Origin: Chthonomonas sp.
Lineage (GTDB): Bacteria > Armatimonadota > Fimbriimonadia > Fimbriimonadales > Fimbriimonadaceae
Length of the DNA stretch: 64,000 bases
Direction: 5' to 3'
Assembly (NCBI GenBank): GCA_016788115.1
Contig: JAEURR010000006.1
Coordinates: forward strand, 186,001-250,000
Positions 1 through 64,000 of this stretch are shown piece after piece (positions within the stretch are counted from its first letter, which is position 1; every line of letters starts with the position of its first letter). The notes under the pieces are model-generated. The model did not search any database. It was not told where the DNA came from and saw only the letters and a program-made list of their open reading frames with translations. The position numbers and the translations under genes are program-made.

Positions 1-434
1 AGACATGCGGTCAATTGTTTCGGCTGGAACTTGAGTTTGCCTACAAGGATCGGAAAGATGACATCGTAGTAAGTGCTCATCGCCGCGTAGAACCACGAGG
101 GTTCGAGGCCGATGTTCGCATGGATCTTGCCAACGATCTGCCGGGACTTAAAGTACTCCTGGCCGAAGTCACCGGCAAACATCTGCGCGAAGTAGTTGGG
201 GTTCGTCTTCTTGAGCTTCTCCACCGATGAGCCCGCGCTGGTAACGATCGCCATGGCCTCAGGGAACTTGCCTACGTGATCGTAAAACGCATCAACAATC
301 GTGGCCATATGCGGCGTCAGAATCTTGCCGACATTACGCAGAGCCGCTTTGTCCGACTCCTCGATGCGGTTGATGATAAGCTTGTGCCGAATCTCGGCGT
401 CCGATAAACCCGTTGACAAATGAAGATGTGACAT
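1..434 (-). CDS. Globin-coupled sensor (protoglobin domain), C-terminus cut by window edge
   Basis: An open frame begins at an ATG on the minus strand (434) and runs off the left edge, giving about 144 residues. The translation has the helical pattern of the protoglobin/HemAT sensor-globin domain, including KIHANIGLEPSWFYAAM, in which the His is the expected proximal haem ligand, and YFAQMFAGDFGQEYF just before it. Globin-coupled sensors bind O2 through haem and pass the signal to a C-terminal module such as an MCP, GGDEF or kinase domain. That output domain would lie beyond position 1 and is not visible, so the downstream role (chemotaxis or second-messenger signalling) is unknown. A stand-alone protoglobin cannot be excluded. 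Confidence 0.75.
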   Translation of the reverse strand, partial: MSHLHLSTGLSDAEIRHKLIINRIEESDKAALRNVGKILTPHMATIVDAFYDHVGKFPEAMAIVTSAGSSVEKLKKTNPNYFAQMFAGDFGQEYFKSRQIVGKIHANIGLEPSWFYAAMSTYYDVIFPILVGKLKFQPKQLTAC

Positions 435-764
435 AGACCCAGTAGTTCCCCGTTGGTGTTATTCAATTTGGAAATCAGGGGCCGTTCTTTAGAGCAGACG
501 GAGGGGTTCTTCGACCATTTCCTCCTCGTATTGATATCGAGAAATATGATGCTTCATTTACATCATCCAGCCCTGATACAATGAGATCCACGTTAAGTAC
601 TGCTTCAGTGAAATGATTGACATACTGAAGTTGCTTCTTGCTGCACTCACCGCAACCTTCCCGGCTTTTCAGCGGCGAGTATTCTGAGGTGAACTTTTCC
701 GTGCGACCATCGTATGTGCACAGTAACGATGGGTACGCTCGCCGGACTCGGACGATTGACTCCA
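435..764. other. Intergenic region between the globin sensor and the sigma factor
   Basis: About 330 bases separate the two divergent genes. I see no convincing coding frame. The only recognisable element is the ECF-type promoter at 691-714. A TTGACA at 617-622 has no acceptable -10 at normal spacing. Confidence 0.5.
691..714 (+). promoter_or_regulatory. Candidate ECF-type promoter of the sigma factor gene
   Basis: GAAC at 691-694 (context TGAACTT), 16 bases, then CGTA at 711-714. This GAAC-N16-CGT arrangement is the usual form of promoters read by extracytoplasmic-function sigma factors such as Bacillus SigW and E. coli sigma-E. It lies directly upstream of an ECF sigma gene, so autoregulation is the natural reading. 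The expected start of transcription is near 721. Confidence 0.45.
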
Positions 765-1355
765 ATGCAAGTACAGCTCGATGCGGAATCGGAAAGAGCG
801 CTTGTAGAGCGTTGCCGTAAGCGCGACGCCCAGGCATTTGGGAAGATCGTGGACGCCTACCAGAACCGCGTACACGGGTACGTGCGGCGGTTCGTGCGGA
901 ATGGCGAAGAGGCACTTGATGTGACCCAAGAGGTGTTCATTAAGGCGTTCCAAGCGTTCGAACGGTTTGACGGACGGAGTTCGCTAAGAACCTGGCTGTT
1001 CCGGATCGCACACAACCTGTGCATCGATCGGGCTCGTAAACTTGACCGATCGCCCTCGGAACTACACCTCGAGGACGCGGATGAGCAAGGTCACGAATAC
1101 GACCTTCCTGACGAGACTTGGAACCCGGAGCATCGAATGATCCAGGGTGAGTTGGTTCAGATCGTGGAGAGTGCGATCGCGAGCATGAGCGAGAAGCTTC
1201 GTTCAGTCTTGTTGCTCCATGACGCGGAGGACATGGCGTACGAAGAGATCGCTGAGCTGATGGACCTGCCGGTCGGCACCGTGAAGAGCCGGCTATTCCT
1301 CGCCCGAAACCATATTCGTACGTACGTGGAAAATTACAGACAGGAGGGATACTAA
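765..1355 (+). CDS. ECF-subfamily RNA polymerase sigma-70 factor (RpoE-like)
   Basis: About 196 residues. Region 2 is clear (DAYQNRVHGYVRRFV, then DVTQEVFIKAFQAF and LRTWLFRIAHNLCIDRAR, with the -10 recognition helix), followed by an acidic linker and region 4 (EKLRSVLLLHDAEDMAYEE, then IAELMDLPVGTVKSRLFLAR). It directs RNA polymerase to stress or envelope promoters and would be held inactive by the membrane protein encoded 1 nt downstream. In-frame starts exist at 714, 729 and 765. The 714 ATG overlaps the predicted promoter -10, so it is unlikely; 765 gives the usual N-terminus, and 729 is possible if the mRNA is nearly leaderless. Family assignment is secure; the regulon is unknown. Confidence 0.92.
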   Translation: MQVQLDAESERALVERCRKRDAQAFGKIVDAYQNRVHGYVRRFVRNGEEALDVTQEVFIKAFQAFERFDGRSSLRTWLFRIAHNLCIDRARKLDRSPSELHLEDADEQGHEYDLPDETWNPEHRMIQGELVQIVESAIASMSEKLRSVLLLHDAEDMAYEEIAELMDLPVGTVKSRLFLARNHIRTYVENYRQEGY

Positions 1356-1356
1356 A

Positions 1357-1788
1357 ATGAAGAACCGCAAGACGCTGAATCAGGCAGATGAGCTGAAGCT
1401 GGACCAAAACTTGGCCAAGCTGGATGCCGTGCGGGATCTCGTTCAGGCTCTCCCCGAAGACATGCCCAGCTTGCAATGGCGCAGCGATCTAAACGCAAAG
1501 CTGGAGGCGATCGCCGCCACGCCCGCGAAGCGTTCGTTCGCATGGTGGAAGCTGGCAGCTCCGATGGGTCTCGCTGCTTCGCTGGCGACCGCGTACTTCG
1601 TCGTAGGACTCGGCGCAAAGCCCGCGACTGGCCAAGAGGCCGGTTCCATCGAAGCTTCGCTGGTCTTGGCGCACCAAGAATCGGACGCCCGATCGCAAGT
1701 ATCCTACGTTTTGGATTCGGCACCCGCCGCCGCGGACAGTACCTTGGACGGTTCATCATGGGGAGTCAACGACTTAGAAGCGTTCTAA
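1357..1788 (+). CDS. Putative membrane-anchored anti-sigma factor
   Basis: 143 residues starting 1 nt after the sigma gene stop, so translation is probably coupled. An N-terminal cytosolic half (about residues 1-65) with charged helices is followed by one hydrophobic segment (about 67-87, LAAPMGLAASLATAYFVVGL) and a short polar exterior tail. This layout, gene position and size match anti-sigma factors of the RseA type, in which the N-terminal part binds the sigma factor. No zinc-binding HxxxCxxC motif is visible, so it is not of the ZAS class. Its 3' end overlaps the next gene by 31 nt. The function is inferred from context; the sequence alone is not diagnostic. Confidence 0.6.
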   Translation: MKNRKTLNQADELKLDQNLAKLDAVRDLVQALPEDMPSLQWRSDLNAKLEAIAATPAKRSFAWWKLAAPMGLAASLATAYFVVGLGAKPATGQEAGSIEASLVLAHQESDARSQVSYVLDSAPAAADSTLDGSSWGVNDLEAF

Positions 1789-2771
1789 CACTCGCTGCGC
1801 TCGGCGCGGTGATGGCGAACGCTCAGCCCGGACCCGGGCCAGGGCGACGTCCTCCCGGCGAAGGAAAACAGCGCCCCGACGAGTTCAGGGATCTTCCCCA
1901 GCCGGTTCGCAAGCTCCTGCAAAGCGTGGGGCGGCTGACCTACTCGGGTCAACGCGTGGTCGAGTTTAAGCTTGACGGCGAGCGGTATCGCAACATTGAG
2001 CTCCTGGTGGTGGATCGTCTTCGATCGCGAGTAGAGTTTGGAACCGACAGTTCTTGGGCGGGCCAGATCATTGTCGAATCACCCAAGGGGCGACAGCACT
2101 ACTTCCCTCAGGCGAACGAAATTCGCATACTGCCACCCATGCGCGACGAATCGGTCTTGCGATTGCGCGGCATGCTCACGGACCGCAGCGGTCGGATTCG
2201 CATCAGCTTTGGCCAAGGAGGCGTCGTAGCCGGTCGGCAAACGACAGCCGTGACCGCGGCTGACCCTCAGGGGAACGTCCTGCAGAAACTGTGGATCGAC
2301 AACGAGTTTGGCCTCGCTTTGAAGCGCGAAATCTTTGACCCGGTGGGATCGAGAATCGGTTACTACGAGTTCAGCAAGATCAACTTCCGGCCAAACATCC
2401 AGGAGTCAGATTTCGTGATCCGCCGAGCAGGGGCCAAGGTCGTCACCCAGTACGACATGGTGCGGAAGCTTGCGAAGAAGGAAGGGTTCGTCGCCGCGTG
2501 GATCCCGGCCAGCACGGGTGCGGAACTGGTCAACGTGCGCACCAGCCCGATGCAAGGCACCAAGGCGCTCATGCAGGCTTATGAGTACGATGGGAGACGC
2601 GTCTCGCTCTTCCAACTACGAGGAAACGTCGATCCGCGAAGAATTGAAAAATTGGGCGGAGGGCGACTGAACGTTTACCGATGGACAGCGTCAAACCTGA
2701 CATTCGTGATCGTGAGCGATCTGCCGACGGAAACTCTGACGAAGTTGGCACGAACCGTGGTCACGGAATAG
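1758..2771 (+). CDS. Exported RseB/MucB-like (LolA-fold) regulatory protein
   Basis: 337 residues from the ATG at 1758, which gives a proper signal peptide (RLRSVLTLAALGAVMANAQ). A much longer upstream open frame exists but overlaps the whole anti-sigma gene. A proline/glycine-rich stretch follows the signal, then a beta-rich domain (YSGQRVVEF, KLWIDNEFGLALKREIFD, YYEFSKINFRPNI) typical of the MucB/RseB or LolA-like fold, and a C-terminal domain ending NLTFVIVSDLPTETLTKLA. In proteobacteria RseB shields the anti-sigma factor from proteolysis until it senses mislocalised lipid or lipoprotein. The position after a sigma/anti-sigma pair supports that role here. Confidence 0.65.
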   Translation: MGSQRLRSVLTLAALGAVMANAQPGPGPGRRPPGEGKQRPDEFRDLPQPVRKLLQSVGRLTYSGQRVVEFKLDGERYRNIELLVVDRLRSRVEFGTDSSWAGQIIVESPKGRQHYFPQANEIRILPPMRDESVLRLRGMLTDRSGRIRISFGQGGVVAGRQTTAVTAADPQGNVLQKLWIDNEFGLALKREIFDPVGSRIGYYEFSKINFRPNIQESDFVIRRAGAKVVTQYDMVRKLAKKEGFVAAWIPASTGAELVNVRTSPMQGTKALMQAYEYDGRRVSLFQLRGNVDPRRIEKLGGGRLNVYRWTASNLTFVIVSDLPTETLTKLARTVVTE

Positions 2772-2805
2772 CCAACAAAAGAAGCAACTAAGGGTAAAGA
2801 CAATT

Positions 2806-2840
2806 GGGCCGACAGTCAAGCAACTGTCGGCCCCTTTTTT
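2806..2840 (+). terminator. Rho-independent terminator of the sigma operon
   Basis: A perfect 11-bp stem (GGGCCGACAGT with its complement), a 6-nt loop and six T residues. It lies between the convergent sigma operon and the E2 gene. Confidence 0.9.
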
Positions 2841-2853
2841 GGTCTGACCAGGG

Positions 2854-4089
2854 TCAGCTCAGAATGCGTGTCGGATTCTCAAGGTATCCCTTGAGCGCGT
2901 TCATGAACTTCGCACCGATGGCACCGTCCAAAACACGGTGGTCGAAAGAACCCGTGAGGCTCATACGCAAGCGGACTTCCAGTTCGTCATCTTCGTTCAC
3001 GACGACCTTCTTGCGGGCGGTGCCGACCGCCACAATGCCCGCGTTAGGCTCATTGATGATCGCACCGAAGCTATCGACGTCGAGCATGCCCATGTTCGAA
3101 ATGCTAAATGTGCTTCCTGTCATCTCATCGGGCAACAGCTTCCCGTCTCGGGCCTTGGTCACGAGCTCCTTGGCACGAGCACTCAGCTGTCGCAGCGTCA
3201 TGGTGTGTGCATCCTTGACGACGGGGACGAGCAGCCCCTCGCTCACCGCCGCCGCGATCCCGATGTGGATTGCGCCATAGCGGACGACCGAATCTCCCTG
3301 GAAGGTCGCGTTGACCTCAGGGACGTCGCGGAGCGCACGGACGCTGGCTGCGACCACGAAGTCGTTCACCGAGACTTTGCCACTTCCCTCTTCTTCGAAT
3401 TGTGAGCGGAACTCCTGGATCTTCTCGAGGTCCACTTCGACCGTCACGTAGAAGTGCGGCACGGTCGATTTCGCGTGGGCGGTGCGGCTGGCGACAATCT
3501 GGCGAAGTCGCGAGAGGGGAATCTTCTCATCGGCGGCGGTGAAGGCGACCGCTGCGGGCGAAGCTACTGGCGCGCTTACCGGCGCGGCAATCGTGGTCCC
3601 ACCCTGCTTGATGGCATTGCGCACGTCCTGCTCGACGATACGGCCACCAGGGCCGGTCCCGGCGACGGACTCGATGTTGATGCCGGCCTCCGAAGCGATC
3701 TTGCGGGCGAGCGGACTCGCCTTCACGCGCTCTGAACCACCGGGGGCGGCCACAGAAGACGAAGCTGCTTGCCCCGCAGCGACGGCGACTGGCTCGGCTT
3801 CCATGGGAGCAGATTTGCGGTCCGCGCTACCCCAGTCCTTGGGAAGCTCTTCACCGGCTTTCAGAAGGGCCGCGATCGGGACACCTACCGGGACTGTTTG
3901 GCCCGGTTTGATGAGGTATCCGGCGAGTACACCCGAGCCTGGCGACTCGAGTTCAAGCGTCGCCTTGTCGGTCTGGATTGAACCGATAACCTCCCCGCTC
4001 TTAACTTTCTCGCCTTCCTGCTTGAGCCACTCGACGAGTGTGCCCTCTTCCATCCCGTCGCCCATCTTGGGCATGATCACTTCGGTCAT
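2854..4089 (-). CDS. Dihydrolipoamide acyltransferase (E2) of a 2-oxoacid dehydrogenase complex
   Basis: 411 residues. An N-terminal lipoyl domain (residues 1-78) has the lipoylated Lys in TDKATLE (about K42). A flexible Ala/Pro linker, a peripheral-subunit-binding domain (about 122-157, SPLARKIASEAGI to GGRIVEQDV) and a second linker follow. The catalytic acyltransferase domain (about 190-411) ends in the active-site motif DHRVLDG. E2 transfers the acetyl group from lipoamide to CoA at the core of the pyruvate dehydrogenase complex. E1 and E3 are not adjacent. A branched-chain or 2-oxoglutarate E2 cannot be fully excluded, but one lipoyl domain and this linker fit PdhC. Confidence 0.9.
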   Translation of the reverse strand: MTEVIMPKMGDGMEEGTLVEWLKQEGEKVKSGEVIGSIQTDKATLELESPGSGVLAGYLIKPGQTVPVGVPIAALLKAGEELPKDWGSADRKSAPMEAEPVAVAAGQAASSSVAAPGGSERVKASPLARKIASEAGINIESVAGTGPGGRIVEQDVRNAIKQGGTTIAAPVSAPVASPAAVAFTAADEKIPLSRLRQIVASRTAHAKSTVPHFYVTVEVDLEKIQEFRSQFEEEGSGKVSVNDFVVAASVRALRDVPEVNATFQGDSVVRYGAIHIGIAAAVSEGLLVPVVKDAHTMTLRQLSARAKELVTKARDGKLLPDEMTGSTFSISNMGMLDVDSFGAIINEPNAGIVAVGTARKKVVVNEDDELEVRLRMSLTGSFDHRVLDGAIGAKFMNALKGYLENPTRILS

Positions 4090-4152
4090 CGTGCTTGCAT
4101 TCTCCTCTGTCTCTAGTCGAACCCAGGATACCTAGTTGGAATCCATTTGAAC

Positions 4153-5379
4153 CTATTCACGGCGATAGCCAGGCCGGTTCGGCTGTCCACGGACGCCTCC
4201 AGGCGGCGGCGATGGCGGTGCCTCTTCTGGGGCGTCTTCGACATCTCTCGGCCCACCGATGACCTTGCGGTCGTCGAGCACGTGCGTCGGCTTGCCGGAC
4301 GCGGCGAAAGCCTCTTCCCCAAGCTTGACCAGCCGCTCAAACTCGTGGCGATCCTTTGCCTTGCCTGCGCCGTCGTCGAAGGAGATCAGCCCTCGCTCGA
4401 CAAGGCCCGCCAGACACTGGTCCAACGTCTGCATCTTCTGCTTTGCACCGGTCTGCAAGATCGAGCCGATTTGGTAGCTCTTGTTCTCGCGGATGAGATT
4501 GCGGACGGCGCTGTTCGCAACAAGAATCTCGTAAGCCGCAATCCGCCCGCGATTGTCGGCGCGACGTACCAACGTCTGCGAGACGACCCCGACCAGGTTC
4601 ACCGAGAGTTGCATGCGGACTTGCTGTTGCTGTGCCTGGGGGAACACGTCGATGATGCGGTCGATCGTTTGCACGGCGTCCACCGTGTGGAGCGTCGCAA
4701 AGACCAAGTGGCCCGTTTCCGCTGCAGTAATGGCGAGGTGGATCGTCTCCAAGTCGCGCATCTCACCGACCAGGATTACGTCCGGGTCTTGGCGCAGAAC
4801 ATACTTGAGCGCATTCGCAAACGCGAGGGTGTCGGTCTCCAGCTCGCGCTGATTGATCAGCGCAACGTGGTCATCGTGAACAAACTCGATCGGGTCTTCG
4901 ACCGTCACGATGTGCACCGGATCGCGGCGATTGATCCGGTCGATCATCGCCGCCAGGCTGGTGGACTTGCCCGAGCCCGCAGGTCCAGTGACCAATACCA
5001 GTCCACGCGGTCGATCGATGAAGTCAAATGTCGCGGGCGGTAGCTGGAGATCTTCCATCGTAGAGATCTCGTAGGGGATCACACGGAAGGCAGCCTGAAC
5101 ATGGCCTCGCTGCTGGTAGATGTTGCCACGGAATCGCGATACGCCCGGTATCTCATGCGCAAAGTCGAGTTCGAGCTGTCGGTCAAATCGAGCCAACTGC
5201 TCTGGCCGCAGCACGATTTTTAGCTCCTCGCGGAACTCCACGTCGTTAAATGACGGGTACTCGACCTCCTCCAGCTCGCCGTTTACCCGCATGTAGATCT
5301 TGCCGGTATCGGTCTTGAAGTGCATGTCCGACGCACCGCGGGCAACGCACTTTCGCAAGAGCGAGTTAATGTGTTGCAT
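4153..5379 (-). CDS. pilT: PilT-type twitching motility ATPase, paralog 1
   Basis: 408 residues from the ATG at 5379, preceded by GGAGG at ideal spacing; that Shine-Dalgarno rules out the frame's upstream start. N-terminal PAS-like domain (ARGASDMHFKTD), Walker A GPAGSGKST, Asp box VTVEDPIEF, Walker B DVILVGEMRD, His box TGHLVFATLHT and a near-canonical AIRNLIRE motif (AVRNLIRENK). Such hexameric motors drive pilus retraction at the inner membrane. A Pro/Gly-rich tail of about 50 residues follows the core and is unusual for PilT. The start overlaps the end of the upstream pilT paralog by 14 nt, so the two are co-transcribed. Confidence 0.93.
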   Translation of the reverse strand: MQHINSLLRKCVARGASDMHFKTDTGKIYMRVNGELEEVEYPSFNDVEFREELKIVLRPEQLARFDRQLELDFAHEIPGVSRFRGNIYQQRGHVQAAFRVIPYEISTMEDLQLPPATFDFIDRPRGLVLVTGPAGSGKSTSLAAMIDRINRRDPVHIVTVEDPIEFVHDDHVALINQRELETDTLAFANALKYVLRQDPDVILVGEMRDLETIHLAITAAETGHLVFATLHTVDAVQTIDRIIDVFPQAQQQQVRMQLSVNLVGVVSQTLVRRADNRGRIAAYEILVANSAVRNLIRENKSYQIGSILQTGAKQKMQTLDQCLAGLVERGLISFDDGAGKAKDRHEFERLVKLGEEAFAASGKPTHVLDDRKVIGGPRDVEDAPEEAPPSPPPGGVRGQPNRPGYRRE

Positions 5380-6460
5380 TACTTGCCTCCACAAGACCTT
5401 GGTTGACTGCACGTCGCGCAAATTCGGAAGCATTCGAACTCTTGGCCAAGGCGTGATCGAAGTCGATTCTTCCCTCCTTGACGAGTTTCAGCAAATGCCC
5501 GTCGAGGGTCTGCATTCCGTCCTCCAGGCCGGTCTGAATGTCGTGGTAAAGGGCGTGGGTCTTACCGTCCCGGATCATGGTACGGATCGACGGCGTCGCG
5601 GTCATGACCTCAAAGGCGGCGATGCGCCCCTTTCCGTCGAGCGTGGGCAGCAGCGTTTGGCTCACTACAGCGACGAGCGTTACGCTGAGCTGGGTCCGGA
5701 TCTGTGCCTGCTGGGACGGCGGGAAGACGTCGACGATACGGTCGATGGTCTGCGCCGCGTCCACGGTATGGACCGTACTGAAGACAAGGTGACCGGTTTC
5801 CGCTGCCGTGATCGCGAGTTGGATGGTCTCCAGGTCACGCATTTCACCCACGAGGATGACGTCCGGATTCTGCCGCATTACGTGCTTGAGCGCATCGGCG
5901 AAGCTATGGGTATCGGTACCCAACTCGCGTTGGTTGATGACGCTCTCCCGGTCTTGGTGCACGTACTCGATGGGGTCCTCGATGGTCATGATGTGCGTGC
6001 GGCGGTTGATGTTGATGTGGTGAATCATTGCCGCCAAACTGGTTGACTTGCCGCTCCCGGTCGGCCCGGTGACGAGCACTAGCCCGCGGGGTAGCAAGCT
6101 GATCTTCTTGGTGACGGGGGGCAGTCCCAGTTCATCAATCGTGCGGATTTTGAACGGGATCACACGGAAAACCGCCCCGATGTGGCCGCGCTGCCAGAAC
6201 ATGTTCACGCGGAACCGCGACAATCCCGGCACGAAGTAAGAGAGGTCGACTTCCTTGAAGGTGTCGAGCCGCTCCCGTTTCTCGGGCGTGAGGATGCTGA
6301 GCAGAAGCTTGTGGGTGGTCGCATCGTCCAACGCGGGATGTTCTGTTCGTACCAGGTCCCCGCGAATGCGCATGAGCGGAGGGTTGTTGGCTTTCAGATG
6401 CAGATCGCTGGCATCCGCGGCAACCAGTTCGCGAAGAAGATTATCAATCAGCTCGGCCAT
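5366..6460 (-). CDS. pilT: PilT-type twitching motility ATPase, paralog 2
   Basis: 364 residues, the normal PilT length. Motifs in order: ASDLHLKANNPP, Walker A GPTGSGKST, Asp box MTIEDPIEYVHQD, Walker B NPDVILVGEMRD, His box TGHLVFSTVHT. The retraction-associated AIRNLIRE motif is altered to SIRTMIRDGK, an intermediate state. The ATG at 6460 gives the standard N-terminus; the open frame extends 114 codons further upstream without domain homology. It lies between paralog 3 (99 nt upstream, with a hairpin between) and paralog 1 (14-nt overlap). Confidence 0.92.
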   Translation of the reverse strand: MAELIDNLLRELVAADASDLHLKANNPPLMRIRGDLVRTEHPALDDATTHKLLLSILTPEKRERLDTFKEVDLSYFVPGLSRFRVNMFWQRGHIGAVFRVIPFKIRTIDELGLPPVTKKISLLPRGLVLVTGPTGSGKSTSLAAMIHHININRRTHIMTIEDPIEYVHQDRESVINQRELGTDTHSFADALKHVMRQNPDVILVGEMRDLETIQLAITAAETGHLVFSTVHTVDAAQTIDRIVDVFPPSQQAQIRTQLSVTLVAVVSQTLLPTLDGKGRIAAFEVMTATPSIRTMIRDGKTHALYHDIQTGLEDGMQTLDGHLLKLVKEGRIDFDHALAKSSNASEFARRAVNQGLVEASNATH

Positions 6461-6520
6461 GATTTGTGGCCCTAGTCTACAACTATTCCAGCCGCTGCGC
6501 GAGCAGTTCAGACAAGGAAA

Positions 6521-6547
6521 AGGTGGGGCGAGCAACTCGCCCCACCT
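6521..6547 (-). terminator. Hairpin terminator or attenuator between pilT paralogs 3 and 2
   Basis: A perfect 12-bp stem (AGGTGGGGCGAG with its complement) around a CAA loop. On the minus strand it is followed by a short T-rich run (TTTCCTT). It could stop or reduce read-through from paralog 3 into paralog 2. Confidence 0.6.
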
Positions 6548-6558
6548 AACATGATCGA

Positions 6559-7638
6559 TTAGCGTCGGAGCAGCTGCTTCAGCTCGGAGACGATGCCCGA
6601 GTGATTTAGCGCCACATCTTCGGCAATCACGCCAGCCTTGACGTACCGAGCCAGCGACTGATTCATGGTCTGCATGCCCCAGAATGCACCCTCGTTCATC
6701 ATGTGATAGAGGTCTCCGAAGTGGCCGTCCTCGATCGCCTTCTGTACCGTCGGGGTGACGATCAGGATTTCGTTCACGACGACGCGGCCCGGGCCATCGC
6801 ATCGTGGCACGAGCTTTTGCGCGACGATCGCCTTGAGCGAATTCGCCAGGCGCTGGCAGAGGTGCGCCTTTTCATGGGGCGGGAACATGTTTATGATTCG
6901 GTCCAGCGTCTCGTAGGCGCTGGCCGTGTGGACGGTCGAAAAAACGAGGTGCCCCGTTTCGCCCGCTTGCATGGCGACGTTCATTGTCGTCGTGTCGCGC
7001 ATTTCACCGATGAGGATGACGTCGGGAGCTTCGCGGACCACGGCACGCAGAGCGGGTTGGAAGTCCAAGGTGTCGATGCCAACTTCTCGATGCGAGACGT
7101 AAGCGCTCTTGTCCAGGTGGACAATTTCCAGCGGGTCTTCGACGGTGACGATGTGGCACTGTCGGCTCTGATTGATGATGTCGATGAGCGCCGCCAGGGT
7201 CGTCGTCTTACCGGAACCGGTAGGTCCCGTCACGAGGACCAGCCCTTGTCGATGTTTGGTGGTTTCGCCCAGCACCGGGGGCAGACCCAATTGGTCGAGG
7301 CTGCGAATCTCAAGCGGGATGATGCGGCAAACGAGTGCGGTCGAGCCGCGCTGACGATAGACGTTGGTTCGAACGCGGCACAAATCGCCGACCTGGAAGG
7401 CAAGGTCCATTTCGTAGTGGTCTTCGAAATTCTGGCGCTGGCGCGGGGTCATCAGAGACGCCGCCAGCCGATCGGTGGTCGCATCGTCCAAAACTGGCCA
7501 TTCGCCCGGAAGCGGCTTGACCAGGGAGAACTGCTTCATCATCGGTGGTCGATTGGCTTTGACGAAGACGTCCGACGCCCCCTGTTCATAGCCAACCTGA
7601 ATCAGTTGGGGCATGGTGATTGCAGCTAGTTCCGTCAT
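6559..7638 (-). CDS. PilT/PilU-like ATPase, paralog 3, with altered retraction motif
   Basis: 359 residues with Walker A GPTGSGKTT, Asp box VTVEDPLEIVH, Walker B APDVILIGEMRD and His box TGHLVFSTVHT, so ATP hydrolysis should be intact. The AIRNLIRE helix that is essential for PilT retraction is replaced by TVQKAIEDGHF. That loss, and the PTTMNVAMQ-type divergence around Walker B, suggest a PilU-like accessory motor and not a main retraction ATPase. The substrate is the pilus platform. It follows the membrane protein gene at 7669-8424 by 30 nt. The exact subclass needs a phylogeny. Confidence 0.9.
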   Translation of the reverse strand: MTELAAITMPQLIQVGYEQGASDVFVKANRPPMMKQFSLVKPLPGEWPVLDDATTDRLAASLMTPRQRQNFEDHYEMDLAFQVGDLCRVRTNVYRQRGSTALVCRIIPLEIRSLDQLGLPPVLGETTKHRQGLVLVTGPTGSGKTTTLAALIDIINQSRQCHIVTVEDPLEIVHLDKSAYVSHREVGIDTLDFQPALRAVVREAPDVILIGEMRDTTTMNVAMQAGETGHLVFSTVHTASAYETLDRIINMFPPHEKAHLCQRLANSLKAIVAQKLVPRCDGPGRVVVNEILIVTPTVQKAIEDGHFGDLYHMMNEGAFWGMQTMNQSLARYVKAGVIAEDVALNHSGIVSELKQLLRR

Positions 7639-7668
7639 GGGTAGGTTCGATTCCTCTCCGGCCCCGCA

Positions 7669-8424
7669 CTAACGTTTGGGAGCCGAACTTTTGCCCGATC
7701 CGAGCACGAGGAAGTATACCAAACACCCTGCCGCGACCGACGCTACCGCTAAGAGGGCGATGATGCTGAGAGAAGTTCGGTTGTCTGTCGATTTTGGGGC
7801 AGCTTGGGCCTTAGCTTTGACTGTCGCCTCGTCCGGAATTGCGTACTTGTCAGCGCTCTGTGTAAGAAAACGTACTCGGTATTCAACGCCAAGAGGGTTG
7901 GCCACCGGCACGCCTCGCAAGGTGACATCTTCGCTCACGAAGGATCGTAGGGTCCTCGCGGTGGGCTGCACTCCCTCGAAATTTACAATAATCCCCTCCA
8001 GGGCATGTTCATTCTGAACTCCGGCGAGTGCCTTCGCGAGCGCGCCGATGCGGTAGACCCCGACCGTGGGATCCATAAGTCCATTGGTCGCAAACCGTGC
8101 CTTTAGGAACCCGGCGGCCGGGTTCTTTGGATTCGAATTGTAGACGTATAGCCCGCGGGTGGGGACACCTGTATACTGGCCGACCATCAGGCTCTGCTGT
8201 TGCAACAGTCGAGGAGGATAGGTGGGACTGAGCATGGTGATCTCGACCAACTCAGACCGAGTATCGGGATAGTGTTGGACGACGACCATTGCCCCCGGTT
8301 TGAAGCCCATGACAATGGACTCAAGCGCTGCCTCGGGGTTCGCCGCTTGGGAAGCCGAATCCTGCGCATGCCCTACCTGGAGCAAAAGAAGGCCGAACAG
8401 AATCGCTTGAAAGTACCGTCTCAC
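7669..8424 (-). CDS. Exported protein with C-terminal membrane anchor, upstream of pilT paralog 3
   Basis: 251 residues. A signal peptide (RYFQAILFGLLLLQVGHAQ) is followed by a beta-rich extracytoplasmic domain of about 190 residues and one C-terminal transmembrane segment (about 219-241, LSIIALLAVASVAAGCLVYFL) with a short basic tail. I do not recognise the family. The topology, anchored at the C-terminus with the domain outside, and its place at the head of the pilT3-pilT2-pilT1 series suggest a pilus- or envelope-associated role; that is inference from position only. Confidence 0.7.
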   Translation of the reverse strand: MRRYFQAILFGLLLLQVGHAQDSASQAANPEAALESIVMGFKPGAMVVVQHYPDTRSELVEITMLSPTYPPRLLQQQSLMVGQYTGVPTRGLYVYNSNPKNPAAGFLKARFATNGLMDPTVGVYRIGALAKALAGVQNEHALEGIIVNFEGVQPTARTLRSFVSEDVTLRGVPVANPLGVEYRVRFLTQSADKYAIPDEATVKAKAQAAPKSTDNRTSLSIIALLAVASVAAGCLVYFLVLGSGKSSAPKR

Positions 8425-8566
8425 CGCTATGGCCAGTGTGGAGCGGGGTGCATGTGTACGTCAAGCCCCCTAGAAACACCTGGACACTGAACCCTTTGGG
8501 CACGGCATACGTTAAGAGCAGGGTAAGCGGTGCACGTTGGACCTACACGGGGCTACACGAACCGGC

Positions 8567-8572
8567 TATACT
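8567..8572 (+). promoter_or_regulatory. Possible -10 element of greA
   Basis: TATACT, 41 nt before the greA start. No -35 at standard spacing is seen. A GAAC-N17-CGTT pair further upstream (8489-8513) could be an ECF-type promoter instead. Confidence 0.3.
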
Positions 8573-8613
8573 ATCGGCCCACGGCCAAATACAAACACGC
8601 CTTCGGTAATCGC

Positions 8614-9117
8614 ATGGAACATAACGAAATTCAACAGCAATTCGCAGCACCTCTCTTGCTCACGCCAGAGGGCTACGCGAAGCTGCAAGGGGAGCTTGAT
8701 CACCTCATGACAGTCAAGCGTCCGGAGATTGCGGAACGGCTCCGCGATAGCAAGCAGCACGGCGAATTCAGTGAGGATAATTCCGAGCTGGACGAGGTGA
8801 AGTTTGAGCAGGCGATTGTCGAGAACCGAATCGGTGAGCTCAAGTCGATCTTCGCAGAAGCCCAGGTGCTGGACGTGAACGATGTCGATACCGACTTTGC
8901 ATCGGTTGGAGCGTGGATCACGGTCGCCGACAAAGATCGTGGTATTCAATTCGATGTGCGTATGGTCAGCAGCGTGGAAGCGAATCCTGACGAAGACCTG
9001 ATCAGCAACGAGTCCCCCATGGGGATGGCGCTTTACGGTCGTAAGGTCGGCGATGATGTCGTGTTTGATGCACCGTCCGGCAAACTCAAGTATCGCATTG
9101 AGAAGATTCGCAAGTAA
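8614..9117 (+). CDS. greA: Transcription elongation factor GreA
   Basis: 167 residues from the ATG at 8614. The N-terminal coiled coil (LLTPEGYAKLQGELDHL, then RDSKQHGEFSEDNSELDEVK) carries the acidic tip residues that reach the RNA polymerase secondary channel. The C-terminal FKBP-like domain (ADKDRGIQFDVRMV to KVGDDVVFDAPSG) binds polymerase. GreA stimulates cleavage of backtracked transcripts. The length is close to the usual 158. It is a single gene between the divergent pilT cluster and a lipoprotein gene. Confidence 0.95.
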   Translation: MEHNEIQQQFAAPLLLTPEGYAKLQGELDHLMTVKRPEIAERLRDSKQHGEFSEDNSELDEVKFEQAIVENRIGELKSIFAEAQVLDVNDVDTDFASVGAWITVADKDRGIQFDVRMVSSVEANPDEDLISNESPMGMALYGRKVGDDVVFDAPSGKLKYRIEKIRK

Positions 9118-9183
9118 TCCGGTCGAGCGACGGCACTGACAAACCGATACAATGACCGTGTCCAGCTCTTGGAGCCACTGCGG

Positions 9184-9915
9184 ATGATGAAACGGTCTTA
9201 CTCAGCCCTCCTCCCCTTGTCGGCGTGCGCCGTCTGCCTCGCCCTACTCACGCTCGGTTGCGGAGGTGGCGGTTCAGGCACCGGATCCTCAGGAGGTTCG
9301 ACAAGCGGGGGGTCATGCTCGCCGACATCGTACTTGCCGAACTATGTTTCCGATATCTCCGGCGGAGATTCGCTGTTTCGTTGGACCACCTTCCCGGTGC
9401 GCTTCTTCCAGATCGACGCAGGGACTTGGTCGGCAAAAGAATCCGCCGCCTGGACGACCGCCGTCAACGCTTGGGAAGCGAGATCGGGCAACCAAATCAC
9501 ATTCTTGGCATCGGTCGCCTCGGCTGGTGCGAACATCACGATTGAGTACAAGCCCGTGAGCTTCATCTCAGGTGATGCCGTCGGGGTCACGACCATTGGC
9601 TATGTGGGTGCAACCCTCGTCTCCGCAAAGATTGAGGTGGCGACTCTGGACTCGGGGGGCAATGCGCGAAACCAGACCGACTTGACTAAGATCGTCATGC
9701 ACGAACTCGGTCATGCGATCGGCATTGGCGGACACAGTTCGCTTTCGACCGACCTCATGTACCCCTTCGTGGTCGCCTCGACGCCGACGACACCGACCGT
9801 CCGCGACTGGAACACAGTGCAGACCGCTTACTGCGGCTCATTCAGTCGACTCAGCGGTCGCAGCTCGGTCCTTGGCCCAGTCGAAACTCGCGTCATCGCG
9901 TGCCCTGCGCATTAG
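9184..9915 (+). CDS. Lipoprotein with matrixin-type zinc metalloprotease domain
   Basis: About 243 residues. The ATG at 9184 has GGAG 9 nt upstream. The signal peptide ends in a lipobox-like LTLGCG, so Cys lipidation is likely, followed by a Gly/Ser linker. The catalytic zinc motif HELGHAIGIGGH fits HExxHxxGxxH of matrixins/metzincins, and LMYP 17 residues later provides the Met-turn. WTTAVNAWEARSG matches the matrixin helix before the catalytic region. It probably cleaves extracellular protein or peptides at the cell surface. No propeptide cysteine switch was recognised. The substrate is unknown. Confidence 0.85.
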   Translation: MMKRSYSALLPLSACAVCLALLTLGCGGGGSGTGSSGGSTSGGSCSPTSYLPNYVSDISGGDSLFRWTTFPVRFFQIDAGTWSAKESAAWTTAVNAWEARSGNQITFLASVASAGANITIEYKPVSFISGDAVGVTTIGYVGATLVSAKIEVATLDSGGNARNQTDLTKIVMHELGHAIGIGGHSSLSTDLMYPFVVASTPTTPTVRDWNTVQTAYCGSFSRLSGRSSVLGPVETRVIACPAH

Positions 9916-9935
9916 CAACGGTCCTCACAAACAAG

Positions 9936-9967
9936 AAATGGGGGACATCGGTCGATGTCCCCCATTT
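9936..9967. terminator. Bidirectional terminator between metalloprotease and pilT4
   Basis: A 14-bp perfect inverted repeat (AAATGGGGGACATC with its complement) with a 4-nt loop. The flanking A and T runs serve both convergent genes. Confidence 0.85.
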
Positions 9968-9979
9968 CGTTGTTGAGGC

Positions 9980-11764
9980 TTACGCTGCGCTCTTGGCGAG
10001 CTTGGCGAAGTTATCCTTGTCTACCGCCCGGATCATGCACTCATCGTAGGTGCAGATGCCGCGCTTGTACATGTACGCAAGCGACGAGTCGAGCGTGACC
10101 ATGCCGTGCTGGCGACCCGTTTCGATGATGGAGTACATCTGGTGGGTCTTGCCCTCACGGATGAGGTTTCGCACGGCGGGAATCCCGAGCATGATCTCAT
10201 GGGCCGCGATACGTCCGCCGCCAATCTTGGGCAGCAGTTGCTGCGAGATGACGCCTTCCAGCGTGTTCCCTAGTAGCACGCGAATCTGGCCCTGCTGGTC
10301 GCTCGGAAAGACGTCGATGATACGGTCAATGGTCGCAGGGGCGTTGCGAGTGTGCAACGTTCCAAAGACCAAGTGACCCGTTTCGGCCAGCGTCAACGCC
10401 GCTTCAATGGTTTCAAGGTCGCGAAGTTCACCCACGAGGATGATGTCGGGGTCTTCACGAAGCACTGCGCGCAGGGCGTTGTGGAACGAGTACGTGTCCG
10501 CGTGCAACTCACGCTGGTTGACCATACACTTCTTGTGCATGTGCAGGTACTCGATAGGATCTTCGATGGTCATGATATGACCGGCTCGATGATCGTTCAA
10601 GTCGTCCAACATCGTCGCGATGGTCGTGGACTTACCGGAACCGGTCGGTCCGGTCACGAGGATGAGGCCCGATGACCGCTTACACATGTCGCGGATCGCG
10701 TCCGGGAGGCCCAGGTCGGCAAAGCTCGGAATCTTCGTCGGGATCGAACGGATGGCACTCGCAACGACGCCGCGCTGCATGTACACGTTCACACGGAATC
10801 GACCGGCGTCGCGTACCGAGTGGCTGAAGTCGAGTTCGTGCGTAGATTCAAACTTCTGCAAGTTGTCGTCGGTGAGGATTTCTGTCAGCAGTCGACGTGT
10901 ATCGACCGGCTTCAAGATCTTCCACGGGAGCGGGACCATCTCGCCGTCCAGACGGATCATCGGCGGCAAGCCCACGGTGAAGTGGATATCCGATGCGCGG
11001 CGCTCGACTGCCATGCGCAAGATGTCGTCCAGATGGACCCCATCGAGCGGAGCCGCGTTCTCCGGCTCATTCACGAGCACTCGACTGGACTCGTCGTACA
11101 GTTCGTACTTGGTCGCGCCCACTTCCGACGCAGTGTTGATAGACTGAATCCGGCGGTTGTCCGCCGTAATCTCCGCATCGAGGCTGCCGCCGACCGGCGA
11201 ACCTGCGACCACGGAGAATGATTGCAGTCGCGTCGCTGGCGGAGGTTTTGGCAATTCGATTGCGGTTTCGGGTTCCGCTTCGTAAGGGGTCGCTTCCGCG
11301 GGTGGGGCCTTCGGAGGCTCTTCGTGCCAGGCAGCAACAGGAGCAGCCTCGAACACGGGCGGGGGCAACACCTGCACGGATTCAACTTCCGTCACCGGCA
11401 GTTCTTCCGCATACGTCGGGGCTTCCGCTGCGACTTCGTAAGCAACGGGCGGGGCCTCGGCGTACTCCACGGGGGCAGACTGCTCGTAGACCGGTGGGGC
11501 CTCCACGACCGGGGGCTCGGAATAGCCGAAAGACTCTTCGGTCATAGGTGCCTCCGCAACCGGCTCCGCTGACGCGGTCGGGGCGGGTGCAGCCATCTCG
11601 GCTGCAGACACTTCCTGGTTCACGGCGTTCGACGATTTATCTGGAACTTGGCTCAAGAGTGCCTCCCAAGTTTCGCCCGCTTGGGGCGCAGGCGCGGACT
11701 CGGGCGGCTCGGTGCCGTCCGGCTGCGACTGAATGACCTTTTCCCAATCAAACTTCCCTGACAT
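9980..11764 (-). CDS. pilT: PilT-type ATPase, paralog 4, with long acidic N-terminal extension
   Basis: 594 residues. The first 240 or so are low-complexity Ala/Pro/Glu/Val-rich sequence with no recognised domain; the PilT core starts near residue 243 (LDGVHLDDILRMAVERRASD). Walker A GPTGSGKST, Asp box MTIEDPIEYLH, Walker B DPDIILVGELRD and a canonical AIRNLIRE motif (AVRNLIREGKTHQM) make this the best candidate for the true retraction motor. The extension roughly doubles the usual length and may tether the hexamer or bind regulators. It is followed on the same strand by no close gene; upstream lies the HDOD gene with a 30-nt gap. Confidence 0.93.
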   Translation of the reverse strand: MSGKFDWEKVIQSQPDGTEPPESAPAPQAGETWEALLSQVPDKSSNAVNQEVSAAEMAAPAPTASAEPVAEAPMTEESFGYSEPPVVEAPPVYEQSAPVEYAEAPPVAYEVAAEAPTYAEELPVTEVESVQVLPPPVFEAAPVAAWHEEPPKAPPAEATPYEAEPETAIELPKPPPATRLQSFSVVAGSPVGGSLDAEITADNRRIQSINTASEVGATKYELYDESSRVLVNEPENAAPLDGVHLDDILRMAVERRASDIHFTVGLPPMIRLDGEMVPLPWKILKPVDTRRLLTEILTDDNLQKFESTHELDFSHSVRDAGRFRVNVYMQRGVVASAIRSIPTKIPSFADLGLPDAIRDMCKRSSGLILVTGPTGSGKSTTIATMLDDLNDHRAGHIMTIEDPIEYLHMHKKCMVNQRELHADTYSFHNALRAVLREDPDIILVGELRDLETIEAALTLAETGHLVFGTLHTRNAPATIDRIIDVFPSDQQGQIRVLLGNTLEGVISQQLLPKIGGGRIAAHEIMLGIPAVRNLIREGKTHQMYSIIETGRQHGMVTLDSSLAYMYKRGICTYDECMIRAVDKDNFAKLAKSAA

Positions 11765-11794
11765 GTTTGCTCCTACAGTAGTGCTCTGCTACGA

Positions 11795-12655
11795 CTACCC
11801 CGCTCGGTTCGCCGCGGCAATCGCGGCAATGCCGGAATCCACCCACTGCTCTAAGTTATCGGCAATATTGAGGCTCTCCACCGCCCAATCTGGAAAAAGC
11901 GAGCGCATATCGACGTCGGCGGGCTTGCCCGCGGTGGCCAACCCGGCGATGCAATGGGCCACTGCAACGCAGGCACGGACGCTTGGCCCGAAGTCCGGCG
12001 CTGTCGGTTCGGAGTACTCAACTCCGTGGAGTAGATCGGTCGGCAGCCCCCACTGGCCGCAGACACCGACGGTCACCTCCACGTGACTACATCCGAACAA
12101 GTGCTTCTCCACCGCAAAATCGGGAATGCCTTGAGCGATCCCAGTCTCGACCAAGTTGTACTGCTCCGAATTTGACCGATCCAGGATGGTCTTGCCGATC
12201 AGGTGCAGCAGCCCGGCGGTGTAGGCCTCCTCAGGCGGTAGCGAGGCATAGTGACCGGCAATCCACCGTCCACAGTTCGCCGTGTCAAGCGAGTGACGCC
12301 ACCACGTTCGACGCCGCATCGACTCGCGGTCGGTCTTGCCGACAAAGAGGTCGAAGACGCCCGCGTTCATCGCGATTTGGCGCACAGTCTTGAATCCGAG
12401 AAACTGGACGGCGTCCTTGATCGAGGTGATCCGGCGCGGGAGAGCGAAGTACGCCGAGTTTGCCATCGAGAGGACCTTGGCGCTGAAACCAGGGTCGATG
12501 ATGATGTTTCGCTCGAGCTCGTTTGCGGAGGTGTCCGTGCTCGAGGTGCCTTCCATGATCTTGAAAACCACCTGGGGCAATACGGCAACGTCTTTCACCC
12601 CTGCGAGAATCGTCTCGAGGGGAGCAGCGGTTGAATCGTTCGGTAATGCGGACAC
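11795..12655 (-). CDS. HDOD domain protein
   Basis: 286 residues, almost entirely one HDOD domain: LPQVVFKIMEG, LERNIIIDPGFSAKVLSMANSAYFALPRRITSIKDAVQFLG and TWWRHSLDTANCGRWIA. HDOD is a non-catalytic relative of HD phosphohydrolases found in signalling proteins, often tied to c-di-GMP, chemotaxis or pilus control. The gene sits between pilB (30 nt upstream) and pilT4 (30 nt downstream), all on the minus strand, so it is probably co-expressed with the pilus motors. That suggests a regulator of pilus dynamics; the link is positional. Confidence 0.88.
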   Translation of the reverse strand: MSALPNDSTAAPLETILAGVKDVAVLPQVVFKIMEGTSSTDTSANELERNIIIDPGFSAKVLSMANSAYFALPRRITSIKDAVQFLGFKTVRQIAMNAGVFDLFVGKTDRESMRRRTWWRHSLDTANCGRWIAGHYASLPPEEAYTAGLLHLIGKTILDRSNSEQYNLVETGIAQGIPDFAVEKHLFGCSHVEVTVGVCGQWGLPTDLLHGVEYSEPTAPDFGPSVRACVAVAHCIAGLATAGKPADVDMRSLFPDWAVESLNIADNLEQWVDSGIAAIAAANRAG

Positions 12656-12685
12656 TTTTGTAACTTTCTCCCTTTGGTCAATCTC

Positions 12686-14404
12686 TTAGGCGTAGATCAC
12701 GCGTAGAACCTCGTCCACGGTGGTCACACCCATCAGAATCTTCTGGACTGCATCGTCTTGCAACGACCTCATGCCGTTCTCTTCCGCGGATTTGCGGACC
12801 ACGTGCGAAGGCGAGCGATGCAGGATTGCATCGCGAATCGGATCGTTGATCTCCATGAGTTCGTGCACGCCCGTTCGGCCCTTGTATCCAGTGCCGTTGC
12901 ACTTGTCGCAACCCGCACCCTTGAACAACGTGATTTCTCCCTGTGTCTCGCCTGCGACCTCTTCCGGCAACGGGAAGCCGTAACGCAGCAAGCTCTCGCG
13001 CGAGGCGGAGTAGCTGGTCTTGCAATTCGCGCAGATCTGGCGGACCAGACGCTGAGCCAATACACCGACGATGGAGCTTGAGATGAGGAACGGCTCGACC
13101 TCCATGTCAATCAATCGCGTGGGGGCGCTTGGAGCGTCGTTCGTGTGGAGTGTGCTCAAGACCAAGTGGCCCGTCAAGGCCGCTTCCATGGCGATGGTCG
13201 CGGTTTCGGGGTCGCGCATTTCACCGACCATGATGATGTCGGGGTCTTGGCGGAGCATCGAGCGAAGTCCGGCCGCGAAGGTCATTCCAGCGCGCACATT
13301 CACGGCGCACTGGTTGATACCCGCCAGTTCGTACTCGACCGGATCTTCGATCGTGATGATGTTCGTCTCGCCGGTCGCGATTTTGTTCAGCAGCGAGTAA
13401 AGCGTGGTGGACTTACCCGAGCCGGTTGGGCCGGTGACGAGGATGATGCCGTAACTTCGGCTCGACATGTCTTCGAGCAGATGCAGGTTGTGGGGCAAGA
13501 AACCCAGCTTGTTCAGACCGACGTTTATGCCGCCCTTGTCGAGAACGCGCATCACGATCTTCTCGCCAAAGATGAGCGGCAACGTGGAAACCCGGAAGTC
13601 AAAGTCTCGGCCGTCGATGGTCGCGCTGACACGGTTGTCTTGGGGGACTCGCTTCTCTGCGATGTCCATATTCGACATGATCTTGAAGCGGGACGTGAGC
13701 GGGGCGATGACCTTCTTGGGCAGTTCCATCACGTCCATCATCACGCCGTCGATCCGGTAGCGGATAAGCATCGACTCTTTGCGCGGCTCCATGTGGATGT
13801 CACTGGCTTTGTCGCGCACCGCCTGCTGAACGATGAGGTTTGCCAAGCGAATGATGGGGCCGTCTTCGCCCAAGGCGGCAAGTTCCGCCTCCGACATCTC
13901 GTCTTCTTTGAGATCGTTGATCTCGACGTTCCCGTCGAAGTCGCGAATGACGCTGCTGACTTGGTCGTTGACCGCGCTGTCGGATTTGTAGAGCGCATTG
14001 AGTGCCGCGTCGAGGTCTTCTTCGACGGCGATGAGGGGCTCGATCTCGAACCCGGTATTCATACGCATCTCGTCGATGGCGAAGATGTCGAGCGGGTTCG
14101 CCATCGCGACCAGCAGCTTGTTGCCCTGCGCAAACAGCGGGATCGCCTTGAACCGCTTGGCGATCTGGGGGGTCAGCAGTCCGATTGCATCGGGGTGCGG
14201 CATCTTCTGGGCGATGTCCACAAACGGGATGCCCCAGACTTTGCCCAGGCATTTGACTCGATCACGCTCGGCGATCATGCCCAGGCTGACAAGGATGCTG
14301 GCAATAGGGTCGGTGCCGCCGAGCTCACGTTGCTTCTCGAGTGCAACGTGTAGTTGATCGTCGGAGATCAAACCCTCCTGAATAAAGAAATCGCCGGTCA
14401 GCAT
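12686..14404 (-). CDS. pilB: Type IV pilus assembly / type II secretion ATPase PilB (GspE)
   Basis: 572 residues, normal for PilB. An N-terminal GSPII_E/MshEN domain (FFIQEGLISDDQL, PFVDIAQ) precedes the core: ASDIHMEPRKESMLIRYRIDG, Walker A GPTGSGKST, Asp box ITIEDPVEYELAG, Walker B DPDIIMVGEMRDPET and His box LTGHLVLSTLHTNDA. A tetracysteine zinc module (CANC at about residue 450 and CDKCNGTGYKGRTGVHE) is characteristic of the assembly ATPase. It powers pilus extension or pseudopilus assembly at the inner membrane. The upstream region carries a GGAAGGAAAG-like ribosome site. It heads the pilB-HDOD-pilT4 run. Confidence 0.95.
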   Translation of the reverse strand: MLTGDFFIQEGLISDDQLHVALEKQRELGGTDPIASILVSLGMIAERDRVKCLGKVWGIPFVDIAQKMPHPDAIGLLTPQIAKRFKAIPLFAQGNKLLVAMANPLDIFAIDEMRMNTGFEIEPLIAVEEDLDAALNALYKSDSAVNDQVSSVIRDFDGNVEINDLKEDEMSEAELAALGEDGPIIRLANLIVQQAVRDKASDIHMEPRKESMLIRYRIDGVMMDVMELPKKVIAPLTSRFKIMSNMDIAEKRVPQDNRVSATIDGRDFDFRVSTLPLIFGEKIVMRVLDKGGINVGLNKLGFLPHNLHLLEDMSSRSYGIILVTGPTGSGKSTTLYSLLNKIATGETNIITIEDPVEYELAGINQCAVNVRAGMTFAAGLRSMLRQDPDIIMVGEMRDPETATIAMEAALTGHLVLSTLHTNDAPSAPTRLIDMEVEPFLISSSIVGVLAQRLVRQICANCKTSYSASRESLLRYGFPLPEEVAGETQGEITLFKGAGCDKCNGTGYKGRTGVHELMEINDPIRDAILHRSPSHVVRKSAEENGMRSLQDDAVQKILMGVTTVDEVLRVIYA

Positions 14405-14485
14405 TTGGCCCTGGTCTTTCCTTCCAGTTTTCGGTCGAAATGAGCCAGATACTTATGCTGGGAAGCCGGTATTTCTTCGCGCGGA

Positions 14486-15142
14486 TCAGTCGTTCGTCGC
14501 GGAGGCGCGACGCGCGATCAAAACCGCGACGCGCCCGGCAGGGGTTTCCACGGCGCTGACCGAGGCTAAGATGCGAATCTCCGACCCGTCGGCACGGAGC
14601 GCGGCGAGTCCGGCATGGTCGCCCATCTCGACGCGTCCACCCGCGGCAAAGAACTGCTCACGGAGCATGCGATGTCGCTCGTGCAGACTCGCGGGGATGA
14701 ACCTGCCAACCCGCGTCCCACGAAAGTCATCCAGCGTACACCCGAAGAGGTCTGCGGCCCGCGCGTTCGCCTCGATGATGCACCCGTCTTGATCCACGAA
14801 TAGAACCGCCTCTGGGGCCATCTCGACCAGGGAGCGAATGGTCGCGAGCGCGTCTTCTAGAGTGGTCTCACGAGTTCGATACGCTTCGATCTCCTCGACC
14901 AACGCGGCGTTCTCTGCCCTTAACGTCGTAAGCTTGGCATCCGCGTTTGCCGAGACCCAATTGGCGACCAACTCGGGGCGTGACAGCGGGCCCATCTTGA
15001 TACGGATACGGCCCCAGTAAGTTGCCACCGTGGCCAGACTGATTCCAAGCTGAATGGAGATCGCCTGATCCGTCAGGCCGCTGGCCGCCATCTCAATGAG
15101 CTGGCTTTCCCGCTCGGATAGATTGGGGGAGCGGGACCTCAA
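14486..15142 (-). CDS. Regulator with N-terminal LuxR-type HTH and C-terminal PAS domain
   Basis: 218 residues. The start is a TTG at 15142; no ATG or GTG lies upstream before an in-frame stop. Residues 1-60 form a LuxR/GerE HTH (LSERESQLIEMAASGLTDQAI, then SIQLGISLATVATYWGRIRIKMG), residues about 75-105 a coiled coil, and about 105-215 a PAS domain (MAPEAVLFVDQDGCIIEANARAADLFGC). In most LuxR-family regulators the HTH is C-terminal, so this reversed order is notable. It probably senses a small ligand or redox state. It lies 81 nt upstream of pilB on the same strand and may control the pilus genes. Confidence 0.85.
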   Translation of the reverse strand: MRSRSPNLSERESQLIEMAASGLTDQAISIQLGISLATVATYWGRIRIKMGPLSRPELVANWVSANADAKLTTLRAENAALVEEIEAYRTRETTLEDALATIRSLVEMAPEAVLFVDQDGCIIEANARAADLFGCTLDDFRGTRVGRFIPASLHERHRMLREQFFAAGGRVEMGDHAGLAALRADGSEIRILASVSAVETPAGRVAVLIARRASATND

Positions 15143-15245
15143 GTGCCACCGCCCAGGTCGTCGATTTGGATGACACTGTTACACGGGCAACTCATTGACG
15201 ACTTGTCCACAGTCCGTAAGTATGGCACCCTTCAGATCGAAGGCA

Positions 15246-16268
15246 ATGACCGCCCAGCTTCTAAGCCGAATCGAGTTGGTTCTGACCACAAGTCTTCATG
15301 CGGTCTTCCCTCCTCTCTGTGCAGGACTGGGGCTTGTTCTCGTGGTTCTGGAAGTCATCTGGCTGCGCACGGGTAACGAAACCTACCGACGCATCGCCCA
15401 CTTCTGGATCCGATTGCTCGCCACGTTCCTCGTCGTAACCTTGGTAAGCGAGTTTGCACTCGGGACCGGATTGCGCGCGCACGGGGTGTCGATAAGCGAC
15501 CTCCTCCTCAATCATCGGGGCCCTCTGTTTGTGCTTTCAGGGGCCCTATTCTTTTTTCTTGCCTGCTTCAGCATCGCATTTTTGATCCTGCGATGGGGTC
15601 GATGCCGCGCACGCTTCCATGCTGCGTGCACACTGACACTCTTCATCGCCCTCCACGGCTTCGCTGTGTGGACCACGATGGTGACCCAGAGGTTGACCTC
15701 CTCCCTCGGGGCACTCTCGAATCCACCCGAAGCTGCCCCCAGAATTGTCCAAGCAGTTCTGGGGGGTTGGAATGGAGCCGCATGCCTGTTCGTTTGCGTG
15801 ACGGCGATTCAATGTCTCGCGCGCGTGCACCGGGGCACCACGCCCTGCGCCTTGCTCGCTGGACTCCTTCTGCTGGTCGCCACGTCGAGCCTACAACTGG
15901 CCGTTTGGCCGTGGCTCAATGCCCATTGGGTGGGCGCAGCAATCTCGGCGACCATCTTGCTTGGAGCGGTCGTTTCTGTGCGAAGTTGGGCTCAGCGGCG
16001 ACTTGCCACTGACCGGTCCTGTATGCAATTGCTTACGCTTCCGCTAGTGCTTCAGATGGCCGCGAGCATCAGCCTGGCTCATAGCGAGAGCTTCGCACAT
16101 ATCCTGAACTCGCTCAGACCAAACGCAACGATGAATTGGCTCGTTCTCTTGGTGTGCATTGCGTTCACTGTGGCGGCGATTCCTCTGTTGTGGAGAGCCT
16201 GCACTCATGTTCTGGCCGGGCCAGAACCCGCGGCCTGGCCCGAGTACTCTCCTCCACACGCCGCTTGA
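15246..16268 (+). CDS. Degenerate cytochrome bd subunit I (CydA)-like membrane protein
   Basis: About 340 residues with some nine hydrophobic segments. The first 130 residues align by eye with CydA: LSRIELVLTTSLHAVFPPL (His at the haem b595 ligand position), LRTGNETYRRIAHFW and the third and fourth helices. The two glutamates in CydA's LAIEGLMAFFLEST (E99, E107) are Ser and Ala here, the helix around the haem b558 His reads RIVQAVLGGW with Gln in place of His, and the quinol-binding loop is absent. No cydB is adjacent. It is therefore unlikely to be a normal quinol oxidase. The start is uncertain (15195, 15222 or 15246). Confidence 0.6.
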   Translation: MTAQLLSRIELVLTTSLHAVFPPLCAGLGLVLVVLEVIWLRTGNETYRRIAHFWIRLLATFLVVTLVSEFALGTGLRAHGVSISDLLLNHRGPLFVLSGALFFFLACFSIAFLILRWGRCRARFHAACTLTLFIALHGFAVWTTMVTQRLTSSLGALSNPPEAAPRIVQAVLGGWNGAACLFVCVTAIQCLARVHRGTTPCALLAGLLLLVATSSLQLAVWPWLNAHWVGAAISATILLGAVVSVRSWAQRRLATDRSCMQLLTLPLVLQMAASISLAHSESFAHILNSLRPNATMNWLVLLVCIAFTVAAIPLLWRACTHVLAGPEPAAWPEYSPPHAA

Positions 16269-16312
16269 TCGTCCGGCACCGGCACACTGAAAGGTGCCAA
16301 AATCCTCTCAAG

Positions 16313-17788
16313 ATGAGTTTTCGAGAAGGGCTGAGCTTCGACGACATTTTGCTCGTACCGCGTCGCACCGAAGTGATGCCGAATCAGGTGGACCTCTCGA
16401 CCCAGTTCCTACCCGGCATCCACCTGAATACGCCCATCGTCAGCGCCCCCATGGACACGGTGACCGAGGCGCGGATGGCCATTTCGATCGCCCGTGAAGG
16501 CGGTGTCGGGGTTATCCACCGAAACATGACGATTGATCGTCAGGCCTCGGAAGTGGATCGAGTCAAGCGGAGTGAGAGCGGGGTCATTACGAATCCGATC
16601 ATGCTCACTCCGGACAAGCTCATTCAGGATGCAATTGACCTGATGGAGCGATTTCACATCAGCGGGGTGCCCATCGTCGACAACACGGGCAAGCTCCTCG
16701 GTATCTTGACCAACCGCGACATCCGATTTGAGACCGACTACAAGAAGCTCGTGAGCGAGCGGATGACCAGCAAAAACCTGGTGACCGGTCGTACCGGGAC
16801 GACGCTGATCCAGGCCCAGGCGATCCTCGCCGAGCATCGCATCGAGAAGCTCCCCATCGTGGACGATTCGGGCAAGCTGACAGGACTCATCACGATCAAG
16901 GACATCTTGAAGGTGATCCAGCATCCGAATAGCACCAAGGATTCGCTCGGTCGCTTGGCGGTCGGCGCAGCAATCGGTGCCCTGCGCGACCCGTACGAAC
17001 GGGCCAAGGCACTGCAGGAAGCAGGCGTCGACTTTGTCGTGATTGACGCGGCCCATGGTCACTCGGCGGGCGTGATGAACTGCCTGAAGATGCTCAAGGA
17101 GAAGCTGCCCGACCTGAAGGTCATCGCGGGCAACGTCGCCACCCGAGAGGGCGTGCGCGAGCTCGCCAAGATCGGAGCGGACGGTCTGCGAATCGGGATC
17201 GGAGCAGGTTCGATTTGTACCACTCGCGTGGTCGCGGGCGTGGGTGTCCCCCAGTTCACTGCCGTGTACGAGTGCGCGATGCAAGCCCAAGAAATCGGTA
17301 TCCCCACCATCGCTGACGGTGGAGTGCGCAGTTCAGGCGACATCGTGAAGTGTCTGGCCGCTGGCGCAAGCTGCGTGATGATGGGCAACATGTTTGCAGG
17401 ATGCGACGAATCGCCGGGTGAGACCGAGATTTACCGCAACCGCGCCTACAAGGTGTATCGCGGCATGGGCAGCATCGGCGCAATGAAGCAAGGCTCTAGC
17501 GATCGATACTTCCAAGTCAAGGAGGCGGGCGGCACCCTCGTTCCAGAAGGGGTGGAAGGACGCGTCCCCTTCAAGGGCGGGCTGGCCGAGACGGTCGCCC
17601 AGCTCATCGGCGGGCTGCGATCGGGCCTTGGCTACGTCGGGGCTGGCTCGCTCGCCGAGCTGCGAGAGTGTGCTGAGTTCATGCGCATAACCGGCGCTGG
17701 GCTGCGCGAGAGCCATCCGCACGACGTGTGGATCACCAAGGAACCACCGAACTACTCGTCGCCCTACGCGGGGACCGATAGCGACTAG
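16313..17788 (+). CDS. guaB: Inosine-5'-monophosphate dehydrogenase
   Basis: 491 residues from the ATG at 16313, the standard IMPDH N-terminus ([13 protein letters not shown]). Two CBS domains lie at about residues 95-210 ([21 protein letters not shown] and [19 protein letters not shown]). The catalytic barrel has the active-site loop [10 protein letters not shown] with the nucleophilic Cys, the flap region and [14 protein letters not shown]. The enzyme oxidises IMP to XMP with NAD+, the committed step of GMP synthesis. The longer frame upstream overlaps the CydA-like gene and is not used. It is a single gene. Confidence 0.97.
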
Positions 17789-17841
17789 CTTTTTGTTTCA
17801 TTACTTGTCATTGCTGAGCTTCAATTTTAGGAGAGAAAATC

Positions 17842-18618
17842 ATGAATCGTGTCTTAACAAGCGGCTTTGCCGCGCTCATCGCCGCCTGCGCCTCGGCAGT
17901 AACACTCTATGATAACGGCCCCTTTGTGACGCGGCCTGGAGCGGGACCGAGTGGCTCGGACATCAGCGAGTGGACCGTCTTCACCACGTCCGCCGGGCCC
18001 GTCGCCTCGAACATCGGGTGCAACCTGAGCTCGTTCCGCGTGATCGAGGACTTCACGGTACCGAGCGGGCAGCAATGGAAGCTTACGGAATTTGCTTCGT
18101 TCGCCTTCCGAACGACTACGTCCACTGTCTTCCCACCGGTCTCTTCCTTCTCCGCCATGCACATCGCAATTCATACCGCGGACCCACGTTTGGGGGGCGG
18201 ACCCGCGCACGGTGACTTCGCAACAAACCGCTATGCGAGCTCGAAGTGGACCGGCGCATTCCGCACCTCACCCGGTGACGTCACCACCAGGCAACGCCCG
18301 ATCATGGAAGTCTTGGGTGATGCAAGCTGGGCCCCGGTCCTTAGTTCTGGGCGCTATTGGGTTGAATTCGCGCTTCAGACCACTTCAGCATCGAGCGCAG
18401 TGTTTGCGGTGGGTGTGTCGCCTGTCCCGAGCGGCGGCGATGCGCTGCAGCGACAGATCAGCAATGGACAACTCTTCGAGTGGGCACCGGTCACGACAGC
18501 GTTTCAGTTGCGCGGTACCGTGGTGCCCGAGCCGATGGCGGGGGCTGGGCTCGCGCTCGGCTTAGCCGCACTCTATTTGCGCAGACGGAAGAGAAAATCC
18601 TATAGTTTGGCCGACTAA
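17842..18618 (+). CDS. PEP-CTERM sorting domain protein, no other known domain
   Basis: 258 residues. A strong AGGAG ribosome site lies upstream. Signal peptide (VLTSGFAALIAACASA), a beta-rich body without a recognised family, then the PEP-CTERM tripartite tail: VPEP, a hydrophobic helix (GAGLALGLAALYL) and the basic RRRKRK. Such proteins are recognised by exosortase and delivered to the cell surface, often with exopolysaccharide. No exosortase gene is in the window. Confidence 0.88.
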   Translation: MNRVLTSGFAALIAACASAVTLYDNGPFVTRPGAGPSGSDISEWTVFTTSAGPVASNIGCNLSSFRVIEDFTVPSGQQWKLTEFASFAFRTTTSTVFPPVSSFSAMHIAIHTADPRLGGGPAHGDFATNRYASSKWTGAFRTSPGDVTTRQRPIMEVLGDASWAPVLSSGRYWVEFALQTTSASSAVFAVGVSPVPSGGDALQRQISNGQLFEWAPVTTAFQLRGTVVPEPMAGAGLALGLAALYLRRRKRKSYSLAD

Positions 18619-18636
18619 CGTTAGGCGGCCAAACTA
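18603..18636. terminator. Hairpin between convergent genes (PEP-CTERM and M32)
   Basis: An 11-bp arm TAGTTTGGCCG and its complement enclose a smaller palindrome, CTAACGTTAG. It overlaps the PEP-CTERM stop codon. There is no T-run on either side, so the efficiency is uncertain. Confidence 0.5.
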
Positions 18637-18645
18637 GCTATCCAC

Positions 18646-20136
18646 CTAGATGCGATAGATGTCCCGATACTTTTTGTTCAGGGCTTCCACGTAGTCATCG
18701 GCCTGCATCGGCTTGCCGGTGACCCGCATGACAAGCTCCTTGGGCGCATACTTGCGGCCCTGCGAGTACACGTGCTCTTGCAGCCATCGCAAGATCGGCC
18801 CAAACTCACCCTTCTCGATCAGTTCGTCGGTGTTCGGGATATCTTGTTGCAGGGTATTCCAGATCTGGTAGCTCAGCAGGTTCCCCATCGAGTAGGTCGG
18901 GAAGTAGCCGATGCTCCCCATGGACCAATGGACGTCCTGCAGACACCCCTTCGAGTCGCTCGGGACATCGACTCCCAAGTACTCTTTGTACTTCGCGTTC
19001 CACGCGGCCGGAAGGTCCTTGACCGCCAGCGTGCCGTTGAGCATGTCGCATTCAAGCTCGAACCGCACCATCACGTGCAGGTTGTACGTCACTTCGTCGG
19101 CTTCCACACGGATGAGCGAGGGCTGCACCTTGTTGACGAGGCGATAGAACTCGTCCAGATAGATGGCCGCGAGGCTGGGAAACTCTGCGTGCAACTCATG
19201 GAGATATCGCTTCCAGAACGGCTTGCTTCGACCCACGATGTTCTCCCACAATCTGCTTTGGGATTCGTGAATTCCCAGTGAAACGCCGCCCGCCAGCGGC
19301 GTCAGGTCCCACGCCTTGGGGGATCCCTGCTCGTACATGCCGTGACCAGCTTCGTGCAAGCTACTGAAGATGCTGCTGCACACGTGGTCTTGGAACCGGG
19401 TGGTGAGGCGGATGTCGCCAATCGACCAACCCGTGCAGAACGGGTGAGGTGCCGTATCTTGGCGGCCGCGCGTGAAGTCAAATCCAATGTCTTTGACCAT
19501 CATTTCGGTCAGTCGCTTTTGCCGTGCGATGTCCCACTCGCCACAGAGCAAGTGGTCATCGACCGCGACTCCGTGGGTCGTGATGTCGCGCACAAGGCCA
19601 ACGGTATTCTCCTTGAGCGTGGCAAACATGCGGCGGCAATCATCGGCCGTCGCACCCTCTTCGTACTGATCCAGCAGCGCATCGTACGGCTCGTGTTCGT
19701 ACCCCAAGTGGTTGGCTTCCTCGCGGACGATATCGAGCAATTGCTCAAGGAATGGGGCAAACGAAACAAAGTCATTGTTGGCGCGTGCGCGCACCCAAAT
19801 CTCGTGGCCCTCGGCGGCCAGTTTTGACTTCTTGGCGACCAGCGCGCTGGGGATCTTCGTGGCGAGGTCGAAGTCGCGCTTAACCACACGGGCGAGCGCC
19901 GCGTCATCCGAACCGGGAGCAACTTCGCCTGCGGAGCGCTCTAGCCAGCTGCCAACCTCGTCTGCCGTTAGCAGTTCGTGGGCCAATCGGCTAAGCTGGC
20001 TTACGTGCTGGGCTCGCGCTTCTGCGCCCCCTTCCGGCATGAAAGTCTGCTGGTCCCAGTCCATGATCGCAACGGCCGCGTGCAGTGCATTGACGTCTGC
20101 AAGGCGGGCTTTCAAGCGTGTCAGATTCTCGCTCAT
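18646..20136 (-). CDS. Carboxypeptidase Taq-type (peptidase family M32)
   Basis: 496 residues, the family's usual length. Zinc motif HEAGH in SSLHEAGHGMYEQGSP, with the downstream Glu in GIHESQSRLWENIVGRS, and the N-terminal MDWDQQTFMPEGGAEARAQ that is highly conserved in M32. These cytosolic metallocarboxypeptidases remove C-terminal residues with broad specificity. A -10-like TAAGCT ends 6 nt before the ATG, so the transcript is probably leaderless. It is convergent with the first PEP-CTERM gene and divergent from the second. Confidence 0.95.
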   Translation of the reverse strand: MSENLTRLKARLADVNALHAAVAIMDWDQQTFMPEGGAEARAQHVSQLSRLAHELLTADEVGSWLERSAGEVAPGSDDAALARVVKRDFDLATKIPSALVAKKSKLAAEGHEIWVRARANNDFVSFAPFLEQLLDIVREEANHLGYEHEPYDALLDQYEEGATADDCRRMFATLKENTVGLVRDITTHGVAVDDHLLCGEWDIARQKRLTEMMVKDIGFDFTRGRQDTAPHPFCTGWSIGDIRLTTRFQDHVCSSIFSSLHEAGHGMYEQGSPKAWDLTPLAGGVSLGIHESQSRLWENIVGRSKPFWKRYLHELHAEFPSLAAIYLDEFYRLVNKVQPSLIRVEADEVTYNLHVMVRFELECDMLNGTLAVKDLPAAWNAKYKEYLGVDVPSDSKGCLQDVHWSMGSIGYFPTYSMGNLLSYQIWNTLQQDIPNTDELIEKGEFGPILRWLQEHVYSQGRKYAPKELVMRVTGKPMQADDYVEALNKKYRDIYRI

Positions 20137-20142
20137 TCTTCA

Positions 20143-20148
20143 AGCTTA
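20143..20148 (-). promoter_or_regulatory. -10 box of the M32 carboxypeptidase gene (leaderless)
   Basis: TAAGCT on the minus strand, separated by exactly 6 nt from the ATG at 20136. The expected transcription start coincides with the start codon. Confidence 0.45.
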
Positions 20149-20231
20149 CCAAGGTGCTGGTCGTTGCTTCCGAAAGCTTCGCCGCTGTTCCGGCTCTCTT
20201 ATTGCGGCGTATGGGTCAAAGCATGCTTTCC

Positions 20232-20263
20232 CCCTTGCAGATAGCACTATTGCAAGGGACAAT
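20232..20263 (+). promoter_or_regulatory. Promoter with overlapping inverted repeat, upstream of second PEP-CTERM gene
   Basis: A -35-like TTGCAG (20235-20240), a 17-nt spacer and a -10-like GACAAT (20258-20263). An 8-bp inverted repeat, CCCTTGCA (20232-20239) and TGCAAGGG (20251-20258), overlaps both elements and could be an operator. The GGAGGGG ribosome site and ATG (20282) follow. Confidence 0.5.
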
Positions 20264-20281
20264 AGAAATGGAGGGGACTTA

Positions 20282-21322
20282 ATGAAGTCATTACTTGTTT
20301 TTAGTATTGTCCTAGCGGGAGGAGTGTCTCAAGCACAGTTCAAAGTGGTCGGTGCCACTGGGGACTTCACGCAAGGTGGTGCACCGATCTCGGTTGGCGA
20401 CGAACTCGACCAAAGTGCGAGGCTTTACGCGGCCGACGGGACCAGCAGTTTCAATCTTTCGAATCGGACGATCGCCGAGGATTACGCGTCTTTTAGTCGC
20501 TCAATCGTCGGGTTCAAGTCCAACCACCTCGCGGCGGGCGAGTCCGGCGATACGCTGGATATCCAGATGCCCAGCGACCGGATGGGCGGTATGTCCACCG
20601 CTTCGGACGGCGAGGTTCGACTGTTCTCGATGACCAGCGACAACTACGTCGGGCAGAACAAGCCCTTCTCATTCCAGTCGCAGATCACGACGACCGGTTC
20701 GGCCGCGGGCGAGGTGTTGATGGAATCCCTCGGGCTCGGAGGAGGCTCGCCCTATAGTCACCAGGTTGCATCTGGGGGGTTTTCCATCACGAACCTGGAT
20801 AACGGCTCTTGGGACCTCGACCCGGCTGTGGGCAAGGTGCTGATTGACCGCGCTGCGACCCCCACGGTCACTCTGGACTACACGCTCCCACAGTACTCGG
20901 TGCAACGCACCGGTCTGAACCTGTTTGGCCAGGACCGCGCGAACCCATTCTACGATCGGTACTTTGGGGGCATCTTGTACTTCCTGAGCACAGCCACGGA
21001 TTTCCGTGGGGTTGGCTGGCAAGACTTCAATGCGAACCAGGAGTTTGCTCCCGGGGACATGAGCAGCAAAACGCTGCCAGGTGCATCCGGCTCGCTCGTG
21101 TTCAACTTTGCGCCAATGCTTGGCACGTACACCATGTCCGGCGGCAGCCTGATTTGGGACTGGATGGGAGACGATGCGGGATTCCCGGCAACGCTCTATC
21201 CTGCGACGGGCACTTTCATCAATCCCACCGCACTCGAAGTGCGCGTGGTGCCGGAGCCCAATGCGCTCCTGCCTCTGATCGTCGGCTTGGGTGCCTTGGC
21301 GTTGCGTAGAAAGCGACGCTGA
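20282..21322 (+). CDS. PEP-CTERM sorting domain protein
   Basis: 346 residues from the ATG at 20282, which has a strong GGAGGGG site and gives a clean signal peptide (SLLVFSIVLAGGVSQAQ); the frame is open far upstream but that part overlaps the M32 gene. The body is beta-rich with Gly/Ser/Asp-rich turns and no recognised domain. The C-terminus has VPEP, a hydrophobic helix (LLPLIVGLGALAL) and RRKRR. It is likely processed by exosortase and surface exposed. The promoter carries an inverted repeat, so regulated expression is likely. Confidence 0.88.
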   Translation: MKSLLVFSIVLAGGVSQAQFKVVGATGDFTQGGAPISVGDELDQSARLYAADGTSSFNLSNRTIAEDYASFSRSIVGFKSNHLAAGESGDTLDIQMPSDRMGGMSTASDGEVRLFSMTSDNYVGQNKPFSFQSQITTTGSAAGEVLMESLGLGGGSPYSHQVASGGFSITNLDNGSWDLDPAVGKVLIDRAATPTVTLDYTLPQYSVQRTGLNLFGQDRANPFYDRYFGGILYFLSTATDFRGVGWQDFNANQEFAPGDMSSKTLPGASGSLVFNFAPMLGTYTMSGGSLIWDWMGDDAGFPATLYPATGTFINPTALEVRVVPEPNALLPLIVGLGALALRRKRR

Positions 21323-21335
21323 GCTTAGCCCCACC

Positions 21336-21367
21336 AACTCCCCTGGCCGCTTGCCAGGGGAGTTTTT
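21336..21367 (+). terminator. Rho-independent terminator after second PEP-CTERM gene
   Basis: A 12-bp perfect stem (AACTCCCCTGGC with its complement), loop CGCTT and a run of five T residues. Confidence 0.92.
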
Positions 21368-21389
21368 CATTTTGGGTAGCCTCGCGGGT

Positions 21390-21851
21390 ATGGACGCTAA
21401 ACCGATCGCTCTCAAACGACTCAACGGAGCAAAGAGCATTGTCGCCGCCGACATTGAGGCGCTTCCCGAGGAAGCCCTCACCCGAAAGTTTGGGGATGCG
21501 ACCCGCACCGTGGCCGACATCGTCTTTGAGCTGAACCTGGTGAACGACCACATCGCTCGGGCAGTCCGAGGCGAGCAGCAGCCACCATGGCCCGAAGGTG
21601 GGTGGATCACTGCTCCGGCAGAGTTCAGTTCCAAGGAGTCTATCTTGGGTGCGTTTGTCGAGAAGATGGATGTCCTGATCGCGCTTGCCGAGGGAATGGA
21701 TGAGGCCGACTTCGCCACCGTCGTGGAGACCGAGATGGGGTCGTCAACCAAGTTCGAGCAGTTCATCTTTGCCTCGATGCACAACTGGTACCACAGCGGC
21801 CAGTTCAACTACATCCAGACGCTGCTCGGCGATTCCGATTGGCACTGGTAA
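21390..21851 (+). CDS. DinB/YfiT-like four-helix metalloprotein
   Basis: 153 residues. Three His positions of the DinB metal site are visible: NDHIAR (about residue 53) and HNWYHSGQFNYIQ near the C-terminus. DinB-fold proteins bind a divalent metal and often act as thiol-dependent transferases or are damage-inducible; the substrate here is unknown. The ATG at 21390 is preceded by TAGCCT 7 nt upstream, a -10-like box, directly after the preceding terminator, so the mRNA may be leaderless. Confidence 0.85.
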   Translation: MDAKPIALKRLNGAKSIVAADIEALPEEALTRKFGDATRTVADIVFELNLVNDHIARAVRGEQQPPWPEGGWITAPAEFSSKESILGAFVEKMDVLIALAEGMDEADFATVVETEMGSSTKFEQFIFASMHNWYHSGQFNYIQTLLGDSDWHW

Positions 21852-21868
21852 GCGATCCGCCGCCTGGG

Positions 21869-21874
21869 TATAAT
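21869..21874 (+). promoter_or_regulatory. -10 box of tRNA-Leu
   Basis: A perfect TATAAT, 14 nt before the tRNA 5' end, in the context GGGTATAAT, which recurs at the rplK promoter. No -35 at 16-18 nt spacing is evident. Confidence 0.6.
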
Positions 21875-21888
21875 TGTCTCTCCGCCGT

Positions 21889-21975
21889 GCCCAGGTGGCG
21901 AAATTGGTAGACGCGCTAGTTTCAGGTACTAGTTCTCGCAAGGGAGTGATGGTTCGAGTCCATTCCTGGGCACCA
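21889..21975 (+). tRNA. tRNA-Leu (anticodon CAG)
   Basis: 87 nt including an encoded CCA. The acceptor stem GCCCAGG pairs with CCTGGGC, with discriminator A. The anticodon arm CTAGT-TTCAGGT-ACTAG carries CAG, reading CUG codons. The long variable arm (TTCTCGCAAGGGAG region) identifies a type II tRNA, and the T arm GGTTCGAGTCC is standard. Confidence 0.97.
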
Positions 21976-22032
21976 GAGGCGTCCCCGCGCCAAGCGGCTG
22001 AACATCCGAGACCTCGATCCGTCTAGGCTCGC

Positions 22033-22986
22033 ATGATCCCTCTAGCACTCACCCTCCTTGCTTCCGCGCCCAGTGCGCAACCCAACTACGAAGCCGCGTG
22101 GGAGTACGCCTCGAAGTTCCGTTCCCAGGCGGTACTCGTCATGGTGGACGGCAAGGTGGCCTTTGAGCGCTACGCCAACGGCGGTGGAAAGGATGAAATC
22201 CAGGCGATGGCGAGTGGGTCCAAGAGCTTCTGCGGCGTGGTCGCCGCCGCAGCTGCGACCGATGGACTGATCCGGTACGACGAGCGGGTGGCGGACACCT
22301 TCTCAGAATGGAAGCGAGATGCCCGCAAGTCCCGCATCACGGTACGGCAGTTACTATCCCTCAGCAGCGGTATGCCGGTCGGTTCGCGTGGGCGAGAAGG
22401 CGGCGAACGCGACGGGTGGGAGACCGCCAAGGGGCTGAAGCCGGTTTTCGAGCCCGGTGCTCAGTTCGCGTACGGTCCGAACTCCTTCAACATTTTTGGG
22501 GCGCTCATGGAGGCCAAGCTCAAAGGCGAGAAGTGGGAGGCGTACTTGGATCGGCGCATCAACAAGCCGCTTGGAATCAAAGTGCTGTATCGCGGGAAAT
22601 GCGCTGACGGCAATCCGCAGCTCGCTGGAGGCGGTTGGATCACCGCCCGGGACTGGCTCACGTTCGGGGAGTTCGTGCGACAAGAGGGTCGGTGGAATGG
22701 GAAGCAGCTGATCGACGCCGGGTTAATGAAGGAGCTATACCAACCCACCAAGTCCAATCCTGCCTACGGCATGAGCTGGTGGCTCGGCCAAGATGGAGAG
22801 CTGGAAATGATGTCGGGCCGTTCGCGTGCGGCGGCCGAAGGTTTTCGCATGGCTGCTGGCGCGGGCAAGCAACGCTGCTACATCGTCCCGTCCGCCAAGA
22901 TGGTCATCGTCCGAATGGGTAAGGTGTCTTTGGGAGGCCAAGGCTGGAGCGACCAAGAGTTTCTTGAGACCCTGGTTCCCCACTAG
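22033..22986 (+). CDS. Exported serine hydrolase, beta-lactamase/class C family
   Basis: 317 residues with a short signal peptide. The catalytic tetrad motif SxxK is seen as SGSK (about residue 62-65) and the second motif as YGPN (YxN). LSLSSGMPVG matches the family's conserved turn after helix alpha-6. Such proteins are penicillin-binding-protein-like esterases or peptidases outside the membrane; resistance activity is not implied. It lies just after tRNA-Leu, and idi starts 4 nt after its stop, so they may be co-transcribed. Confidence 0.85.
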   Translation: MIPLALTLLASAPSAQPNYEAAWEYASKFRSQAVLVMVDGKVAFERYANGGGKDEIQAMASGSKSFCGVVAAAAATDGLIRYDERVADTFSEWKRDARKSRITVRQLLSLSSGMPVGSRGREGGERDGWETAKGLKPVFEPGAQFAYGPNSFNIFGALMEAKLKGEKWEAYLDRRINKPLGIKVLYRGKCADGNPQLAGGGWITARDWLTFGEFVRQEGRWNGKQLIDAGLMKELYQPTKSNPAYGMSWWLGQDGELEMMSGRSRAAAEGFRMAAGAGKQRCYIVPSAKMVIVRMGKVSLGGQGWSDQEFLETLVPH

Positions 22987-22990
22987 GAAG

Positions 22991-23518
22991 ATGAACGAAG
23001 AGCTTGTCCAGATCGTTGACGATAACGGCCAGACGATCGGATCGATGGAGAAGCTAGCAGCGCACGAACACGGTGGAACGCTCCACCGCGCGGTGTCGGT
23101 CCTTCTCTTTAACTCCCGTGGTGAGTTGCTGATCCAGCGCCGAGCCGCCACCAAGTATCACTTTGGGGGGCTCTGGGCCAACAGTTGCTGCTCCCACCCT
23201 GCGCCCGGCGAAGAGCCGCTGGCCGCGGGCCGAAGGACATGCGAACGGGAGCTTGGGATCTCGCCCGAACTGCGAGAGGTTGGTGCATTCACCTACGGAG
23301 CGCACGATGATCGTTCACAACTCACGGAGAGGGAGTACGACCATGTCCTCACGGCCGATTGGGACGGTGAACTACACCCAAACTCGACCGAAGTTCAAGA
23401 AATCCGCTGGGTCGCTCTGGATGCGCTCCGCTCCGAGATGCAACGTGAGCCCGAACGATTCGCTCCCTGGCTGTCGCACATCTTGGATGGGTTCGCTACC
23501 GTTTCCCGGCCCAGTTGA
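22991..23518 (+). CDS. idi: Isopentenyl-diphosphate delta-isomerase, type I (Nudix)
   Basis: 175 residues from the ATG at 22991. Family motifs: LHRAVSVLLFN, LLIQRRAATKYHFGGLWANSCCSHP (catalytic Cys and metal-binding His), the Nudix-like helix EPLAAGRRTCERELGI and EREYDHVL with the metal Glu. It interconverts IPP and DMAPP for isoprenoid synthesis, working downstream of the DXP pathway whose dxr is also in this window. The last 23 nt overlap the convergent DinB gene. Confidence 0.95.
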   Translation: MNEELVQIVDDNGQTIGSMEKLAAHEHGGTLHRAVSVLLFNSRGELLIQRRAATKYHFGGLWANSCCSHPAPGEEPLAAGRRTCERELGISPELREVGAFTYGAHDDRSQLTEREYDHVLTADWDGELHPNSTEVQEIRWVALDALRSEMQREPERFAPWLSHILDGFATVSRPS

Positions 23519-24017
23519 TGTCGATGCCACGGGCCATGAGCAGTTCCGACAGTTGCCCCACGTGACCCCCGAGATGACGGATACTCACAATCTGGTGGTC
23601 GATCTTGGGGATCGGATACCACGGGAACCCGGACTCCGCGGAACCTAAATCAAGGGCGCGAACCCACCCATCGATGTTCTCGTACAGCATCTCCAAGTAC
23701 TCCAACAGATCTGCCTGTGAGTAGGTGGTCTCGACGGGCGGAACCCCCTCTTCATCGTCGGTCCACAGGATCCGCGCATGCGCCTGGTGCCGAGCCCAAG
23801 GCGTGAATTCGTCGCAATTGGGCATCGCATAGAAGTGCGTGTAGAACAACGAGTGATAGACGATACGCCAGTAGGTCCGAGGATGCGTGCCTTCGGCCCA
23901 TAGGTCGTCTGGGCAGACCGTAATGCACTCACGCAGCATGGTGAGACCTGCGCGATACTGGCCGACCAAAGCACCTTGAATGTCCATGCCATCTTGATAC
24001 CCCAGCGACCGAGACAT
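23496..24017 (-). CDS. DinB-family protein
   Basis: 173 residues. The DinB four-helix pattern and metal-site His are visible: WRIVYHSLFYTHFYAM in the first half and IRHLGGHVGQLSELL near the C-terminus. The function is unknown; the fold often binds Ni or Zn. It is divergent from chaN, and its ATG (24017) is preceded by TAGTAT exactly 6 nt upstream, sharing the -10 region with chaN on the other strand. It is convergent with, and overlaps, idi. Confidence 0.85.
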   Translation of the reverse strand: MSRSLGYQDGMDIQGALVGQYRAGLTMLRECITVCPDDLWAEGTHPRTYWRIVYHSLFYTHFYAMPNCDEFTPWARHQAHARILWTDDEEGVPPVETTYSQADLLEYLEMLYENIDGWVRALDLGSAESGFPWYPIPKIDHQIVSIRHLGGHVGQLSELLMARGIDINWAGKR

Positions 24018-24022
24018 CGCTT

Positions 24023-24029
24023 CATACTA
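24023..24029. promoter_or_regulatory. Overlapping bidirectional -10 elements for dinB-like gene and chaN
   Basis: CATACTA. On the plus strand CATACT (24023-24028) lies 6 nt before the chaN ATG. On the minus strand TAGTAT (24029-24024) lies 6 nt before the DinB ATG. The symmetry suggests one promoter core firing both ways and producing two leaderless mRNAs. Confidence 0.5.
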
Positions 24030-24034
24030 GATCT

Positions 24035-24925
24035 ATGCTTTCGAGCCTTCTTGTAAGCGCCGTCGCTCAGACTTCTTCGGTTTACACGTTGCCCATCGGT
24101 GCACCGGGCACCATGAACGTCCGGTCTGGCCAGATTGTCGAATCCAAATCCGGCAAGTCGACCAAGCTTTCGACGATTGTCCGATCGGCCGAGGGAGTCC
24201 AATACGTCCTCCTCGGCGAGAGTCACGACCACGCAGAGCACCATCAGATGCAGGCACAGATCATCGAGGCGTTCGCCAAATCGGGTCGCGACGTCGTGGT
24301 GGGTTTTGAAATGTTCGACAGGTCCAACCAGTCGAACTTAACGAACTGGCCGCTAGGCTGGGGCAGTGAGGAGGAGTTCATCCAAGAGTCGAATTGGAAG
24401 GCCCAATGGGGGTTCGACTTTGCTTTGTACAGACCGATCTTCACAACCGTCCGAAAGTACCGCTTGCCGATGGTCGCTCTAAACGTCCCGCGCGCATGGG
24501 TCCGGTCCGTAGGCAAGTCTGGATTCTCGGCCCTCACCCCTGAGCAGCAATCCGAACTCCCCAGAGACATGAGCCTGGGCAACCGAGACCACCGTACAGT
24601 TTTCGATGCCCTCATGGGGGGTCATGGCCCGACCGGTGGTTCCATGGACAACGTCTATTCAGCCCAGGTGCTCTGGGACGAAGGCATGGCTGATTCAGCG
24701 ATTAAGGCGCTGCGAAAGCGCGATCCCGCGGGCAAGCCGGTCGTGATTATCGTCGCCGGGATTGGGCATGTGATGTACGGTCAAGGGATCAATTATCGCA
24801 TCACCCGCCAGTCCGGTGCGCCCACACTCAGCGTGTCGATGGTTGAGACGAACTCCGCCATGACCGTCGCACGCGGTTTGGGGGACTTCGTCTATGCGGC
24901 GAAGGAGCAGGTGCGCGAGCGCTAG
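24035..24925 (+). CDS. ChaN-family (DUF399) exported protein
   Basis: 296 residues with a short signal peptide. The ChaN signature YVLLGESHDHAEHHQMQ near residue 58, VVGFEMFDRSNQ, and IIVAGIGHVMYGQGI near the C-terminus. ChaN-like lipoproteins bind haem or iron cofactors as dimers and are linked to iron uptake; the E and H residues of the ESHDH motif are typical. No lipobox is evident here. The last 4 nt overlap the convergent next gene at a shared CTAG. Confidence 0.85.
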   Translation: MLSSLLVSAVAQTSSVYTLPIGAPGTMNVRSGQIVESKSGKSTKLSTIVRSAEGVQYVLLGESHDHAEHHQMQAQIIEAFAKSGRDVVVGFEMFDRSNQSNLTNWPLGWGSEEEFIQESNWKAQWGFDFALYRPIFTTVRKYRLPMVALNVPRAWVRSVGKSGFSALTPEQQSELPRDMSLGNRDHRTVFDALMGGHGPTGGSMDNVYSAQVLWDEGMADSAIKALRKRDPAGKPVVIIVAGIGHVMYGQGINYRITRQSGAPTLSVSMVETNSAMTVARGLGDFVYAAKEQVRER

Positions 24926-25332
24926 TCGACGATTCCTTCCGCCCGGCGCAACGCGGCGACGTGCTCCGCTCCGCAGCTGAGCTTGTTGGCGAGCGGGGAG
25001 TTCGGTTTGACCACGCGCCAGAATGGCGAAACCTCGGTAAGCGCTGCACCCCCGGCCAGCGACTCAAGCGCAAGCTCAGCGATGATGCGCATGAAGATCC
25101 CGCTCGTAAGCGCGCACGTAGCGTCCGCGCCGTTGGCATGGGCCAGCTCCGCCCGGATCTGGGTCAGTTCCTTGGTCTGGCCATAGGGGATCAAGCGCAC
25201 GGATGCATCCATGATACGGGGGGTTGTAATGTACAACCTCGCTCCCGGGGCCATCCCCATCATAGGCCTTTCCAGTACTTCCACCTGCGGTGAGCCAGTC
25301 TCGTACTTTTGCTTCCAAGTCTTCTTTGCCAT
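24922..25332 (-). CDS. MGMT-like (alkyltransferase DNA-binding fold) family protein
   Basis: 136 residues. The sequence resembles the small conserved family annotated as MGMT family protein: KKTWKQKYETG, PRIMDASVRLIPYGQTKELTQIRAELAHANGADATCALTSGIF, SPFWRVVKPNSPLANKLS. This is the winged-helix DNA-binding part of O6-alkylguanine transferases without a PCHR active site, so no methyl transfer is expected; it may recognise damaged DNA as ATL proteins do. The family assignment rests on recall, and the role is inference. Confidence 0.6.
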   Translation of the reverse strand: MAKKTWKQKYETGSPQVEVLERPMMGMAPGARLYITTPRIMDASVRLIPYGQTKELTQIRAELAHANGADATCALTSGIFMRIIAELALESLAGGAALTEVSPFWRVVKPNSPLANKLSCGAEHVAALRRAEGIVD

Positions 25333-25425
25333 CCTTGTAACTCCAAGAATACACCAGATTCTGATCCATATTCAACTATGCGCTTCTTCGCATAAACGAG
25401 CCTTCGCAGGTATTCTTGCAGGTAG

Positions 25426-26181
25426 ATGCTAGCCACCTTGATCGCCTTTACCGCGCTCTGCGCACCCATGGTCCAAGATACTTCGCCCAACGAATCGCTC
25501 TTTGCGAAGTTCATCGAGAATCGCGTGGGGGCTGGCGAACCCGTGTACTGGTACTGCATCGGCGAACTCTATCGGTACCCCGAAGGGGAGTTGATCGCCC
25601 GAGTCGAAGGCGTCGATACCGCCCGATTGGAGCCGAGCAGTCTGAGCGCCACGACGGCGACGCAGTTGAGCCGCAAGGTGTTCTTCTACCTGGACCCGAT
25701 AACCGGTGCGGTGATCACAGAACGCAATGGGCAAGCGGTCAAGCCCATCGAGTATCCGTACCAGCTCATTCGATACAGGCTTGCCGATGGAAAGCTCATC
25801 GCCGAGGTCGAACAGGGATCGGGCGCACGACTTCAGAAGGTCAGCGCTAACAAGACTCGCGTGCGAGTCGTGGGTGACACCACCTTTTTCAGCATTCCAC
25901 TGTTTGTTTCCGTTGAGACTCCGAGGGGACGCATCGAAGCGTACGAGAACTACGACTTTGTCGTAGGGGCGGGGGCGAAGGATCGGGTACTCACTTGGAA
26001 TCGCTTCAGCGATCTTCCCCCAGCTTTCGGCACAGGCAAGAGCGTCTTCCAACTCGTCGCTCGACGGTTTGACAAGTTCACTGACTTGCCACGCGGTTTT
26101 CAGGCGCGCATCCGCGCGATTGCCCCGCTTTGGCAAAATCCTCCGAAAGACTTGAATGAGATCCGAGAATTACAGAAGTAA
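25426..26181 (+). CDS. Exported protein, possibly DUF1838-like
   Basis: 251 residues with a short N-terminal hydrophobic segment (LATLIAFTALCAPMV). The pattern EPVYWYCIGELYRYPEGELIARVEGVDTARL, then KVFFYLDPITGAVITERNG, YENYDFVVGAG and LTWNRFSDLPP resembles DUF1838, a family of unknown function. It forms a pair with the CPBP protease starting 4 nt after its stop, so the two may act together at the envelope. TATTCT ends 9 nt before the start. Confidence 0.5.
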   Translation: MLATLIAFTALCAPMVQDTSPNESLFAKFIENRVGAGEPVYWYCIGELYRYPEGELIARVEGVDTARLEPSSLSATTATQLSRKVFFYLDPITGAVITERNGQAVKPIEYPYQLIRYRLADGKLIAEVEQGSGARLQKVSANKTRVRVVGDTTFFSIPLFVSVETPRGRIEAYENYDFVVGAGAKDRVLTWNRFSDLPPAFGTGKSVFQLVARRFDKFTDLPRGFQARIRAIAPLWQNPPKDLNEIRELQK

Positions 26182-26184
26182 CTC

Positions 26185-26790
26185 GTGACCATTCTTGACC
26201 TCCTGAAATACGCCTTCGCGGCCTACTTAACTGTTGACTTCGTTCGCTATGCGCGCAAGGGGACGGTCAAACGGCACTTTTCCGTGTTCGCGGGGCGCGG
26301 TATCCCCGAGTGGATCAAGGCGCTCGCAATGGCTTCGATGATGCTGGGAGTTCTCTACGCAATCATCATGGGGCTGTACAGTCTCAACAACCCAATCCTG
26401 AGTTTCAGTTGGCTCAATCTCCTGAAGCAACCCGCGGACGGCAAGAACGCGGGCACCAACCTGGTCGCCGCCGGTGCCCAAGTGCCGTACTTCGGGATCG
26501 TCTTTGGAGCACTCCTTGCACTCAACATCCCTCGGCTCGTCCGCCGCGAGGAGGAGATCTTCCGCCGTGGCACGACGACTTGGGCGCAGTCGGTCCCGCG
26601 GTCCATCAAGTTCGGATTCGCGCATATGATCGTTGGAGTCCCGATCTTCGGTGCGCTCGCTCTCACCGTCGTGGGATTCTTCTTCACCTGGCGCTACTTC
26701 GTGGGCGGCGTGCGCGAGGCAACGTTCTACCACTGCCTCAACAACCTGCTGGTTTTGACTTTGGTCGCGGTTGTCATGCTCACGGGCTGA
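26185..26790 (+). CDS. CPBP-family intramembrane metalloprotease (Abi-like)
   Basis: 201 residues from a GTG at 26185, with about five hydrophobic segments. The three CPBP motifs are all present: EEEIFRR (EExxxR), FGFAH (FxxxH) and HCLNN (HxxxN), in the right order and spacing. These are Rce1-like glutamate-type intramembrane proteases; bacterial members process peptides or regulate membrane proteins. It follows the DUF1838-like gene by 4 nt. The substrate is unknown. Confidence 0.75.
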   Translation: MTILDLLKYAFAAYLTVDFVRYARKGTVKRHFSVFAGRGIPEWIKALAMASMMLGVLYAIIMGLYSLNNPILSFSWLNLLKQPADGKNAGTNLVAAGAQVPYFGIVFGALLALNIPRLVRREEEIFRRGTTTWAQSVPRSIKFGFAHMIVGVPIFGALALTVVGFFFTWRYFVGGVREATFYHCLNNLLVLTLVAVVMLTG

Positions 26791-26797
26791 AGTTCGG

Positions 26798-26825
26798 TTG
26801 AACCTGATAGCCGACTGGGTATAAT
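26798..26825 (+). promoter_or_regulatory. Housekeeping promoter of rplK
   Basis: TTGAAC (26798-26803), a 16-nt spacer and a perfect TATAAT (26820-26825). The start of transcription near 26832 leaves a leader of about 60 nt before rplK. Confidence 0.8.
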
Positions 26826-26892
26826 AGACGAGCTTGTTTGGGGCAAGCTTCCCTCTGACCCGCACGGCAACCTCCACCAGGAACCTTTGACC

Positions 26893-27318
26893 ATGGCTAA
26901 GAAAGTTTCATCCATTATTAAGCTCAACATCGCTGCCGGTAAGGGCACCCCAGCTCCTCCCGTCGGTCCCGCGCTCGGTCAGGCGGGCATCAACATGATG
27001 GAGTTCTTGAAGAAGTTCAACGACATGACGGCCCCGCAGATGGGCTTCGTCCTGCCGGTTGAAATCACCGTCTTCGAGGATCGCTCCTACGCGTTCGTGG
27101 TCAAGCAGCCGCTCGCGAGCGACTTGGTCAAGCGCGCCGCTGGCATCGAGAAGGGTGCGGCCAATCCGCTGAAGGATCGCGCGGGCGTTCTCAGTAAGGA
27201 GAAGCTGCGCGAAGTCGCCAAGGCCAAGATGAAGGACCTCAATACCGAGGACGAAGAGATGGCCATGCGCATCATCGCGGGCACCGCTCGGTCCATGGGC
27301 GTCAAGGTCGAACTCTAA
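26893..27318 (+). CDS. rplK: 50S ribosomal protein L11
   Basis: 141 residues. IIKLNIAAGKGTPAPPVGPALGQAGINMMEF is replaced here by its own conserved start SSIIKLNIAAGKGTPAPP, then GPALGQAGIN and TARSMGVKVEL at the end. L11 binds 23S rRNA in the GTPase centre and is needed for RelA activation. The ATG at 26893 has AGGAAC at about 8 nt; a TTG 6 nt earlier is not preferred. The gene is alone, with its own promoter and terminator; the usual rplA, rplJ and rplL partners are not adjacent. Confidence 0.97.
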   Translation: MAKKVSSIIKLNIAAGKGTPAPPVGPALGQAGINMMEFLKKFNDMTAPQMGFVLPVEITVFEDRSYAFVVKQPLASDLVKRAAGIEKGAANPLKDRAGVLSKEKLREVAKAKMKDLNTEDEEMAMRIIAGTARSMGVKVEL

Positions 27319-27332
27319 CAACTCACACCCCA

Positions 27333-27371
27333 AAATGAGGACCGACGGGTTTGGCCCATCGGTCCTCATTT
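27333..27371 (+). terminator. Rho-independent terminator of rplK
   Basis: A 13-bp stem (AAATGAGGACCGA with its complement) extended by inner GGG/CCC pairs, followed by TTTCT. Confidence 0.9.
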
Positions 27372-27424
27372 CTATTGGTACGCAGAAACAATCACCTTTC
27401 CGATGCGTCCTACATATGGACTGA

Positions 27425-28000
27425 ATGCAGACTTTTCGCTCATTGTTGACCGGTACAATTCTCCTTCTTTCGGTTGCCGCTTCGGCTGGCCCTGACACCG
27501 AAGGGATTGCCGCTGCGCAATCTGCGGCGGATGCCATTCGCGAAGCCGCAGGAGCAGACGCTGCGTTCTTGACCGCCGAGATGCTCCGAACTAAGTTCGA
27601 CCCGGACAACCTCGCGACGCTCATGAAGTTTCCAACGGAAGAGATCGCGGTGGTCAACTTGACGGGCGCACAAATCCGGCAGGCTTTGGAGCGTAGCGTA
27701 TCACTCTATCCGACCCCCAGCGACAGCTTTCTTCAGGTCTCAAATCTGGAGATCACGTTCCGTCCAAAGGCAGAGCCCGACGCGCGGATTGCCTCGGTCA
27801 CGCTCAGCGGGAACCGGATGGAGGATGGTCGCACTTACACTGTCGCCATGCCCGTGACGCTCGCGCGCGGCAGCCAAGGCTACTTCAAGGTCTGGGATAA
27901 GGAACGAATCAAAACCGTACTCAGTGGCGTGACGCTTGAAAAGGTGCTCGCCGACCGCCCGGCGAAGAATATGGCCTCTCGCTGGCGAACCGCTTCGTAA
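27425..28000 (+). CDS. Stand-alone 5'-nucleotidase C-terminal domain protein
   Basis: 191 residues. A signal peptide (LLTGTILLLSVAASA) is followed by the substrate-recognition domain that normally forms the C-terminal half of UshA-type 5'-nucleotidases: LTGAQIRQALERSVS, DSFLQVSNLEITF, then the conserved TVAMPVTLARGSQGYF. The N-terminal metallophosphatase domain is absent, and there is a good start and signal peptide, so this is not a simple truncation. It may bind nucleotides outside the membrane; catalysis is not expected. Confidence 0.75.
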   Translation: MQTFRSLLTGTILLLSVAASAGPDTEGIAAAQSAADAIREAAGADAAFLTAEMLRTKFDPDNLATLMKFPTEEIAVVNLTGAQIRQALERSVSLYPTPSDSFLQVSNLEITFRPKAEPDARIASVTLSGNRMEDGRTYTVAMPVTLARGSQGYFKVWDKERIKTVLSGVTLEKVLADRPAKNMASRWRTAS

Positions 28001-28030
28001 TCGCCCCCTGAAGCGTAGTAGAGTGTGACT

Positions 28031-28708
28031 ATGATCACTCCCTACGATTGGCAGGAGGGCATCGGACACCGAGCCGAGTACGTGCAAAGCCGCCTCGAAG
28101 GTGGCTCGCCTGTGTTAGCGGTCAGCATCCCCGAAGGAGTCCTCACATTTACGGTGCGCCGTCAGGCAAAGAAGATCTTCGAGATTTACGATCGCTTGCT
28201 TATGGCTGGCCTAGGACAGCAGTCCGACGTCGAGTCGCTGCGCGTGGCCGCTATCGACTTCGCTCACCAAGAGGGGTACCAGCGGAGCGAGGCGGACGTG
28301 ACGGTCCAGCGTGTGGTCGGCGTTCTGAGCACACCCCTCAAGCGCGCATTCTCGGACTTCAACTCTTCCCCATTCGTGCTCAAGGCCATGTTCGCCGAGG
28401 TCGGCGCGAAACCTGAGAGCGATCTATTCTTCGTCCTGGACTTTGATGGGGACTACCACGAGCGGCAGCAATGGGCCGTACTCTCAGGTGAACCAGGCCT
28501 GACTGAGACCTTGCGCGATGGGCTGGCCACGCTGTACGACACCAAACCCTCGCTGGACACCGCGATGAACACCCTCAAGGACCTCTGGGCCGTTGCGATG
28601 TCCGAGGATGGCGGGACCACGTATGCGGAACTCACGCGCGAACTGACCTCAGAGGCAGTTCTTTTGGAGCGCAACGATTCGCGCCAGACCCGCTTCCGGG
28701 TTGTTTAG
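28031..28708 (+). CDS. Orphan 20S proteasome alpha-subunit-like protein
   Basis: 225 residues. The sequence follows actinobacterial PrcA: ITPYDWQEGIGHRAEYVQSRLE, a strand VLAVSIPEGVLTFTV, KKIFEIYDRLLMAGLGQQSDVESLR, DFAHQEGYQRSEADVTVQRV and AEVGAKPESDLFFVLDFDG. Alpha subunits form the outer rings of the proteasome and lack the catalytic N-terminal Thr. No prcB, pup, pafA, dop or mpa gene is nearby. The ATG at 28031 is preceded by TAGAGT 6 nt upstream and is preferred over the GTG at 28025. The last 4 nt overlap the convergent Wzz-like gene. Confidence 0.75.
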   Translation: MITPYDWQEGIGHRAEYVQSRLEGGSPVLAVSIPEGVLTFTVRRQAKKIFEIYDRLLMAGLGQQSDVESLRVAAIDFAHQEGYQRSEADVTVQRVVGVLSTPLKRAFSDFNSSPFVLKAMFAEVGAKPESDLFFVLDFDGDYHERQQWAVLSGEPGLTETLRDGLATLYDTKPSLDTAMNTLKDLWAVAMSEDGGTTYAELTRELTSEAVLLERNDSRQTRFRVV

Positions 28709-30045
28709 TCTTCGCTGCTGAACAGGTTCGGTGCGAGCTGGATCGCGACCGCGATCAGAAAGAAGAGCGCTCCAAATACTGCCTTGCGCGGAGCGATCGG
28801 GTCGTCTTCGACAAGCGGCTCATCAACGACTTCGAAGCGGCTGGCATCACGATCTTCGGCCAGTTTTGCCTTGCCCAGCTCGATCTCTAAAGTCTCTCGC
28901 TTCTTGAGCGCTGCGTTGAACTCGGCCTGAGCGCTGGCGAGCCGTGAGGTCTTGGACGGCAGCTGTCGCGCGATCCCTTCGTAGCTCGACATGATCTTCT
29001 CGTACTCCGTAATCGAGACGTCCAGCGCCTGGAGCTGAGATTCGAGACGGAAGACTTCGGGCTGAACTCCGGCGCTCGCTTCTCGGGCACGATTCGCGAT
29101 GACTCGGGCGGCGAGTTGCTCGGCGGCCTCAACCTTCTGTTTGACCACCGCGTACTCGGGGCTGCTCTCCGCGAACTGCTTGGCCACGTCCGCGAGCTCG
29201 ATGCGCCGCGCTTCGATCTGCCCGACAAGCGTGTTGACACTATCTTTGCCCGCGGCTGCGCCGTCGGGAGCAAGTGCGGTCAGGTTCTCGGGATACTGCG
29301 CCTTAGGGTTCAGGAGCTTCGCAAACTTCTCCTTAACGAGGGCGAGCTGACGCCGCGCCGATGCCTGCGCAACCCGAGTCTCACCAAGCTTCCCTTTCAC
29401 GAGGAAATAGGCTCGCTGAAACTCCAGAGTGTCGCTGACCGTCGCGCCGGCAAGGTTCTTCTCAAACTTCTCCCTCGCGGCCTCGACTTCCATGATGCTG
29501 TCGGCGTAACGCTTCTCGACTTGGATCCGGTTCCCTTTGCTCACGTTGATCGTGAGCTCCTCGGCACGTTTCTGAAGGTGGGTGTACAGAGCCGAGACGA
29601 TGGACTTGCACAACTCGGGCTTATCGACGTTCGCCTCGATCACTAGGAAACCGGTCTTCTCGGTTCGGACACTGACCGAGCCCTCCAGCTTCTTGCGCGC
29701 TTTCAGCTCGTTCATTCCCCAATAGTCTGCGAGCTTGAGTTTGCGCACGACATCGAGGAAACAAGTATTGCTGGTCAGGATCCCGGTCGCAGTTTGAGGC
29801 CCAGACGCGACGAGCGGCGAAACCAATGCACCGCCCATCGAGCTGATGGTCCCTCCATCCGGATCGGCCCCATTCGCGCCGGTCAGGGCCGAAATGCCGC
29901 CAGCAGGCTTTGCCTGAGCCGCTGGGAAGTACAGGGTCATCTGGCTGCTATAGGTCTTGGGCAGCATCGTGGCTCCGAGGTAACCGATGAGGCCCACGCC
30001 AAGCGCAATCAGACCAATACGCGTTATTCGCTTGATCGAAATCAT
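28705..30045 (-). CDS. Wzz/chain-length-determinant-like membrane protein
   Basis: 446 residues. N-terminal transmembrane segment (about 8-29, IGLIALGVGLIGYLGATML), the characteristic KTYSSQMTLYFP after it, a large periplasmic coiled-coil region (about 150-400) and a C-terminal transmembrane segment (about 420-440, AVFGALFFLIAVAIQLAPNLF) preceded by PIAPRKA. This is the polysaccharide co-polymerase layout that regulates the length or export of exopolysaccharides. No kinase domain is fused. The lack of polysaccharide genes nearby leaves the partner unknown. Confidence 0.8.
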   Translation of the reverse strand: MISIKRITRIGLIALGVGLIGYLGATMLPKTYSSQMTLYFPAAQAKPAGGISALTGANGADPDGGTISSMGGALVSPLVASGPQTATGILTSNTCFLDVVRKLKLADYWGMNELKARKKLEGSVSVRTEKTGFLVIEANVDKPELCKSIVSALYTHLQKRAEELTINVSKGNRIQVEKRYADSIMEVEAAREKFEKNLAGATVSDTLEFQRAYFLVKGKLGETRVAQASARRQLALVKEKFAKLLNPKAQYPENLTALAPDGAAAGKDSVNTLVGQIEARRIELADVAKQFAESSPEYAVVKQKVEAAEQLAARVIANRAREASAGVQPEVFRLESQLQALDVSITEYEKIMSSYEGIARQLPSKTSRLASAQAEFNAALKKRETLEIELGKAKLAEDRDASRFEVVDEPLVEDDPIAPRKAVFGALFFLIAVAIQLAPNLFSSED

Positions 30046-30084
30046 TGATGGAGGCTCGCTCGTGCGCTGAAGAGCGATCTCAAG

Positions 30085-30657
30085 TTAGACCCGCACCTTC
30101 TCGCGGGACTCGATTACTGCCTGCGGTGAGAGTGGCGCCGCGCCGTCCACGCTGCTCTCGAGCTCGGACATTCCGGCTTCGACGGAGCGGATCGCTTTGC
30201 CCAGGACATTCTCCACGTGCTTGAGAACGTGGTAGGAATAATCATCGGCCTCGCGGCGTCGAGACGTGGCATCCTTACCCGCAGAGTTGCGGATCTCTTC
30301 GGCCTGTGATTTCGCGAGCTTCAGGATCTCGCTCTCGGCGAGGAGACGGGTCTGCTCAAGTTTGGCCTGTTCGATGATGAGGTCGGCTTCTTGTTTTGCT
30401 TCGTCAAGAAGTCTGGAGGCATCGCCCTTCGCGTTGTCGAGCAGCCCATCGGCGTCCTGTCGCGCAGTCTTGACAATCTGCTCCGACTCCCGGGTCACGC
30501 TTGCCGCTTGCTTAACTTCCTGAGGCAAACTTGCACGGATCTTTGCGATCTGCATTGCGATCTCGTCAGTATTGACCTTCCAGTACAGGGGGCCAAGGTG
30601 CCTCGGCTGATCGACAGCCAAGTCGTGCAATTGCTCAAGCATGCGAAGTATGTCCAA
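30085..30657 (-). CDS. DivIVA/ATPase-stalk-like coiled-coil protein with TTG start
   Basis: 190 residues. The start is decided by GGAGG (30664-30668) placed 6 nt before a TTG at 30657; the frame is open upstream but without a ribosome site, and it would overlap coaD. After a short N-terminal region (ILRMLEQLHDLAV) comes a long Glu/Ala/Arg-rich coiled coil (about 50-145) resembling F-type ATPase b or V-type E subunits and DivIVA. It is a soluble filament-like protein of unknown role. It is co-directional with coaD 64 nt upstream, an arrangement I recall from related genomes. Confidence 0.75.
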   Translation of the reverse strand: MDILRMLEQLHDLAVDQPRHLGPLYWKVNTDEIAMQIAKIRASLPQEVKQAASVTRESEQIVKTARQDADGLLDNAKGDASRLLDEAKQEADLIIEQAKLEQTRLLAESEILKLAKSQAEEIRNSAGKDATSRRREADDYSYHVLKHVENVLGKAIRSVEAGMSELESSVDGAAPLSPQAVIESREKVRV

Positions 30658-30721
30658 CTGAATCCTCCAGGATATCTTAAAGACGGAATGAATCCCTATT
30701 TTGACACACTGGGGAGCACGC

Positions 30722-31204
30722 TCATCGCGAAGCGGCCCCTGCAATGATCGGAACGAGCTCGGGAGACACAAATCCCGCGAAGTCTCCGCCGTGCCGGGCG
30801 ATATCACGCACGATGCTACTGCTGAGAAAACTGTGCTCCCACTTGGTCATGAGGAACACCGTCTCAATCTCCGGGGCAAGTCGGCGGTTGGCCATCGCGA
30901 TCTGAAACTCGTAGTCGAAATCGGCGGTCGCTCGCAGACCTCGTACGATCGAGCCGGCACCTTGCGACCGGGCGTACTCAACGAGCAGCCCGTCGAACGA
31001 GTCGATGACGACGTTGGGCCATTGTTTGCATACCAGTTGCAGCGCCTGGACACGCTCCTCGAAGCCGAGGAAGGGCTCTTGCTTGGTAGTGTTGACACCG
31101 ACCGCGACCACGACCTCGTCGTAGAGTCTGCTTGCGCGCTCGACGATGTCCAAGTGCCCGAGGGTGGGCGGGTCAAAGGAGCCGGGATAGATCGCTCGCC
31201 TCAT
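30722..31204 (-). CDS. coaD: Phosphopantetheine adenylyltransferase
   Basis: 160 residues, the standard length. The nucleotidyltransferase motif YPGSFDPPTLGHLDIVERA with HxGH-type TLGH, GSIVRGLRATADFDYEFQIAMAN and the C-terminal SSSIVRDIARHGGD. It converts 4'-phosphopantetheine and ATP to dephospho-CoA, the penultimate step in CoA synthesis; the pantothenate genes panB and panC are elsewhere in this window. The start ATG is preceded by a GAGG-type site. Confidence 0.97.
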   Translation of the reverse strand: MRRAIYPGSFDPPTLGHLDIVERASRLYDEVVVAVGVNTTKQEPFLGFEERVQALQLVCKQWPNVVIDSFDGLLVEYARSQGAGSIVRGLRATADFDYEFQIAMANRRLAPEIETVFLMTKWEHSFLSSSIVRDIARHGGDFAGFVSPELVPIIAGAASR

Positions 31205-31248
31205 GGAGCCTCGAAGTTACCCCATCGGACGAGTCCGCCAACGAAAAC

Positions 31249-31275
31249 TGGGTCGCAGGAGAATCCTGCGACCCA
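31249..31275 (-). terminator. Terminator after third PEP-CTERM gene
   Basis: A perfect 12-bp stem (TGGGTCGCAGGA with its complement) and a 3-nt loop, followed on the minus strand by GTTTTC. It separates the PEP-CTERM gene from coaD. Confidence 0.8.
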
Positions 31276-31305
31276 ATCTTGATCTAAGCCGAAGTAAGGT
31301 TTAGT

Positions 31306-32115
31306 TTACTTCTTGCGGCGGCGTGCAGCCAGACCGACCAGGGCAGCGCCCAGAGCGATCATCGTGCCCGGCTCAGGTACAGCCTGGAGGGCGTACTTGC
31401 GGCCAGCCGACGTGTAGGTGATCTGCGCACCGGCGCCAACGTAGTTGGTACCAGCCGAACCGGCAGCGACATCCTGGTTCAGGGTCAGACCGTTCTCGGT
31501 AGCAACATCACCGAAGATGTCGCCAGCGGCGATGCCCTTGTTCGTCACGACCATGGTCATGACGCGGAGGCTTGCACCAGCGTCCAGGTTGAACGCGAAG
31601 CCGGTGCCAACGCCCCAGCCCCAGTTCAGACCGATCGATCGCATCGAAGCGGTCGAAGAGCCCTGTGCGCCTCGGAACTTAGCTGCGGTAACGCCGCTCT
31701 GGACGTCAACGCTTGCAGCCGAGCTGTCGCTCGTCTTGAAGCCATCGAGACCCGTCGAACCGACATATGCGTCGGCCAAAGAGATCTTCTTAGCGGTGCC
31801 TGCGGTCTGTGCAGCTGCGTTCGAAGCATAACCCGTGGACGAGTTGTTAGTCGAAGCCGTGTCAAAACCGAGGAACGTGTTGCCGCCACCCGGGGTGAGC
31901 TTGGCACCATTGTTCTTGATGAAAACGCCAACCGTGAAGGTGGAACCGACAGCGCCGATCTTCGAGACTGGCTTCAGTTCCGTACCGACGGCGACGCCGT
32001 TCATAGCGGCGGTCGCGTTATCAGCGTAACCCAGGTAAATCTGGATCTGAGCGTTTGCAGCAACGGTCGCACCGAGTGCGACGGCGAAAGCGAAAGTTCG
32101 CGTGTTGAGTTTCAT
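31306..32115 (-). CDS. PEP-CTERM sorting domain protein, Ala/Gly/Thr-rich
   Basis: 269 residues from the ATG at 32115, preceded by GAGGTAGAGG. Signal peptide (FAFAVALGATVAANAQ), a low-complexity beta-rich body rich in Ala, Gly, Ser and Thr, then VPEPGTMIALGAALVGLAA and RRRKK. This is the most compositionally biased of the three PEP-CTERM genes, and it has a long leader and a strong terminator, so it may be an abundant surface protein. No exosortase is in the window. Confidence 0.9.
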   Translation of the reverse strand: MKLNTRTFAFAVALGATVAANAQIQIYLGYADNATAAMNGVAVGTELKPVSKIGAVGSTFTVGVFIKNNGAKLTPGGGNTFLGFDTASTNNSSTGYASNAAAQTAGTAKKISLADAYVGSTGLDGFKTSDSSAASVDVQSGVTAAKFRGAQGSSTASMRSIGLNWGWGVGTGFAFNLDAGASLRVMTMVVTNKGIAAGDIFGDVATENGLTLNQDVAAGSAGTNYVGAGAQITYTSAGRKYALQAVPEPGTMIALGAALVGLAARRRKK

Positions 32116-32204
32116 AACTACCTCTACCTCTGTAAGTGAATTCAATCTAAGACCCAGTCAGAAGTCCCGGTCCTCTTGTCCTCGGACTCCTTCGGCCTAG
32201 AATC

Positions 32205-32239
32205 AACGGTATTGTATCACCGTTTGTGCCAACGCGCAA
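32205..32239 (-). promoter_or_regulatory. Promoter with dyad over the -10, third PEP-CTERM gene
   Basis: On the minus strand TTGCGC (32239-32234), a 17-nt spacer and TACAAT (32216-32211). A 6-bp inverted repeat, AACGGT (32205-32210) and ACCGTT (32219-32224), spans the -10 and may be an operator. The predicted leader is about 88 nt. Confidence 0.5.
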
Positions 32240-32362
32240 GCCATTTGTGACTCCCCAGCGCATTTTTTAACTTGGCCCCGGCAATTTGAACCTGGCGAGG
32301 CCTCAGAGCAGTTTCCATTTTTGGTATTTATACGGGCTTGCCGCTCGCATCAAGGATGCCTG

Positions 32363-33220
32363 CTACGGGTTCAAAACGCTCTTGAAGTGGGAGCGGTACG
32401 CCTCAGGACCCTTCCCCATCGTCTCGCGAAATACGCGATGAAGATAAGTCCGGGACGTTAGACCTAGCAATTGTGCCAGAGCATCGGATGAAAGGTCGGT
32501 TGTGAGGAGCAAGGTCGCCGCTCGATTTGCGCGCAGCCGATTGATTAATTGTGTCGGCGAGATCCCGTAGCAGCGCTTGACGACTCTGCACAGGTGGGGG
32601 AGCGACACGCCCGCTGCTTCCAGTAGCCGGTCGAGACCAGCCGCCAGCGATTCATCGTCCGCAGAGAGTGCGCCCAGGGCGCGGATGAGCCACTCGGGCA
32701 CCCCTTCTCGCTCCGCGTGCTCTTGGGCCTGCTTCACCACGATGAGCAGAAGCATGTTGAGGCTCAGTACGCCGTCCCCCTCTAGCAACGCCCCCATCGC
32801 TTCGAGCATGGCGGACTCAATCTGGGCTGGATCGGGCGCGCACCAGTGCGGTGGCTCGGTTGCATCTTCCCACTCGCGCGCGAGGCCAGCAGTACCCGAC
32901 GATTCGCAGAATCGTCTCCAAGTCGATGTCGGGAGCGCCAGCGTCAGCGCAGCAAAATCGTCCGAAGCGTCGGTCCAGCGATGAAAGTCTCGCGACCGGA
33001 CACAAACTAGATCGCCAGCTATTGCCTGCTGATACCCAGTCTGCCAGTCGTGGCGTGCAGAGCCCTTAGTAATCAGCGTCAACTCGTGGAAGTCGTGGCC
33101 GTGGAACTGGCTCTTAGGACCTGCGTTGGCCCTGCTCATCGCGGTCACCAGATACGGCACTCCCGACGCCAAGGTCGTGAATCGCAACATGAGCGTGCCC
33201 TGCATCCTCGATTGATCCAT
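32363..33220 (-). CDS. AraC-family transcriptional regulator
   Basis: 285 residues. An N-terminal cupin-like sensor (FHGHDFHELTLITKGSARHDW) and a C-terminal pair of HTH motifs (VSLPHLCRVVKRCYGISPTQLINRLRAN and DALAQLLGLTSRTYLHRVFRE). The pattern resembles ChbR-like regulators that bind a sugar or other small ligand. The gene is between the PEP-CTERM gene and the Fe-S locus; there is no obvious target operon next to it. Its stop is 248 nt from the PEP-CTERM start. Confidence 0.9.
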   Translation of the reverse strand: MDQSRMQGTLMLRFTTLASGVPYLVTAMSRANAGPKSQFHGHDFHELTLITKGSARHDWQTGYQQAIAGDLVCVRSRDFHRWTDASDDFAALTLALPTSTWRRFCESSGTAGLAREWEDATEPPHWCAPDPAQIESAMLEAMGALLEGDGVLSLNMLLLIVVKQAQEHAEREGVPEWLIRALGALSADDESLAAGLDRLLEAAGVSLPHLCRVVKRCYGISPTQLINRLRANRAATLLLTTDLSSDALAQLLGLTSRTYLHRVFRETMGKGPEAYRSHFKSVLNP

Positions 33221-33260
33221 CTACCCGCAGATATACCTGGAAGCTGTGCAGAATGTTGCG

Positions 33261-33608
33261 TTAGAGGTTTTTTGGGGTGAAACTTGTGCCGCACCCGCAA
33301 CTCTTGGCGGCGTTGGGATTCTCAAATGCCAGGCCCGGTCCGAGCAAGTTGCCGGTCACGATTAGGCGTGCTCCGAGAAGGAACTTAGAAGACTTGGGGT
33401 CTACGACGAATTCCACGCCACCCAGAGTGAGTGAGACGTCGCCTTCCCGCCGCGCCGAGTCGATCCGGAACAGGTACTCGAAGCCGGAACAACCGCCACC
33501 CTTCACGCCGAGCCGAATGAAAGAACCCATTTCCGGGTTGCGAGTCAGGACGCGCGCAGCCTGCTGCGCTGCCTCGGCTGTGATCTCAACGGGGAATTCC
33601 GTGCTCAT
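33261..33608 (-). CDS. HesB/IscA/ErpA-type Fe-S carrier
   Basis: 115 residues from the ATG at 33608, with the three conserved Cys: GGCSGFEY and KSCGCGTSF. It delivers [2Fe-2S] or [4Fe-4S] clusters to apoproteins. It is the last gene of a four-gene run and overlaps the Rrf2 gene by 4 nt, so translation is coupled. Confidence 0.93.
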   Translation of the reverse strand: MSTEFPVEITAEAAQQAARVLTRNPEMGSFIRLGVKGGGCSGFEYLFRIDSARREGDVSLTLGGVEFVVDPKSSKFLLGARLIVTGNLLGPGLAFENPNAAKSCGCGTSFTPKNL

Positions 33609-34072
33609 AGTCGCTCGATGATCGGGAGAGGCTCCAGGTTTTCGCGACCGGGGGCCCATCGCCGTTGCGCCACATCCGCCAAGGTCGTCGAATTGACGAG
33701 CTGGTCGACCACGAACTGGATCCTCGACCAAAGTTCGCCGACGACGCAGTCGTCGCGGTGTACGCACTCCTCGTCGGTCCCGGAGTGACGAATGCAAAAT
33801 CCATCGTCATACAATCGTCCGCCGAGGCAGTTCAACACTTCGCCGATGGTGATCTGCTCCGGGCTACGCGAAAGCCGGTAACCCCCGGACTGTCCTCGCG
33901 TGCTCTTGATGAACTCTCCCTTGCGGAGCAGACTCAGAAGCTTGGCAGCGTGAGGCTCTGTTATTCCTTCCAGCTTTGCGATCTCGGGGATTGTGCTCAT
34001 CCCGTCGGGGCCCTTCTCTGCGATTTGCAGTAGGCACCGAATTCCGTATTCTTCCTGGGCACTAAATTTCAC
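33605..34072 (-). CDS. Rrf2-family Fe-S-sensing transcriptional regulator (IscR-like)
   Basis: 155 residues from a GTG at 34072, with AGGA 5 nt upstream. The winged HTH is clear (YGIRCLLQIAEKG, IAKLEGITEPHAAKLLSLLRKGEFIKSTRGQSGGYRL). Three Cys in the C-terminal half (DDGFCIRH, EECVHRDDCVV) match the cluster-binding site of IscR/SufR-type proteins. It likely represses its own operon when clusters are sufficient. It overlaps the genes on both sides by 4 nt. Confidence 0.92.
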   Translation of the reverse strand: MKFSAQEEYGIRCLLQIAEKGPDGMSTIPEIAKLEGITEPHAAKLLSLLRKGEFIKSTRGQSGGYRLSRSPEQITIGEVLNCLGGRLYDDGFCIRHSGTDEECVHRDDCVVGELWSRIQFVVDQLVNSTTLADVAQRRWAPGRENLEPLPIIERL

Positions 34073-34431
34073 AGTAGTCCTAGCTCCAGCTTGACGTGCT
34101 CGGGCATCCGATCGAGTGTGTAGGGAGGATCCCAAGTCAGATTGACCTTCGCCTCACGGACGCCAGCGACGCCAGCGATGACGGACTGGACCTCGCCTGG
34201 CAACGTCTCGGCGACCGGGCAGGCGGGCGATGTCAGTGTCATGAGAATCTCGACATGGCCCGAGTCGTGGACTGTCACATCGTAAATGAGCCCCAGGTCG
34301 TAAATGTTCACGGGCAACTCTGGATCGTAAACCGTTTGGAGTGCCTCAATCACTTCTCCTTCCAGCAGGTTTCGCTGAATCGAGTTGAGAGGCTGTGGCT
34401 CCGTGGCCGGGATATCGATGCGCTCAGGCAT
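34069..34431 (-). CDS. sufT: SufT/MIP18-family (DUF59) Fe-S assembly factor
   Basis: 120 residues. GEVIEALQTVYDPELPVNIYDLGLIYDV, then LTSPACPVAETLPGEV with the conserved Cys, and VNLTWDPPYTLDRM are the DUF59 signature. SufT helps mature Fe-S proteins under high demand. It overlaps sufU by 8 nt upstream and the Rrf2 gene by 4 nt downstream. Confidence 0.92.
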   Translation of the reverse strand: MPERIDIPATEPQPLNSIQRNLLEGEVIEALQTVYDPELPVNIYDLGLIYDVTVHDSGHVEILMTLTSPACPVAETLPGEVQSVIAGVAGVREAKVNLTWDPPYTLDRMPEHVKLELGLL

Positions 34432-34864
34432 TCCCGGCGTCCTTCGGGTGTTCTAGAGCCGCGATCAGCGTATGGCCCGCCAGCGTTGCGCACTTCACCC
34501 GCATGGGGTACTCCCGAACTGGCAGTAGCGCCACGAATTCACCAAGCGCTTCGGACTCGGAGACGTCTCCGTCCACCATGGCGCTCCGAAATCTGCCAAA
34601 GAACTGCTTGGCGTCCTCTAGTTTCATCCCTGTCACGCGCTCGGTCAGCAGACTCGCGGCAGCCTGAGAAATGGCGCATCCACACCCGGTGAACTTGCAT
34701 TGGACGATCACACCGTCCTGAACGCGCAAGGAGATCTCAATCTCGTCGCCGCAGAGTGGGTTGTAGGATCGCGCGGAATGGGTCGCGTCCGGCAGCTCTC
34801 CGAAGTTTCGGGGGCGCCGACCGTGATCCACGATCAATTCTTGGTACATCTCTTCCAAGGCCAT
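34424..34864 (-). CDS. sufU: SufU/IscU-type scaffold or zinc-dependent sulfurtransferase
   Basis: 146 residues. Cluster/zinc Cys in NPLCGDEIEI, GCGCAISQAAASLLTE and VKCATLAGHTLIAALEH, with the insertion before the last Cys typical of SufU. In SUF systems SufU accepts sulfur from the cysteine desulfurase SufS. It is the first gene of the run sufU-sufT-rrf2-iscA. SufS, SufC and SufD genes are not in the window. Confidence 0.93.
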   Translation of the reverse strand: MALEEMYQELIVDHGRRPRNFGELPDATHSARSYNPLCGDEIEISLRVQDGVIVQCKFTGCGCAISQAAASLLTERVTGMKLEDAKQFFGRFRSAMVDGDVSESEALGEFVALLPVREYPMRVKCATLAGHTLIAALEHPKDAGNA

Positions 34865-34882
34865 GCGTATCCTACCAAATAA

Positions 34883-34911
34883 ACTATACCTTTTTGGCAG
34901 GATTACCCCAA
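34883..34911 (-). promoter_or_regulatory. Promoter of the sufU operon
   Basis: On the minus strand TTGGGG (34911-34906), a 17-nt spacer and TATAGT (34888-34883), ending 18 nt before the sufU start. It sits right after the stop of the 55-codon gene. Confidence 0.5.
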
Positions 34912-34919
34912 GCGGTTGC

Positions 34920-35087
34920 TTACCGAGTCGTGCGACGCGGGAAATTTTGCCGCATGGCCAGCAGAAGGGTCCACAGGATGCAAAGTGCGACCAAGGCTAG
35001 CCCCGCGGTGGGTACGAGCCGATAAACGATCGCTGCCGAAAGAGTCAGCGCGGCGGCGACGGTTCCCCAGAGTCGGATGAGTTCCAT
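34920..35087 (-). CDS. Small two-helix membrane protein (55 aa)
   Basis: 55 residues read directly from the sequence: ATG at 35087, stop at 34920-34922, AGAGGA ribosome site before the start and a TAGACT box 13 nt upstream. Two hydrophobic segments (about 6-21 and 24-42) are followed by a basic C-terminus (RQNFPRRTTR). I do not recognise a family. It is co-directional with the sufU operon, but that operon has its own promoter. Its conservation needs checking. Confidence 0.55.
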   Translation of the reverse strand: MELIRLWGTVAAALTLSAAIVYRLVPTAGLALVALCILWTLLLAMRQNFPRRTTR

Positions 35088-35238
35088 CGATTGTCCTCTG
35101 AGTCTATGACGTCAGCTTTCGCGCAAAAGGCGCATCGTTGGGACGATGGTCCCGCGACCGGGTCATAATTGACTGCGTAGTATAGATTGTCCTGTGCGAT
35201 GTCGGGTCTCCCGAGTGGGCACAGGCAGGAACCCACGC

Positions 35239-36720
35239 ATGTCAGAAAACAACCCTGCAACCATCGAAGAGAAGTCTGAGCACGACCTCCTGCTGGAGAG
35301 TTGGGCGCAGCGAGATTACAAGGAAGGATTTGTCACCGATCTGGAGACCGATTCGTTCGAGCCCGGCTTGAGCGAGGAGACCGTTCGGCGGCTGAGCGCA
35401 AAGAAGGGCGAACCCGAGTGGATGCTCGAATGGCGGCTGAAGGCGTATCGACACCTTCAGTCCATGAAACCACCCCACTGGGTCAACGCCCACTACACCG
35501 AGCCCGATCTTCAGGCCATTAGCTACTTCTCTGCTCCCAAGCAGATGCCCAAGCTGAACTCTCTGGACGAGGCCGACCCGAAGCTCATTGAGACGTTTAA
35601 CAAGCTCGGTATCCCCTTGCACGAGCAGATGATGCTGGCGGGGGTCGCGGTGGACGCGGTATTCGACAGCGTCTCGGTGGCGACGACTTTTAAGGAGACC
35701 CTCCGCGAGGCAGGCGTCATCTTCTGCAGCATCAGCGAAGCGATCCGCGAACACCCCGAGCTGATTCGCCAGTACCTGGGCAGCGTCGTGCCCTACAGCG
35801 ACAACTACTTCGCCACGCTGAACTCCGCAGTCTTCTCCGATGGCAGCTTCGTGTTCATCCCCAAGGGCGTCCGGTGCCCGATGGAACTGAGCACCTACTT
35901 CCGTATCAACGCCGCCAACACCGGGCAGTTCGAGCGAACCCTGATCATCGCCGAAGACGGCGCGTACGTCAGCTACCTTGAAGGTTGCACCGCCCCGATG
36001 CGCGATGAGAACCAGCTACACGCCGCGGTCGTTGAGCTGATCGCGTTGGAAAATGCGACGATCAAGTACAGCACCGTTCAGAACTGGTATCCGGGCGACC
36101 CCGAAACCGGAAAAGGCGGTATCTACAACTTCGTCACCAAGCGCGCGAAGTGCGAAGGTCGCGGTTCGAAGGTCACCTGGACCCAGGTCGAGACAGGGAG
36201 CGCCATCACGTGGAAGTACCCAAGCGTCATCCTCAAGGGTGACGATTCGGTCGGCGAGTTCTACAGCGTCGCACTCACGGCGGGTCAGCAGCAGGCAGAC
36301 ACCGGCACGAAGATGATCCACATCGGCAAGAACACCCGATCGGTCATCGTGAGCAAGGGAATCTCCGCTGGCAACGGTCAGAACACTTACCGCGGTCTGG
36401 TGAAGATCAACGCAGGTGCCGAGAACGCCCGCAACTATTCGCAGTGCGATAGCATGCTCATGGGCGATCGCTGCGGTGCCCACACCTTCCCCTATATTGA
36501 GGTGAAGAACAAGACGGCGAAGGTCGAGCACGAGGCTTCCACGAGCAAGGTCGGCGAAGACCAGATCTTCTACATGAACCAGCGCGGCGTAGCCACCGAA
36601 GAGGCGGTCAACATGATCGTCAGCGGCTTCTGCAAGGACGTCTTCCGCGAACTCCCGATGGAGTTCGCCGTCGAAGCCCAGAAGCTCCTCGGCGTCTCGC
36701 TCGAGAGTTCCGTCGGCTAA
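35239..36720 (+). CDS. sufB: Fe-S cluster assembly protein SufB
   Basis: 493 residues from the ATG at 35239. The SufB body is well conserved: [96 protein letters not shown] and [20 protein letters not shown]. SufB forms the SufBC2D scaffold. It is transcribed away from sufU-sufT-rrf2-iscA with the 55-aa gene in between. SufC and SufD do not follow; the next gene is unrelated, so the SUF genes are scattered. Confidence 0.96.
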
Positions 36721-36812
36721 GAAGCACCCTGCCCCTGGACGACCGAGCGGCGCGCCCAGGGGATTGTGATAGCGAGGAACTTCCCCCGACGCGAGTCAGT
36801 ATGGTATGCCAA

Positions 36813-38189
36813 ATGTCTTACCTAGCCTCGCTCCTCCTCCTCACCGTATCCGCCCCGCAGCCTGACGTAATCGATCAGTACGTCGAGGCGCAAATGAAGG
36901 CCCAACACATCCCCGGCCTCACGATCCTCGTCGTTCTCGACGGCAAGATTCTCAAACGCCAGGGCTACGGCTTCAGCCACCTTGAGACCAAGGCGGCGGC
37001 AAAGGTAGAGGATCGATTCGACATGGGCAGCATCGGTAAGACGTTTACCGCGACGATGATCATGCAGCTCGTGGAGAAAGGCAAGCTCAAGTTGGAAGAC
37101 AAGGTCAGCCAGCACCTATCGGATTGGCCCAAGGCCTGGGGCGAAATCACGATCAAGCAGTTGATCTCTCACCAATCGGGAGTGCCAGAGTACGCGGGAG
37201 TCCCGACCATCGGGCTCAATGACACGTACGACGCTGCGACTTGGAAGAAGCTCATGTATGCGCTTCCGCTGGACTTCAAGCCGGGGCAGATGTTCCAGTA
37301 CAGCAATTCGAACTTCACGACCCTTGGCATGATCCTCGAGAAGGTGTACAACAAGAAGTACATCGACATCGTCAACCAGCAAGTCTTTAAGCCCGCGGGA
37401 ATGAAGTCCACGGTCTTTCGGACTAAGCAGGGTGAACTTCCGAAGGGTTCTGCGGCAGGCTACTTTTACGGAACCGAGTGGGAGAATGCTGGGCCTGGAG
37501 GCATCGCGGCGACTCCTGCGGACGGAGGCGGTTTCACTACCGTCGATGACCTGCGCAAGTTTATCGAGGCGGGTCGAGCGGGCAAGCTTGTCAAACTCGA
37601 AACACTGCGTCAGATGCAGCAGGCATCGCTGGTGACCAGTGGTCGCACCACGCCTTACGGTTTAGGATGGATGGTGAGCGATACCTCGGTCTCGCATGGT
37701 GGCAATTCGGTCGGGTTCGCGGCGGCGATGAGTACGTTCCCCGCCCAAAAGTTGGAGATCTACATGCTCTGCAACACGTACTCCGTGCTCGGCGACGGAT
37801 TCGCCGCCGGGTTGGCGATGCAGTTAGCACCCGAGTTGAAGCCCAAGCCGGTGCCCAACGCAACTGATCCTGATCCCGCGCGCACTGCCCGACTCCTGGA
37901 GGCGTTCCGCGCGCTGGCCAGCGGGAACATTGACGACAAGGCCTTTGGACCCGACATGCAAGCCCGCCTCAAGACGCTGCGAGGCCAAATGGCCCTACAA
38001 ACCATGGCACCGTACACAAAGTGCCAGGCCCTCCAGTTCACGGCCGAGCGTGATGCGGCTCCAGATCACATCGTTCAGTATCGATTTGTGGTGGATGGAG
38101 TCTCGCGGCTGGTCGAGTTCGTGATCACACCAGAAGGGCCACTCTACAGCGTTCGCGTGCTGCCCGATCCCGGTCGCGGCACAGAGTGA
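36813..38189 (+). CDS. Exported serine hydrolase, beta-lactamase/class C family
   Basis: About 458 residues. The ATG at 36813 is preferred to 36801 because TATGGT, a -10-like box, ends 7 nt before it. Signal peptide (YLASLLLLTVSAPQ), SxxK as SIGK in MGSIGKTFTATMIMQ, YSNSN as the YxN motif, and HGGNSVGF as the HxG-type third motif. A C-terminal domain of about 100 residues without known function follows. Likely a secreted D-aminopeptidase or esterase. It overlaps the convergent DapA-family gene by 46 nt. Confidence 0.88.
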   Translation: MSYLASLLLLTVSAPQPDVIDQYVEAQMKAQHIPGLTILVVLDGKILKRQGYGFSHLETKAAAKVEDRFDMGSIGKTFTATMIMQLVEKGKLKLEDKVSQHLSDWPKAWGEITIKQLISHQSGVPEYAGVPTIGLNDTYDAATWKKLMYALPLDFKPGQMFQYSNSNFTTLGMILEKVYNKKYIDIVNQQVFKPAGMKSTVFRTKQGELPKGSAAGYFYGTEWENAGPGGIAATPADGGGFTTVDDLRKFIEAGRAGKLVKLETLRQMQQASLVTSGRTTPYGLGWMVSDTSVSHGGNSVGFAAAMSTFPAQKLEIYMLCNTYSVLGDGFAAGLAMQLAPELKPKPVPNATDPDPARTARLLEAFRALASGNIDDKAFGPDMQARLKTLRGQMALQTMAPYTKCQALQFTAERDAAPDHIVQYRFVVDGVSRLVEFVITPEGPLYSVRVLPDPGRGTE

Positions 38190-39052
38190 GCAGGTCCCTT
38201 GGGCAGGTCGGTCTCGACTTGTGTGAGATCGTGGTTGCTTTGGAGCAACGGTAACCGAACCGCGTCAGAACTCAGGATGCCGGACTGAGCGAGTAGGGCC
38301 TTGTTGGCGATCGGCTGCGAGAACCCTCGTAGTTTTGCGAGGGTTGGTTGCACCCACTCGAAGCGAGTCCGAGCCGTCTCGCTTCCCCACTCAGCTACGA
38401 TGCTGGCGAGCGTGCGCGCCAGCACGTTCGCCGCGCCGCTGATGCTCCCATTCCAGCCCGCGTCCAGGGCTAGAGCGAGGAGGGTCTCATCGCCGACAAG
38501 CAGCGAATGGTCGGGTGTGGCATTTCGAAACGCGGCGAGGTTTCCCGGCTCACCCGAACTATCTTTGACGCCCGCGAACATTGGATGTGCTCGCCACGCT
38601 TTGATCATCGCGACTGTGATGGTCACGTCCGACTTTTTGGGAAAGTTGTAGGCGAGGATCGGAATCTTGCTTGACTCCATGAGCCCCAGGAACCAGTCGA
38701 TGATCCCCTTCTCCTGCGCCTGGAAGTAGCTGGGAGGCATCACCAGGCAAGCCACTGCGCCGTCTTTTGCCGACTGGCTCGCCAGCCATTTAGCTTCCTC
38801 TAAGCTCGATGTCCCAATCCCCTGAATCAAGTTCAACTTGCCCCGCATCGGAATCGCCGCGCGCAAAAGGTCTCGCCGTTCGACCGCACTCAGGGATGGG
38901 CCTTCTCCGTTGGTCCCACCGAGCACCGCACCAACACATCCGACGCTCTCGAACCACGCGAGTAGTCGCGCGAGAGAAACAAGATCGATTTCACCGGCAG
39001 AGTCAAACGGTGTGACCGACGCAGGATAGACACCGGTGGGAAGCGGGCTCAT
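38144..39052 (-). CDS. DapA/NanA-family class I aldolase-lyase
   Basis: 302 residues from the ATG at 39052, preceded by AGGAGA. The barrel family motifs are visible: TNGEGPSLSAVER (close to the GTTGE motif), LAYNFPKKS with the Tyr, GVKDSSGEPGN with the Schiff-base Lys, and LVGDETLLALALDAG. The sequence GGTNGEGP differs from the GTTGE of true dihydrodipicolinate synthase, so the substrate may be another 2-oxo acid. lysA lies in the window but far away. The last 46 nt overlap the convergent hydrolase gene. Confidence 0.85.
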   Translation of the reverse strand: MSPLPTGVYPASVTPFDSAGEIDLVSLARLLAWFESVGCVGAVLGGTNGEGPSLSAVERRDLLRAAIPMRGKLNLIQGIGTSSLEEAKWLASQSAKDGAVACLVMPPSYFQAQEKGIIDWFLGLMESSKIPILAYNFPKKSDVTITVAMIKAWRAHPMFAGVKDSSGEPGNLAAFRNATPDHSLLVGDETLLALALDAGWNGSISGAANVLARTLASIVAEWGSETARTRFEWVQPTLAKLRGFSQPIANKALLAQSGILSSDAVRLPLLQSNHDLTQVETDLPKGPAHSVPRPGSGSTRTL

Positions 39053-39067
39053 TCTCCTAGTGTGACT

Positions 39068-39099
39068 CAAGAATTCTTGCGATTTATTTGCACATGCAA
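39068..39099. promoter_or_regulatory. Two palindromes in the dapA-like/nitroreductase divergent region
   Basis: CAAGAATTCTTG (39068-39079) is a perfect 12-bp palindrome, and TTGCACATGCAA (39088-39099) is TTGCA-N2-TGCAA. They sit between the divergent starts at 39052 and 39135 and could be binding sites for one or two dimeric repressors. Confidence 0.35.
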
Positions 39100-39134
39100 G
39101 CAATATTTGACACGTGGGAGTAGTATTAAATGCA

Positions 39135-39749
39135 ATGACATCAACAACTGCAACAAAAACGGTCCGCGACGCTGCCGTCCATCGAGTGTCGATTCGCAAG
39201 TACACCGATCAGCCGATCAGCGAGGAGCTCATGAACGAGATTCTGGACACGGCCGGACGTGCCCCCTCGCCTTGGAACGTTCAGCCGTGGCGCGTCACAG
39301 TGGTTCGCGATGCCGAGATGAAGCAGAAGCTGATGGGCGCGGCGTACGGACAGCCTCAAGTCGGCGCAGCAACTGCGGTCCTGGTTGTGGCGAGCGATAT
39401 GAAAGATGCCGTTGATCACGCCGAAGATTTCGTGCACCCAGGCATGGCCGATCGAACCGCTGAGCTGGCGCAATCGACCCGCGACATGTTCGGCAAAATG
39501 GGCGACGAGAAGTCCGACGAGTGGGGCTTCGCCGAGTCGAATATCTTCCTCGGCTATCTGCTCCTAGCACTCGAATCGCACGGCATCGGCTCGTCGCCCA
39601 TGCTCGGCTTCGACCCGGCCCAAGTCCGAGAGCTTCTGGGGATGCACGACCGCGTGCGCATCCCGGCATTGGTGGCGATCGGCTACCCCGCAGAGGCGGG
39701 TTTCCCGCAGTTCCGGCACCCCCTCTCTCGCTGGACCAAGACGGTCTAA
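39135..39749 (+). CDS. Nitroreductase-family flavoprotein
   Basis: 204 residues from the ATG at 39135. FMN-binding pattern HRVSIRKYTDQPISEELMNEILDTAGRAPSPWNVQPWRVTVV, a lid region with ESNIFLGYLLLALESHGIGSSPMLGFDP, and PALVAIGYPAEA at the end. Such NAD(P)H-dependent enzymes reduce nitro compounds, quinones or enones. The gene is divergent from the DapA-family gene across a stretch with two palindromes, so it may be inducible. Confidence 0.9.
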   Translation: MTSTTATKTVRDAAVHRVSIRKYTDQPISEELMNEILDTAGRAPSPWNVQPWRVTVVRDAEMKQKLMGAAYGQPQVGAATAVLVVASDMKDAVDHAEDFVHPGMADRTAELAQSTRDMFGKMGDEKSDEWGFAESNIFLGYLLLALESHGIGSSPMLGFDPAQVRELLGMHDRVRIPALVAIGYPAEAGFPQFRHPLSRWTKTV

Positions 39750-39756
39750 CTCCCGC

Positions 39757-39792
39757 GAAGTTGCCCGCGGAATGCAGACCGCGGGCAACTTC
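39757..39792 (+). terminator. Terminator hairpin after the nitroreductase gene
   Basis: A perfect 14-bp stem (GAAGTTGCCCGCGG with its complement) and an 8-nt loop. A T-run is lacking, so termination may be partial. Confidence 0.55.
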
Positions 39793-39827
39793 CCCAGTTT
39801 CGGCGCGTGGTGCCACAATGGAGTGCG

Positions 39828-41495
<1,668 letters not shown>

Positions 41496-41508
41496 ATTTT
41501 AAGAGCCT

Positions 41509-42006
41509 ATGCCGGACGATTACGAAGACGAGCCCGAAGATCTCGATACACCTCCGCCGTTTTTCCCGTATGACGGGGAGGATGCGGATCGTGAACCTGT
41601 CGACATGGGCGAGCCGGTCGAGGTTCAGGTCGAGGCGGTGTTGGCGGCAGAGCACGCTGGCAACGTCCAGCAGTTCGTCTTGCTCAGCGACGGCGACCGA
41701 AAGCTCCCCATCCAGATAGGCGGGTTTGAGGCCGCCGCGATCACCCTTGTGCTCGAAGGCAAGAAGACCGACCGACCGATGACTCATGACCTGACGAAAA
41801 CGCTCGTCGATCGTCTGGGGGGCGAACTCGTCCGAGTCGTCATCGACGACCTCTGGAACACGACATACTACGCCAAGCTCTTCCTCATGCACGATGGCGA
41901 GGAAGTGATCGTCGATTCCCGACCGAGCGACTCGATTGCGTTGGCGCTGCGCTTCGATGCCCCCATCTTCGTCTCCGAGGCGATCCTCGCCCAAGCCGAC
42001 GAATAG
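41509..42006 (+). CDS. Bifunctional nuclease (DUF151) family protein
   Basis: 165 residues. An acidic, Pro-rich N-terminus (about 1-35) precedes the DUF151 core: LPIQIGGFEAAAITLVLEGKKTDRPMTHDLT and VDSRPSDSIALALRFDAPIFVSE. Family members act on DNA and RNA in plants; the bacterial role is unclear. The gene starts 13 nt after carB and is probably in its operon. Confidence 0.88.
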   Translation: MPDDYEDEPEDLDTPPPFFPYDGEDADREPVDMGEPVEVQVEAVLAAEHAGNVQQFVLLSDGDRKLPIQIGGFEAAAITLVLEGKKTDRPMTHDLTKTLVDRLGGELVRVVIDDLWNTTYYAKLFLMHDGEEVIVDSRPSDSIALALRFDAPIFVSEAILAQADE

Positions 42007-42033
42007 GCTAGATCGGGTACAACCTGCCACAGT

Positions 42034-43071
42034 ATGCGGGCCATTTGGTTGTGCTTTGTTCTTGTTTTTGCCATTCTCGTCGCGGGATGCGGCGGGTCCG
42101 GCCCTGGTGCGACGGCGGCCCTAAAGGTCACACCCGGCGACACGGGCCTGCTCCCCAACGAAACGGTCCAACTTGCGGCAATTCCTGCCGGTGGCTCGTT
42201 CGAACCGGTGGTGTGGAGCGTCGTGGGCGGCTCGGCCAACGGAACCGTGACTACGGACGGCCTATACCGGGCTCCGGCGACCACGGGCACTTTCCAGGTG
42301 CGCGTCGCTCTGAAGGATAACCCCGGGGTGTCGGCCACCGCGACGATCAATGTTGCGAGCACGATCACCGTGAGCATCCTGCCCGTGAATCCGAAGCCCC
42401 GATACACCAGCGGCAACACCGTTATTTTTGTCCCTAGCGTCACTGGCCAAAGCGCTCAGTCGGTCCGATGGCAAGCCTCCGGTGGTTTCATCACCGAAAC
42501 GGGTCAGTTCACCGCCCCCGCTACTCCCGGAGTCTACGTGGTGACCGCTACAAGCTTGCGCGATAGCAGCAAGGCGGCAACCTACAATGTCGTCGTGTCG
42601 GATACGCCGGTGGTCCGCATGGACATCCAGGATAAGGGCAGCATCTGGATTCGCATGGCCACTGCGGAAGCACCCAACACCACCGCCAACTTCCAAAAGC
42701 TGGCGCGAGAGGGTTTCTACAACGGCTCGGTCTTCCATCGCTACGGACCGGATGAGGGGCAACCCGCGTTCATCCAGGGCGGGGATCCGAACACCAAAAC
42801 CAAACCGCTGACCGACCCGAGCATCGGCACCGGAACCCCCGGGTACACGATCAACTTCGAGGCGAACCCGCTGCAACACAAGGTCGGTGCGATTGCGATG
42901 GCGCGTGGCAGCTCGCTCAACAGCGCTGGCTGCCAGTTCTACATCTGCCACCAGGATATCCCTGGGTTCGATGGTGACTACGTTATCTTTGGCAAGGTGA
43001 TCGGCGGCCTGAGCGTCGCAACTAGCCTTCGCCGCGGCGACAAGTTACTGGAAGCGGCCGAGCTGAATTAA
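42034..43071 (+). CDS. Lipoprotein with Ig-like repeats and cyclophilin-type PPIase domain
   Basis: 345 residues. A lipoprotein signal (LVFAILVAGCGGSG), two bacterial Ig-like repeats (about 30-110 and 115-190), then a cyclophilin domain (about 195-345): APNTTANFQKLAREGFYNGSVFHR, FIQGGDP, MARGSSLNSAGCQFYI and FGKVIGGLSV. The key Arg and the F-x-Q-G-G pattern are present, so peptidyl-prolyl isomerase activity is plausible. It would fold proteins at the outer surface or in the periplasm. The stop codon overlaps that of the convergent aminotransferase gene by 4 nt. Confidence 0.9.
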   Translation: MRAIWLCFVLVFAILVAGCGGSGPGATAALKVTPGDTGLLPNETVQLAAIPAGGSFEPVVWSVVGGSANGTVTTDGLYRAPATTGTFQVRVALKDNPGVSATATINVASTITVSILPVNPKPRYTSGNTVIFVPSVTGQSAQSVRWQASGGFITETGQFTAPATPGVYVVTATSLRDSSKAATYNVVVSDTPVVRMDIQDKGSIWIRMATAEAPNTTANFQKLAREGFYNGSVFHRYGPDEGQPAFIQGGDPNTKTKPLTDPSIGTGTPGYTINFEANPLQHKVGAIAMARGSSLNSAGCQFYICHQDIPGFDGDYVIFGKVIGGLSVATSLRRGDKLLEAAELN

Positions 43072-44432
43072 GATTTTGCGCGGAGCATCGTCGCGGCGAT
43101 CGCATCGAGGATTTCTAGAAGCTCATCGATCTCCTCGGCGGTGACGCTGAGGTTCGGTCGGAACCGAATCGAGATCAAGCCCGCCCCGAGCAGCAGCGTC
43201 GAGTACTCCTCGCGCGCTAGCCGGACGAACTCGGCCTTGAGCTCGGGCGTCGCCAATTGGAAGCCCTGGTACAGCCCCATCCCGCGTACATTTTTGAGCA
43301 ATGTCGGGTAGCGCTGGACCAGTTGTAGCAGCCCGTCGCGCAGGCGATGCCCATTCGTTTTGGCTGCTTCTACTAGGTTCTCTCTTTCTACAATTTCGAA
43401 CTCGTGAACAACGCGGACCATATCCGCCAGCGTGCCACCCCATGTCGAATCCAGTACGCCCATTTCTTCCAGCGGCTCCAGCATCCACAGCGTGCCACAG
43501 CCAAACTTTTTCCCACTCGCCACGGCAATGGGCGGATGCGGCAGATCGAAGTGGTCAATCGCGAACCACTCGCCAGTGACGCCCCCCCCCGTCTGCACTT
43601 CGTCGAATCCGACGTACACGCCGTAATGGTGAGCCAATTCGCTCAGCCCGCGGAAGAACTCCGGTTGGGCGCATCGCTGACCGCCCGCACCCTGAATCGG
43701 CTCGACGATGATGCCGACGATCTCGTCGTGCATCTGGGACAGCGCTGCTTCGATCAAGTCGAGGGATCGCTCGGTAATGGCAGTCTGCTGCTCGGCGGTG
43801 TGCATGCTCCCGACGCTTGGGAACGGCAGCTTGATGTTGCCACCCACTGTCAGCCCGTGAAAGTCGCGCGTGGCGACCGTATCAAGAGTCTGCGTGACAC
43901 CGAGCGCAAAAACCGTACGTCCGTGGAACGCCTTATCGAAGTAGATGAACCGCTTGTGCGACGGGACGTGCCCGTCCCGCTTTTTCTTAGAGTTGAAGCG
44001 TGAGATCATGTACTTCATCATGTTCTCGACGGCCTCGGCCCCTGAATTCACTGCATAGACTTCCAAGTCCGGACCCTGCATCACCTTTGGCGCATGCCGA
44101 TTCAGCAGCCGATAGTAGTCGAGGCACTGCGGGGTCAGAAAGTCGGGATTCGCCGTCTTGTTGTTCGCGGCGACGGTCAAGCGTCGAACATAGTCCGGCT
44201 CGTAGAGGGCCGGGTGGTTGTGCCCGATCAGCTTGCTCCCGTAGTATCCGGCCCAATCGAAAATCTCCTGTCCGTCAAGCGTCACTAGTCGCATGCCATT
44301 GCACCGCTCGATGTCCAGAGAAAACGGATACGGATCGAACAGAACGTACTCCAGAACCTCATCCAGGATCGCCTTGGATTTGGGGCCTGGCAGGTGAAGC
44401 GGCTTTTGGCGCGACGAAGGAGAGGTGCTCAT
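43068..44432 (-). CDS. Class III PLP aminotransferase, L-lysine 6-aminotransferase-like
   Basis: 454 residues from the ATG at 44432. PLP-binding Lys in ASGKKFGCG, FDEVQTGGGVTGEWFA, VEPIQGAGGQRCAQPEFF, DSTWGGTLADMVR and FRPNLSVTAEEIDELLEIL. The combination, especially TWGGTLADMVR and the late GAGLISIRFRP, is that of L-lysine 6-transaminases (Lat), which convert lysine to allysine. A related omega-aminotransferase remains possible. It is convergent with the cyclophilin gene and lies downstream of birA on the opposite side. Confidence 0.8.
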   Translation of the reverse strand: MSTSPSSRQKPLHLPGPKSKAILDEVLEYVLFDPYPFSLDIERCNGMRLVTLDGQEIFDWAGYYGSKLIGHNHPALYEPDYVRRLTVAANNKTANPDFLTPQCLDYYRLLNRHAPKVMQGPDLEVYAVNSGAEAVENMMKYMISRFNSKKKRDGHVPSHKRFIYFDKAFHGRTVFALGVTQTLDTVATRDFHGLTVGGNIKLPFPSVGSMHTAEQQTAITERSLDLIEAALSQMHDEIVGIIVEPIQGAGGQRCAQPEFFRGLSELAHHYGVYVGFDEVQTGGGVTGEWFAIDHFDLPHPPIAVASGKKFGCGTLWMLEPLEEMGVLDSTWGGTLADMVRVVHEFEIVERENLVEAAKTNGHRLRDGLLQLVQRYPTLLKNVRGMGLYQGFQLATPELKAEFVRLAREEYSTLLLGAGLISIRFRPNLSVTAEEIDELLEILDAIAATMLRAKS

Positions 44433-44463
44433 AGGTGGGACACCTCTAGTGTACCTTTTGAAC

Positions 44464-45180
44464 CTAAGCGGGGCCAAAAATGGCGTCGGCAGCCAGCACG
44501 GAAGTCGTCTCGCCTTCCAGGCTACAGATTAGTTCTCCCTGCGGACCGATCCCGATCCCGATCGCCACCTGACCGTCAGGGAGCGTGTATCGCTTCCCTG
44601 CCGTTTCATCGAACCGAGACCACACCGACTTGAGATCGTGCCATTCATTGGGCTCGGGAAGGAGGCTGACGCGCTCCAAAATCTCTTCGCACACGTGCTT
44701 GGGATCGAACCGATCACCCGAGCCCATCTCAACGTTTCCGGCACGGCCAGACAGATCTCCAGGAAAATCCAGGACGCCCAGGTTCAGTCCGATGCCGATC
44801 ACAGGCACGCGCCGACCCTTCGGATCCTCCACCATGTGAGTGAGCACACCGCCAACTTTCTTTCCGCCAAGCAACAAATCGTTTGGCCAAGAAACGCGGC
44901 AGTGGACCGCCCCCGCCACCGCCAGCGCAAGATTCATCCCGATGAGCCACCCCTTCGGATGGTCCGCATAGTCCCAAAAAATGAGCGATGCGGTCATAGA
45001 GTGGCCGCGCTCGCTGTACCATTCGCGTTCAAACCGTCCGACACCCGCCGTTTGGTGGTGGGCAAACAGGACTCCGACTTTGGGTTCTTCGCCAGAGGCG
45101 ACGTGAGCCTTGGCGGCGACTTGGGTTGATTCGACCTCATCGAGTTCGATCCACACCCCACTGGCTAAGGGAGACTTCAT
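44464..45180 (-). CDS. birA: Biotin-[acetyl-CoA carboxylase] ligase, no HTH domain
   Basis: 238 residues from the ATG at 45180. Biotin-protein ligase motifs: EVESTQVAAK, HHQTAGVGRFEREWYSERG (the ATP/biotin loop usually GRGRxGR is weaker here), RVSWPNDLLLGGKKVGGVLTHM and VIGIGLNLG. It attaches biotin to the carrier protein of acetyl-CoA carboxylase. The N-terminal repressor HTH of E. coli BirA is absent. A longer frame to 45243 would overlap the upstream gene. Confidence 0.9.
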   Translation of the reverse strand: MKSPLASGVWIELDEVESTQVAAKAHVASGEEPKVGVLFAHHQTAGVGRFEREWYSERGHSMTASLIFWDYADHPKGWLIGMNLALAVAGAVHCRVSWPNDLLLGGKKVGGVLTHMVEDPKGRRVPVIGIGLNLGVLDFPGDLSGRAGNVEMGSGDRFDPKHVCEEILERVSLLPEPNEWHDLKSVWSRFDETAGKRYTLPDGQVAIGIGIGPQGELICSLEGETTSVLAADAIFGPA

Positions 45181-45193
45181 GCTTGCGGCCAGT

Positions 45194-45685
45194 TTACTCA
45201 GGAAGTATTTCCAGCTGTGCCCGCGCGGCCAGCTCCTCGCCAATCAACTCGAAGTGCACTTCGACTTCGTTGCGAAGCCAGCCAACCGGGGCTTTGACCC
45301 CTCCGGCGACAATGTGCGCCGGTGGAGAGATCGTCACAGATCCACGCTCAAGTTCTACTAGAAATCCATCCTTGGCGCGACGGATGGTCCGGATGTCCTT
45401 GTACGGGATCTGCTTGCCACCCGTCGACCGGTTGACGAAGAATCCTTCGGGTCCAAGCGTGTACTCCGTTGCGGCGGCTTGGAGGTGCATCAGGTCTGCG
45501 ACCGCGCTCTTCCCCACCTCGATCACTGCGCTCGCAGCTTGGGTCAGATCTTTGGCGATCCCCCGTGCCCCTTCGCGACGGACGATCCCCATACCAGAGC
45601 GCTTCGCCTTACCGCGCATCGTTTGGGCACCGTGACGCAGCCACTGGATGGCCTCGGCAGGGCGGTAAAGAATGTAGTCACTCAT
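45194..45685 (-). CDS. Conserved-looking protein of unknown function
   Basis: 163 residues, soluble. The N-terminal half is helical and basic; the C-terminal half (about 73-160) has a beta-strand pattern, EYTLGPEGFFVNRSTGGKQI then PYKDIRTIRRAKDGFLVELERG, that looks like a PH-like domain. I do not recognise the family. TAGAAT ends 9 nt before the ATG at 45685. It is co-directional with birA (13 nt) and with the McsB-like gene. Confidence 0.6.
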   Translation of the reverse strand: MSDYILYRPAEAIQWLRHGAQTMRGKAKRSGMGIVRREGARGIAKDLTQAASAVIEVGKSAVADLMHLQAAATEYTLGPEGFFVNRSTGGKQIPYKDIRTIRRAKDGFLVELERGSVTISPPAHIVAGGVKAPVGWLRNEVEVHFELIGEELAARAQLEILPE

Positions 45686-45731
45686 CGTGTTTACATTCTA
45701 GGACGTGCGCGCGGGGCCCGGCGGACCAAAG

Positions 45732-46763
45732 TCACGCTAAAGCGTATTCGAGCTTCGTGCGAACCCAGGCAGCGCGACGAACCCCGATGCGCTGCGTGTT
45801 GGGCGGCGACCAGACGTCCAGCTCGATCAACCACGCGTCGATGTCATGCGGCCCGAGGTCGCCGGTGAGCAGCCCTTCGCACGCTCCCCAACGGACCCAC
45901 GCTAGGACACGCAATGCATCGGCGTAGCTCAGCTCCCGTGATTTCACCGCGAACTCGATCGCTTGGCCAACCAGATTGCGTAGTGGCGTCCGCTGGACCG
46001 AGGCGCGTGCCGCGTGTTCTTCCGTCATGAGGTACGCCGCCGCCCCGGCAAACGCCGAGTCGTAAAGTCCGATTCGAGAGACCTGGAATGCGTGACCGAT
46101 CGCGCGGCTGTGCTCCCCAAACGGACCGCGGACGACGACGCCCTGCTCAGCGATCGCCCGCAAAACTGACGCAAGACGACCGGTGTGCGCCAAGCCAATG
46201 AGGTGAAACATGCCCGAGATCCGGCACCCGGTCCCAGCATTGGTGATGCTTGTGGTCAGATGGCCGAGCTCCTTGGTTTGTGCGTAGTCGAGCGTAGCTC
46301 CGAGAGTCCGCTCGACCGTGCGAGAATGCCGTTCGGCCTCTTCGGGACACCAACCCGGAAGCACCGACTGGATCCGGAGATGATCTTCCTCCAGCACAAG
46401 AACGGAAACGGCTCTTGCTTCATCCAGCCAAAGCGCCTGCCCCGGTTTGCTCCCTTCGAACTCCGGAGAGACCAGCCGTAAATGCGCGAGAAAATCCCTC
46501 TCGGGTGGACTCAGTGGCGAACTCACTTGCCACGTAAGCTCGGCGTAGTGAATCGCGTGAGCGATTTTTGCGCTCACTTCGCGCGCTTCGTCGGGCTTCA
46601 GCGCGGGTGGAAATGGGTATCTGGCGACGTTCCTGGCGAGCCGGCAACGGGTCGATGCCACGACGTCTCGACACGGTCCGGCGGTGGCAAGCCACGCGGG
46701 TGCAACTTGGCTATGCATCACCATCTGCTCGAACGACTCGGGAGTTCGCGTGAAATTTGCCAA
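45732..46763 (-). CDS. McsB-like protein-arginine kinase, divergent
   Basis: 343 residues from a TTG at 46763, preceded by AGGAG at 4 nt. The phosphagen-kinase fold is clear: TRCRLARNVARYPFP, LEEDHLRIQ (canonical NEEDH), GTGCRISGMFHLIGLAHTGRLASVLRAIAEQGVVVRGPFGEHSRAIGHAFQ. The active-site Cys of SCPTNVGTG is Ser here (TTSITNAGTG), and GEGSEA reads GEHSRA. McsB tags proteins for ClpCP by arginine phosphorylation with McsA; neither mcsA nor clpC is adjacent. Activity is uncertain. Confidence 0.85.
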   Translation of the reverse strand: MANFTRTPESFEQMVMHSQVAPAWLATAGPCRDVVASTRCRLARNVARYPFPPALKPDEAREVSAKIAHAIHYAELTWQVSSPLSPPERDFLAHLRLVSPEFEGSKPGQALWLDEARAVSVLVLEEDHLRIQSVLPGWCPEEAERHSRTVERTLGATLDYAQTKELGHLTTSITNAGTGCRISGMFHLIGLAHTGRLASVLRAIAEQGVVVRGPFGEHSRAIGHAFQVSRIGLYDSAFAGAAAYLMTEEHAARASVQRTPLRNLVGQAIEFAVKSRELSYADALRVLAWVRWGACEGLLTGDLGPHDIDAWLIELDVWSPPNTQRIGVRRAAWVRTKLEYALA

Positions 46764-46820
46764 GATTCTCCTATTTTACGTTGCTCAGTTGGACAAAGCT
46801 AGGGTGTCATAATAGGACGT

Positions 46821-47942
46821 ATGACCATCATGCATCTGATCGGCACTGCTGAATTTGCAGGCACAGAGCAGATGGTTCTTACTATTGGCCAAGGGCAGAT
46901 CGTCCGAGGACACCGAGTCCTGGTCACCACTCGCGAGCGCGGCAAAGTCGGAGAGTATCTCGCCGACCAGGGGCTACAAGTCATTGCGCCCAAGATTGGA
47001 CCCGTCAGCGCCCCATTTCGGGTCGCCTCGGTTTGTCGCCAATATGGCGTGGACATTTTGCATTCACACCTTACAAGCGGGACGCACGTCGCCAATGCGA
47101 CTAGCCTCCTGACTGGAATCCCCGTCGTCGATCACCTCCATGTCTACAGCAAGGACGTGAGCCACAAGGTCGCGGCGCGACGTGGCAAATTGATCGCAGT
47201 CTCGAACAGCGTCAATGAGTTCTATCGAGAGAACAGCCGCATCGACCCATCCCGCATCGTCACCGTCCTGAATGGCAGTTCCATCGTCAACGATCCGGAC
47301 GCGAAGATGGACCGCGAACTCGCGCGCAAGGTCGTGGCCGATGAGCTCAAGCTCAAAACAGTGCCTCGATTCGTGACCATCGCTGCCCGGATCACGCCAC
47401 AGAAGGGTCAAGATCTCTTCGTTGGAGCAGCCGAAAAGTTGGCGGCGAGTCATCCCGACGTGCACTTCCTGATGGTGGGTGCCGCCGAAGATCCAGAGTT
47501 TGCGGAAACCATTTACGCGAGCATCCGCGACCGTGGCCTGAGCGATCGGGTTCATCGGCTTGGATTCCGCCGCGACATCGCTAAACTGCTTCGTGCCTCC
47601 GAAGTCGCTTGCGTCCCCTCTCGTTTCGATCCGTTCCCTTTGAGCTCTCTCGAACCAATGCTCGTGGGTACTCCGCTGGTCGCCACCCGAGTGGGCGGAA
47701 TCCCAGAATGCTTGCATCGCCCGGAGCTTGGCGTTTTGGTCGAGCCTGAGTCCGTTGCGTCGCTGGCCGACGGCATCCATTCGTTGCTGAGCGATGCGCA
47801 GTGGTGGCAGTGCATCGCCGAAAATGCTGAGGCGGAAGCGAAGCAGCGGTACAGCGTCCACGCGATGCTCGATCAAATCGAGGCCGTTTACGGTTCCCTG
47901 CTCACCCCCAAGCGCGAGCCCGGTACCAGCCTAGCTAAGTAA
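46821..47942 (+). CDS. Glycosyltransferase family 4 protein
   Basis: 373 residues. GT-B fold with a Gly-rich N-terminal loop (GTAEFAGTEQMVLTI), VDILHSHLTSG, and the donor-site region VACVPSRFDPFPLSSLEPMLVGTPLVATRVGGIPECL (E-x7-E motif region). It likely transfers a sugar from a nucleotide donor to a cell-surface glycan or lipid. It is divergent from the McsB-like gene; CATAAT ends 7 nt before the ATG, so it is probably leaderless. The MFS gene follows after 30 nt. Confidence 0.92.
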   Translation: MTIMHLIGTAEFAGTEQMVLTIGQGQIVRGHRVLVTTRERGKVGEYLADQGLQVIAPKIGPVSAPFRVASVCRQYGVDILHSHLTSGTHVANATSLLTGIPVVDHLHVYSKDVSHKVAARRGKLIAVSNSVNEFYRENSRIDPSRIVTVLNGSSIVNDPDAKMDRELARKVVADELKLKTVPRFVTIAARITPQKGQDLFVGAAEKLAASHPDVHFLMVGAAEDPEFAETIYASIRDRGLSDRVHRLGFRRDIAKLLRASEVACVPSRFDPFPLSSLEPMLVGTPLVATRVGGIPECLHRPELGVLVEPESVASLADGIHSLLSDAQWWQCIAENAEAEAKQRYSVHAMLDQIEAVYGSLLTPKREPGTSLAK

Positions 47943-47972
47943 GGCCTGACAGAGTCGGGCATACTGGACCCT

Positions 47973-49241
47973 ATGCACCTAAGTGCGCGCGCCGTTGCAG
48001 ATCGATTGCGCGAAAACAGCCTGCGAGCATTCCAGCATCGGGACTTTAGACTCTTGTGGATCGGCGCATTCGTGTCGTTCTTCGGGTCTTGGATCCAGAA
48101 CGTCGCCCAGGGCTTCTTGGTTTACGAGCTCACTCGCGACGTCCGTGCTCTGGCCATGGTGAGCTTCCTTGCAAGCGCACCCAGCGCTGTGCTGGGACCG
48201 ATTCTAGGCGCGATGACCGATCTGGTCAACCGCCGCGTGGTGCTCATCATTTGCCAGGCCGTCTATGGGATCAACGCCCTCTTCATCGCCTTGATGATCA
48301 CGACGGGCAACATCCACTACCACATGATCTTGGCTGTCGCCCTCATTAACGGGATCGTCACTTGTGTTGAAGTCCCGACTCGACAGTCGCTCGTGGGATC
48401 GATCGTCGCGGCCGAGGATATCTCCGCCGCGGTGCCCATCAATGCGATGACGTTCAATCTTGCTCGCTTGCTCGGCCCCTCGGTGGGCGGATTTCTGGCA
48501 GCGACGTTCGGTGCTCAAGCCTGCTATGCCGTCAATGGTTTCTCGTACCTCGCCCTCATCGCTTCGGTCTTCATGATTCGCGCGAACATCTCGGCGCGGA
48601 CGACCCGAAGCGAGCCCATTAAGGACCTGGTGCTGGAGGGGATGCGGTTCACTTGGCGAGATCGCAGCCTGCGCGCGGTATTTATCTGCGAGGCGATCGT
48701 TTCGGGGTGCGGACTCTTCTACATTTCGCAGATGGCCGCAATCACGCGTGAGATGTTCGGGCTGGACCAGCGTGGATTGGGCCTCTCCATGAGTGCCATC
48801 GGCGTCGGCACAATGACGTCGCTGATCGTCACGATGGGCCTCTCGCACAAGCCGATCAAGACTCTGTTGGTACGACTCTCCATGGTCTCTTGCGGGGTTT
48901 CGCTACTCGTGTTATCGCTTCTCAGCCACCCCGCGGCGGCGTTCATCACGTTTGCATGCATCGGAGCATCCGTCGTGATGCTCTTCAATACGTGCAACAC
49001 GCTGTTCCAGTTGCTGTCCCCTGAGCGGCTGCGAGGACGCACGCTCTCGATGCACGTGTGGGCACTCAATGGCTTTGGAACAATCACCACGCCCATCTTT
49101 GGGCTCATCGCCCACAGTCACGGGCTGCGCACCGCTCTGCAAGTCGGCGCGGCATGTGTGTTGATCGGCGGGATCTGCGCATGGACGGCAAAGCTGAACT
49201 TCGACGCAGAGATCGCCAAGCGTACGGCCAGCGCAAACTAA
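47973..49241 (+). CDS. MFS transporter (EntS/DUF894-like)
   Basis: 422 residues with about 11-12 transmembrane segments. RAFQHRDFRLLWIGAFVSFFGSWIQNVAQGFLVYEL and SFLASAPSAVLGPILGAMTDLVNRR are typical of the EntS-like exporter subfamily. It probably exports a small molecule; the substrate is unknown. CATACT ends 7 nt before the ATG. A strong terminator follows 6 nt after the stop. Confidence 0.92.
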   Translation: MHLSARAVADRLRENSLRAFQHRDFRLLWIGAFVSFFGSWIQNVAQGFLVYELTRDVRALAMVSFLASAPSAVLGPILGAMTDLVNRRVVLIICQAVYGINALFIALMITTGNIHYHMILAVALINGIVTCVEVPTRQSLVGSIVAAEDISAAVPINAMTFNLARLLGPSVGGFLAATFGAQACYAVNGFSYLALIASVFMIRANISARTTRSEPIKDLVLEGMRFTWRDRSLRAVFICEAIVSGCGLFYISQMAAITREMFGLDQRGLGLSMSAIGVGTMTSLIVTMGLSHKPIKTLLVRLSMVSCGVSLLVLSLLSHPAAAFITFACIGASVVMLFNTCNTLFQLLSPERLRGRTLSMHVWALNGFGTITTPIFGLIAHSHGLRTALQVGAACVLIGGICAWTAKLNFDAEIAKRTASAN

Positions 49242-49246
49242 GACAA

Positions 49247-49280
49247 CAGTAGGCTCCGGCGGACTCGCCGGAGCCTACTG
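49247..49280. terminator. Bidirectional terminator between MFS gene and tRNA-Thr
   Basis: A 15-bp perfect stem (CAGTAGGCTCCGGCG with its complement) and a 4-nt loop (GACT). There is no T-run. Confidence 0.75.
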
Positions 49281-49288
49281 CGAAAGTC

Positions 49289-49363
49289 TGGAGCCGACAA
49301 CAGGATTCGAACCCGCGACCCGCTGTTTACAAAACAGCTGCTCTACCACTGAGCTATGTCGGC
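49289..49363 (-). tRNA. tRNA-Thr (anticodon TGT)
   Basis: 75 nt including an encoded CCA. The acceptor stem GCCGACA pairs with TGTCGGC, with discriminator T. D arm TAGCTCAGTGGTAGAGCA, anticodon arm GCTGT-TTTGTAA-ACAGC with anticodon TGT (codon ACA), T arm GGGTTCGAATCC. A CATAAT box on the minus strand (49381-49376) lies 12 nt upstream. Confidence 0.97.
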
Positions 49364-49399
49364 TTGGATCTCTCTATTATGATTGGCTTCAGACTGGAT

Positions 49400-49801
49400 T
49401 TACTTGCGTCGCTTGCGCATCTTCACGAGCTTCGGCTCGCCACCGCTGTAGTCCAGACGGTACCCAGCAGGGATCTTTCGCAGAGCATCTCGCACATCGG
49501 CAGGCAGTTCGACGACGGCAGGCTTCGCTGCGCGTGTCGCTCGCTTTACCGGAGTACGGAAAGCGGACTGAGCAGCGGTCGCGTCTCCAATCTCCGTAAC
49601 CGGGTGAGCACCTTTGTCCCCGACCTTGAGGATCGCGGCAGTGGGCGGGATATGAATAAACATAAAGTTGTCGCCCGACAACATGCGTGCCTCGAACGGA
49701 AGAGAGATCTTCTTTGTGCCAAGTCGCACGGAGAGAACTCCGGACTTTGGTTGTGCCTTAAGCTTCAAGGCCTTGGTGATTGAATCGACTGTTTTTGCCA
49801 T
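49400..49801 (-). CDS. Basic protein of unknown function
   Basis: 133 residues, soluble, Lys/Arg-rich at both ends (KALKLKAQPKSG and LVKMRKRRK). The central part has alternating hydrophobic strands (SVRLGTKKISLPFEARML, FMFIHIPPTAAILKV). I do not recognise the family. It lies 77 nt downstream of panC, on the same strand, before tRNA-Thr. Confidence 0.65.
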   Translation of the reverse strand: MAKTVDSITKALKLKAQPKSGVLSVRLGTKKISLPFEARMLSGDNFMFIHIPPTAAILKVGDKGAHPVTEIGDATAAQSAFRTPVKRATRAAKPAVVELPADVRDALRKIPAGYRLDYSGGEPKLVKMRKRRK

Positions 49802-49878
49802 AGCTGTTGTGTATGTTTGGTAAGTTACCTGGAGAGAATGATACCCATCTTTCCAAGAAAGTCAACATTCACAGATGT

Positions 49879-50700
49879 TTAGGAGAGAGCAATGTTATCG
49901 ATAAGCCGTACGCTGTGGAACTTCGCGGCGACAATCAGGCGGGAACTTTCGGTAGGCGAGTTCAGAGGTTCGAGCGTAGATCCATCGACCAATGCGAGGT
50001 ACTCCACTTGGAAACCAAAGATGGTTAGTGATGCAATACCTGCCTCCAGAACGCGGGAAACAGGCTCATCGCCGCGCAAAAGCTCCTGACGAGTGCGCAC
50101 CAATGTCGCATAGAGTTGCGCCGCATCCTCGCGCTGCTCGTGGGTGAGATATTGATTGCGGCTCGAGAGCGCAAGCCCCGACTTCTCCCGCACAGTTGGA
50201 ACAAACTCTAATTCGACAGGCATGTTCAGATCGGCGACCATCTGTCCGATAACTGCGCACTGCTGGTAGTCTTTTTGCCCAAAGTACGCATGGCGGGGGC
50301 GCACAATTTGAAACAGCTTGTTGACTATGGTCGCGACACCATCGAAATGTCCCGGGCGCGAGGTCCCCTCCCATAACTCCGACACCCCGCTGACACTCAC
50401 TCTGGTCCGCATGCGTTCGGTCATTTCAGTGGCGTCAGGAACAAAGATCGCATCGACCTTCGCGGCCGCGCATTGCGCGATATCGTTCTGCTCTTGCCGA
50501 GGATACTTTGATAGGTCTTCGTGGGCAGCAAACTGAATAGGGTTAACAAACAAAGATACGACAACATGTCGGTGGGCACGTGCTTCTCGGATAAGTGTCA
50601 TGTGACCTTCGTGTAAGGCACCCATGGTAGGAACGAAGGCAACATCAGTCCAACCGGCGCATGCCTGCTGATACTCGTGAATCGATCGCGCAATGATCAA
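49879..50700 (-). CDS. panC: Pantothenate synthetase
   Basis: 273 residues, standard length. VPTMGALHEGHMTLIREAR with the HxGH motif, VSLFVNPIQF, FGQKDYQQ and REKSGLALSSRNQYL (the KMSKS-like region). It joins pantoate and beta-alanine with ATP. It overlaps panB by 4 nt and is the last gene of the seven-gene lysA operon. Confidence 0.97.
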   Translation of the reverse strand: MIIARSIHEYQQACAGWTDVAFVPTMGALHEGHMTLIREARAHRHVVVSLFVNPIQFAAHEDLSKYPRQEQNDIAQCAAAKVDAIFVPDATEMTERMRTRVSVSGVSELWEGTSRPGHFDGVATIVNKLFQIVRPRHAYFGQKDYQQCAVIGQMVADLNMPVELEFVPTVREKSGLALSSRNQYLTHEQREDAAQLYATLVRTRQELLRGDEPVSRVLEAGIASLTIFGFQVEYLALVDGSTLEPLNSPTESSRLIVAAKFHSVRLIDNIALS

Positions 50701-51482
50701 AAGCTGTTCTCTTCGGTGGGAAACTCGCCTACTCGCACTTCTCGAACATATTCGCTTAGACCTTGTATCATGGTCGTTCCGATTTCGGCATACCGCTTAA
50801 CGTGCCGAAAGTTCTTATCGCTGATGCCAAGTAGGTCATGAAAGACCTGAATCTGACCATCACACGCAGCTCCCGCGCCGATTCCGATCGTAGGGATCGT
50901 TAGGCTCTGCGTGATCGTCGCCGCGAGTTCGCGCGGGACCAGTTCCAACACTAGGGCGAAGACTCCCGCCTGCTCTAGCCTCTGAGCCTCATTCAGCACC
51001 CTGGAACCAGCATCTCCCTTGCCCTGTACTCGATGGCCGCCAAAGGCGTGGTACGACTGGGGAGTCATGCCGACATGACCCATGCAAGGAATCCCTGCCG
51101 CGACGATGGCGCGGGCGTGGTCCACATACGCTCCCTCAAGCTTGACCGCGGCTGCACCGGCTTTCACGAGTGCGATCGAGGAGCGGACCGCGTCTTCGAT
51201 GCTCGCTTGGTAGGAGCCAAACGGAAGGTCGGCCACGACGAGCCCGCGCGAGGCTGCCCGAGCCACCCAGCGCGTGTGATAAATCATGTCGTCCAGCGAC
51301 ACCCCGAGCGTTGTGTTGCCCCCTTGGATCACATTGCCCAGGGAATCGCCAACGAGGAGGACATCGACTCCGGCATGGTCTGCGTGCTTTGCACCGAAAA
51401 AGTCGTATGCGGTGACGCAAACAATGCGCTCACCCCGCGCCTTCATCTCGATCAGACCAGGAGCGGTTACTCGTTGTCCCAT
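50697..51482 (-). CDS. panB: 3-methyl-2-oxobutanoate hydroxymethyltransferase
   Basis: 261 residues. VCVTAYDFFGAKHADHAGVDVLLVGDSLG and GHVGMTPQSYHAFGGHRVQGK are PanB signatures; the metal-binding Asp and Glu are in VGDSLG and ELVPRELA. It makes ketopantoate from 2-oxoisovalerate and methylene-THF. It starts 19 nt after the ferredoxin gene and overlaps panC by 4 nt. Confidence 0.97.
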   Translation of the reverse strand: MGQRVTAPGLIEMKARGERIVCVTAYDFFGAKHADHAGVDVLLVGDSLGNVIQGGNTTLGVSLDDMIYHTRWVARAASRGLVVADLPFGSYQASIEDAVRSSIALVKAGAAAVKLEGAYVDHARAIVAAGIPCMGHVGMTPQSYHAFGGHRVQGKGDAGSRVLNEAQRLEQAGVFALVLELVPRELAATITQSLTIPTIGIGAGAACDGQIQVFHDLLGISDKNFRHVKRYAEIGTTMIQGLSEYVREVRVGEFPTEENSF

Positions 51483-51501
51483 GCCCAGAAAGTACCCGGC
51501 C

Positions 51502-51822
51502 TTACGGTTCGACCGTCGGGCCCGGCTCCCATTCTTGGACGCTCGCCCGCATCAAAACCTCGACGTGCATGTCCGACTCCACCCGGACTTGGCAACTCAG
51601 TCGAAACTCGCCGAGCACGCCGTCCTCTTCAAGGCAGTCGTGCTCCACTTGACCCATCGCGGGCTCTTGGCTGTGGAACTTCACCCGGCAAGTAGTGCAT
51701 CGAGCGTTGCCACCGCATCGGTGGCTGACGTCCACCCCGTTCTGTTCAAGCGCATTGACAAGTTTTGTGCCCGGTTCGACGGCGAATGTGCCGAAACCCT
51801 CGGCAGTGACTGAGTGCGACAT
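51502..51822 (-). CDS. Plant-type [2Fe-2S] ferredoxin
   Basis: 106 residues. The cluster Cys pattern HRCGGNARCTTCRV (Cx5Cx2C) with the fourth Cys in RLSCQVRV. It transfers single electrons in the cytosol; the partner is unknown. It lies within the operon, 12 nt after the HAD gene and 19 nt before panB. Confidence 0.93.
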   Translation of the reverse strand: MSHSVTAEGFGTFAVEPGTKLVNALEQNGVDVSHRCGGNARCTTCRVKFHSQEPAMGQVEHDCLEEDGVLGEFRLSCQVRVESDMHVEVLMRASVQEWEPGPTVEP

Positions 51823-51834
51823 GCCCAGAGTTTA

Positions 51835-52599
51835 CTAGCCGAGCGCCGGGAGAAACTCGCGCAGATCCCCGATCACCATATCCGGTGCAGGATCACCTTC
51901 CGGACGCTCTTCGGGCTGGGCATTACCATCCGCGCTCGGCGGAACATCGCTGGAGCGGCGGATCCATACTGTGCGCCAACCTGCCTCGATCGCCCCCTTG
52001 ATATCGTGGCCGTACGAATTACCGACCATCAACACTTGGTGCGGTTCACATCCCACCGCCCGCCGGGCCCGCTCAAAGACGGACGGAAGCGGCTTGCCCT
52101 CTCCCAACTCCCCCTCGATGTAAATGTGGTCGAAGAAGTGTTCGATCCCGAGTGTGTTGATCTCTTGGCGCTGGATATCTGCAGGCCCGTTCGTGATCAG
52201 TCCCATGGGGTAACGACCCGTGAGTAGTTCCAGCACCTCATGCGATTCGGGAAAGAGACGCAAAGCCCGGTCGCGTTCGACGCTATAGGTCTCAGCCAAC
52301 CGTTCGGCGTGGTCTTGATCGTGGATATCGAAGCTCTCCAGCATCAGTCGCATCTGCTCGATGCGCGTCGGTTTGCCCGTCTTTAGGTAGACCGGGTACC
52401 AGTGGGTCTGCTTCAGGTTCTTGCCAAAGACGCGAAATGCAGCGGCCCAGTGGCGCACCATCGTCTCGGGATCCGCATCGCCCGCGGGGTGCTGCTGAAA
52501 GGCGATGCGCAAAGCGGCTTTGCAGGCGTCCCAGTAGCCGCACAGCGTGTCATCGAGGTCGAAATAGATTGCGCGAACTGCGCTTAAGTCCGCACTCAT
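51835..52599 (-). CDS. HAD-superfamily hydrolase
   Basis: 254 residues. HAD motifs: I YFDLDDTLC, II LITNGP, III GKPLPSVF, IV MVGNSYGHDIKGAIEAGW. A helical cap lies between motifs I and II. It resembles the phosphatases annotated as YjjG or N-acylneuraminate-9-phosphatase. The substrate is not predicted. It overlaps trpS by 4 nt. Confidence 0.92.
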   Translation of the reverse strand: MSADLSAVRAIYFDLDDTLCGYWDACKAALRIAFQQHPAGDADPETMVRHWAAAFRVFGKNLKQTHWYPVYLKTGKPTRIEQMRLMLESFDIHDQDHAERLAETYSVERDRALRLFPESHEVLELLTGRYPMGLITNGPADIQRQEINTLGIEHFFDHIYIEGELGEGKPLPSVFERARRAVGCEPHQVLMVGNSYGHDIKGAIEAGWRTVWIRRSSDVPPSADGNAQPEERPEGDPAPDMVIGDLREFLPALG

Positions 52600-53582
52600 T
52601 TCAGCTTCATCGCCGTCCTGACTTCGTCCATGGTTTGGGCAGCGGTGGCCCGAGCACGCTCCGCGCCACGCTGCAAAATGTCTTCGATCGTGGCGTCATC
52701 AAGCTGTGCGCGCCGATCCCAAATCGGCTGAAGCAATGCGACGAGGATCTCAGTGAGCTCCTTCTTGCTCTGCATGCATCCGCGCTCGCCTGCGACGTCC
52801 TCGGCCCACTGCCGCTCCCAATCGGGAGAGTACACGCGTAGGTACTGACACACGGCGCACCCCTCGGGGATGCCGGGGTCCGTCTTGCGCATCTTTGTCG
52901 GAGTCGTAAAGGCGGACTTGATCTGTTCGGCGAGCTCGTCGGCATTGGAGTTTAGCCAGATGCAGTTTCCATACGATTTGCTCATCTTTCGCATGTCCAG
53001 GCCAGGCAGCTTCGACAGCAATTCGTCGTCATTGATCAGGTCCTTGAAGTCCGGGAAGACTTCTCCAAATAGAGCATTGAACGACCTCCCGATCTCTCGC
53101 GACAACTCGAGGTGCGGCGCCTGATCGCGGCCGACCGGAACCGCGTAAGGCTTGTAAAGCAGGATGTCTGCGGCCTGGAGCACAGGGTAACCCAAAAGCC
53201 CGTAACTCACGATCCCGCCGCTCTTGACCTCATCGGCCTTCTCCTTGTAGGTCGGCGTGCGCTCCAACTTCCCTACGCCCACGACCATACCGAGCAGCAG
53301 CGCCAGCTCAGCGTGCTCCTTGACATCCGACTGTCGGAAGATCGCGCACTTGTCCGGGTCTAGCCCTGCCGCAACAAAGTCCTTCGCGACTTCGCGCGTA
53401 TTGTGAGCGACGTCAAAGTGTTCTTCCGCGGCGGTCGTCAGGACGTGCCAGTCGGCGACCATGCAGTACATCTCATATTGCTCTTGGAGCACAATCCATG
53501 GCCGGAGTGCCCCCTCGTAGTTGCCGAGGTGGAGTCGCGGGCTCGTCGCCCTCATGCCGCTGAGAATCCGTTGTTTCGTCAT
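52596..53582 (-). CDS. trpS: Tryptophan-tRNA ligase
   Basis: 328 residues from the ATG at 53582. GMRATSPRLHLGNYEGAL carries the HIGH-type motif, VGRDQAPHLELSREI the substrate region and LDMRKMSKSYGN the KMSKS loop. It charges tRNA-Trp. Overlaps of 4 nt with the M50 gene upstream and the HAD gene downstream show tight coupling. Confidence 0.97.
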   Translation of the reverse strand: MTKQRILSGMRATSPRLHLGNYEGALRPWIVLQEQYEMYCMVADWHVLTTAAEEHFDVAHNTREVAKDFVAAGLDPDKCAIFRQSDVKEHAELALLLGMVVGVGKLERTPTYKEKADEVKSGGIVSYGLLGYPVLQAADILLYKPYAVPVGRDQAPHLELSREIGRSFNALFGEVFPDFKDLINDDELLSKLPGLDMRKMSKSYGNCIWLNSNADELAEQIKSAFTTPTKMRKTDPGIPEGCAVCQYLRVYSPDWERQWAEDVAGERGCMQSKKELTEILVALLQPIWDRRAQLDDATIEDILQRGAERARATAAQTMDEVRTAMKLK

Positions 53583-54226
53583 CCGAGAAGTAGTTGAGTC
53601 AGCTGCTCCCGGACGGGGCCAAGAATGTAGCCGAGCAGATTCACATTGGCGACCTGGCTGATGAGAATGATGCCAAGGAGCGCGAACGAGCCCATGGTCA
53701 GGTTCCAGCGGATCCAGCTGATGCGACTCGGTCCGTGCAAGAACGCACTCAGTAGCCACATCCCGTCGAGGGGTCCAAGCGGGATTAAGTTGAACAGGAA
53801 GAGACCCACATTGACCAGGACGCCGATCAGGATGAAGAACAGGACAGCAGGACCAGGATTGATGTTGAAGATGAGCAGCGAACGATAGATGATCGCGTAG
53901 ACGCCAGCCTGGATGAGATTACTGATGGGTCCCGCCGCCACCGCCGCGAAGTGGTCCCATCGCGGATTTCGCATGCGGCCCGGATCCATGGGGACAGGTC
54001 GCCCCCAGCCGATCCCGTATCCACTCATCGTCATCAGCACGATCATGATTCCACCGATAGGATCGATGTGGTTGAAGATGTTGAGCGTGACCCGTCCGTG
54101 TGCTCGCGGGGTGGGATCACCTGCCGAATCCGCCACTTTGGCGTGGGCGAACTCATGAATTCCGATCGAGAGCAGGACCATGACGATGGTCAGGAAAATG
54201 CCCATTGGCTCTTTAGGATCTAGCAT
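53579..54226 (-). CDS. Site-2 protease family (M50) membrane protein, short form
   Basis: 215 residues from the ATG at 54226, with about five hydrophobic segments. Zinc motif HEFAH near residue 24 and NLIPLGPLDG later in the sequence (the NxxPxxxxDG motif). There is no PDZ domain. This compact group differs from RseP; the role may be cleavage of membrane proteins. It overlaps lysA by 7 nt and trpS by 4 nt. Confidence 0.9.
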   Translation of the reverse strand: MLDPKEPMGIFLTIVMVLLSIGIHEFAHAKVADSAGDPTPRAHGRVTLNIFNHIDPIGGIMIVLMTMSGYGIGWGRPVPMDPGRMRNPRWDHFAAVAAGPISNLIQAGVYAIIYRSLLIFNINPGPAVLFFILIGVLVNVGLFLFNLIPLGPLDGMWLLSAFLHGPSRISWIRWNLTMGSFALLGIILISQVANVNLLGYILGPVREQLTQLLLG

Positions 54227-55518
54227 GGTTCGCTCCGCAAATCGTTCGGAAGGACCTCGCGCGCAAACAGTTGATCGTGCGTTTCGCGGGTTTGGACCAA
54301 CTCCACCGAACCGTCCAACCGCCGCAGCACAGCTGCGGGTCGGCAAAAGCGATTGTAGTTGCTGGCCATCGATGCATTGTACGCGCCCGTGCTGAGCACT
54401 TGCAGGAGGTCACCGGCCTGCGAGCTAACAGGCAACGAAACATCCGCAAAGAGTTCGTCTACCTCGCAGTGCGATCCAGACACGGTCACCGTTTCTGTGG
54501 GGCCGTCTCGTCCGACCACTTCGACGGAGTACCGTGCATCGTACAGTGCTGGCCGCGGGTTGTCGCTAAGCCCACCATCCACGCTCCAATACTTGTGCAC
54601 CGGGGCAAACTTCTTCTCGCCTAGTGTGTATAAAGATACGCAGGCATGGCTAACCATACTACGACCGGGCTCGTGCACCAGCGCTGGCGAATAGCCGTAC
54701 GGTTCACAAACCGCTCGAACCGCTTGGGCGATCTCCAGACAGTACTGCTGCAGCGCAATCGGATTGTCCTCATCCGAATACTGCACGCCCAGTCCGCCGC
54801 CAATGTTGACCCGTTCCAGCGGCATTCTGTGAAGCTGCGCCATTCGGACAGCGAATGCCGCGATCGCGATTCCCCCCTGCACTTGCGAATCGGAATCGAG
54901 CAACTGCGAACCGACGTGGCAGTGCACTCCTCGTAGGGGAAGGCCGCCGTCTAACATGCGCTTCACCGCGGCTTCAGCGGCACCGTCTGCGATCTGGAAT
55001 CCAAACTTGGTCTCGGACTGTCCCGTTGAGATCCACACATGGGTCTTCGGGTTGACTCCGGGTGCCAGGCGAATCAGCAGATCGGGCACTTGGCCGCCCG
55101 CACGCTGGATCGCGATCAAGTGGTCGATGTCCGTGTAACTGTCAACGATGATCTCGTGGATGCCCCGCTCGCAGGCGGTTTCAAGTGCCTGGCGGGGCTT
55201 GTTATTCCCGTGCAGGTTGCAGCTTGATGCGGGCACCCCGGCCCTGCGCGCGGCTTCGAGTTCACCCTCGCTGGCGCAGTCGATGGTACAGCCTTCTTGG
55301 GCCAGAATCGCCAAGACCGCGAAAGTCGAGTTGGCCTTGCTCGCGTAAGTGAGCGAATAGCTCGGAGTCGAGGCGGCAAGCGCCTCGTGGTAGCGCTGCG
55401 CACGGTACCGGAGTGTGGCCTCGTCCAGGACGTACAGCGGAGTCCCCCAGGTCTCGGCGAGGGAGCGAGCCAGGTCGGCGTCAAGTCGGAATGGGGTCTC
55501 CCAAGTCGGAGGCAGCAT
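54220..55518 (-). CDS. lysA: Diaminopimelate decarboxylase
   Basis: 432 residues from the ATG at 55518. YASKANS with the PLP Lys, HCHVGSQL, NIGGGLGVQY, HEPGRSMV, SGSHCEVDELF with the catalytic Cys, and STGAYNASMASNYN are all LysA motifs. It makes lysine from meso-diaminopimelate. It heads the operon lysA-M50-trpS-HAD-fdx-panB-panC. A TGCTAAACT extended -10 lies 11 nt upstream and a GGAG ribosome site before the start. Confidence 0.95.
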   Translation of the reverse strand: MLPPTWETPFRLDADLARSLAETWGTPLYVLDEATLRYRAQRYHEALAASTPSYSLTYASKANSTFAVLAILAQEGCTIDCASEGELEAARRAGVPASSCNLHGNNKPRQALETACERGIHEIIVDSYTDIDHLIAIQRAGGQVPDLLIRLAPGVNPKTHVWISTGQSETKFGFQIADGAAEAAVKRMLDGGLPLRGVHCHVGSQLLDSDSQVQGGIAIAAFAVRMAQLHRMPLERVNIGGGLGVQYSDEDNPIALQQYCLEIAQAVRAVCEPYGYSPALVHEPGRSMVSHACVSLYTLGEKKFAPVHKYWSVDGGLSDNPRPALYDARYSVEVVGRDGPTETVTVSGSHCEVDELFADVSLPVSSQAGDLLQVLSTGAYNASMASNYNRFCRPAAVLRRLDGSVELVQTRETHDQLFAREVLPNDLRSEPC

Positions 55519-55529
55519 CGGCTCCAGTG

Positions 55530-55570
55530 AGTTTAGCACGCGGCGCATCCCAAGCCAGGACTGCTAATAT
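55530..55570. promoter_or_regulatory. Divergent extended -10 promoters of lysA and dxr
   Basis: For dxr, TGCTAATAT (plus strand; TAATAT 55565-55570) ends 6 nt before the GTG at 55577. For lysA, TGCTAAACT on the minus strand (TAAACT 55535-55530) ends 11 nt before the ATG at 55518. Both have the TGn extension, and neither has a clear -35. Confidence 0.5.
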
Positions 55571-55576
55571 TCCGGT

Positions 55577-56701
55577 GTGAAGCGCATCGCCATCCTTGGA
55601 AGCACGGGCAGCATCGGGATCCAGACTCTAGACATCTGCCGAGCACACCCGGATCGATTCAAGGTCGTTGCCCTTGCGGCTCACCACAATGTCGAAGCTG
55701 TTCGCAAGCAGGCAGCTGAGTTTGGCGTTCAGCGGCTGGCCATGATGGATCCTTCAGCTGCCCAAGCGCTGAATGCGCACTCCGGGATCGACGGGATCTC
55801 GCACATTGCGACGCTCACTGGTGTCGATATTGTCGTGGTTTGCGTCTCCGGCGTGATTGGACTGTTGCCCACGCTCGCAGCGATTCGCGCGGGCAAACAG
55901 ATCGCCCTTGCGAGCAAGGAGGTCCTGGTCGCCGCTGGCGAAGTCGTGATGCCGTTGCTTCGCGAGCACTCGGTCTTGATGACCCCCATCGATAGTGAGC
56001 ACTCGGCGCTCTTCCAGTGCCTGCTCGGCTCACGCCCACACGATGTCCATTCGCTCATCCTGACTGCGAGCGGTGGCCCATTCCGAGGCAAGACCCGTAC
56101 GGACCTGGAACAGATCACCCCGGCGCAAGCGCTCAACCACCCGACGTGGTCGATGGGTGGGAAGATCACGGTGGACTCAGCAACGCTCATGAACAAGGGG
56201 TTGGAGATGATCGAGGCCCGATGGCTCTTCGATGTACCCGTCGAGCGCATCGATGTTTGTGTTCACCCTCAGAGCATCGTGCACTCGTTCGTTAAGTTCA
56301 ACGACGGGAGTGTGCTGGGGCAGTGCGGTTGGCCGAATATGCGCCTGCCGATCTTGTTTGCCCTCAGTTACCCCGACCGAGTGCCGAACGATCTCAAGCC
56401 GTGGAACCCAACAGAGACTTCCACCCTCACCTTCGAGCCGCCGGACCTGGACACGTTTCGCTCGCTCCACCTTGCTCGTGAGGCGGCTCGAATCGGTGGC
56501 ACGATGCCGTGCGTCTTGAATGCAGCCAACGAAGATGCGGCGAACGCATTTTTACGAGGCGAATGCGGCTTCCTACAGATGATGGATGTCGTAGAAGAGG
56601 TCATGTCGCGCCATACACCCGCTCCGGTTTCGCTTGAAGTGCTACTGGAGTTCGATGCGTGGGCACGCCATGAGGCCCAGTCCATCTACAAATCCGCTTA
56701 G
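55577..56701 (+). CDS. dxr: 1-deoxy-D-xylulose-5-phosphate reductoisomerase
   Basis: 374 residues from a GTG that coincides with the predicted transcription start. NADPH-binding AILGSTGSIGIQTLDICR, IDSEHSALFQCL with the metal ligands, TASGGPFRG, HPTWSMGGKITVDSATLMNKGLE and the C-terminal SLHLAREAARIGG. It is the committed step of the DXP (MEP) pathway to isoprenoids. The M50 protease gene follows after 13 nt, as dxr-rseP pairs often do. Confidence 0.97.
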   Translation: MKRIAILGSTGSIGIQTLDICRAHPDRFKVVALAAHHNVEAVRKQAAEFGVQRLAMMDPSAAQALNAHSGIDGISHIATLTGVDIVVVCVSGVIGLLPTLAAIRAGKQIALASKEVLVAAGEVVMPLLREHSVLMTPIDSEHSALFQCLLGSRPHDVHSLILTASGGPFRGKTRTDLEQITPAQALNHPTWSMGGKITVDSATLMNKGLEMIEARWLFDVPVERIDVCVHPQSIVHSFVKFNDGSVLGQCGWPNMRLPILFALSYPDRVPNDLKPWNPTETSTLTFEPPDLDTFRSLHLAREAARIGGTMPCVLNAANEDAANAFLRGECGFLQMMDVVEEVMSRHTPAPVSLEVLLEFDAWARHEAQSIYKSA

Positions 56702-56714
56702 AATCTTATTAACC

Positions 56715-58268
56715 ATGGAAAGCTCTCTCGTGACTCTGCTGGACTACCTGAAGACCGGAGCGGTGTTCATGATCGTGATTACGATCCTGGTCGCCGTCCA
56801 TGAGTTGGGCCACTTTTGGTTTGCTCGGCTCTTCGGGATGAAGGTTGACGCGTTTGCCGTCATGATGGGCGGCATTCGATCCACAAACTTGGACGACCGC
56901 TTGGAGCGTCCCATGGCACCCAAAGTCCTGGTCCTCGATTTGGCGGCTGTCGGCGCGGTGCTCACGGCTGCGGGCGGACTTAACGGGCTGTTAGTTCCGT
57001 ACACGATCGGGCTTCTGATCCTAGCCATTGTGCTTCCTGTTTGGATCACGTTGCGGCTCCAGGCGCTGTACCACATCGAGGCTTTCGTGGGGATCCGAGG
57101 GCTGCTGACCGCGTGGGCGATCGGCGGTGCATTCACTGCGTTCTCGACGCGACTACAGGGACTTACGCTGCACACCGTTCTCGGGGTCCTCTTCTATGCC
57201 AGCTTGATCTCGCTGCTGATCCTCTACTATCAGCCAGTGATGAACAAGGCGGATGATGCACCTCACGGAGCCGGGCAACTGGACATCGACGGTGAGCAGG
57301 TCCCGGTGAGCTTCCGACCGCTCTTGTCCAGGAAGGACCGTCATGGAACGGAGTTCTCACTGCTGTTGCTTCCGCTCGGCGGATTTGCATCCATCAAAGG
57401 GATGCACCCTAAGCCCGATGGCAGCGAGACGAAGATCGAATCGGGCTTCTACTCCAAATCCCCCTTTGCACGACTCATGGTGCTATTTGCAGGTCCGCTG
57501 TTTAGCATCGTCTTCGGAATCATATTGCTCAGCGGCGTCATTGTCGCTTCCGGCAAGGTTACTGAGCGAGCCGTGCTCGGAGACCTGATCCCCGGCAAAC
57601 CGGCCGCCCTGGCGGGCCTGCGCAAGGGCGACGAAATCAAGTCGATCGACAACAAGCCGGTGAGCAAGTGGAGCGACATGATGCTGGTGGTGCAGAAGAG
57701 TGCGGGCAAGGAGCTACTTTTCTCGATTCAGCGAAAGGGCAGCCCACAACAGATCCGAGTCACGCCCGCATCAAGCGCGGATTTGATTCCTCTGATGAAG
57801 CCAGACGGCACCTTTTCTAGCGACAAGGCTCATGTCGGCCAAATCGGTGCCTATCCGGGCATGGTACGCGTGGGAGTGGGCGAGGCAGTCCAAAGTGCCG
57901 CAATGGCCCCAGTCGCCATCGTCGCCGGACTGGGTTCCATCGTCCGCGCCCCTTCGACCGCCAAGGACCAAATTGGCGGCCCTGCGGCAGTCGCACAGGG
58001 GGTCCACGAAGCGAGTCAGAACGGTTTCGCTTCGGTGCTCCGACTCGCCGGCTTGCTCAGCATCTCTCTGGGAGTGATGAACCTGCTGCCCGTCCCGCCG
58101 CTCGATGGCGGTCAGATGGTCGTGGCAACCGCGGAACTCCTGCGCCGTGGCAAGCGACTGAGCATGCGTGTCCAGCAAACAGTTTCCACCGTCGGCTTCT
58201 TCTTCGTCCTGGGTTTGATGACACTCGTGATTCTGCTTGACCTCGGTCGAACCCTGGGACCAAAGTAG
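56715..58268 (+). CDS. rseP: RseP-like M50 site-2 protease with inserted membrane helices
   Basis: 517 residues from the ATG at 56715. Zinc motif HELGH at about residue 30 and the second motif NLLPVPPLDGG near residue 459, with a PDZ domain (about 290-375, GKPAALAGLRKGDEIKSIDNKPV). Between HELGH and the usual GGF-x-x-I-KGM loop (about residue 222) are roughly 190 residues with four or five extra hydrophobic segments (VLVLDLAAVGAVLTAA, VPYTIGLLILAIVLPVWI and others). Typical RseP is about 450 residues. It likely cleaves anti-sigma factors; the sigma triad at 0.8-2.8 kb is a candidate target. Confidence 0.88.
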   Translation: MESSLVTLLDYLKTGAVFMIVITILVAVHELGHFWFARLFGMKVDAFAVMMGGIRSTNLDDRLERPMAPKVLVLDLAAVGAVLTAAGGLNGLLVPYTIGLLILAIVLPVWITLRLQALYHIEAFVGIRGLLTAWAIGGAFTAFSTRLQGLTLHTVLGVLFYASLISLLILYYQPVMNKADDAPHGAGQLDIDGEQVPVSFRPLLSRKDRHGTEFSLLLLPLGGFASIKGMHPKPDGSETKIESGFYSKSPFARLMVLFAGPLFSIVFGIILLSGVIVASGKVTERAVLGDLIPGKPAALAGLRKGDEIKSIDNKPVSKWSDMMLVVQKSAGKELLFSIQRKGSPQQIRVTPASSADLIPLMKPDGTFSSDKAHVGQIGAYPGMVRVGVGEAVQSAAMAPVAIVAGLGSIVRAPSTAKDQIGGPAAVAQGVHEASQNGFASVLRLAGLLSISLGVMNLLPVPPLDGGQMVVATAELLRRGKRLSMRVQQTVSTVGFFFVLGLMTLVILLDLGRTLGPK

Positions 58269-59068
58269 TGCGCCGGACCTTCTGGCACCACTGGGCGATC
58301 ACCCGCGTTTACTTACGCGAGGGGCGCGCGTACCCTGCCGTTTGGGTCATCTGGCTGCTCACTGACGCCGTCAGCATGTTCGCGATGCCGCTTGTCCTCA
58401 GCGCAGCATCGGGTAGCGGGACACTCGGAGGCTACGACTCGGCTGGGTTCTTCCGTTACTTCGCGGTTCTTCTCTTCTGCACGTCGTTCATCCAGAGCCA
58501 CTTTATGTGGGAGATGGGTCAGGAGATCAAAGAAGGGATCTTTTCGGCGCAAATCGTGCGGCCAATCTCTCACTTCCGGTTCACGTTCATGCGCAACCTC
58601 GCTTGGAGGGTCTGGCGCACCTTATTCACGATTCCCGCGCTCATCATATATGGGCTTGTCTATGCGAACCGATTCTCGCTCGGGTCCCTCAACCTCGGTC
58701 CGCAGTTCTTGACTGCGCTTGTCCTTGGGCACATCTTGAGCATCACCTTCGTGATTGCCTTTGGACTGATTGCCCTGTATCTGGAAGATTGCAGCACGGT
58801 CTTCGAGCTCTATTACTTCCCAATGATGTTCCTGAGCGGGCAGCTATTCCCCGTCTCCATGCTCCCGCAGTGGGCGCAGAACTTGATTTACGCCTTCCCG
58901 TTCTTCTTCACGACCGGAGTCCCGACCGAGATCGCCATTGGGAAACTTCAAGGCGATCACGCTTGGATGATGATCCTTGGGCAGGTCGCATGGATTCTCG
59001 GCTCGATCGTGCTTCTGCGGGTACTGTGGCGTGGCGGGATCAAACGGTACACCGGCGTGGGCATGTGA
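58268..59068 (+). CDS. ABC-2 family transporter permease
   Basis: 266 residues from a GTG overlapping the previous stop by 1 nt. Six hydrophobic segments and the pattern WEMGQEIKEGIFSAQIVRPISHFRF identify the ABC-2 permease family (COG4587-like). It would form half of an export channel. The ATPase subunit and the second permease usually found next to it are absent here. Confidence 0.85.
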   Translation: MRRTFWHHWAITRVYLREGRAYPAVWVIWLLTDAVSMFAMPLVLSAASGSGTLGGYDSAGFFRYFAVLLFCTSFIQSHFMWEMGQEIKEGIFSAQIVRPISHFRFTFMRNLAWRVWRTLFTIPALIIYGLVYANRFSLGSLNLGPQFLTALVLGHILSITFVIAFGLIALYLEDCSTVFELYYFPMMFLSGQLFPVSMLPQWAQNLIYAFPFFFTTGVPTEIAIGKLQGDHAWMMILGQVAWILGSIVLLRVLWRGGIKRYTGVGM

Positions 59069-59179
59069 TGATGGTCACGTGCACGGTGTAATTGCACGAA
59101 AGTTTCAAGTTCCTCGCGTCATTCTATCGTCATCTCAGGCATAAAAGCTTCAGCAAAGAAGGCAAATACTTTCATTGTC

Positions 59180-59989
59180 ATGCGAAAAGCTTTTACTCTA
59201 ATTGAATTGCTGGTCGTCATCGCGATTATCGCGATCCTTGCGGCGATCCTCTTCCCAGTTTTCGCGTCGGCCAAAGTTGCTGCAAAGAGAACAGGAGCTC
59301 TCAGCAACGTCAAACAGATCGGCGTCGCGACCATGCTCTACCAGGCAGATGCGGACGACACCACCGTGCCGATCTACGTGCTTGATTCGAGCATCAGTCA
59401 GTACCCCTCGTCTCAGGGTCAGTACTACTACCCGCTACTGCTTCAACCATACACTAAGAACCTTGAGCTGTTCATCGCACCCGGTGACACCGCCACCGAT
59501 CCGGCTCTTACGGGCACGGACGGTAAGGGTCGATTCGACAAGACCGGTGCCTGGTATTACTACCTGTACGGCTCGACCCCCAGCTTCGGCTACAACTATC
59601 AGTATCTGAACCGAAACGTTGGCACGACCACGTTCTTCAGCCGACCCGCGATCATTTACTCCGGCGTTTCCGCCACCGCGCTCCCCAACTGCGCAAGCAC
59701 CATCATGTTCGGCGAATCGACCATGAAGAATCTGCGTGGGATTGCGAGCACGATTGGCTACGCACGGATTGAGCCACCGTTCGCGGTGAGCGGAACAACC
59801 TACGCGGGTTGGTCCGGCACCTATCCCGATGCTCGCTCACAGGGACAGCTCTGGGGCCGGTACGACTCTAAGAGCGTCATGGCCGTTTTCCTTGATGGAC
59901 ACGCCAAATCGCGACCGATTGCGAGCCTGAAAGCCAAGGGTACGACCGAGGCTGAAGTGAATCGCTACTGGAACGGCGACGGCGACTAA
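59180..59989 (+). CDS. DUF1559-type pseudopilin (type II secretion / prepilin-like)
   Basis: 269 residues. The prepilin signal [20 protein letters not shown] has Ala at the -1 position in place of Gly, as often seen in Armatimonadota, followed by [15 protein letters not shown]. The C-terminal part has the DUF1559-like pattern with [15 protein letters not shown]. It is processed by prepilin peptidase and becomes part of a pseudopilus or surface fibre. TACTTT ends 7 nt before the ATG. The PilB/PilT motors at 4-14 kb may move it. Confidence 0.9.
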
Positions 59990-60008
59990 GCCGCCCTAAG
60001 ATCTCCGA

Positions 60009-60039
60009 GATGGCCCAAACCGCTTTGGTTTGGGCCATC
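60009..60039 (+). terminator. Terminator after the pseudopilin gene
   Basis: A 13-bp perfect stem (GATGGCCCAAACC with its complement) and a 5-nt loop. No T-run follows. An ATG at 60010 falls inside this hairpin and is not a likely start. Confidence 0.7.
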
Positions 60040-60044
60040 GTGCT

Positions 60045-60072
60045 TTGGACTGGACCCAACTTGGCCGATAAT
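60045..60072 (+). promoter_or_regulatory. Promoter of the EEP-fold gene
   Basis: TTGGAC (60045-60050), a 16-nt spacer and GATAAT (60067-60072). The GTG start at 60082 is 9 nt after the -10, so the leader is 3 nt or less. Confidence 0.55.
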
Positions 60073-60081
60073 CCAAGCAGA

Positions 60082-61161
60082 GTGAATTTGGAATTCGAAG
60101 AAGAGGTCGCTACTTGGTGGCAGACCTGGTTCTCCACGCGCAACTTTTGCCTCGCGTGGGCCGGATTCTTCGTGCTCCTGATGTGGATCTACTATGGCTC
60201 GCCGGAGCTGTTCGAACTCACCAATAAGATCGCACAGATGCCCAGCACCGCCTGGCTCTTCCCTCCCCTCCTTTTGCTCATCACCGCCGCGACACGCAAG
60301 GCAGGACGGATGGCCATCCTGGTGGCCAGCGCGGTGCTGCTTCTCACGGTGCTCTTCATCGTGCGCCCGTACTTCCCGTTCGGCAGGGATTCTGCGGATG
60401 GGAACTTCAGGGTCGTCACGCTTAACATCCAAGAGGGTGACGCAGGGGCCGTCAACGTAGCGTCCGTCATCAAACGCCGGAAGGCCGACGTCTTCTGCAT
60501 CCAAGGGATGTATGATTTCGGGCTGAAGCTGAGCATCGAACGCGAGCTGAGAGCCCAGTTCAAGAACTACCGTCTAGTGACTACGGGTGACTCGCTCATC
60601 GGAACGCGGTACCCAATCGTGGGGAAAGACTTTGTGGAGCTCCCCGGTCTGCACGAGCGCCGTAGCCTGCTCCGGGTCGATCTGAACGTCAAGGGACAGC
60701 GGATCAGCGTCTATAACGTGAACCTCATCCCCTCCGATGGCGATCCTCCCATGGATCTTGACGGCCGAAGAAAACTCTACGAAGCGGTGCTCAGAGCCAT
60801 CCCGCAAGAGGGCGACAACATCCTCGCCGGCAGTTTCTATACAAACCCAAACGGGCTCTTCTACCGCCAGTTTGGCTCGCGATTTTCTGACGCATTTGCT
60901 GACTCTGGCTTGGGGATGGGCTACACATCCAGCGCGAAAATGCCCCTCAAGCGGACGGACTACATCTGGTTCAGCGGCAAACTTCGGTGCGAGCATTCGG
61001 CGGTCGCCAACGAACGTGCATCAAGCAATCTCGCCGTACTCGCAGACTTCAATATCGCCAGCTTGCGGAAGAAGAAGTCGACTATCTTTTCTGACGGAGG
61101 CTTCCCGGCTCCAAAGCCAACTTCAACACCTGGTCCGCGCTCTTCACGAAGTAAGCCTTGA
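60082..61161 (+). CDS. Membrane-anchored EEP-fold protein, catalytic residues degenerate
   Basis: 359 residues from the GTG at 60082. Two or three N-terminal hydrophobic segments (about 22-100) precede an endonuclease/exonuclease/phosphatase-like domain (about 108-345: FRVVTLNIQEGD, KADVFCIQGMYD, DGRRKLYEAVLRAI, KRTDYIWFSG). The catalytic Glu of the QE motif is Gly, the GDFN motif reads AGSFYTN, and the final SDH His is absent. It may be a binding protein or pseudoenzyme. The last 80 nt overlap lon on the opposite strand. Confidence 0.65.
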   Translation: MNLEFEEEVATWWQTWFSTRNFCLAWAGFFVLLMWIYYGSPELFELTNKIAQMPSTAWLFPPLLLLITAATRKAGRMAILVASAVLLLTVLFIVRPYFPFGRDSADGNFRVVTLNIQEGDAGAVNVASVIKRRKADVFCIQGMYDFGLKLSIERELRAQFKNYRLVTTGDSLIGTRYPIVGKDFVELPGLHERRSLLRVDLNVKGQRISVYNVNLIPSDGDPPMDLDGRRKLYEAVLRAIPQEGDNILAGSFYTNPNGLFYRQFGSRFSDAFADSGLGMGYTSSAKMPLKRTDYIWFSGKLRCEHSAVANERASSNLAVLADFNIASLRKKKSTIFSDGGFPAPKPTSTPGPRSSRSKP

Positions 61162-63526
61162 GCTGTTCACGAATCTCGGGTGGCACGTCTTCCATGAAGT
61201 CCTTGCGATTCGCATCGGGCAGAATCACCGTCTTGACCCCCGCGCGATACGCAGCCAGGATCTTCTCCTTGATCCCTCCCACCGGCAACACTTGCCCTGT
61301 CAGGGTCATTTCTCCAGTCATCGCGAGGCGGGCTTTGACGCTCCGGCCCGTCAGCAGCGACGTTAGCGCCGTCATCATCGTCACGCCTGCGCTAGGGCCG
61401 TCTTTGGGCACCGCGCCCGCCGGGACGTGTACATGCACTTCCTGCTTCTCAAACTCGCTCAGGTCCACCTTCAGCCGCGCAGCGTTGCTGCGCACATAGC
61501 TTAGGGCTGCCTGAATGCTCTCCTTCATCACGTCGCCCAATTGGCCGGTGACGATGAGCCCCTTGGTGCCCGGCATCCGTACCGACTCGATGAACAGCAC
61601 GTCGCCGCCCACCGGCGTCCACGCCAGCCCCACCGCCATCCCCGGCTTGAGCTCGCGTTCCTCCACCTCGTCGTGAATAAATCGCGGCGCACCGAGCGCC
61701 TCTTCGACAAATTTGGTGGTTACCGTCAGCTTTCCTTTACGGCCCTCGGCGAACTTCATCGTCGCCTTCCGGGTGACGCTCGCAACTTCTCGCTCCAAAG
61801 TGCGCACGCCCGCTTCTCGGGTGTAGCTGCGAATCAGGAGCCGGATGGCATCGTCCTGCCACGCGATCTGGCTCGGCTTCAACCCGTGCTCTTCAGTCTG
61901 CTTCGGAATCAAGTGCCGAATCGCAATTTGGAGTTTCTCTTCCTCGGTGTAGCCGCCGAGCTCGATGATCTCCATCCGGTCTCGCAACGGCGCAGGGATC
62001 GTGTCCAAGCGATTGGCGGTGGTGATGAAGAACGACTGACTCAGATCGAACGGCGTATCCAGATAGTGATCGCGAAACGAAAAGTTCTGCTCCGGGTCCA
62101 GCACCTCCAGGAGCGCCGACGAGGGGTCGCCGCGGAAATCGTTTCCAAGTTTGTCGATCTCGTCCAATACGAAGACGGGGTTCTTGCTCTCGGCGCGGCG
62201 CAACCCCTGGATGATCTGCCCTGGAAGCGCCCCGATGTAGGTGCGCCGGTGCCCGCGAATCTCGGCCTCGTCGCGCATACCGCCCAGGGAGATGCGTACA
62301 AACTTGCGACCCATCGCCGACGCAATGCTACGTCCCAAGGACGTCTTGCCTACACCAGGCGGGCCCACGAAACATAGAATGGGCTGACGCACCGATGCGG
62401 TCCCTTTGACCTTGCGCACGGCGAGAAACTCCGTGATCCGCTCCTTGATTTTGTCGAGACCAAAGTGTTCGCTATCGAGCACGGTTCGAACTTCCTTGAG
62501 CTCCAAGTGATCGACCGTCGCCTTGGACCACGGGACCGCGATCATCGTCTCGACGTAAGTTCGGGCGACGGTGTACTCAGGTGCACCCGGATTCATTCTC
62601 CGCAGCCGGTCGAACTCTCGGTTGACTTCTTTCAGAGCGTCCGCAGGCATGCCGGATTCCTCGATCGCGAACCGAAGTTCGTCAAGATCTTCCGCGCGGT
62701 CGTCATACTCTCCGAGTTCGCGCTGGATCGCCTTGAGCTGCTCGCGCAAGTAGTAGTCTCGCTGGCTCTTGCTCAGTTCGGCGCTCACCTCGCTGGTGAC
62801 CTTGCTGCTGAGTTCGAGCACCCGAACTTCGCGACCCAGCATCTCCAGCAACGTTCGCATTCTCGATTGCAGGTCGAGCGTCTCCAGGATCTGCTGCTTT
62901 TCTTCGACCTTCAGATTCATGTGCGCCGCGACGAGATCGGCCATCACGTCGGGCTCTTGGACTGCGGTCGTCAGCGAACGAAGCTCATCAGGCAGGGTTG
63001 GGGAGAGTCGGACCGCGTGCTCGAACATGGCCGCCACACTCCTCCTCAACGCCTCAAACTCCTCTTCTCGCTCGGCGGGAATCTGGGCCTCCTCTAGGAC
63101 CTCGATGCGAGCGCGAAGATAAGGCTCGGTACTGAGCCGCTCGACGATCCGGAATCGAGCCACGCCTTGAACGATCAAACGTACCGCCTCGGGCATCTTC
63201 ACCAACGTCCGAATGATGACCGCGCAACCCACTTCGTAGATGTCGTCGAACCCGGGCCGCTCGTTCTCTGGTTGGCGCTGAGCAACCACTCCAATCACGC
63301 GGTTGCTGCTGGCGACACTATCGTCGATGAGCTGAATCGAGGTCTCCCGGGTCACGCTCAGCGGTGCAACGAGCATGGGATACACCACCGACTCACGCAG
63401 CGGCAACAGGCTGATCTCCGTCGGAATGTCCGGCCGGAGCGTGCCCTCGTCGTCATCTACTTCAATGCCGACCGCCTCCAGGAGGGATGTTTCTAACTCT
63501 TCGACTGCTGCCTCTTGTTCGTCCAT
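61082..63526 (-). CDS. lon: ATP-dependent protease Lon
   Basis: 814 residues. N-terminal Lon domain (about 40-230, SLLPLRESVVYPMLVAPLSV), Walker A GPPGVGKTSLG, Walker B PVFVLDEIDKLG, sensor region and the proteolytic Ser-Lys dyad in KDGPSAGVTMM and GGIKEKILAAYRAG. Lon degrades misfolded and regulatory proteins in the cytosol. The ATG at 63526 is preferred, 13 nt after the hsp20 stop; a TTG at 63547 overlaps hsp20. The 3' end overlaps the EEP-fold gene by 80 nt. Confidence 0.97.
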   Translation of the reverse strand: MDEQEAAVEELETSLLEAVGIEVDDDEGTLRPDIPTEISLLPLRESVVYPMLVAPLSVTRETSIQLIDDSVASSNRVIGVVAQRQPENERPGFDDIYEVGCAVIIRTLVKMPEAVRLIVQGVARFRIVERLSTEPYLRARIEVLEEAQIPAEREEEFEALRRSVAAMFEHAVRLSPTLPDELRSLTTAVQEPDVMADLVAAHMNLKVEEKQQILETLDLQSRMRTLLEMLGREVRVLELSSKVTSEVSAELSKSQRDYYLREQLKAIQRELGEYDDRAEDLDELRFAIEESGMPADALKEVNREFDRLRRMNPGAPEYTVARTYVETMIAVPWSKATVDHLELKEVRTVLDSEHFGLDKIKERITEFLAVRKVKGTASVRQPILCFVGPPGVGKTSLGRSIASAMGRKFVRISLGGMRDEAEIRGHRRTYIGALPGQIIQGLRRAESKNPVFVLDEIDKLGNDFRGDPSSALLEVLDPEQNFSFRDHYLDTPFDLSQSFFITTANRLDTIPAPLRDRMEIIELGGYTEEEKLQIAIRHLIPKQTEEHGLKPSQIAWQDDAIRLLIRSYTREAGVRTLEREVASVTRKATMKFAEGRKGKLTVTTKFVEEALGAPRFIHDEVEERELKPGMAVGLAWTPVGGDVLFIESVRMPGTKGLIVTGQLGDVMKESIQAALSYVRSNAARLKVDLSEFEKQEVHVHVPAGAVPKDGPSAGVTMMTALTSLLTGRSVKARLAMTGEMTLTGQVLPVGGIKEKILAAYRAGVKTVILPDANRKDFMEDVPPEIREQLKAYFVKSADQVLKLALEPGSLRQKR

Positions 63527-63539
63527 AGGATTCAATGCT

Positions 63540-64000
63540 TCAAACAATTCTCTTCACACGGATGGTTCGGCGAACCGCAATGTTCGCTCCTTGCGGCGCT
63601 TTTGGGACAGAGATCATGAGCATGCCGTTGTGAATCTCTGCTTCGAGCATCCCCAGCGCCAACTCCACCTGCGGGAGTTGCACCTCGCGCTCGAATTCCC
63701 CAAAGAAGATCTCAAGCGTGTGCGCCCCTGCGCGACCTGGACCGAAACCAGGGTCGTCGCGACGCCCTCGCAACACCAAAACATTCCGATCGGGATAGAT
63801 GCAGATCCGCATCTCGGCGGGATCAACGCCAGCGACCTCGCTCCGGACGAAGACATGAGTTTCAGACTCGACGATATCCACGCGGGGTGCCCAACCCAAT
63901 CCCCGAGCAACACGCGGTGCGTGGTTCGCCAACTCTTCGCTCAACCGTTGCAGCTGAGTTCCAACTTGCCACAACCACTCGTCGCGTTCCTTACTTGACA
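63540..64000 (-). CDS. Hsp20/alpha-crystallin family small heat-shock protein, 5' end cut
   Basis: The visible 153 residues include the alpha-crystallin domain (about 40-135: PRVDIVESETHVFVRSEVAGVDPAEMRI, NVLVLRGRRDD, FEREVQLPQVELALGMLEAEIHNGMLMISVPK). The frame is open to the right edge, reading SKERDEWLWQVG; a TTG at 63974 could start it, but the true start is more likely beyond 64000. Small heat-shock proteins hold unfolded proteins; the pairing with lon (13 nt) suggests a heat-shock operon. Confidence 0.9.
   Translation of the reverse strand, partial: SSKERDEWLWQVGTQLQRLSEELANHAPRVARGLGWAPRVDIVESETHVFVRSEVAGVDPAEMRICIYPDRNVLVLRGRRDDPGFGPGRAGAHTLEIFFGEFEREVQLPQVELALGMLEAEIHNGMLMISVPKAPQGANIAVRRTIRVKRIV

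Follow-up and report, generated by a model that had tools for sequence, protein, structure and literature searches.

A proteasome alpha-subunit gene that stands alone in a Chthonomonas locus is part of a dispersed UBact-proteasome system

The gene prcA of a Chthonomonas genome encodes one scattered piece of a complete proteasome system, although its locus gives the appearance of an orphan. It occupies positions 28031..28708 (+ strand, 225 aa) of the window, by which we mean the whole 64,000-nucleotide stretch of DNA that was analysed. The original prediction had proposed a rare orphan ring protein or a repurposed alpha subunit. That proposal fails: the genome that carries prcA also encodes PrcB, the tag UBact, Dop, a second member of the Pup-ligase family and Mpa. 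The proteasome encoded here is a dispersed UBact-proteasome. We put at roughly 93% the probability that prcA specifies the alpha subunit of a 20S proteasome acting with PrcB, an Mpa/ARC ATPase and UBact. The homology, the predicted fold, all of the partners, their co-occurrence, a single split in the PrcA tree and intact active-site residues in PrcB were each observed. UBact is a relative of Pup found in non-actinobacterial proteasome systems; a one-cluster gene layout is a usual trait of such systems, not a defining one.

The reading frame is a real one, and its product is an alpha subunit of a bacterial proteasome that has diverged in sequence. The frame runs unbroken from an ATG at 28031 to a stop at 28708, and this ATG is the conserved start: the N-terminus reads M-x-T/S-P-Y/F-D-W/F-Q-E in relatives. 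The likeness to PrcA goes far beyond chance. The product matches the bacterial PrcA profile TIGR03691 with 75.9 bits (E 3.1e-21), a score below the strict cut-off of 139 bits, as are those of all 52 PrcA proteins found in the order; it passes PF00227 (28.3 bits, cut-off 22.4); and phmmer against the PDB returns the Rhodococcus chain 1q5q_A (E 1.5e-12) and the Mycobacterium chain 3h6f_A (E 2.8e-11). The likeness, which the prediction had traced over the first 170 residues, reaches to about residue 195-222.

The Ntn-hydrolase fold on which the prediction depended is also there. An AlphaFold model built from an alignment of 54 relatives has a mean pLDDT of 94.6 and a pTM of 0.90, and its top Foldseek matches are Mycobacterium and Rhodococcus proteasome chains (E 6e-15, TM 0.77-0.83). 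Ahead of the first strand, residues 4-22 form an N-terminal helix of the alpha type. The N-terminus, M-I-T-P-Y-D-W-Q, has no catalytic Thr1. The PrcA-like identity originally proposed is thus borne out by profile, PDB chains and model alike, in a protein that has diverged to 20-24% identity with Mycobacterium PrcA in structure alignment. K48, E51, Y53 and D54 are invariant in the 54 relatives. Lys48 aligns with a lysine of Mycobacterium PrcA that we take to be Lys52, in the pocket for activator tails.

Where are the partners? The original prediction saw no prcB, pup, pafA, dop or mpa nearby, and within the window, which lies on contig C6, this holds: no second PF00227 gene, PF03136 gene, UBact gene or full-length pup_AAA ATPase gene was reported. 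It does not hold for the genome, an assembly of 2.4 Mb in nine contigs with a completeness of 97%, in which the partners lie on two other contigs, C5 and C8. The distant prcB that the prediction had named as the mark of a dispersed proteasome stands at C5:380791-381438 (TIGR03690, E 4e-35). Directly upstream of it are UBact (58 aa, C5:380576-380707), which passes the cut-offs of both PF20513 (73 bits) and NCBIfam NF033388 (71.6 bits), and dop (C5:379120-380415; Dop 298 bits vs PafA 238 bits). These three genes form a cluster; prcA, mpa and pafA stand apart from it. The mpa gene (C5:169172-170683) scores 462 bits with pup_AAA, below the cut-off of 504.75, as does Mpa in every member of the order. 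The second of the two PF03136 genes in the genome lies at C8:149641-151011 and favours PafA by only about 2 bits (291.5 vs 289.4 for Dop); we call it pafA on this margin and because outgroup operons likewise hold two copies.

The tag itself is UBact in place of classical Pup. PF05639 found no match in the genome at E <= 1, and a scan near dop and pafA found no ORF with a Pup-like GGQ or GGE end. UBact here ends in RQRSGQ, that is, with an SGQ end. At locus L011 (9534-9710, +) the 58-aa UBact with the RQRSGQ end sits between dop and prcB. The last residue in relatives is either Gln or Glu, and both forms occur inside one family. In PrcB, Gly-1, Thr1, Asp17, Lys33 and Gly47 are kept, with T1, D17, K33 and G47 invariant wherever the residue is present.

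The trio of prcA, prcB and UBact is complete in 50/61 genomes of the order and wholly absent from 5/61; the 6/61 with a partial set are mostly fragmented or incomplete assemblies. Mpa was found in 58/61. This is the pattern expected of one working system. One contig labelled as a Methanoregulaceae archaeon (L153, JADZEW010000018.1) has a prcA almost the same as the one in a Fimbriimonadaceae genome (L152); the bin is probably mislabelled or contaminated.

A prcA that is alone in its locus amid a different neighbourhood would also fit an orphan alpha ring that has stopped pairing with PrcB and serves some separate function, such as that of a chaperone-like or scaffolding ring. We consider this orphan reading highly unlikely. 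Within the family to which the window belongs, 32/33 genomes having prcA also have prcB, the present one among them, and the catalytic residues of the prcB product are intact. PrcA retains the lysine aligned with the ATPase-tail pocket of its Mycobacterium counterpart. Moreover, an orphaned PrcA would leave PrcB with no alpha partner, because prcA and prcB are the only two PF00227 genes in the genome.

The arrangement of the genes does need explaining. In three families of the order (f2, f3 and f5), prcA follows prcB at a distance of 33-84 bp in 19/19 genomes that carry the pair. In f1, the family of the window, prcA is detached, more than 18 kb away or on another contig, in 32/32 such genomes. 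This family is apparently the Fimbriimonadaceae, judging from the titles of the detached loci: those with names are labelled Fimbriimonadaceae, Fimbriimonas, Chthonomonas or Armatimonadetes. Outgroups (among them other Armatimonadota and the candidate phyla Bipolaricaulota and Fraserbacteria) have mpa-dop-UBact-prcB-prcA-pafA in one array, the last gene being recognised as a Pup-ligase homologue and called pafA by its position. On a maximum-likelihood tree of PrcA, the attached or detached state requires a single change (branch support 100/97), against a mean of 16.3 when the states are shuffled. Because one change suffices, we conclude that prcA moved out of the operon once and was then retained together with its partners. 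On this history, prcA left while dop-UBact-prcB remained together, and in many members of the family it now follows rplK and a gene with a 5'-nucleotidase domain. In the literature that we searched, whose coverage excludes the original UBact reports, we found no paper on the detached layout.

That PrcA is instead an HslV- or Anbu-type peptidase, another Ntn-hydrolase ring and a reading which PF00227 alone cannot tell from ours, is contradicted by the sequence and has a negligible chance of being right: bacterial PrcA tops the profile matches, among which no HslV model appears, the protein has the helix at 4-22 and no N-terminal catalytic threonine, its closest folds are chains of bacterial proteasomes, and in sister families prcA comes directly after prcB. 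Equally remote is the notion that the separation of prcA from prcB reflects broken or misassembled contigs, or a foreign contig in the bin; the assembly has nine contigs, and 24/32 pairs in the family lie on different ones, but in the other 8 genomes both genes share a contig at distances of 18 kb to 919 kb, several of these being single-contig chromosomes that contradict an artefact outright (G009, G012, G020, G034), and the relocated locus has conserved neighbours.

What are these neighbours? A gene with a 5'-nucleotidase C-terminal domain (27425..28000, +; PF02872, E 7.6e-24) precedes prcA by 30 bp and is read in the same direction. Before it lies rplK, for ribosomal protein uL11 (26887..27318, +), read from its translation and from synteny in relatives; it is a conserved neighbour of the relocated prcA at roughly half of the loci in the family. 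Between rplK and this pair of genes stands a terminator-like hairpin, gaggaccgacgggtttggcccatcggtcctcattt (27335..27373, +), seen directly in the sequence; it is long and followed by a short T-rich stretch, and a consensus terminator scan did not list it. Since the hairpin cuts off rplK and the gap to prcA is only 30 bp, the 5'-nucleotidase-domain gene and prcA probably form one transcription unit. Among 20 loci with a detached prcA, the 5'-nucleotidase-domain gene lies a short way ahead of it in the same orientation in 11, and rplK does so in 8; by hand count from the locus table, roughly half of the named loci of the detached type show this layout. Several relatives have a gene for a secreted protein, by eye resembling M28/glutaminyl-cyclase-type peptidases, between the 5'-nucleotidase-domain gene and prcA (L163 5042-5971; L172 4980-5906; L170 4982-5959). 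Convergent to prcA in the window are genes for a Wzz-like coiled-coil membrane protein (28705-30045, -; by eye) and a DivIVA-like protein (30085-30807, -), found beside prcA only in the two relatives of the same genus.

How would the dispersed UBact-proteasome work? A standard 20S proteasome to which Mpa feeds UBact-tagged substrates is the best reading because the active-site residues of PrcB and Lys48 of PrcA are kept. From these parts we infer assembly, gating, tagging and degradation. The barrel would be built as alpha7-beta7-beta7-alpha7, with seven copies of PrcA in each outer ring, gating the entry pore and supplying pockets for the ATPase tails, and PrcB would provide the cutting threonine sites. 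A PafA-type ligase would conjugate UBact to proteins, a Dop-type enzyme would process or remove it, and Mpa would thread the tagged proteins into the barrel. Some points count against this reading: PrcA is diverged and under its equivalog cut-off, six genomes have partial sets, and Mpa lacks the GQYL tail.

Mycobacterial Mpa needs its C-terminal GQYL for gate opening (PMC8142254), and ATPases of Pup systems that have lost the proteasome are without the C-terminal interaction motif (PMC3511204). Among 45 distinct Mpa sequences from proteasome-bearing genomes, a hand count gives an end of the form -[VI][VIL] in 42 and GQYL in none. Tails often read R-x-x-V-I, neither GQYL nor HbYX (L013 9121-10767, -; L069-L097; L187-L217). 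Families and phyla alike conserve the -[VI][VIL] end, which is therefore older than the relocation of prcA. It may be an alternative docking tail. Tentatively, and with the odds against it, both oddities can be read together: the tyrosine-free end would dock the ATPase on the alpha ring as a gate-opening key unlike HbYX or GQYL, and prcA of the Fimbriimonadaceae would be under separate transcriptional control. If so, this family would produce its alpha subunits independently of its beta subunits.

The only unusual traits of the system are these ATPase tails and the lineage-wide break-up of the operon. A proteasome operon can come apart throughout an entire bacterial family whose genomes nevertheless retain the parts as a set. 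There is a warning here as well: an orphan should not be called from one window alone, because Pup models miss UBact and the equivalog cut-offs for PrcA and PrcB exclude this lineage.

Compared with the actinobacterial Pup-proteasome of Mycobacterium and Rhodococcus, the system shares the PrcA fold with its invariant pocket-aligned lysine, PrcB Thr1/Asp17/Lys33, the Dop/PafA pair and an Mpa-type ATPase. It differs in the low structure-aligned identity of PrcA given above, in a tag ending RQRSG[QE] where Pup ends GG[QE], in Mpa ending -[VI][VIL] where the mycobacterial protein ends GQYL, and in genes that are not in a single locus. With the UBact-proteasome systems described for Gram-negative phyla and candidate phyla it shares the whole gene set (UBact of PF20513/NF033388, PrcA, PrcB, Mpa, Dop and PafA); UBact scores above curated cut-offs, and outgroup relatives carry the genes as one operon. 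In the window's family, by contrast, prcA, mpa and pafA are scattered and only dop, UBact and prcB stay side by side.
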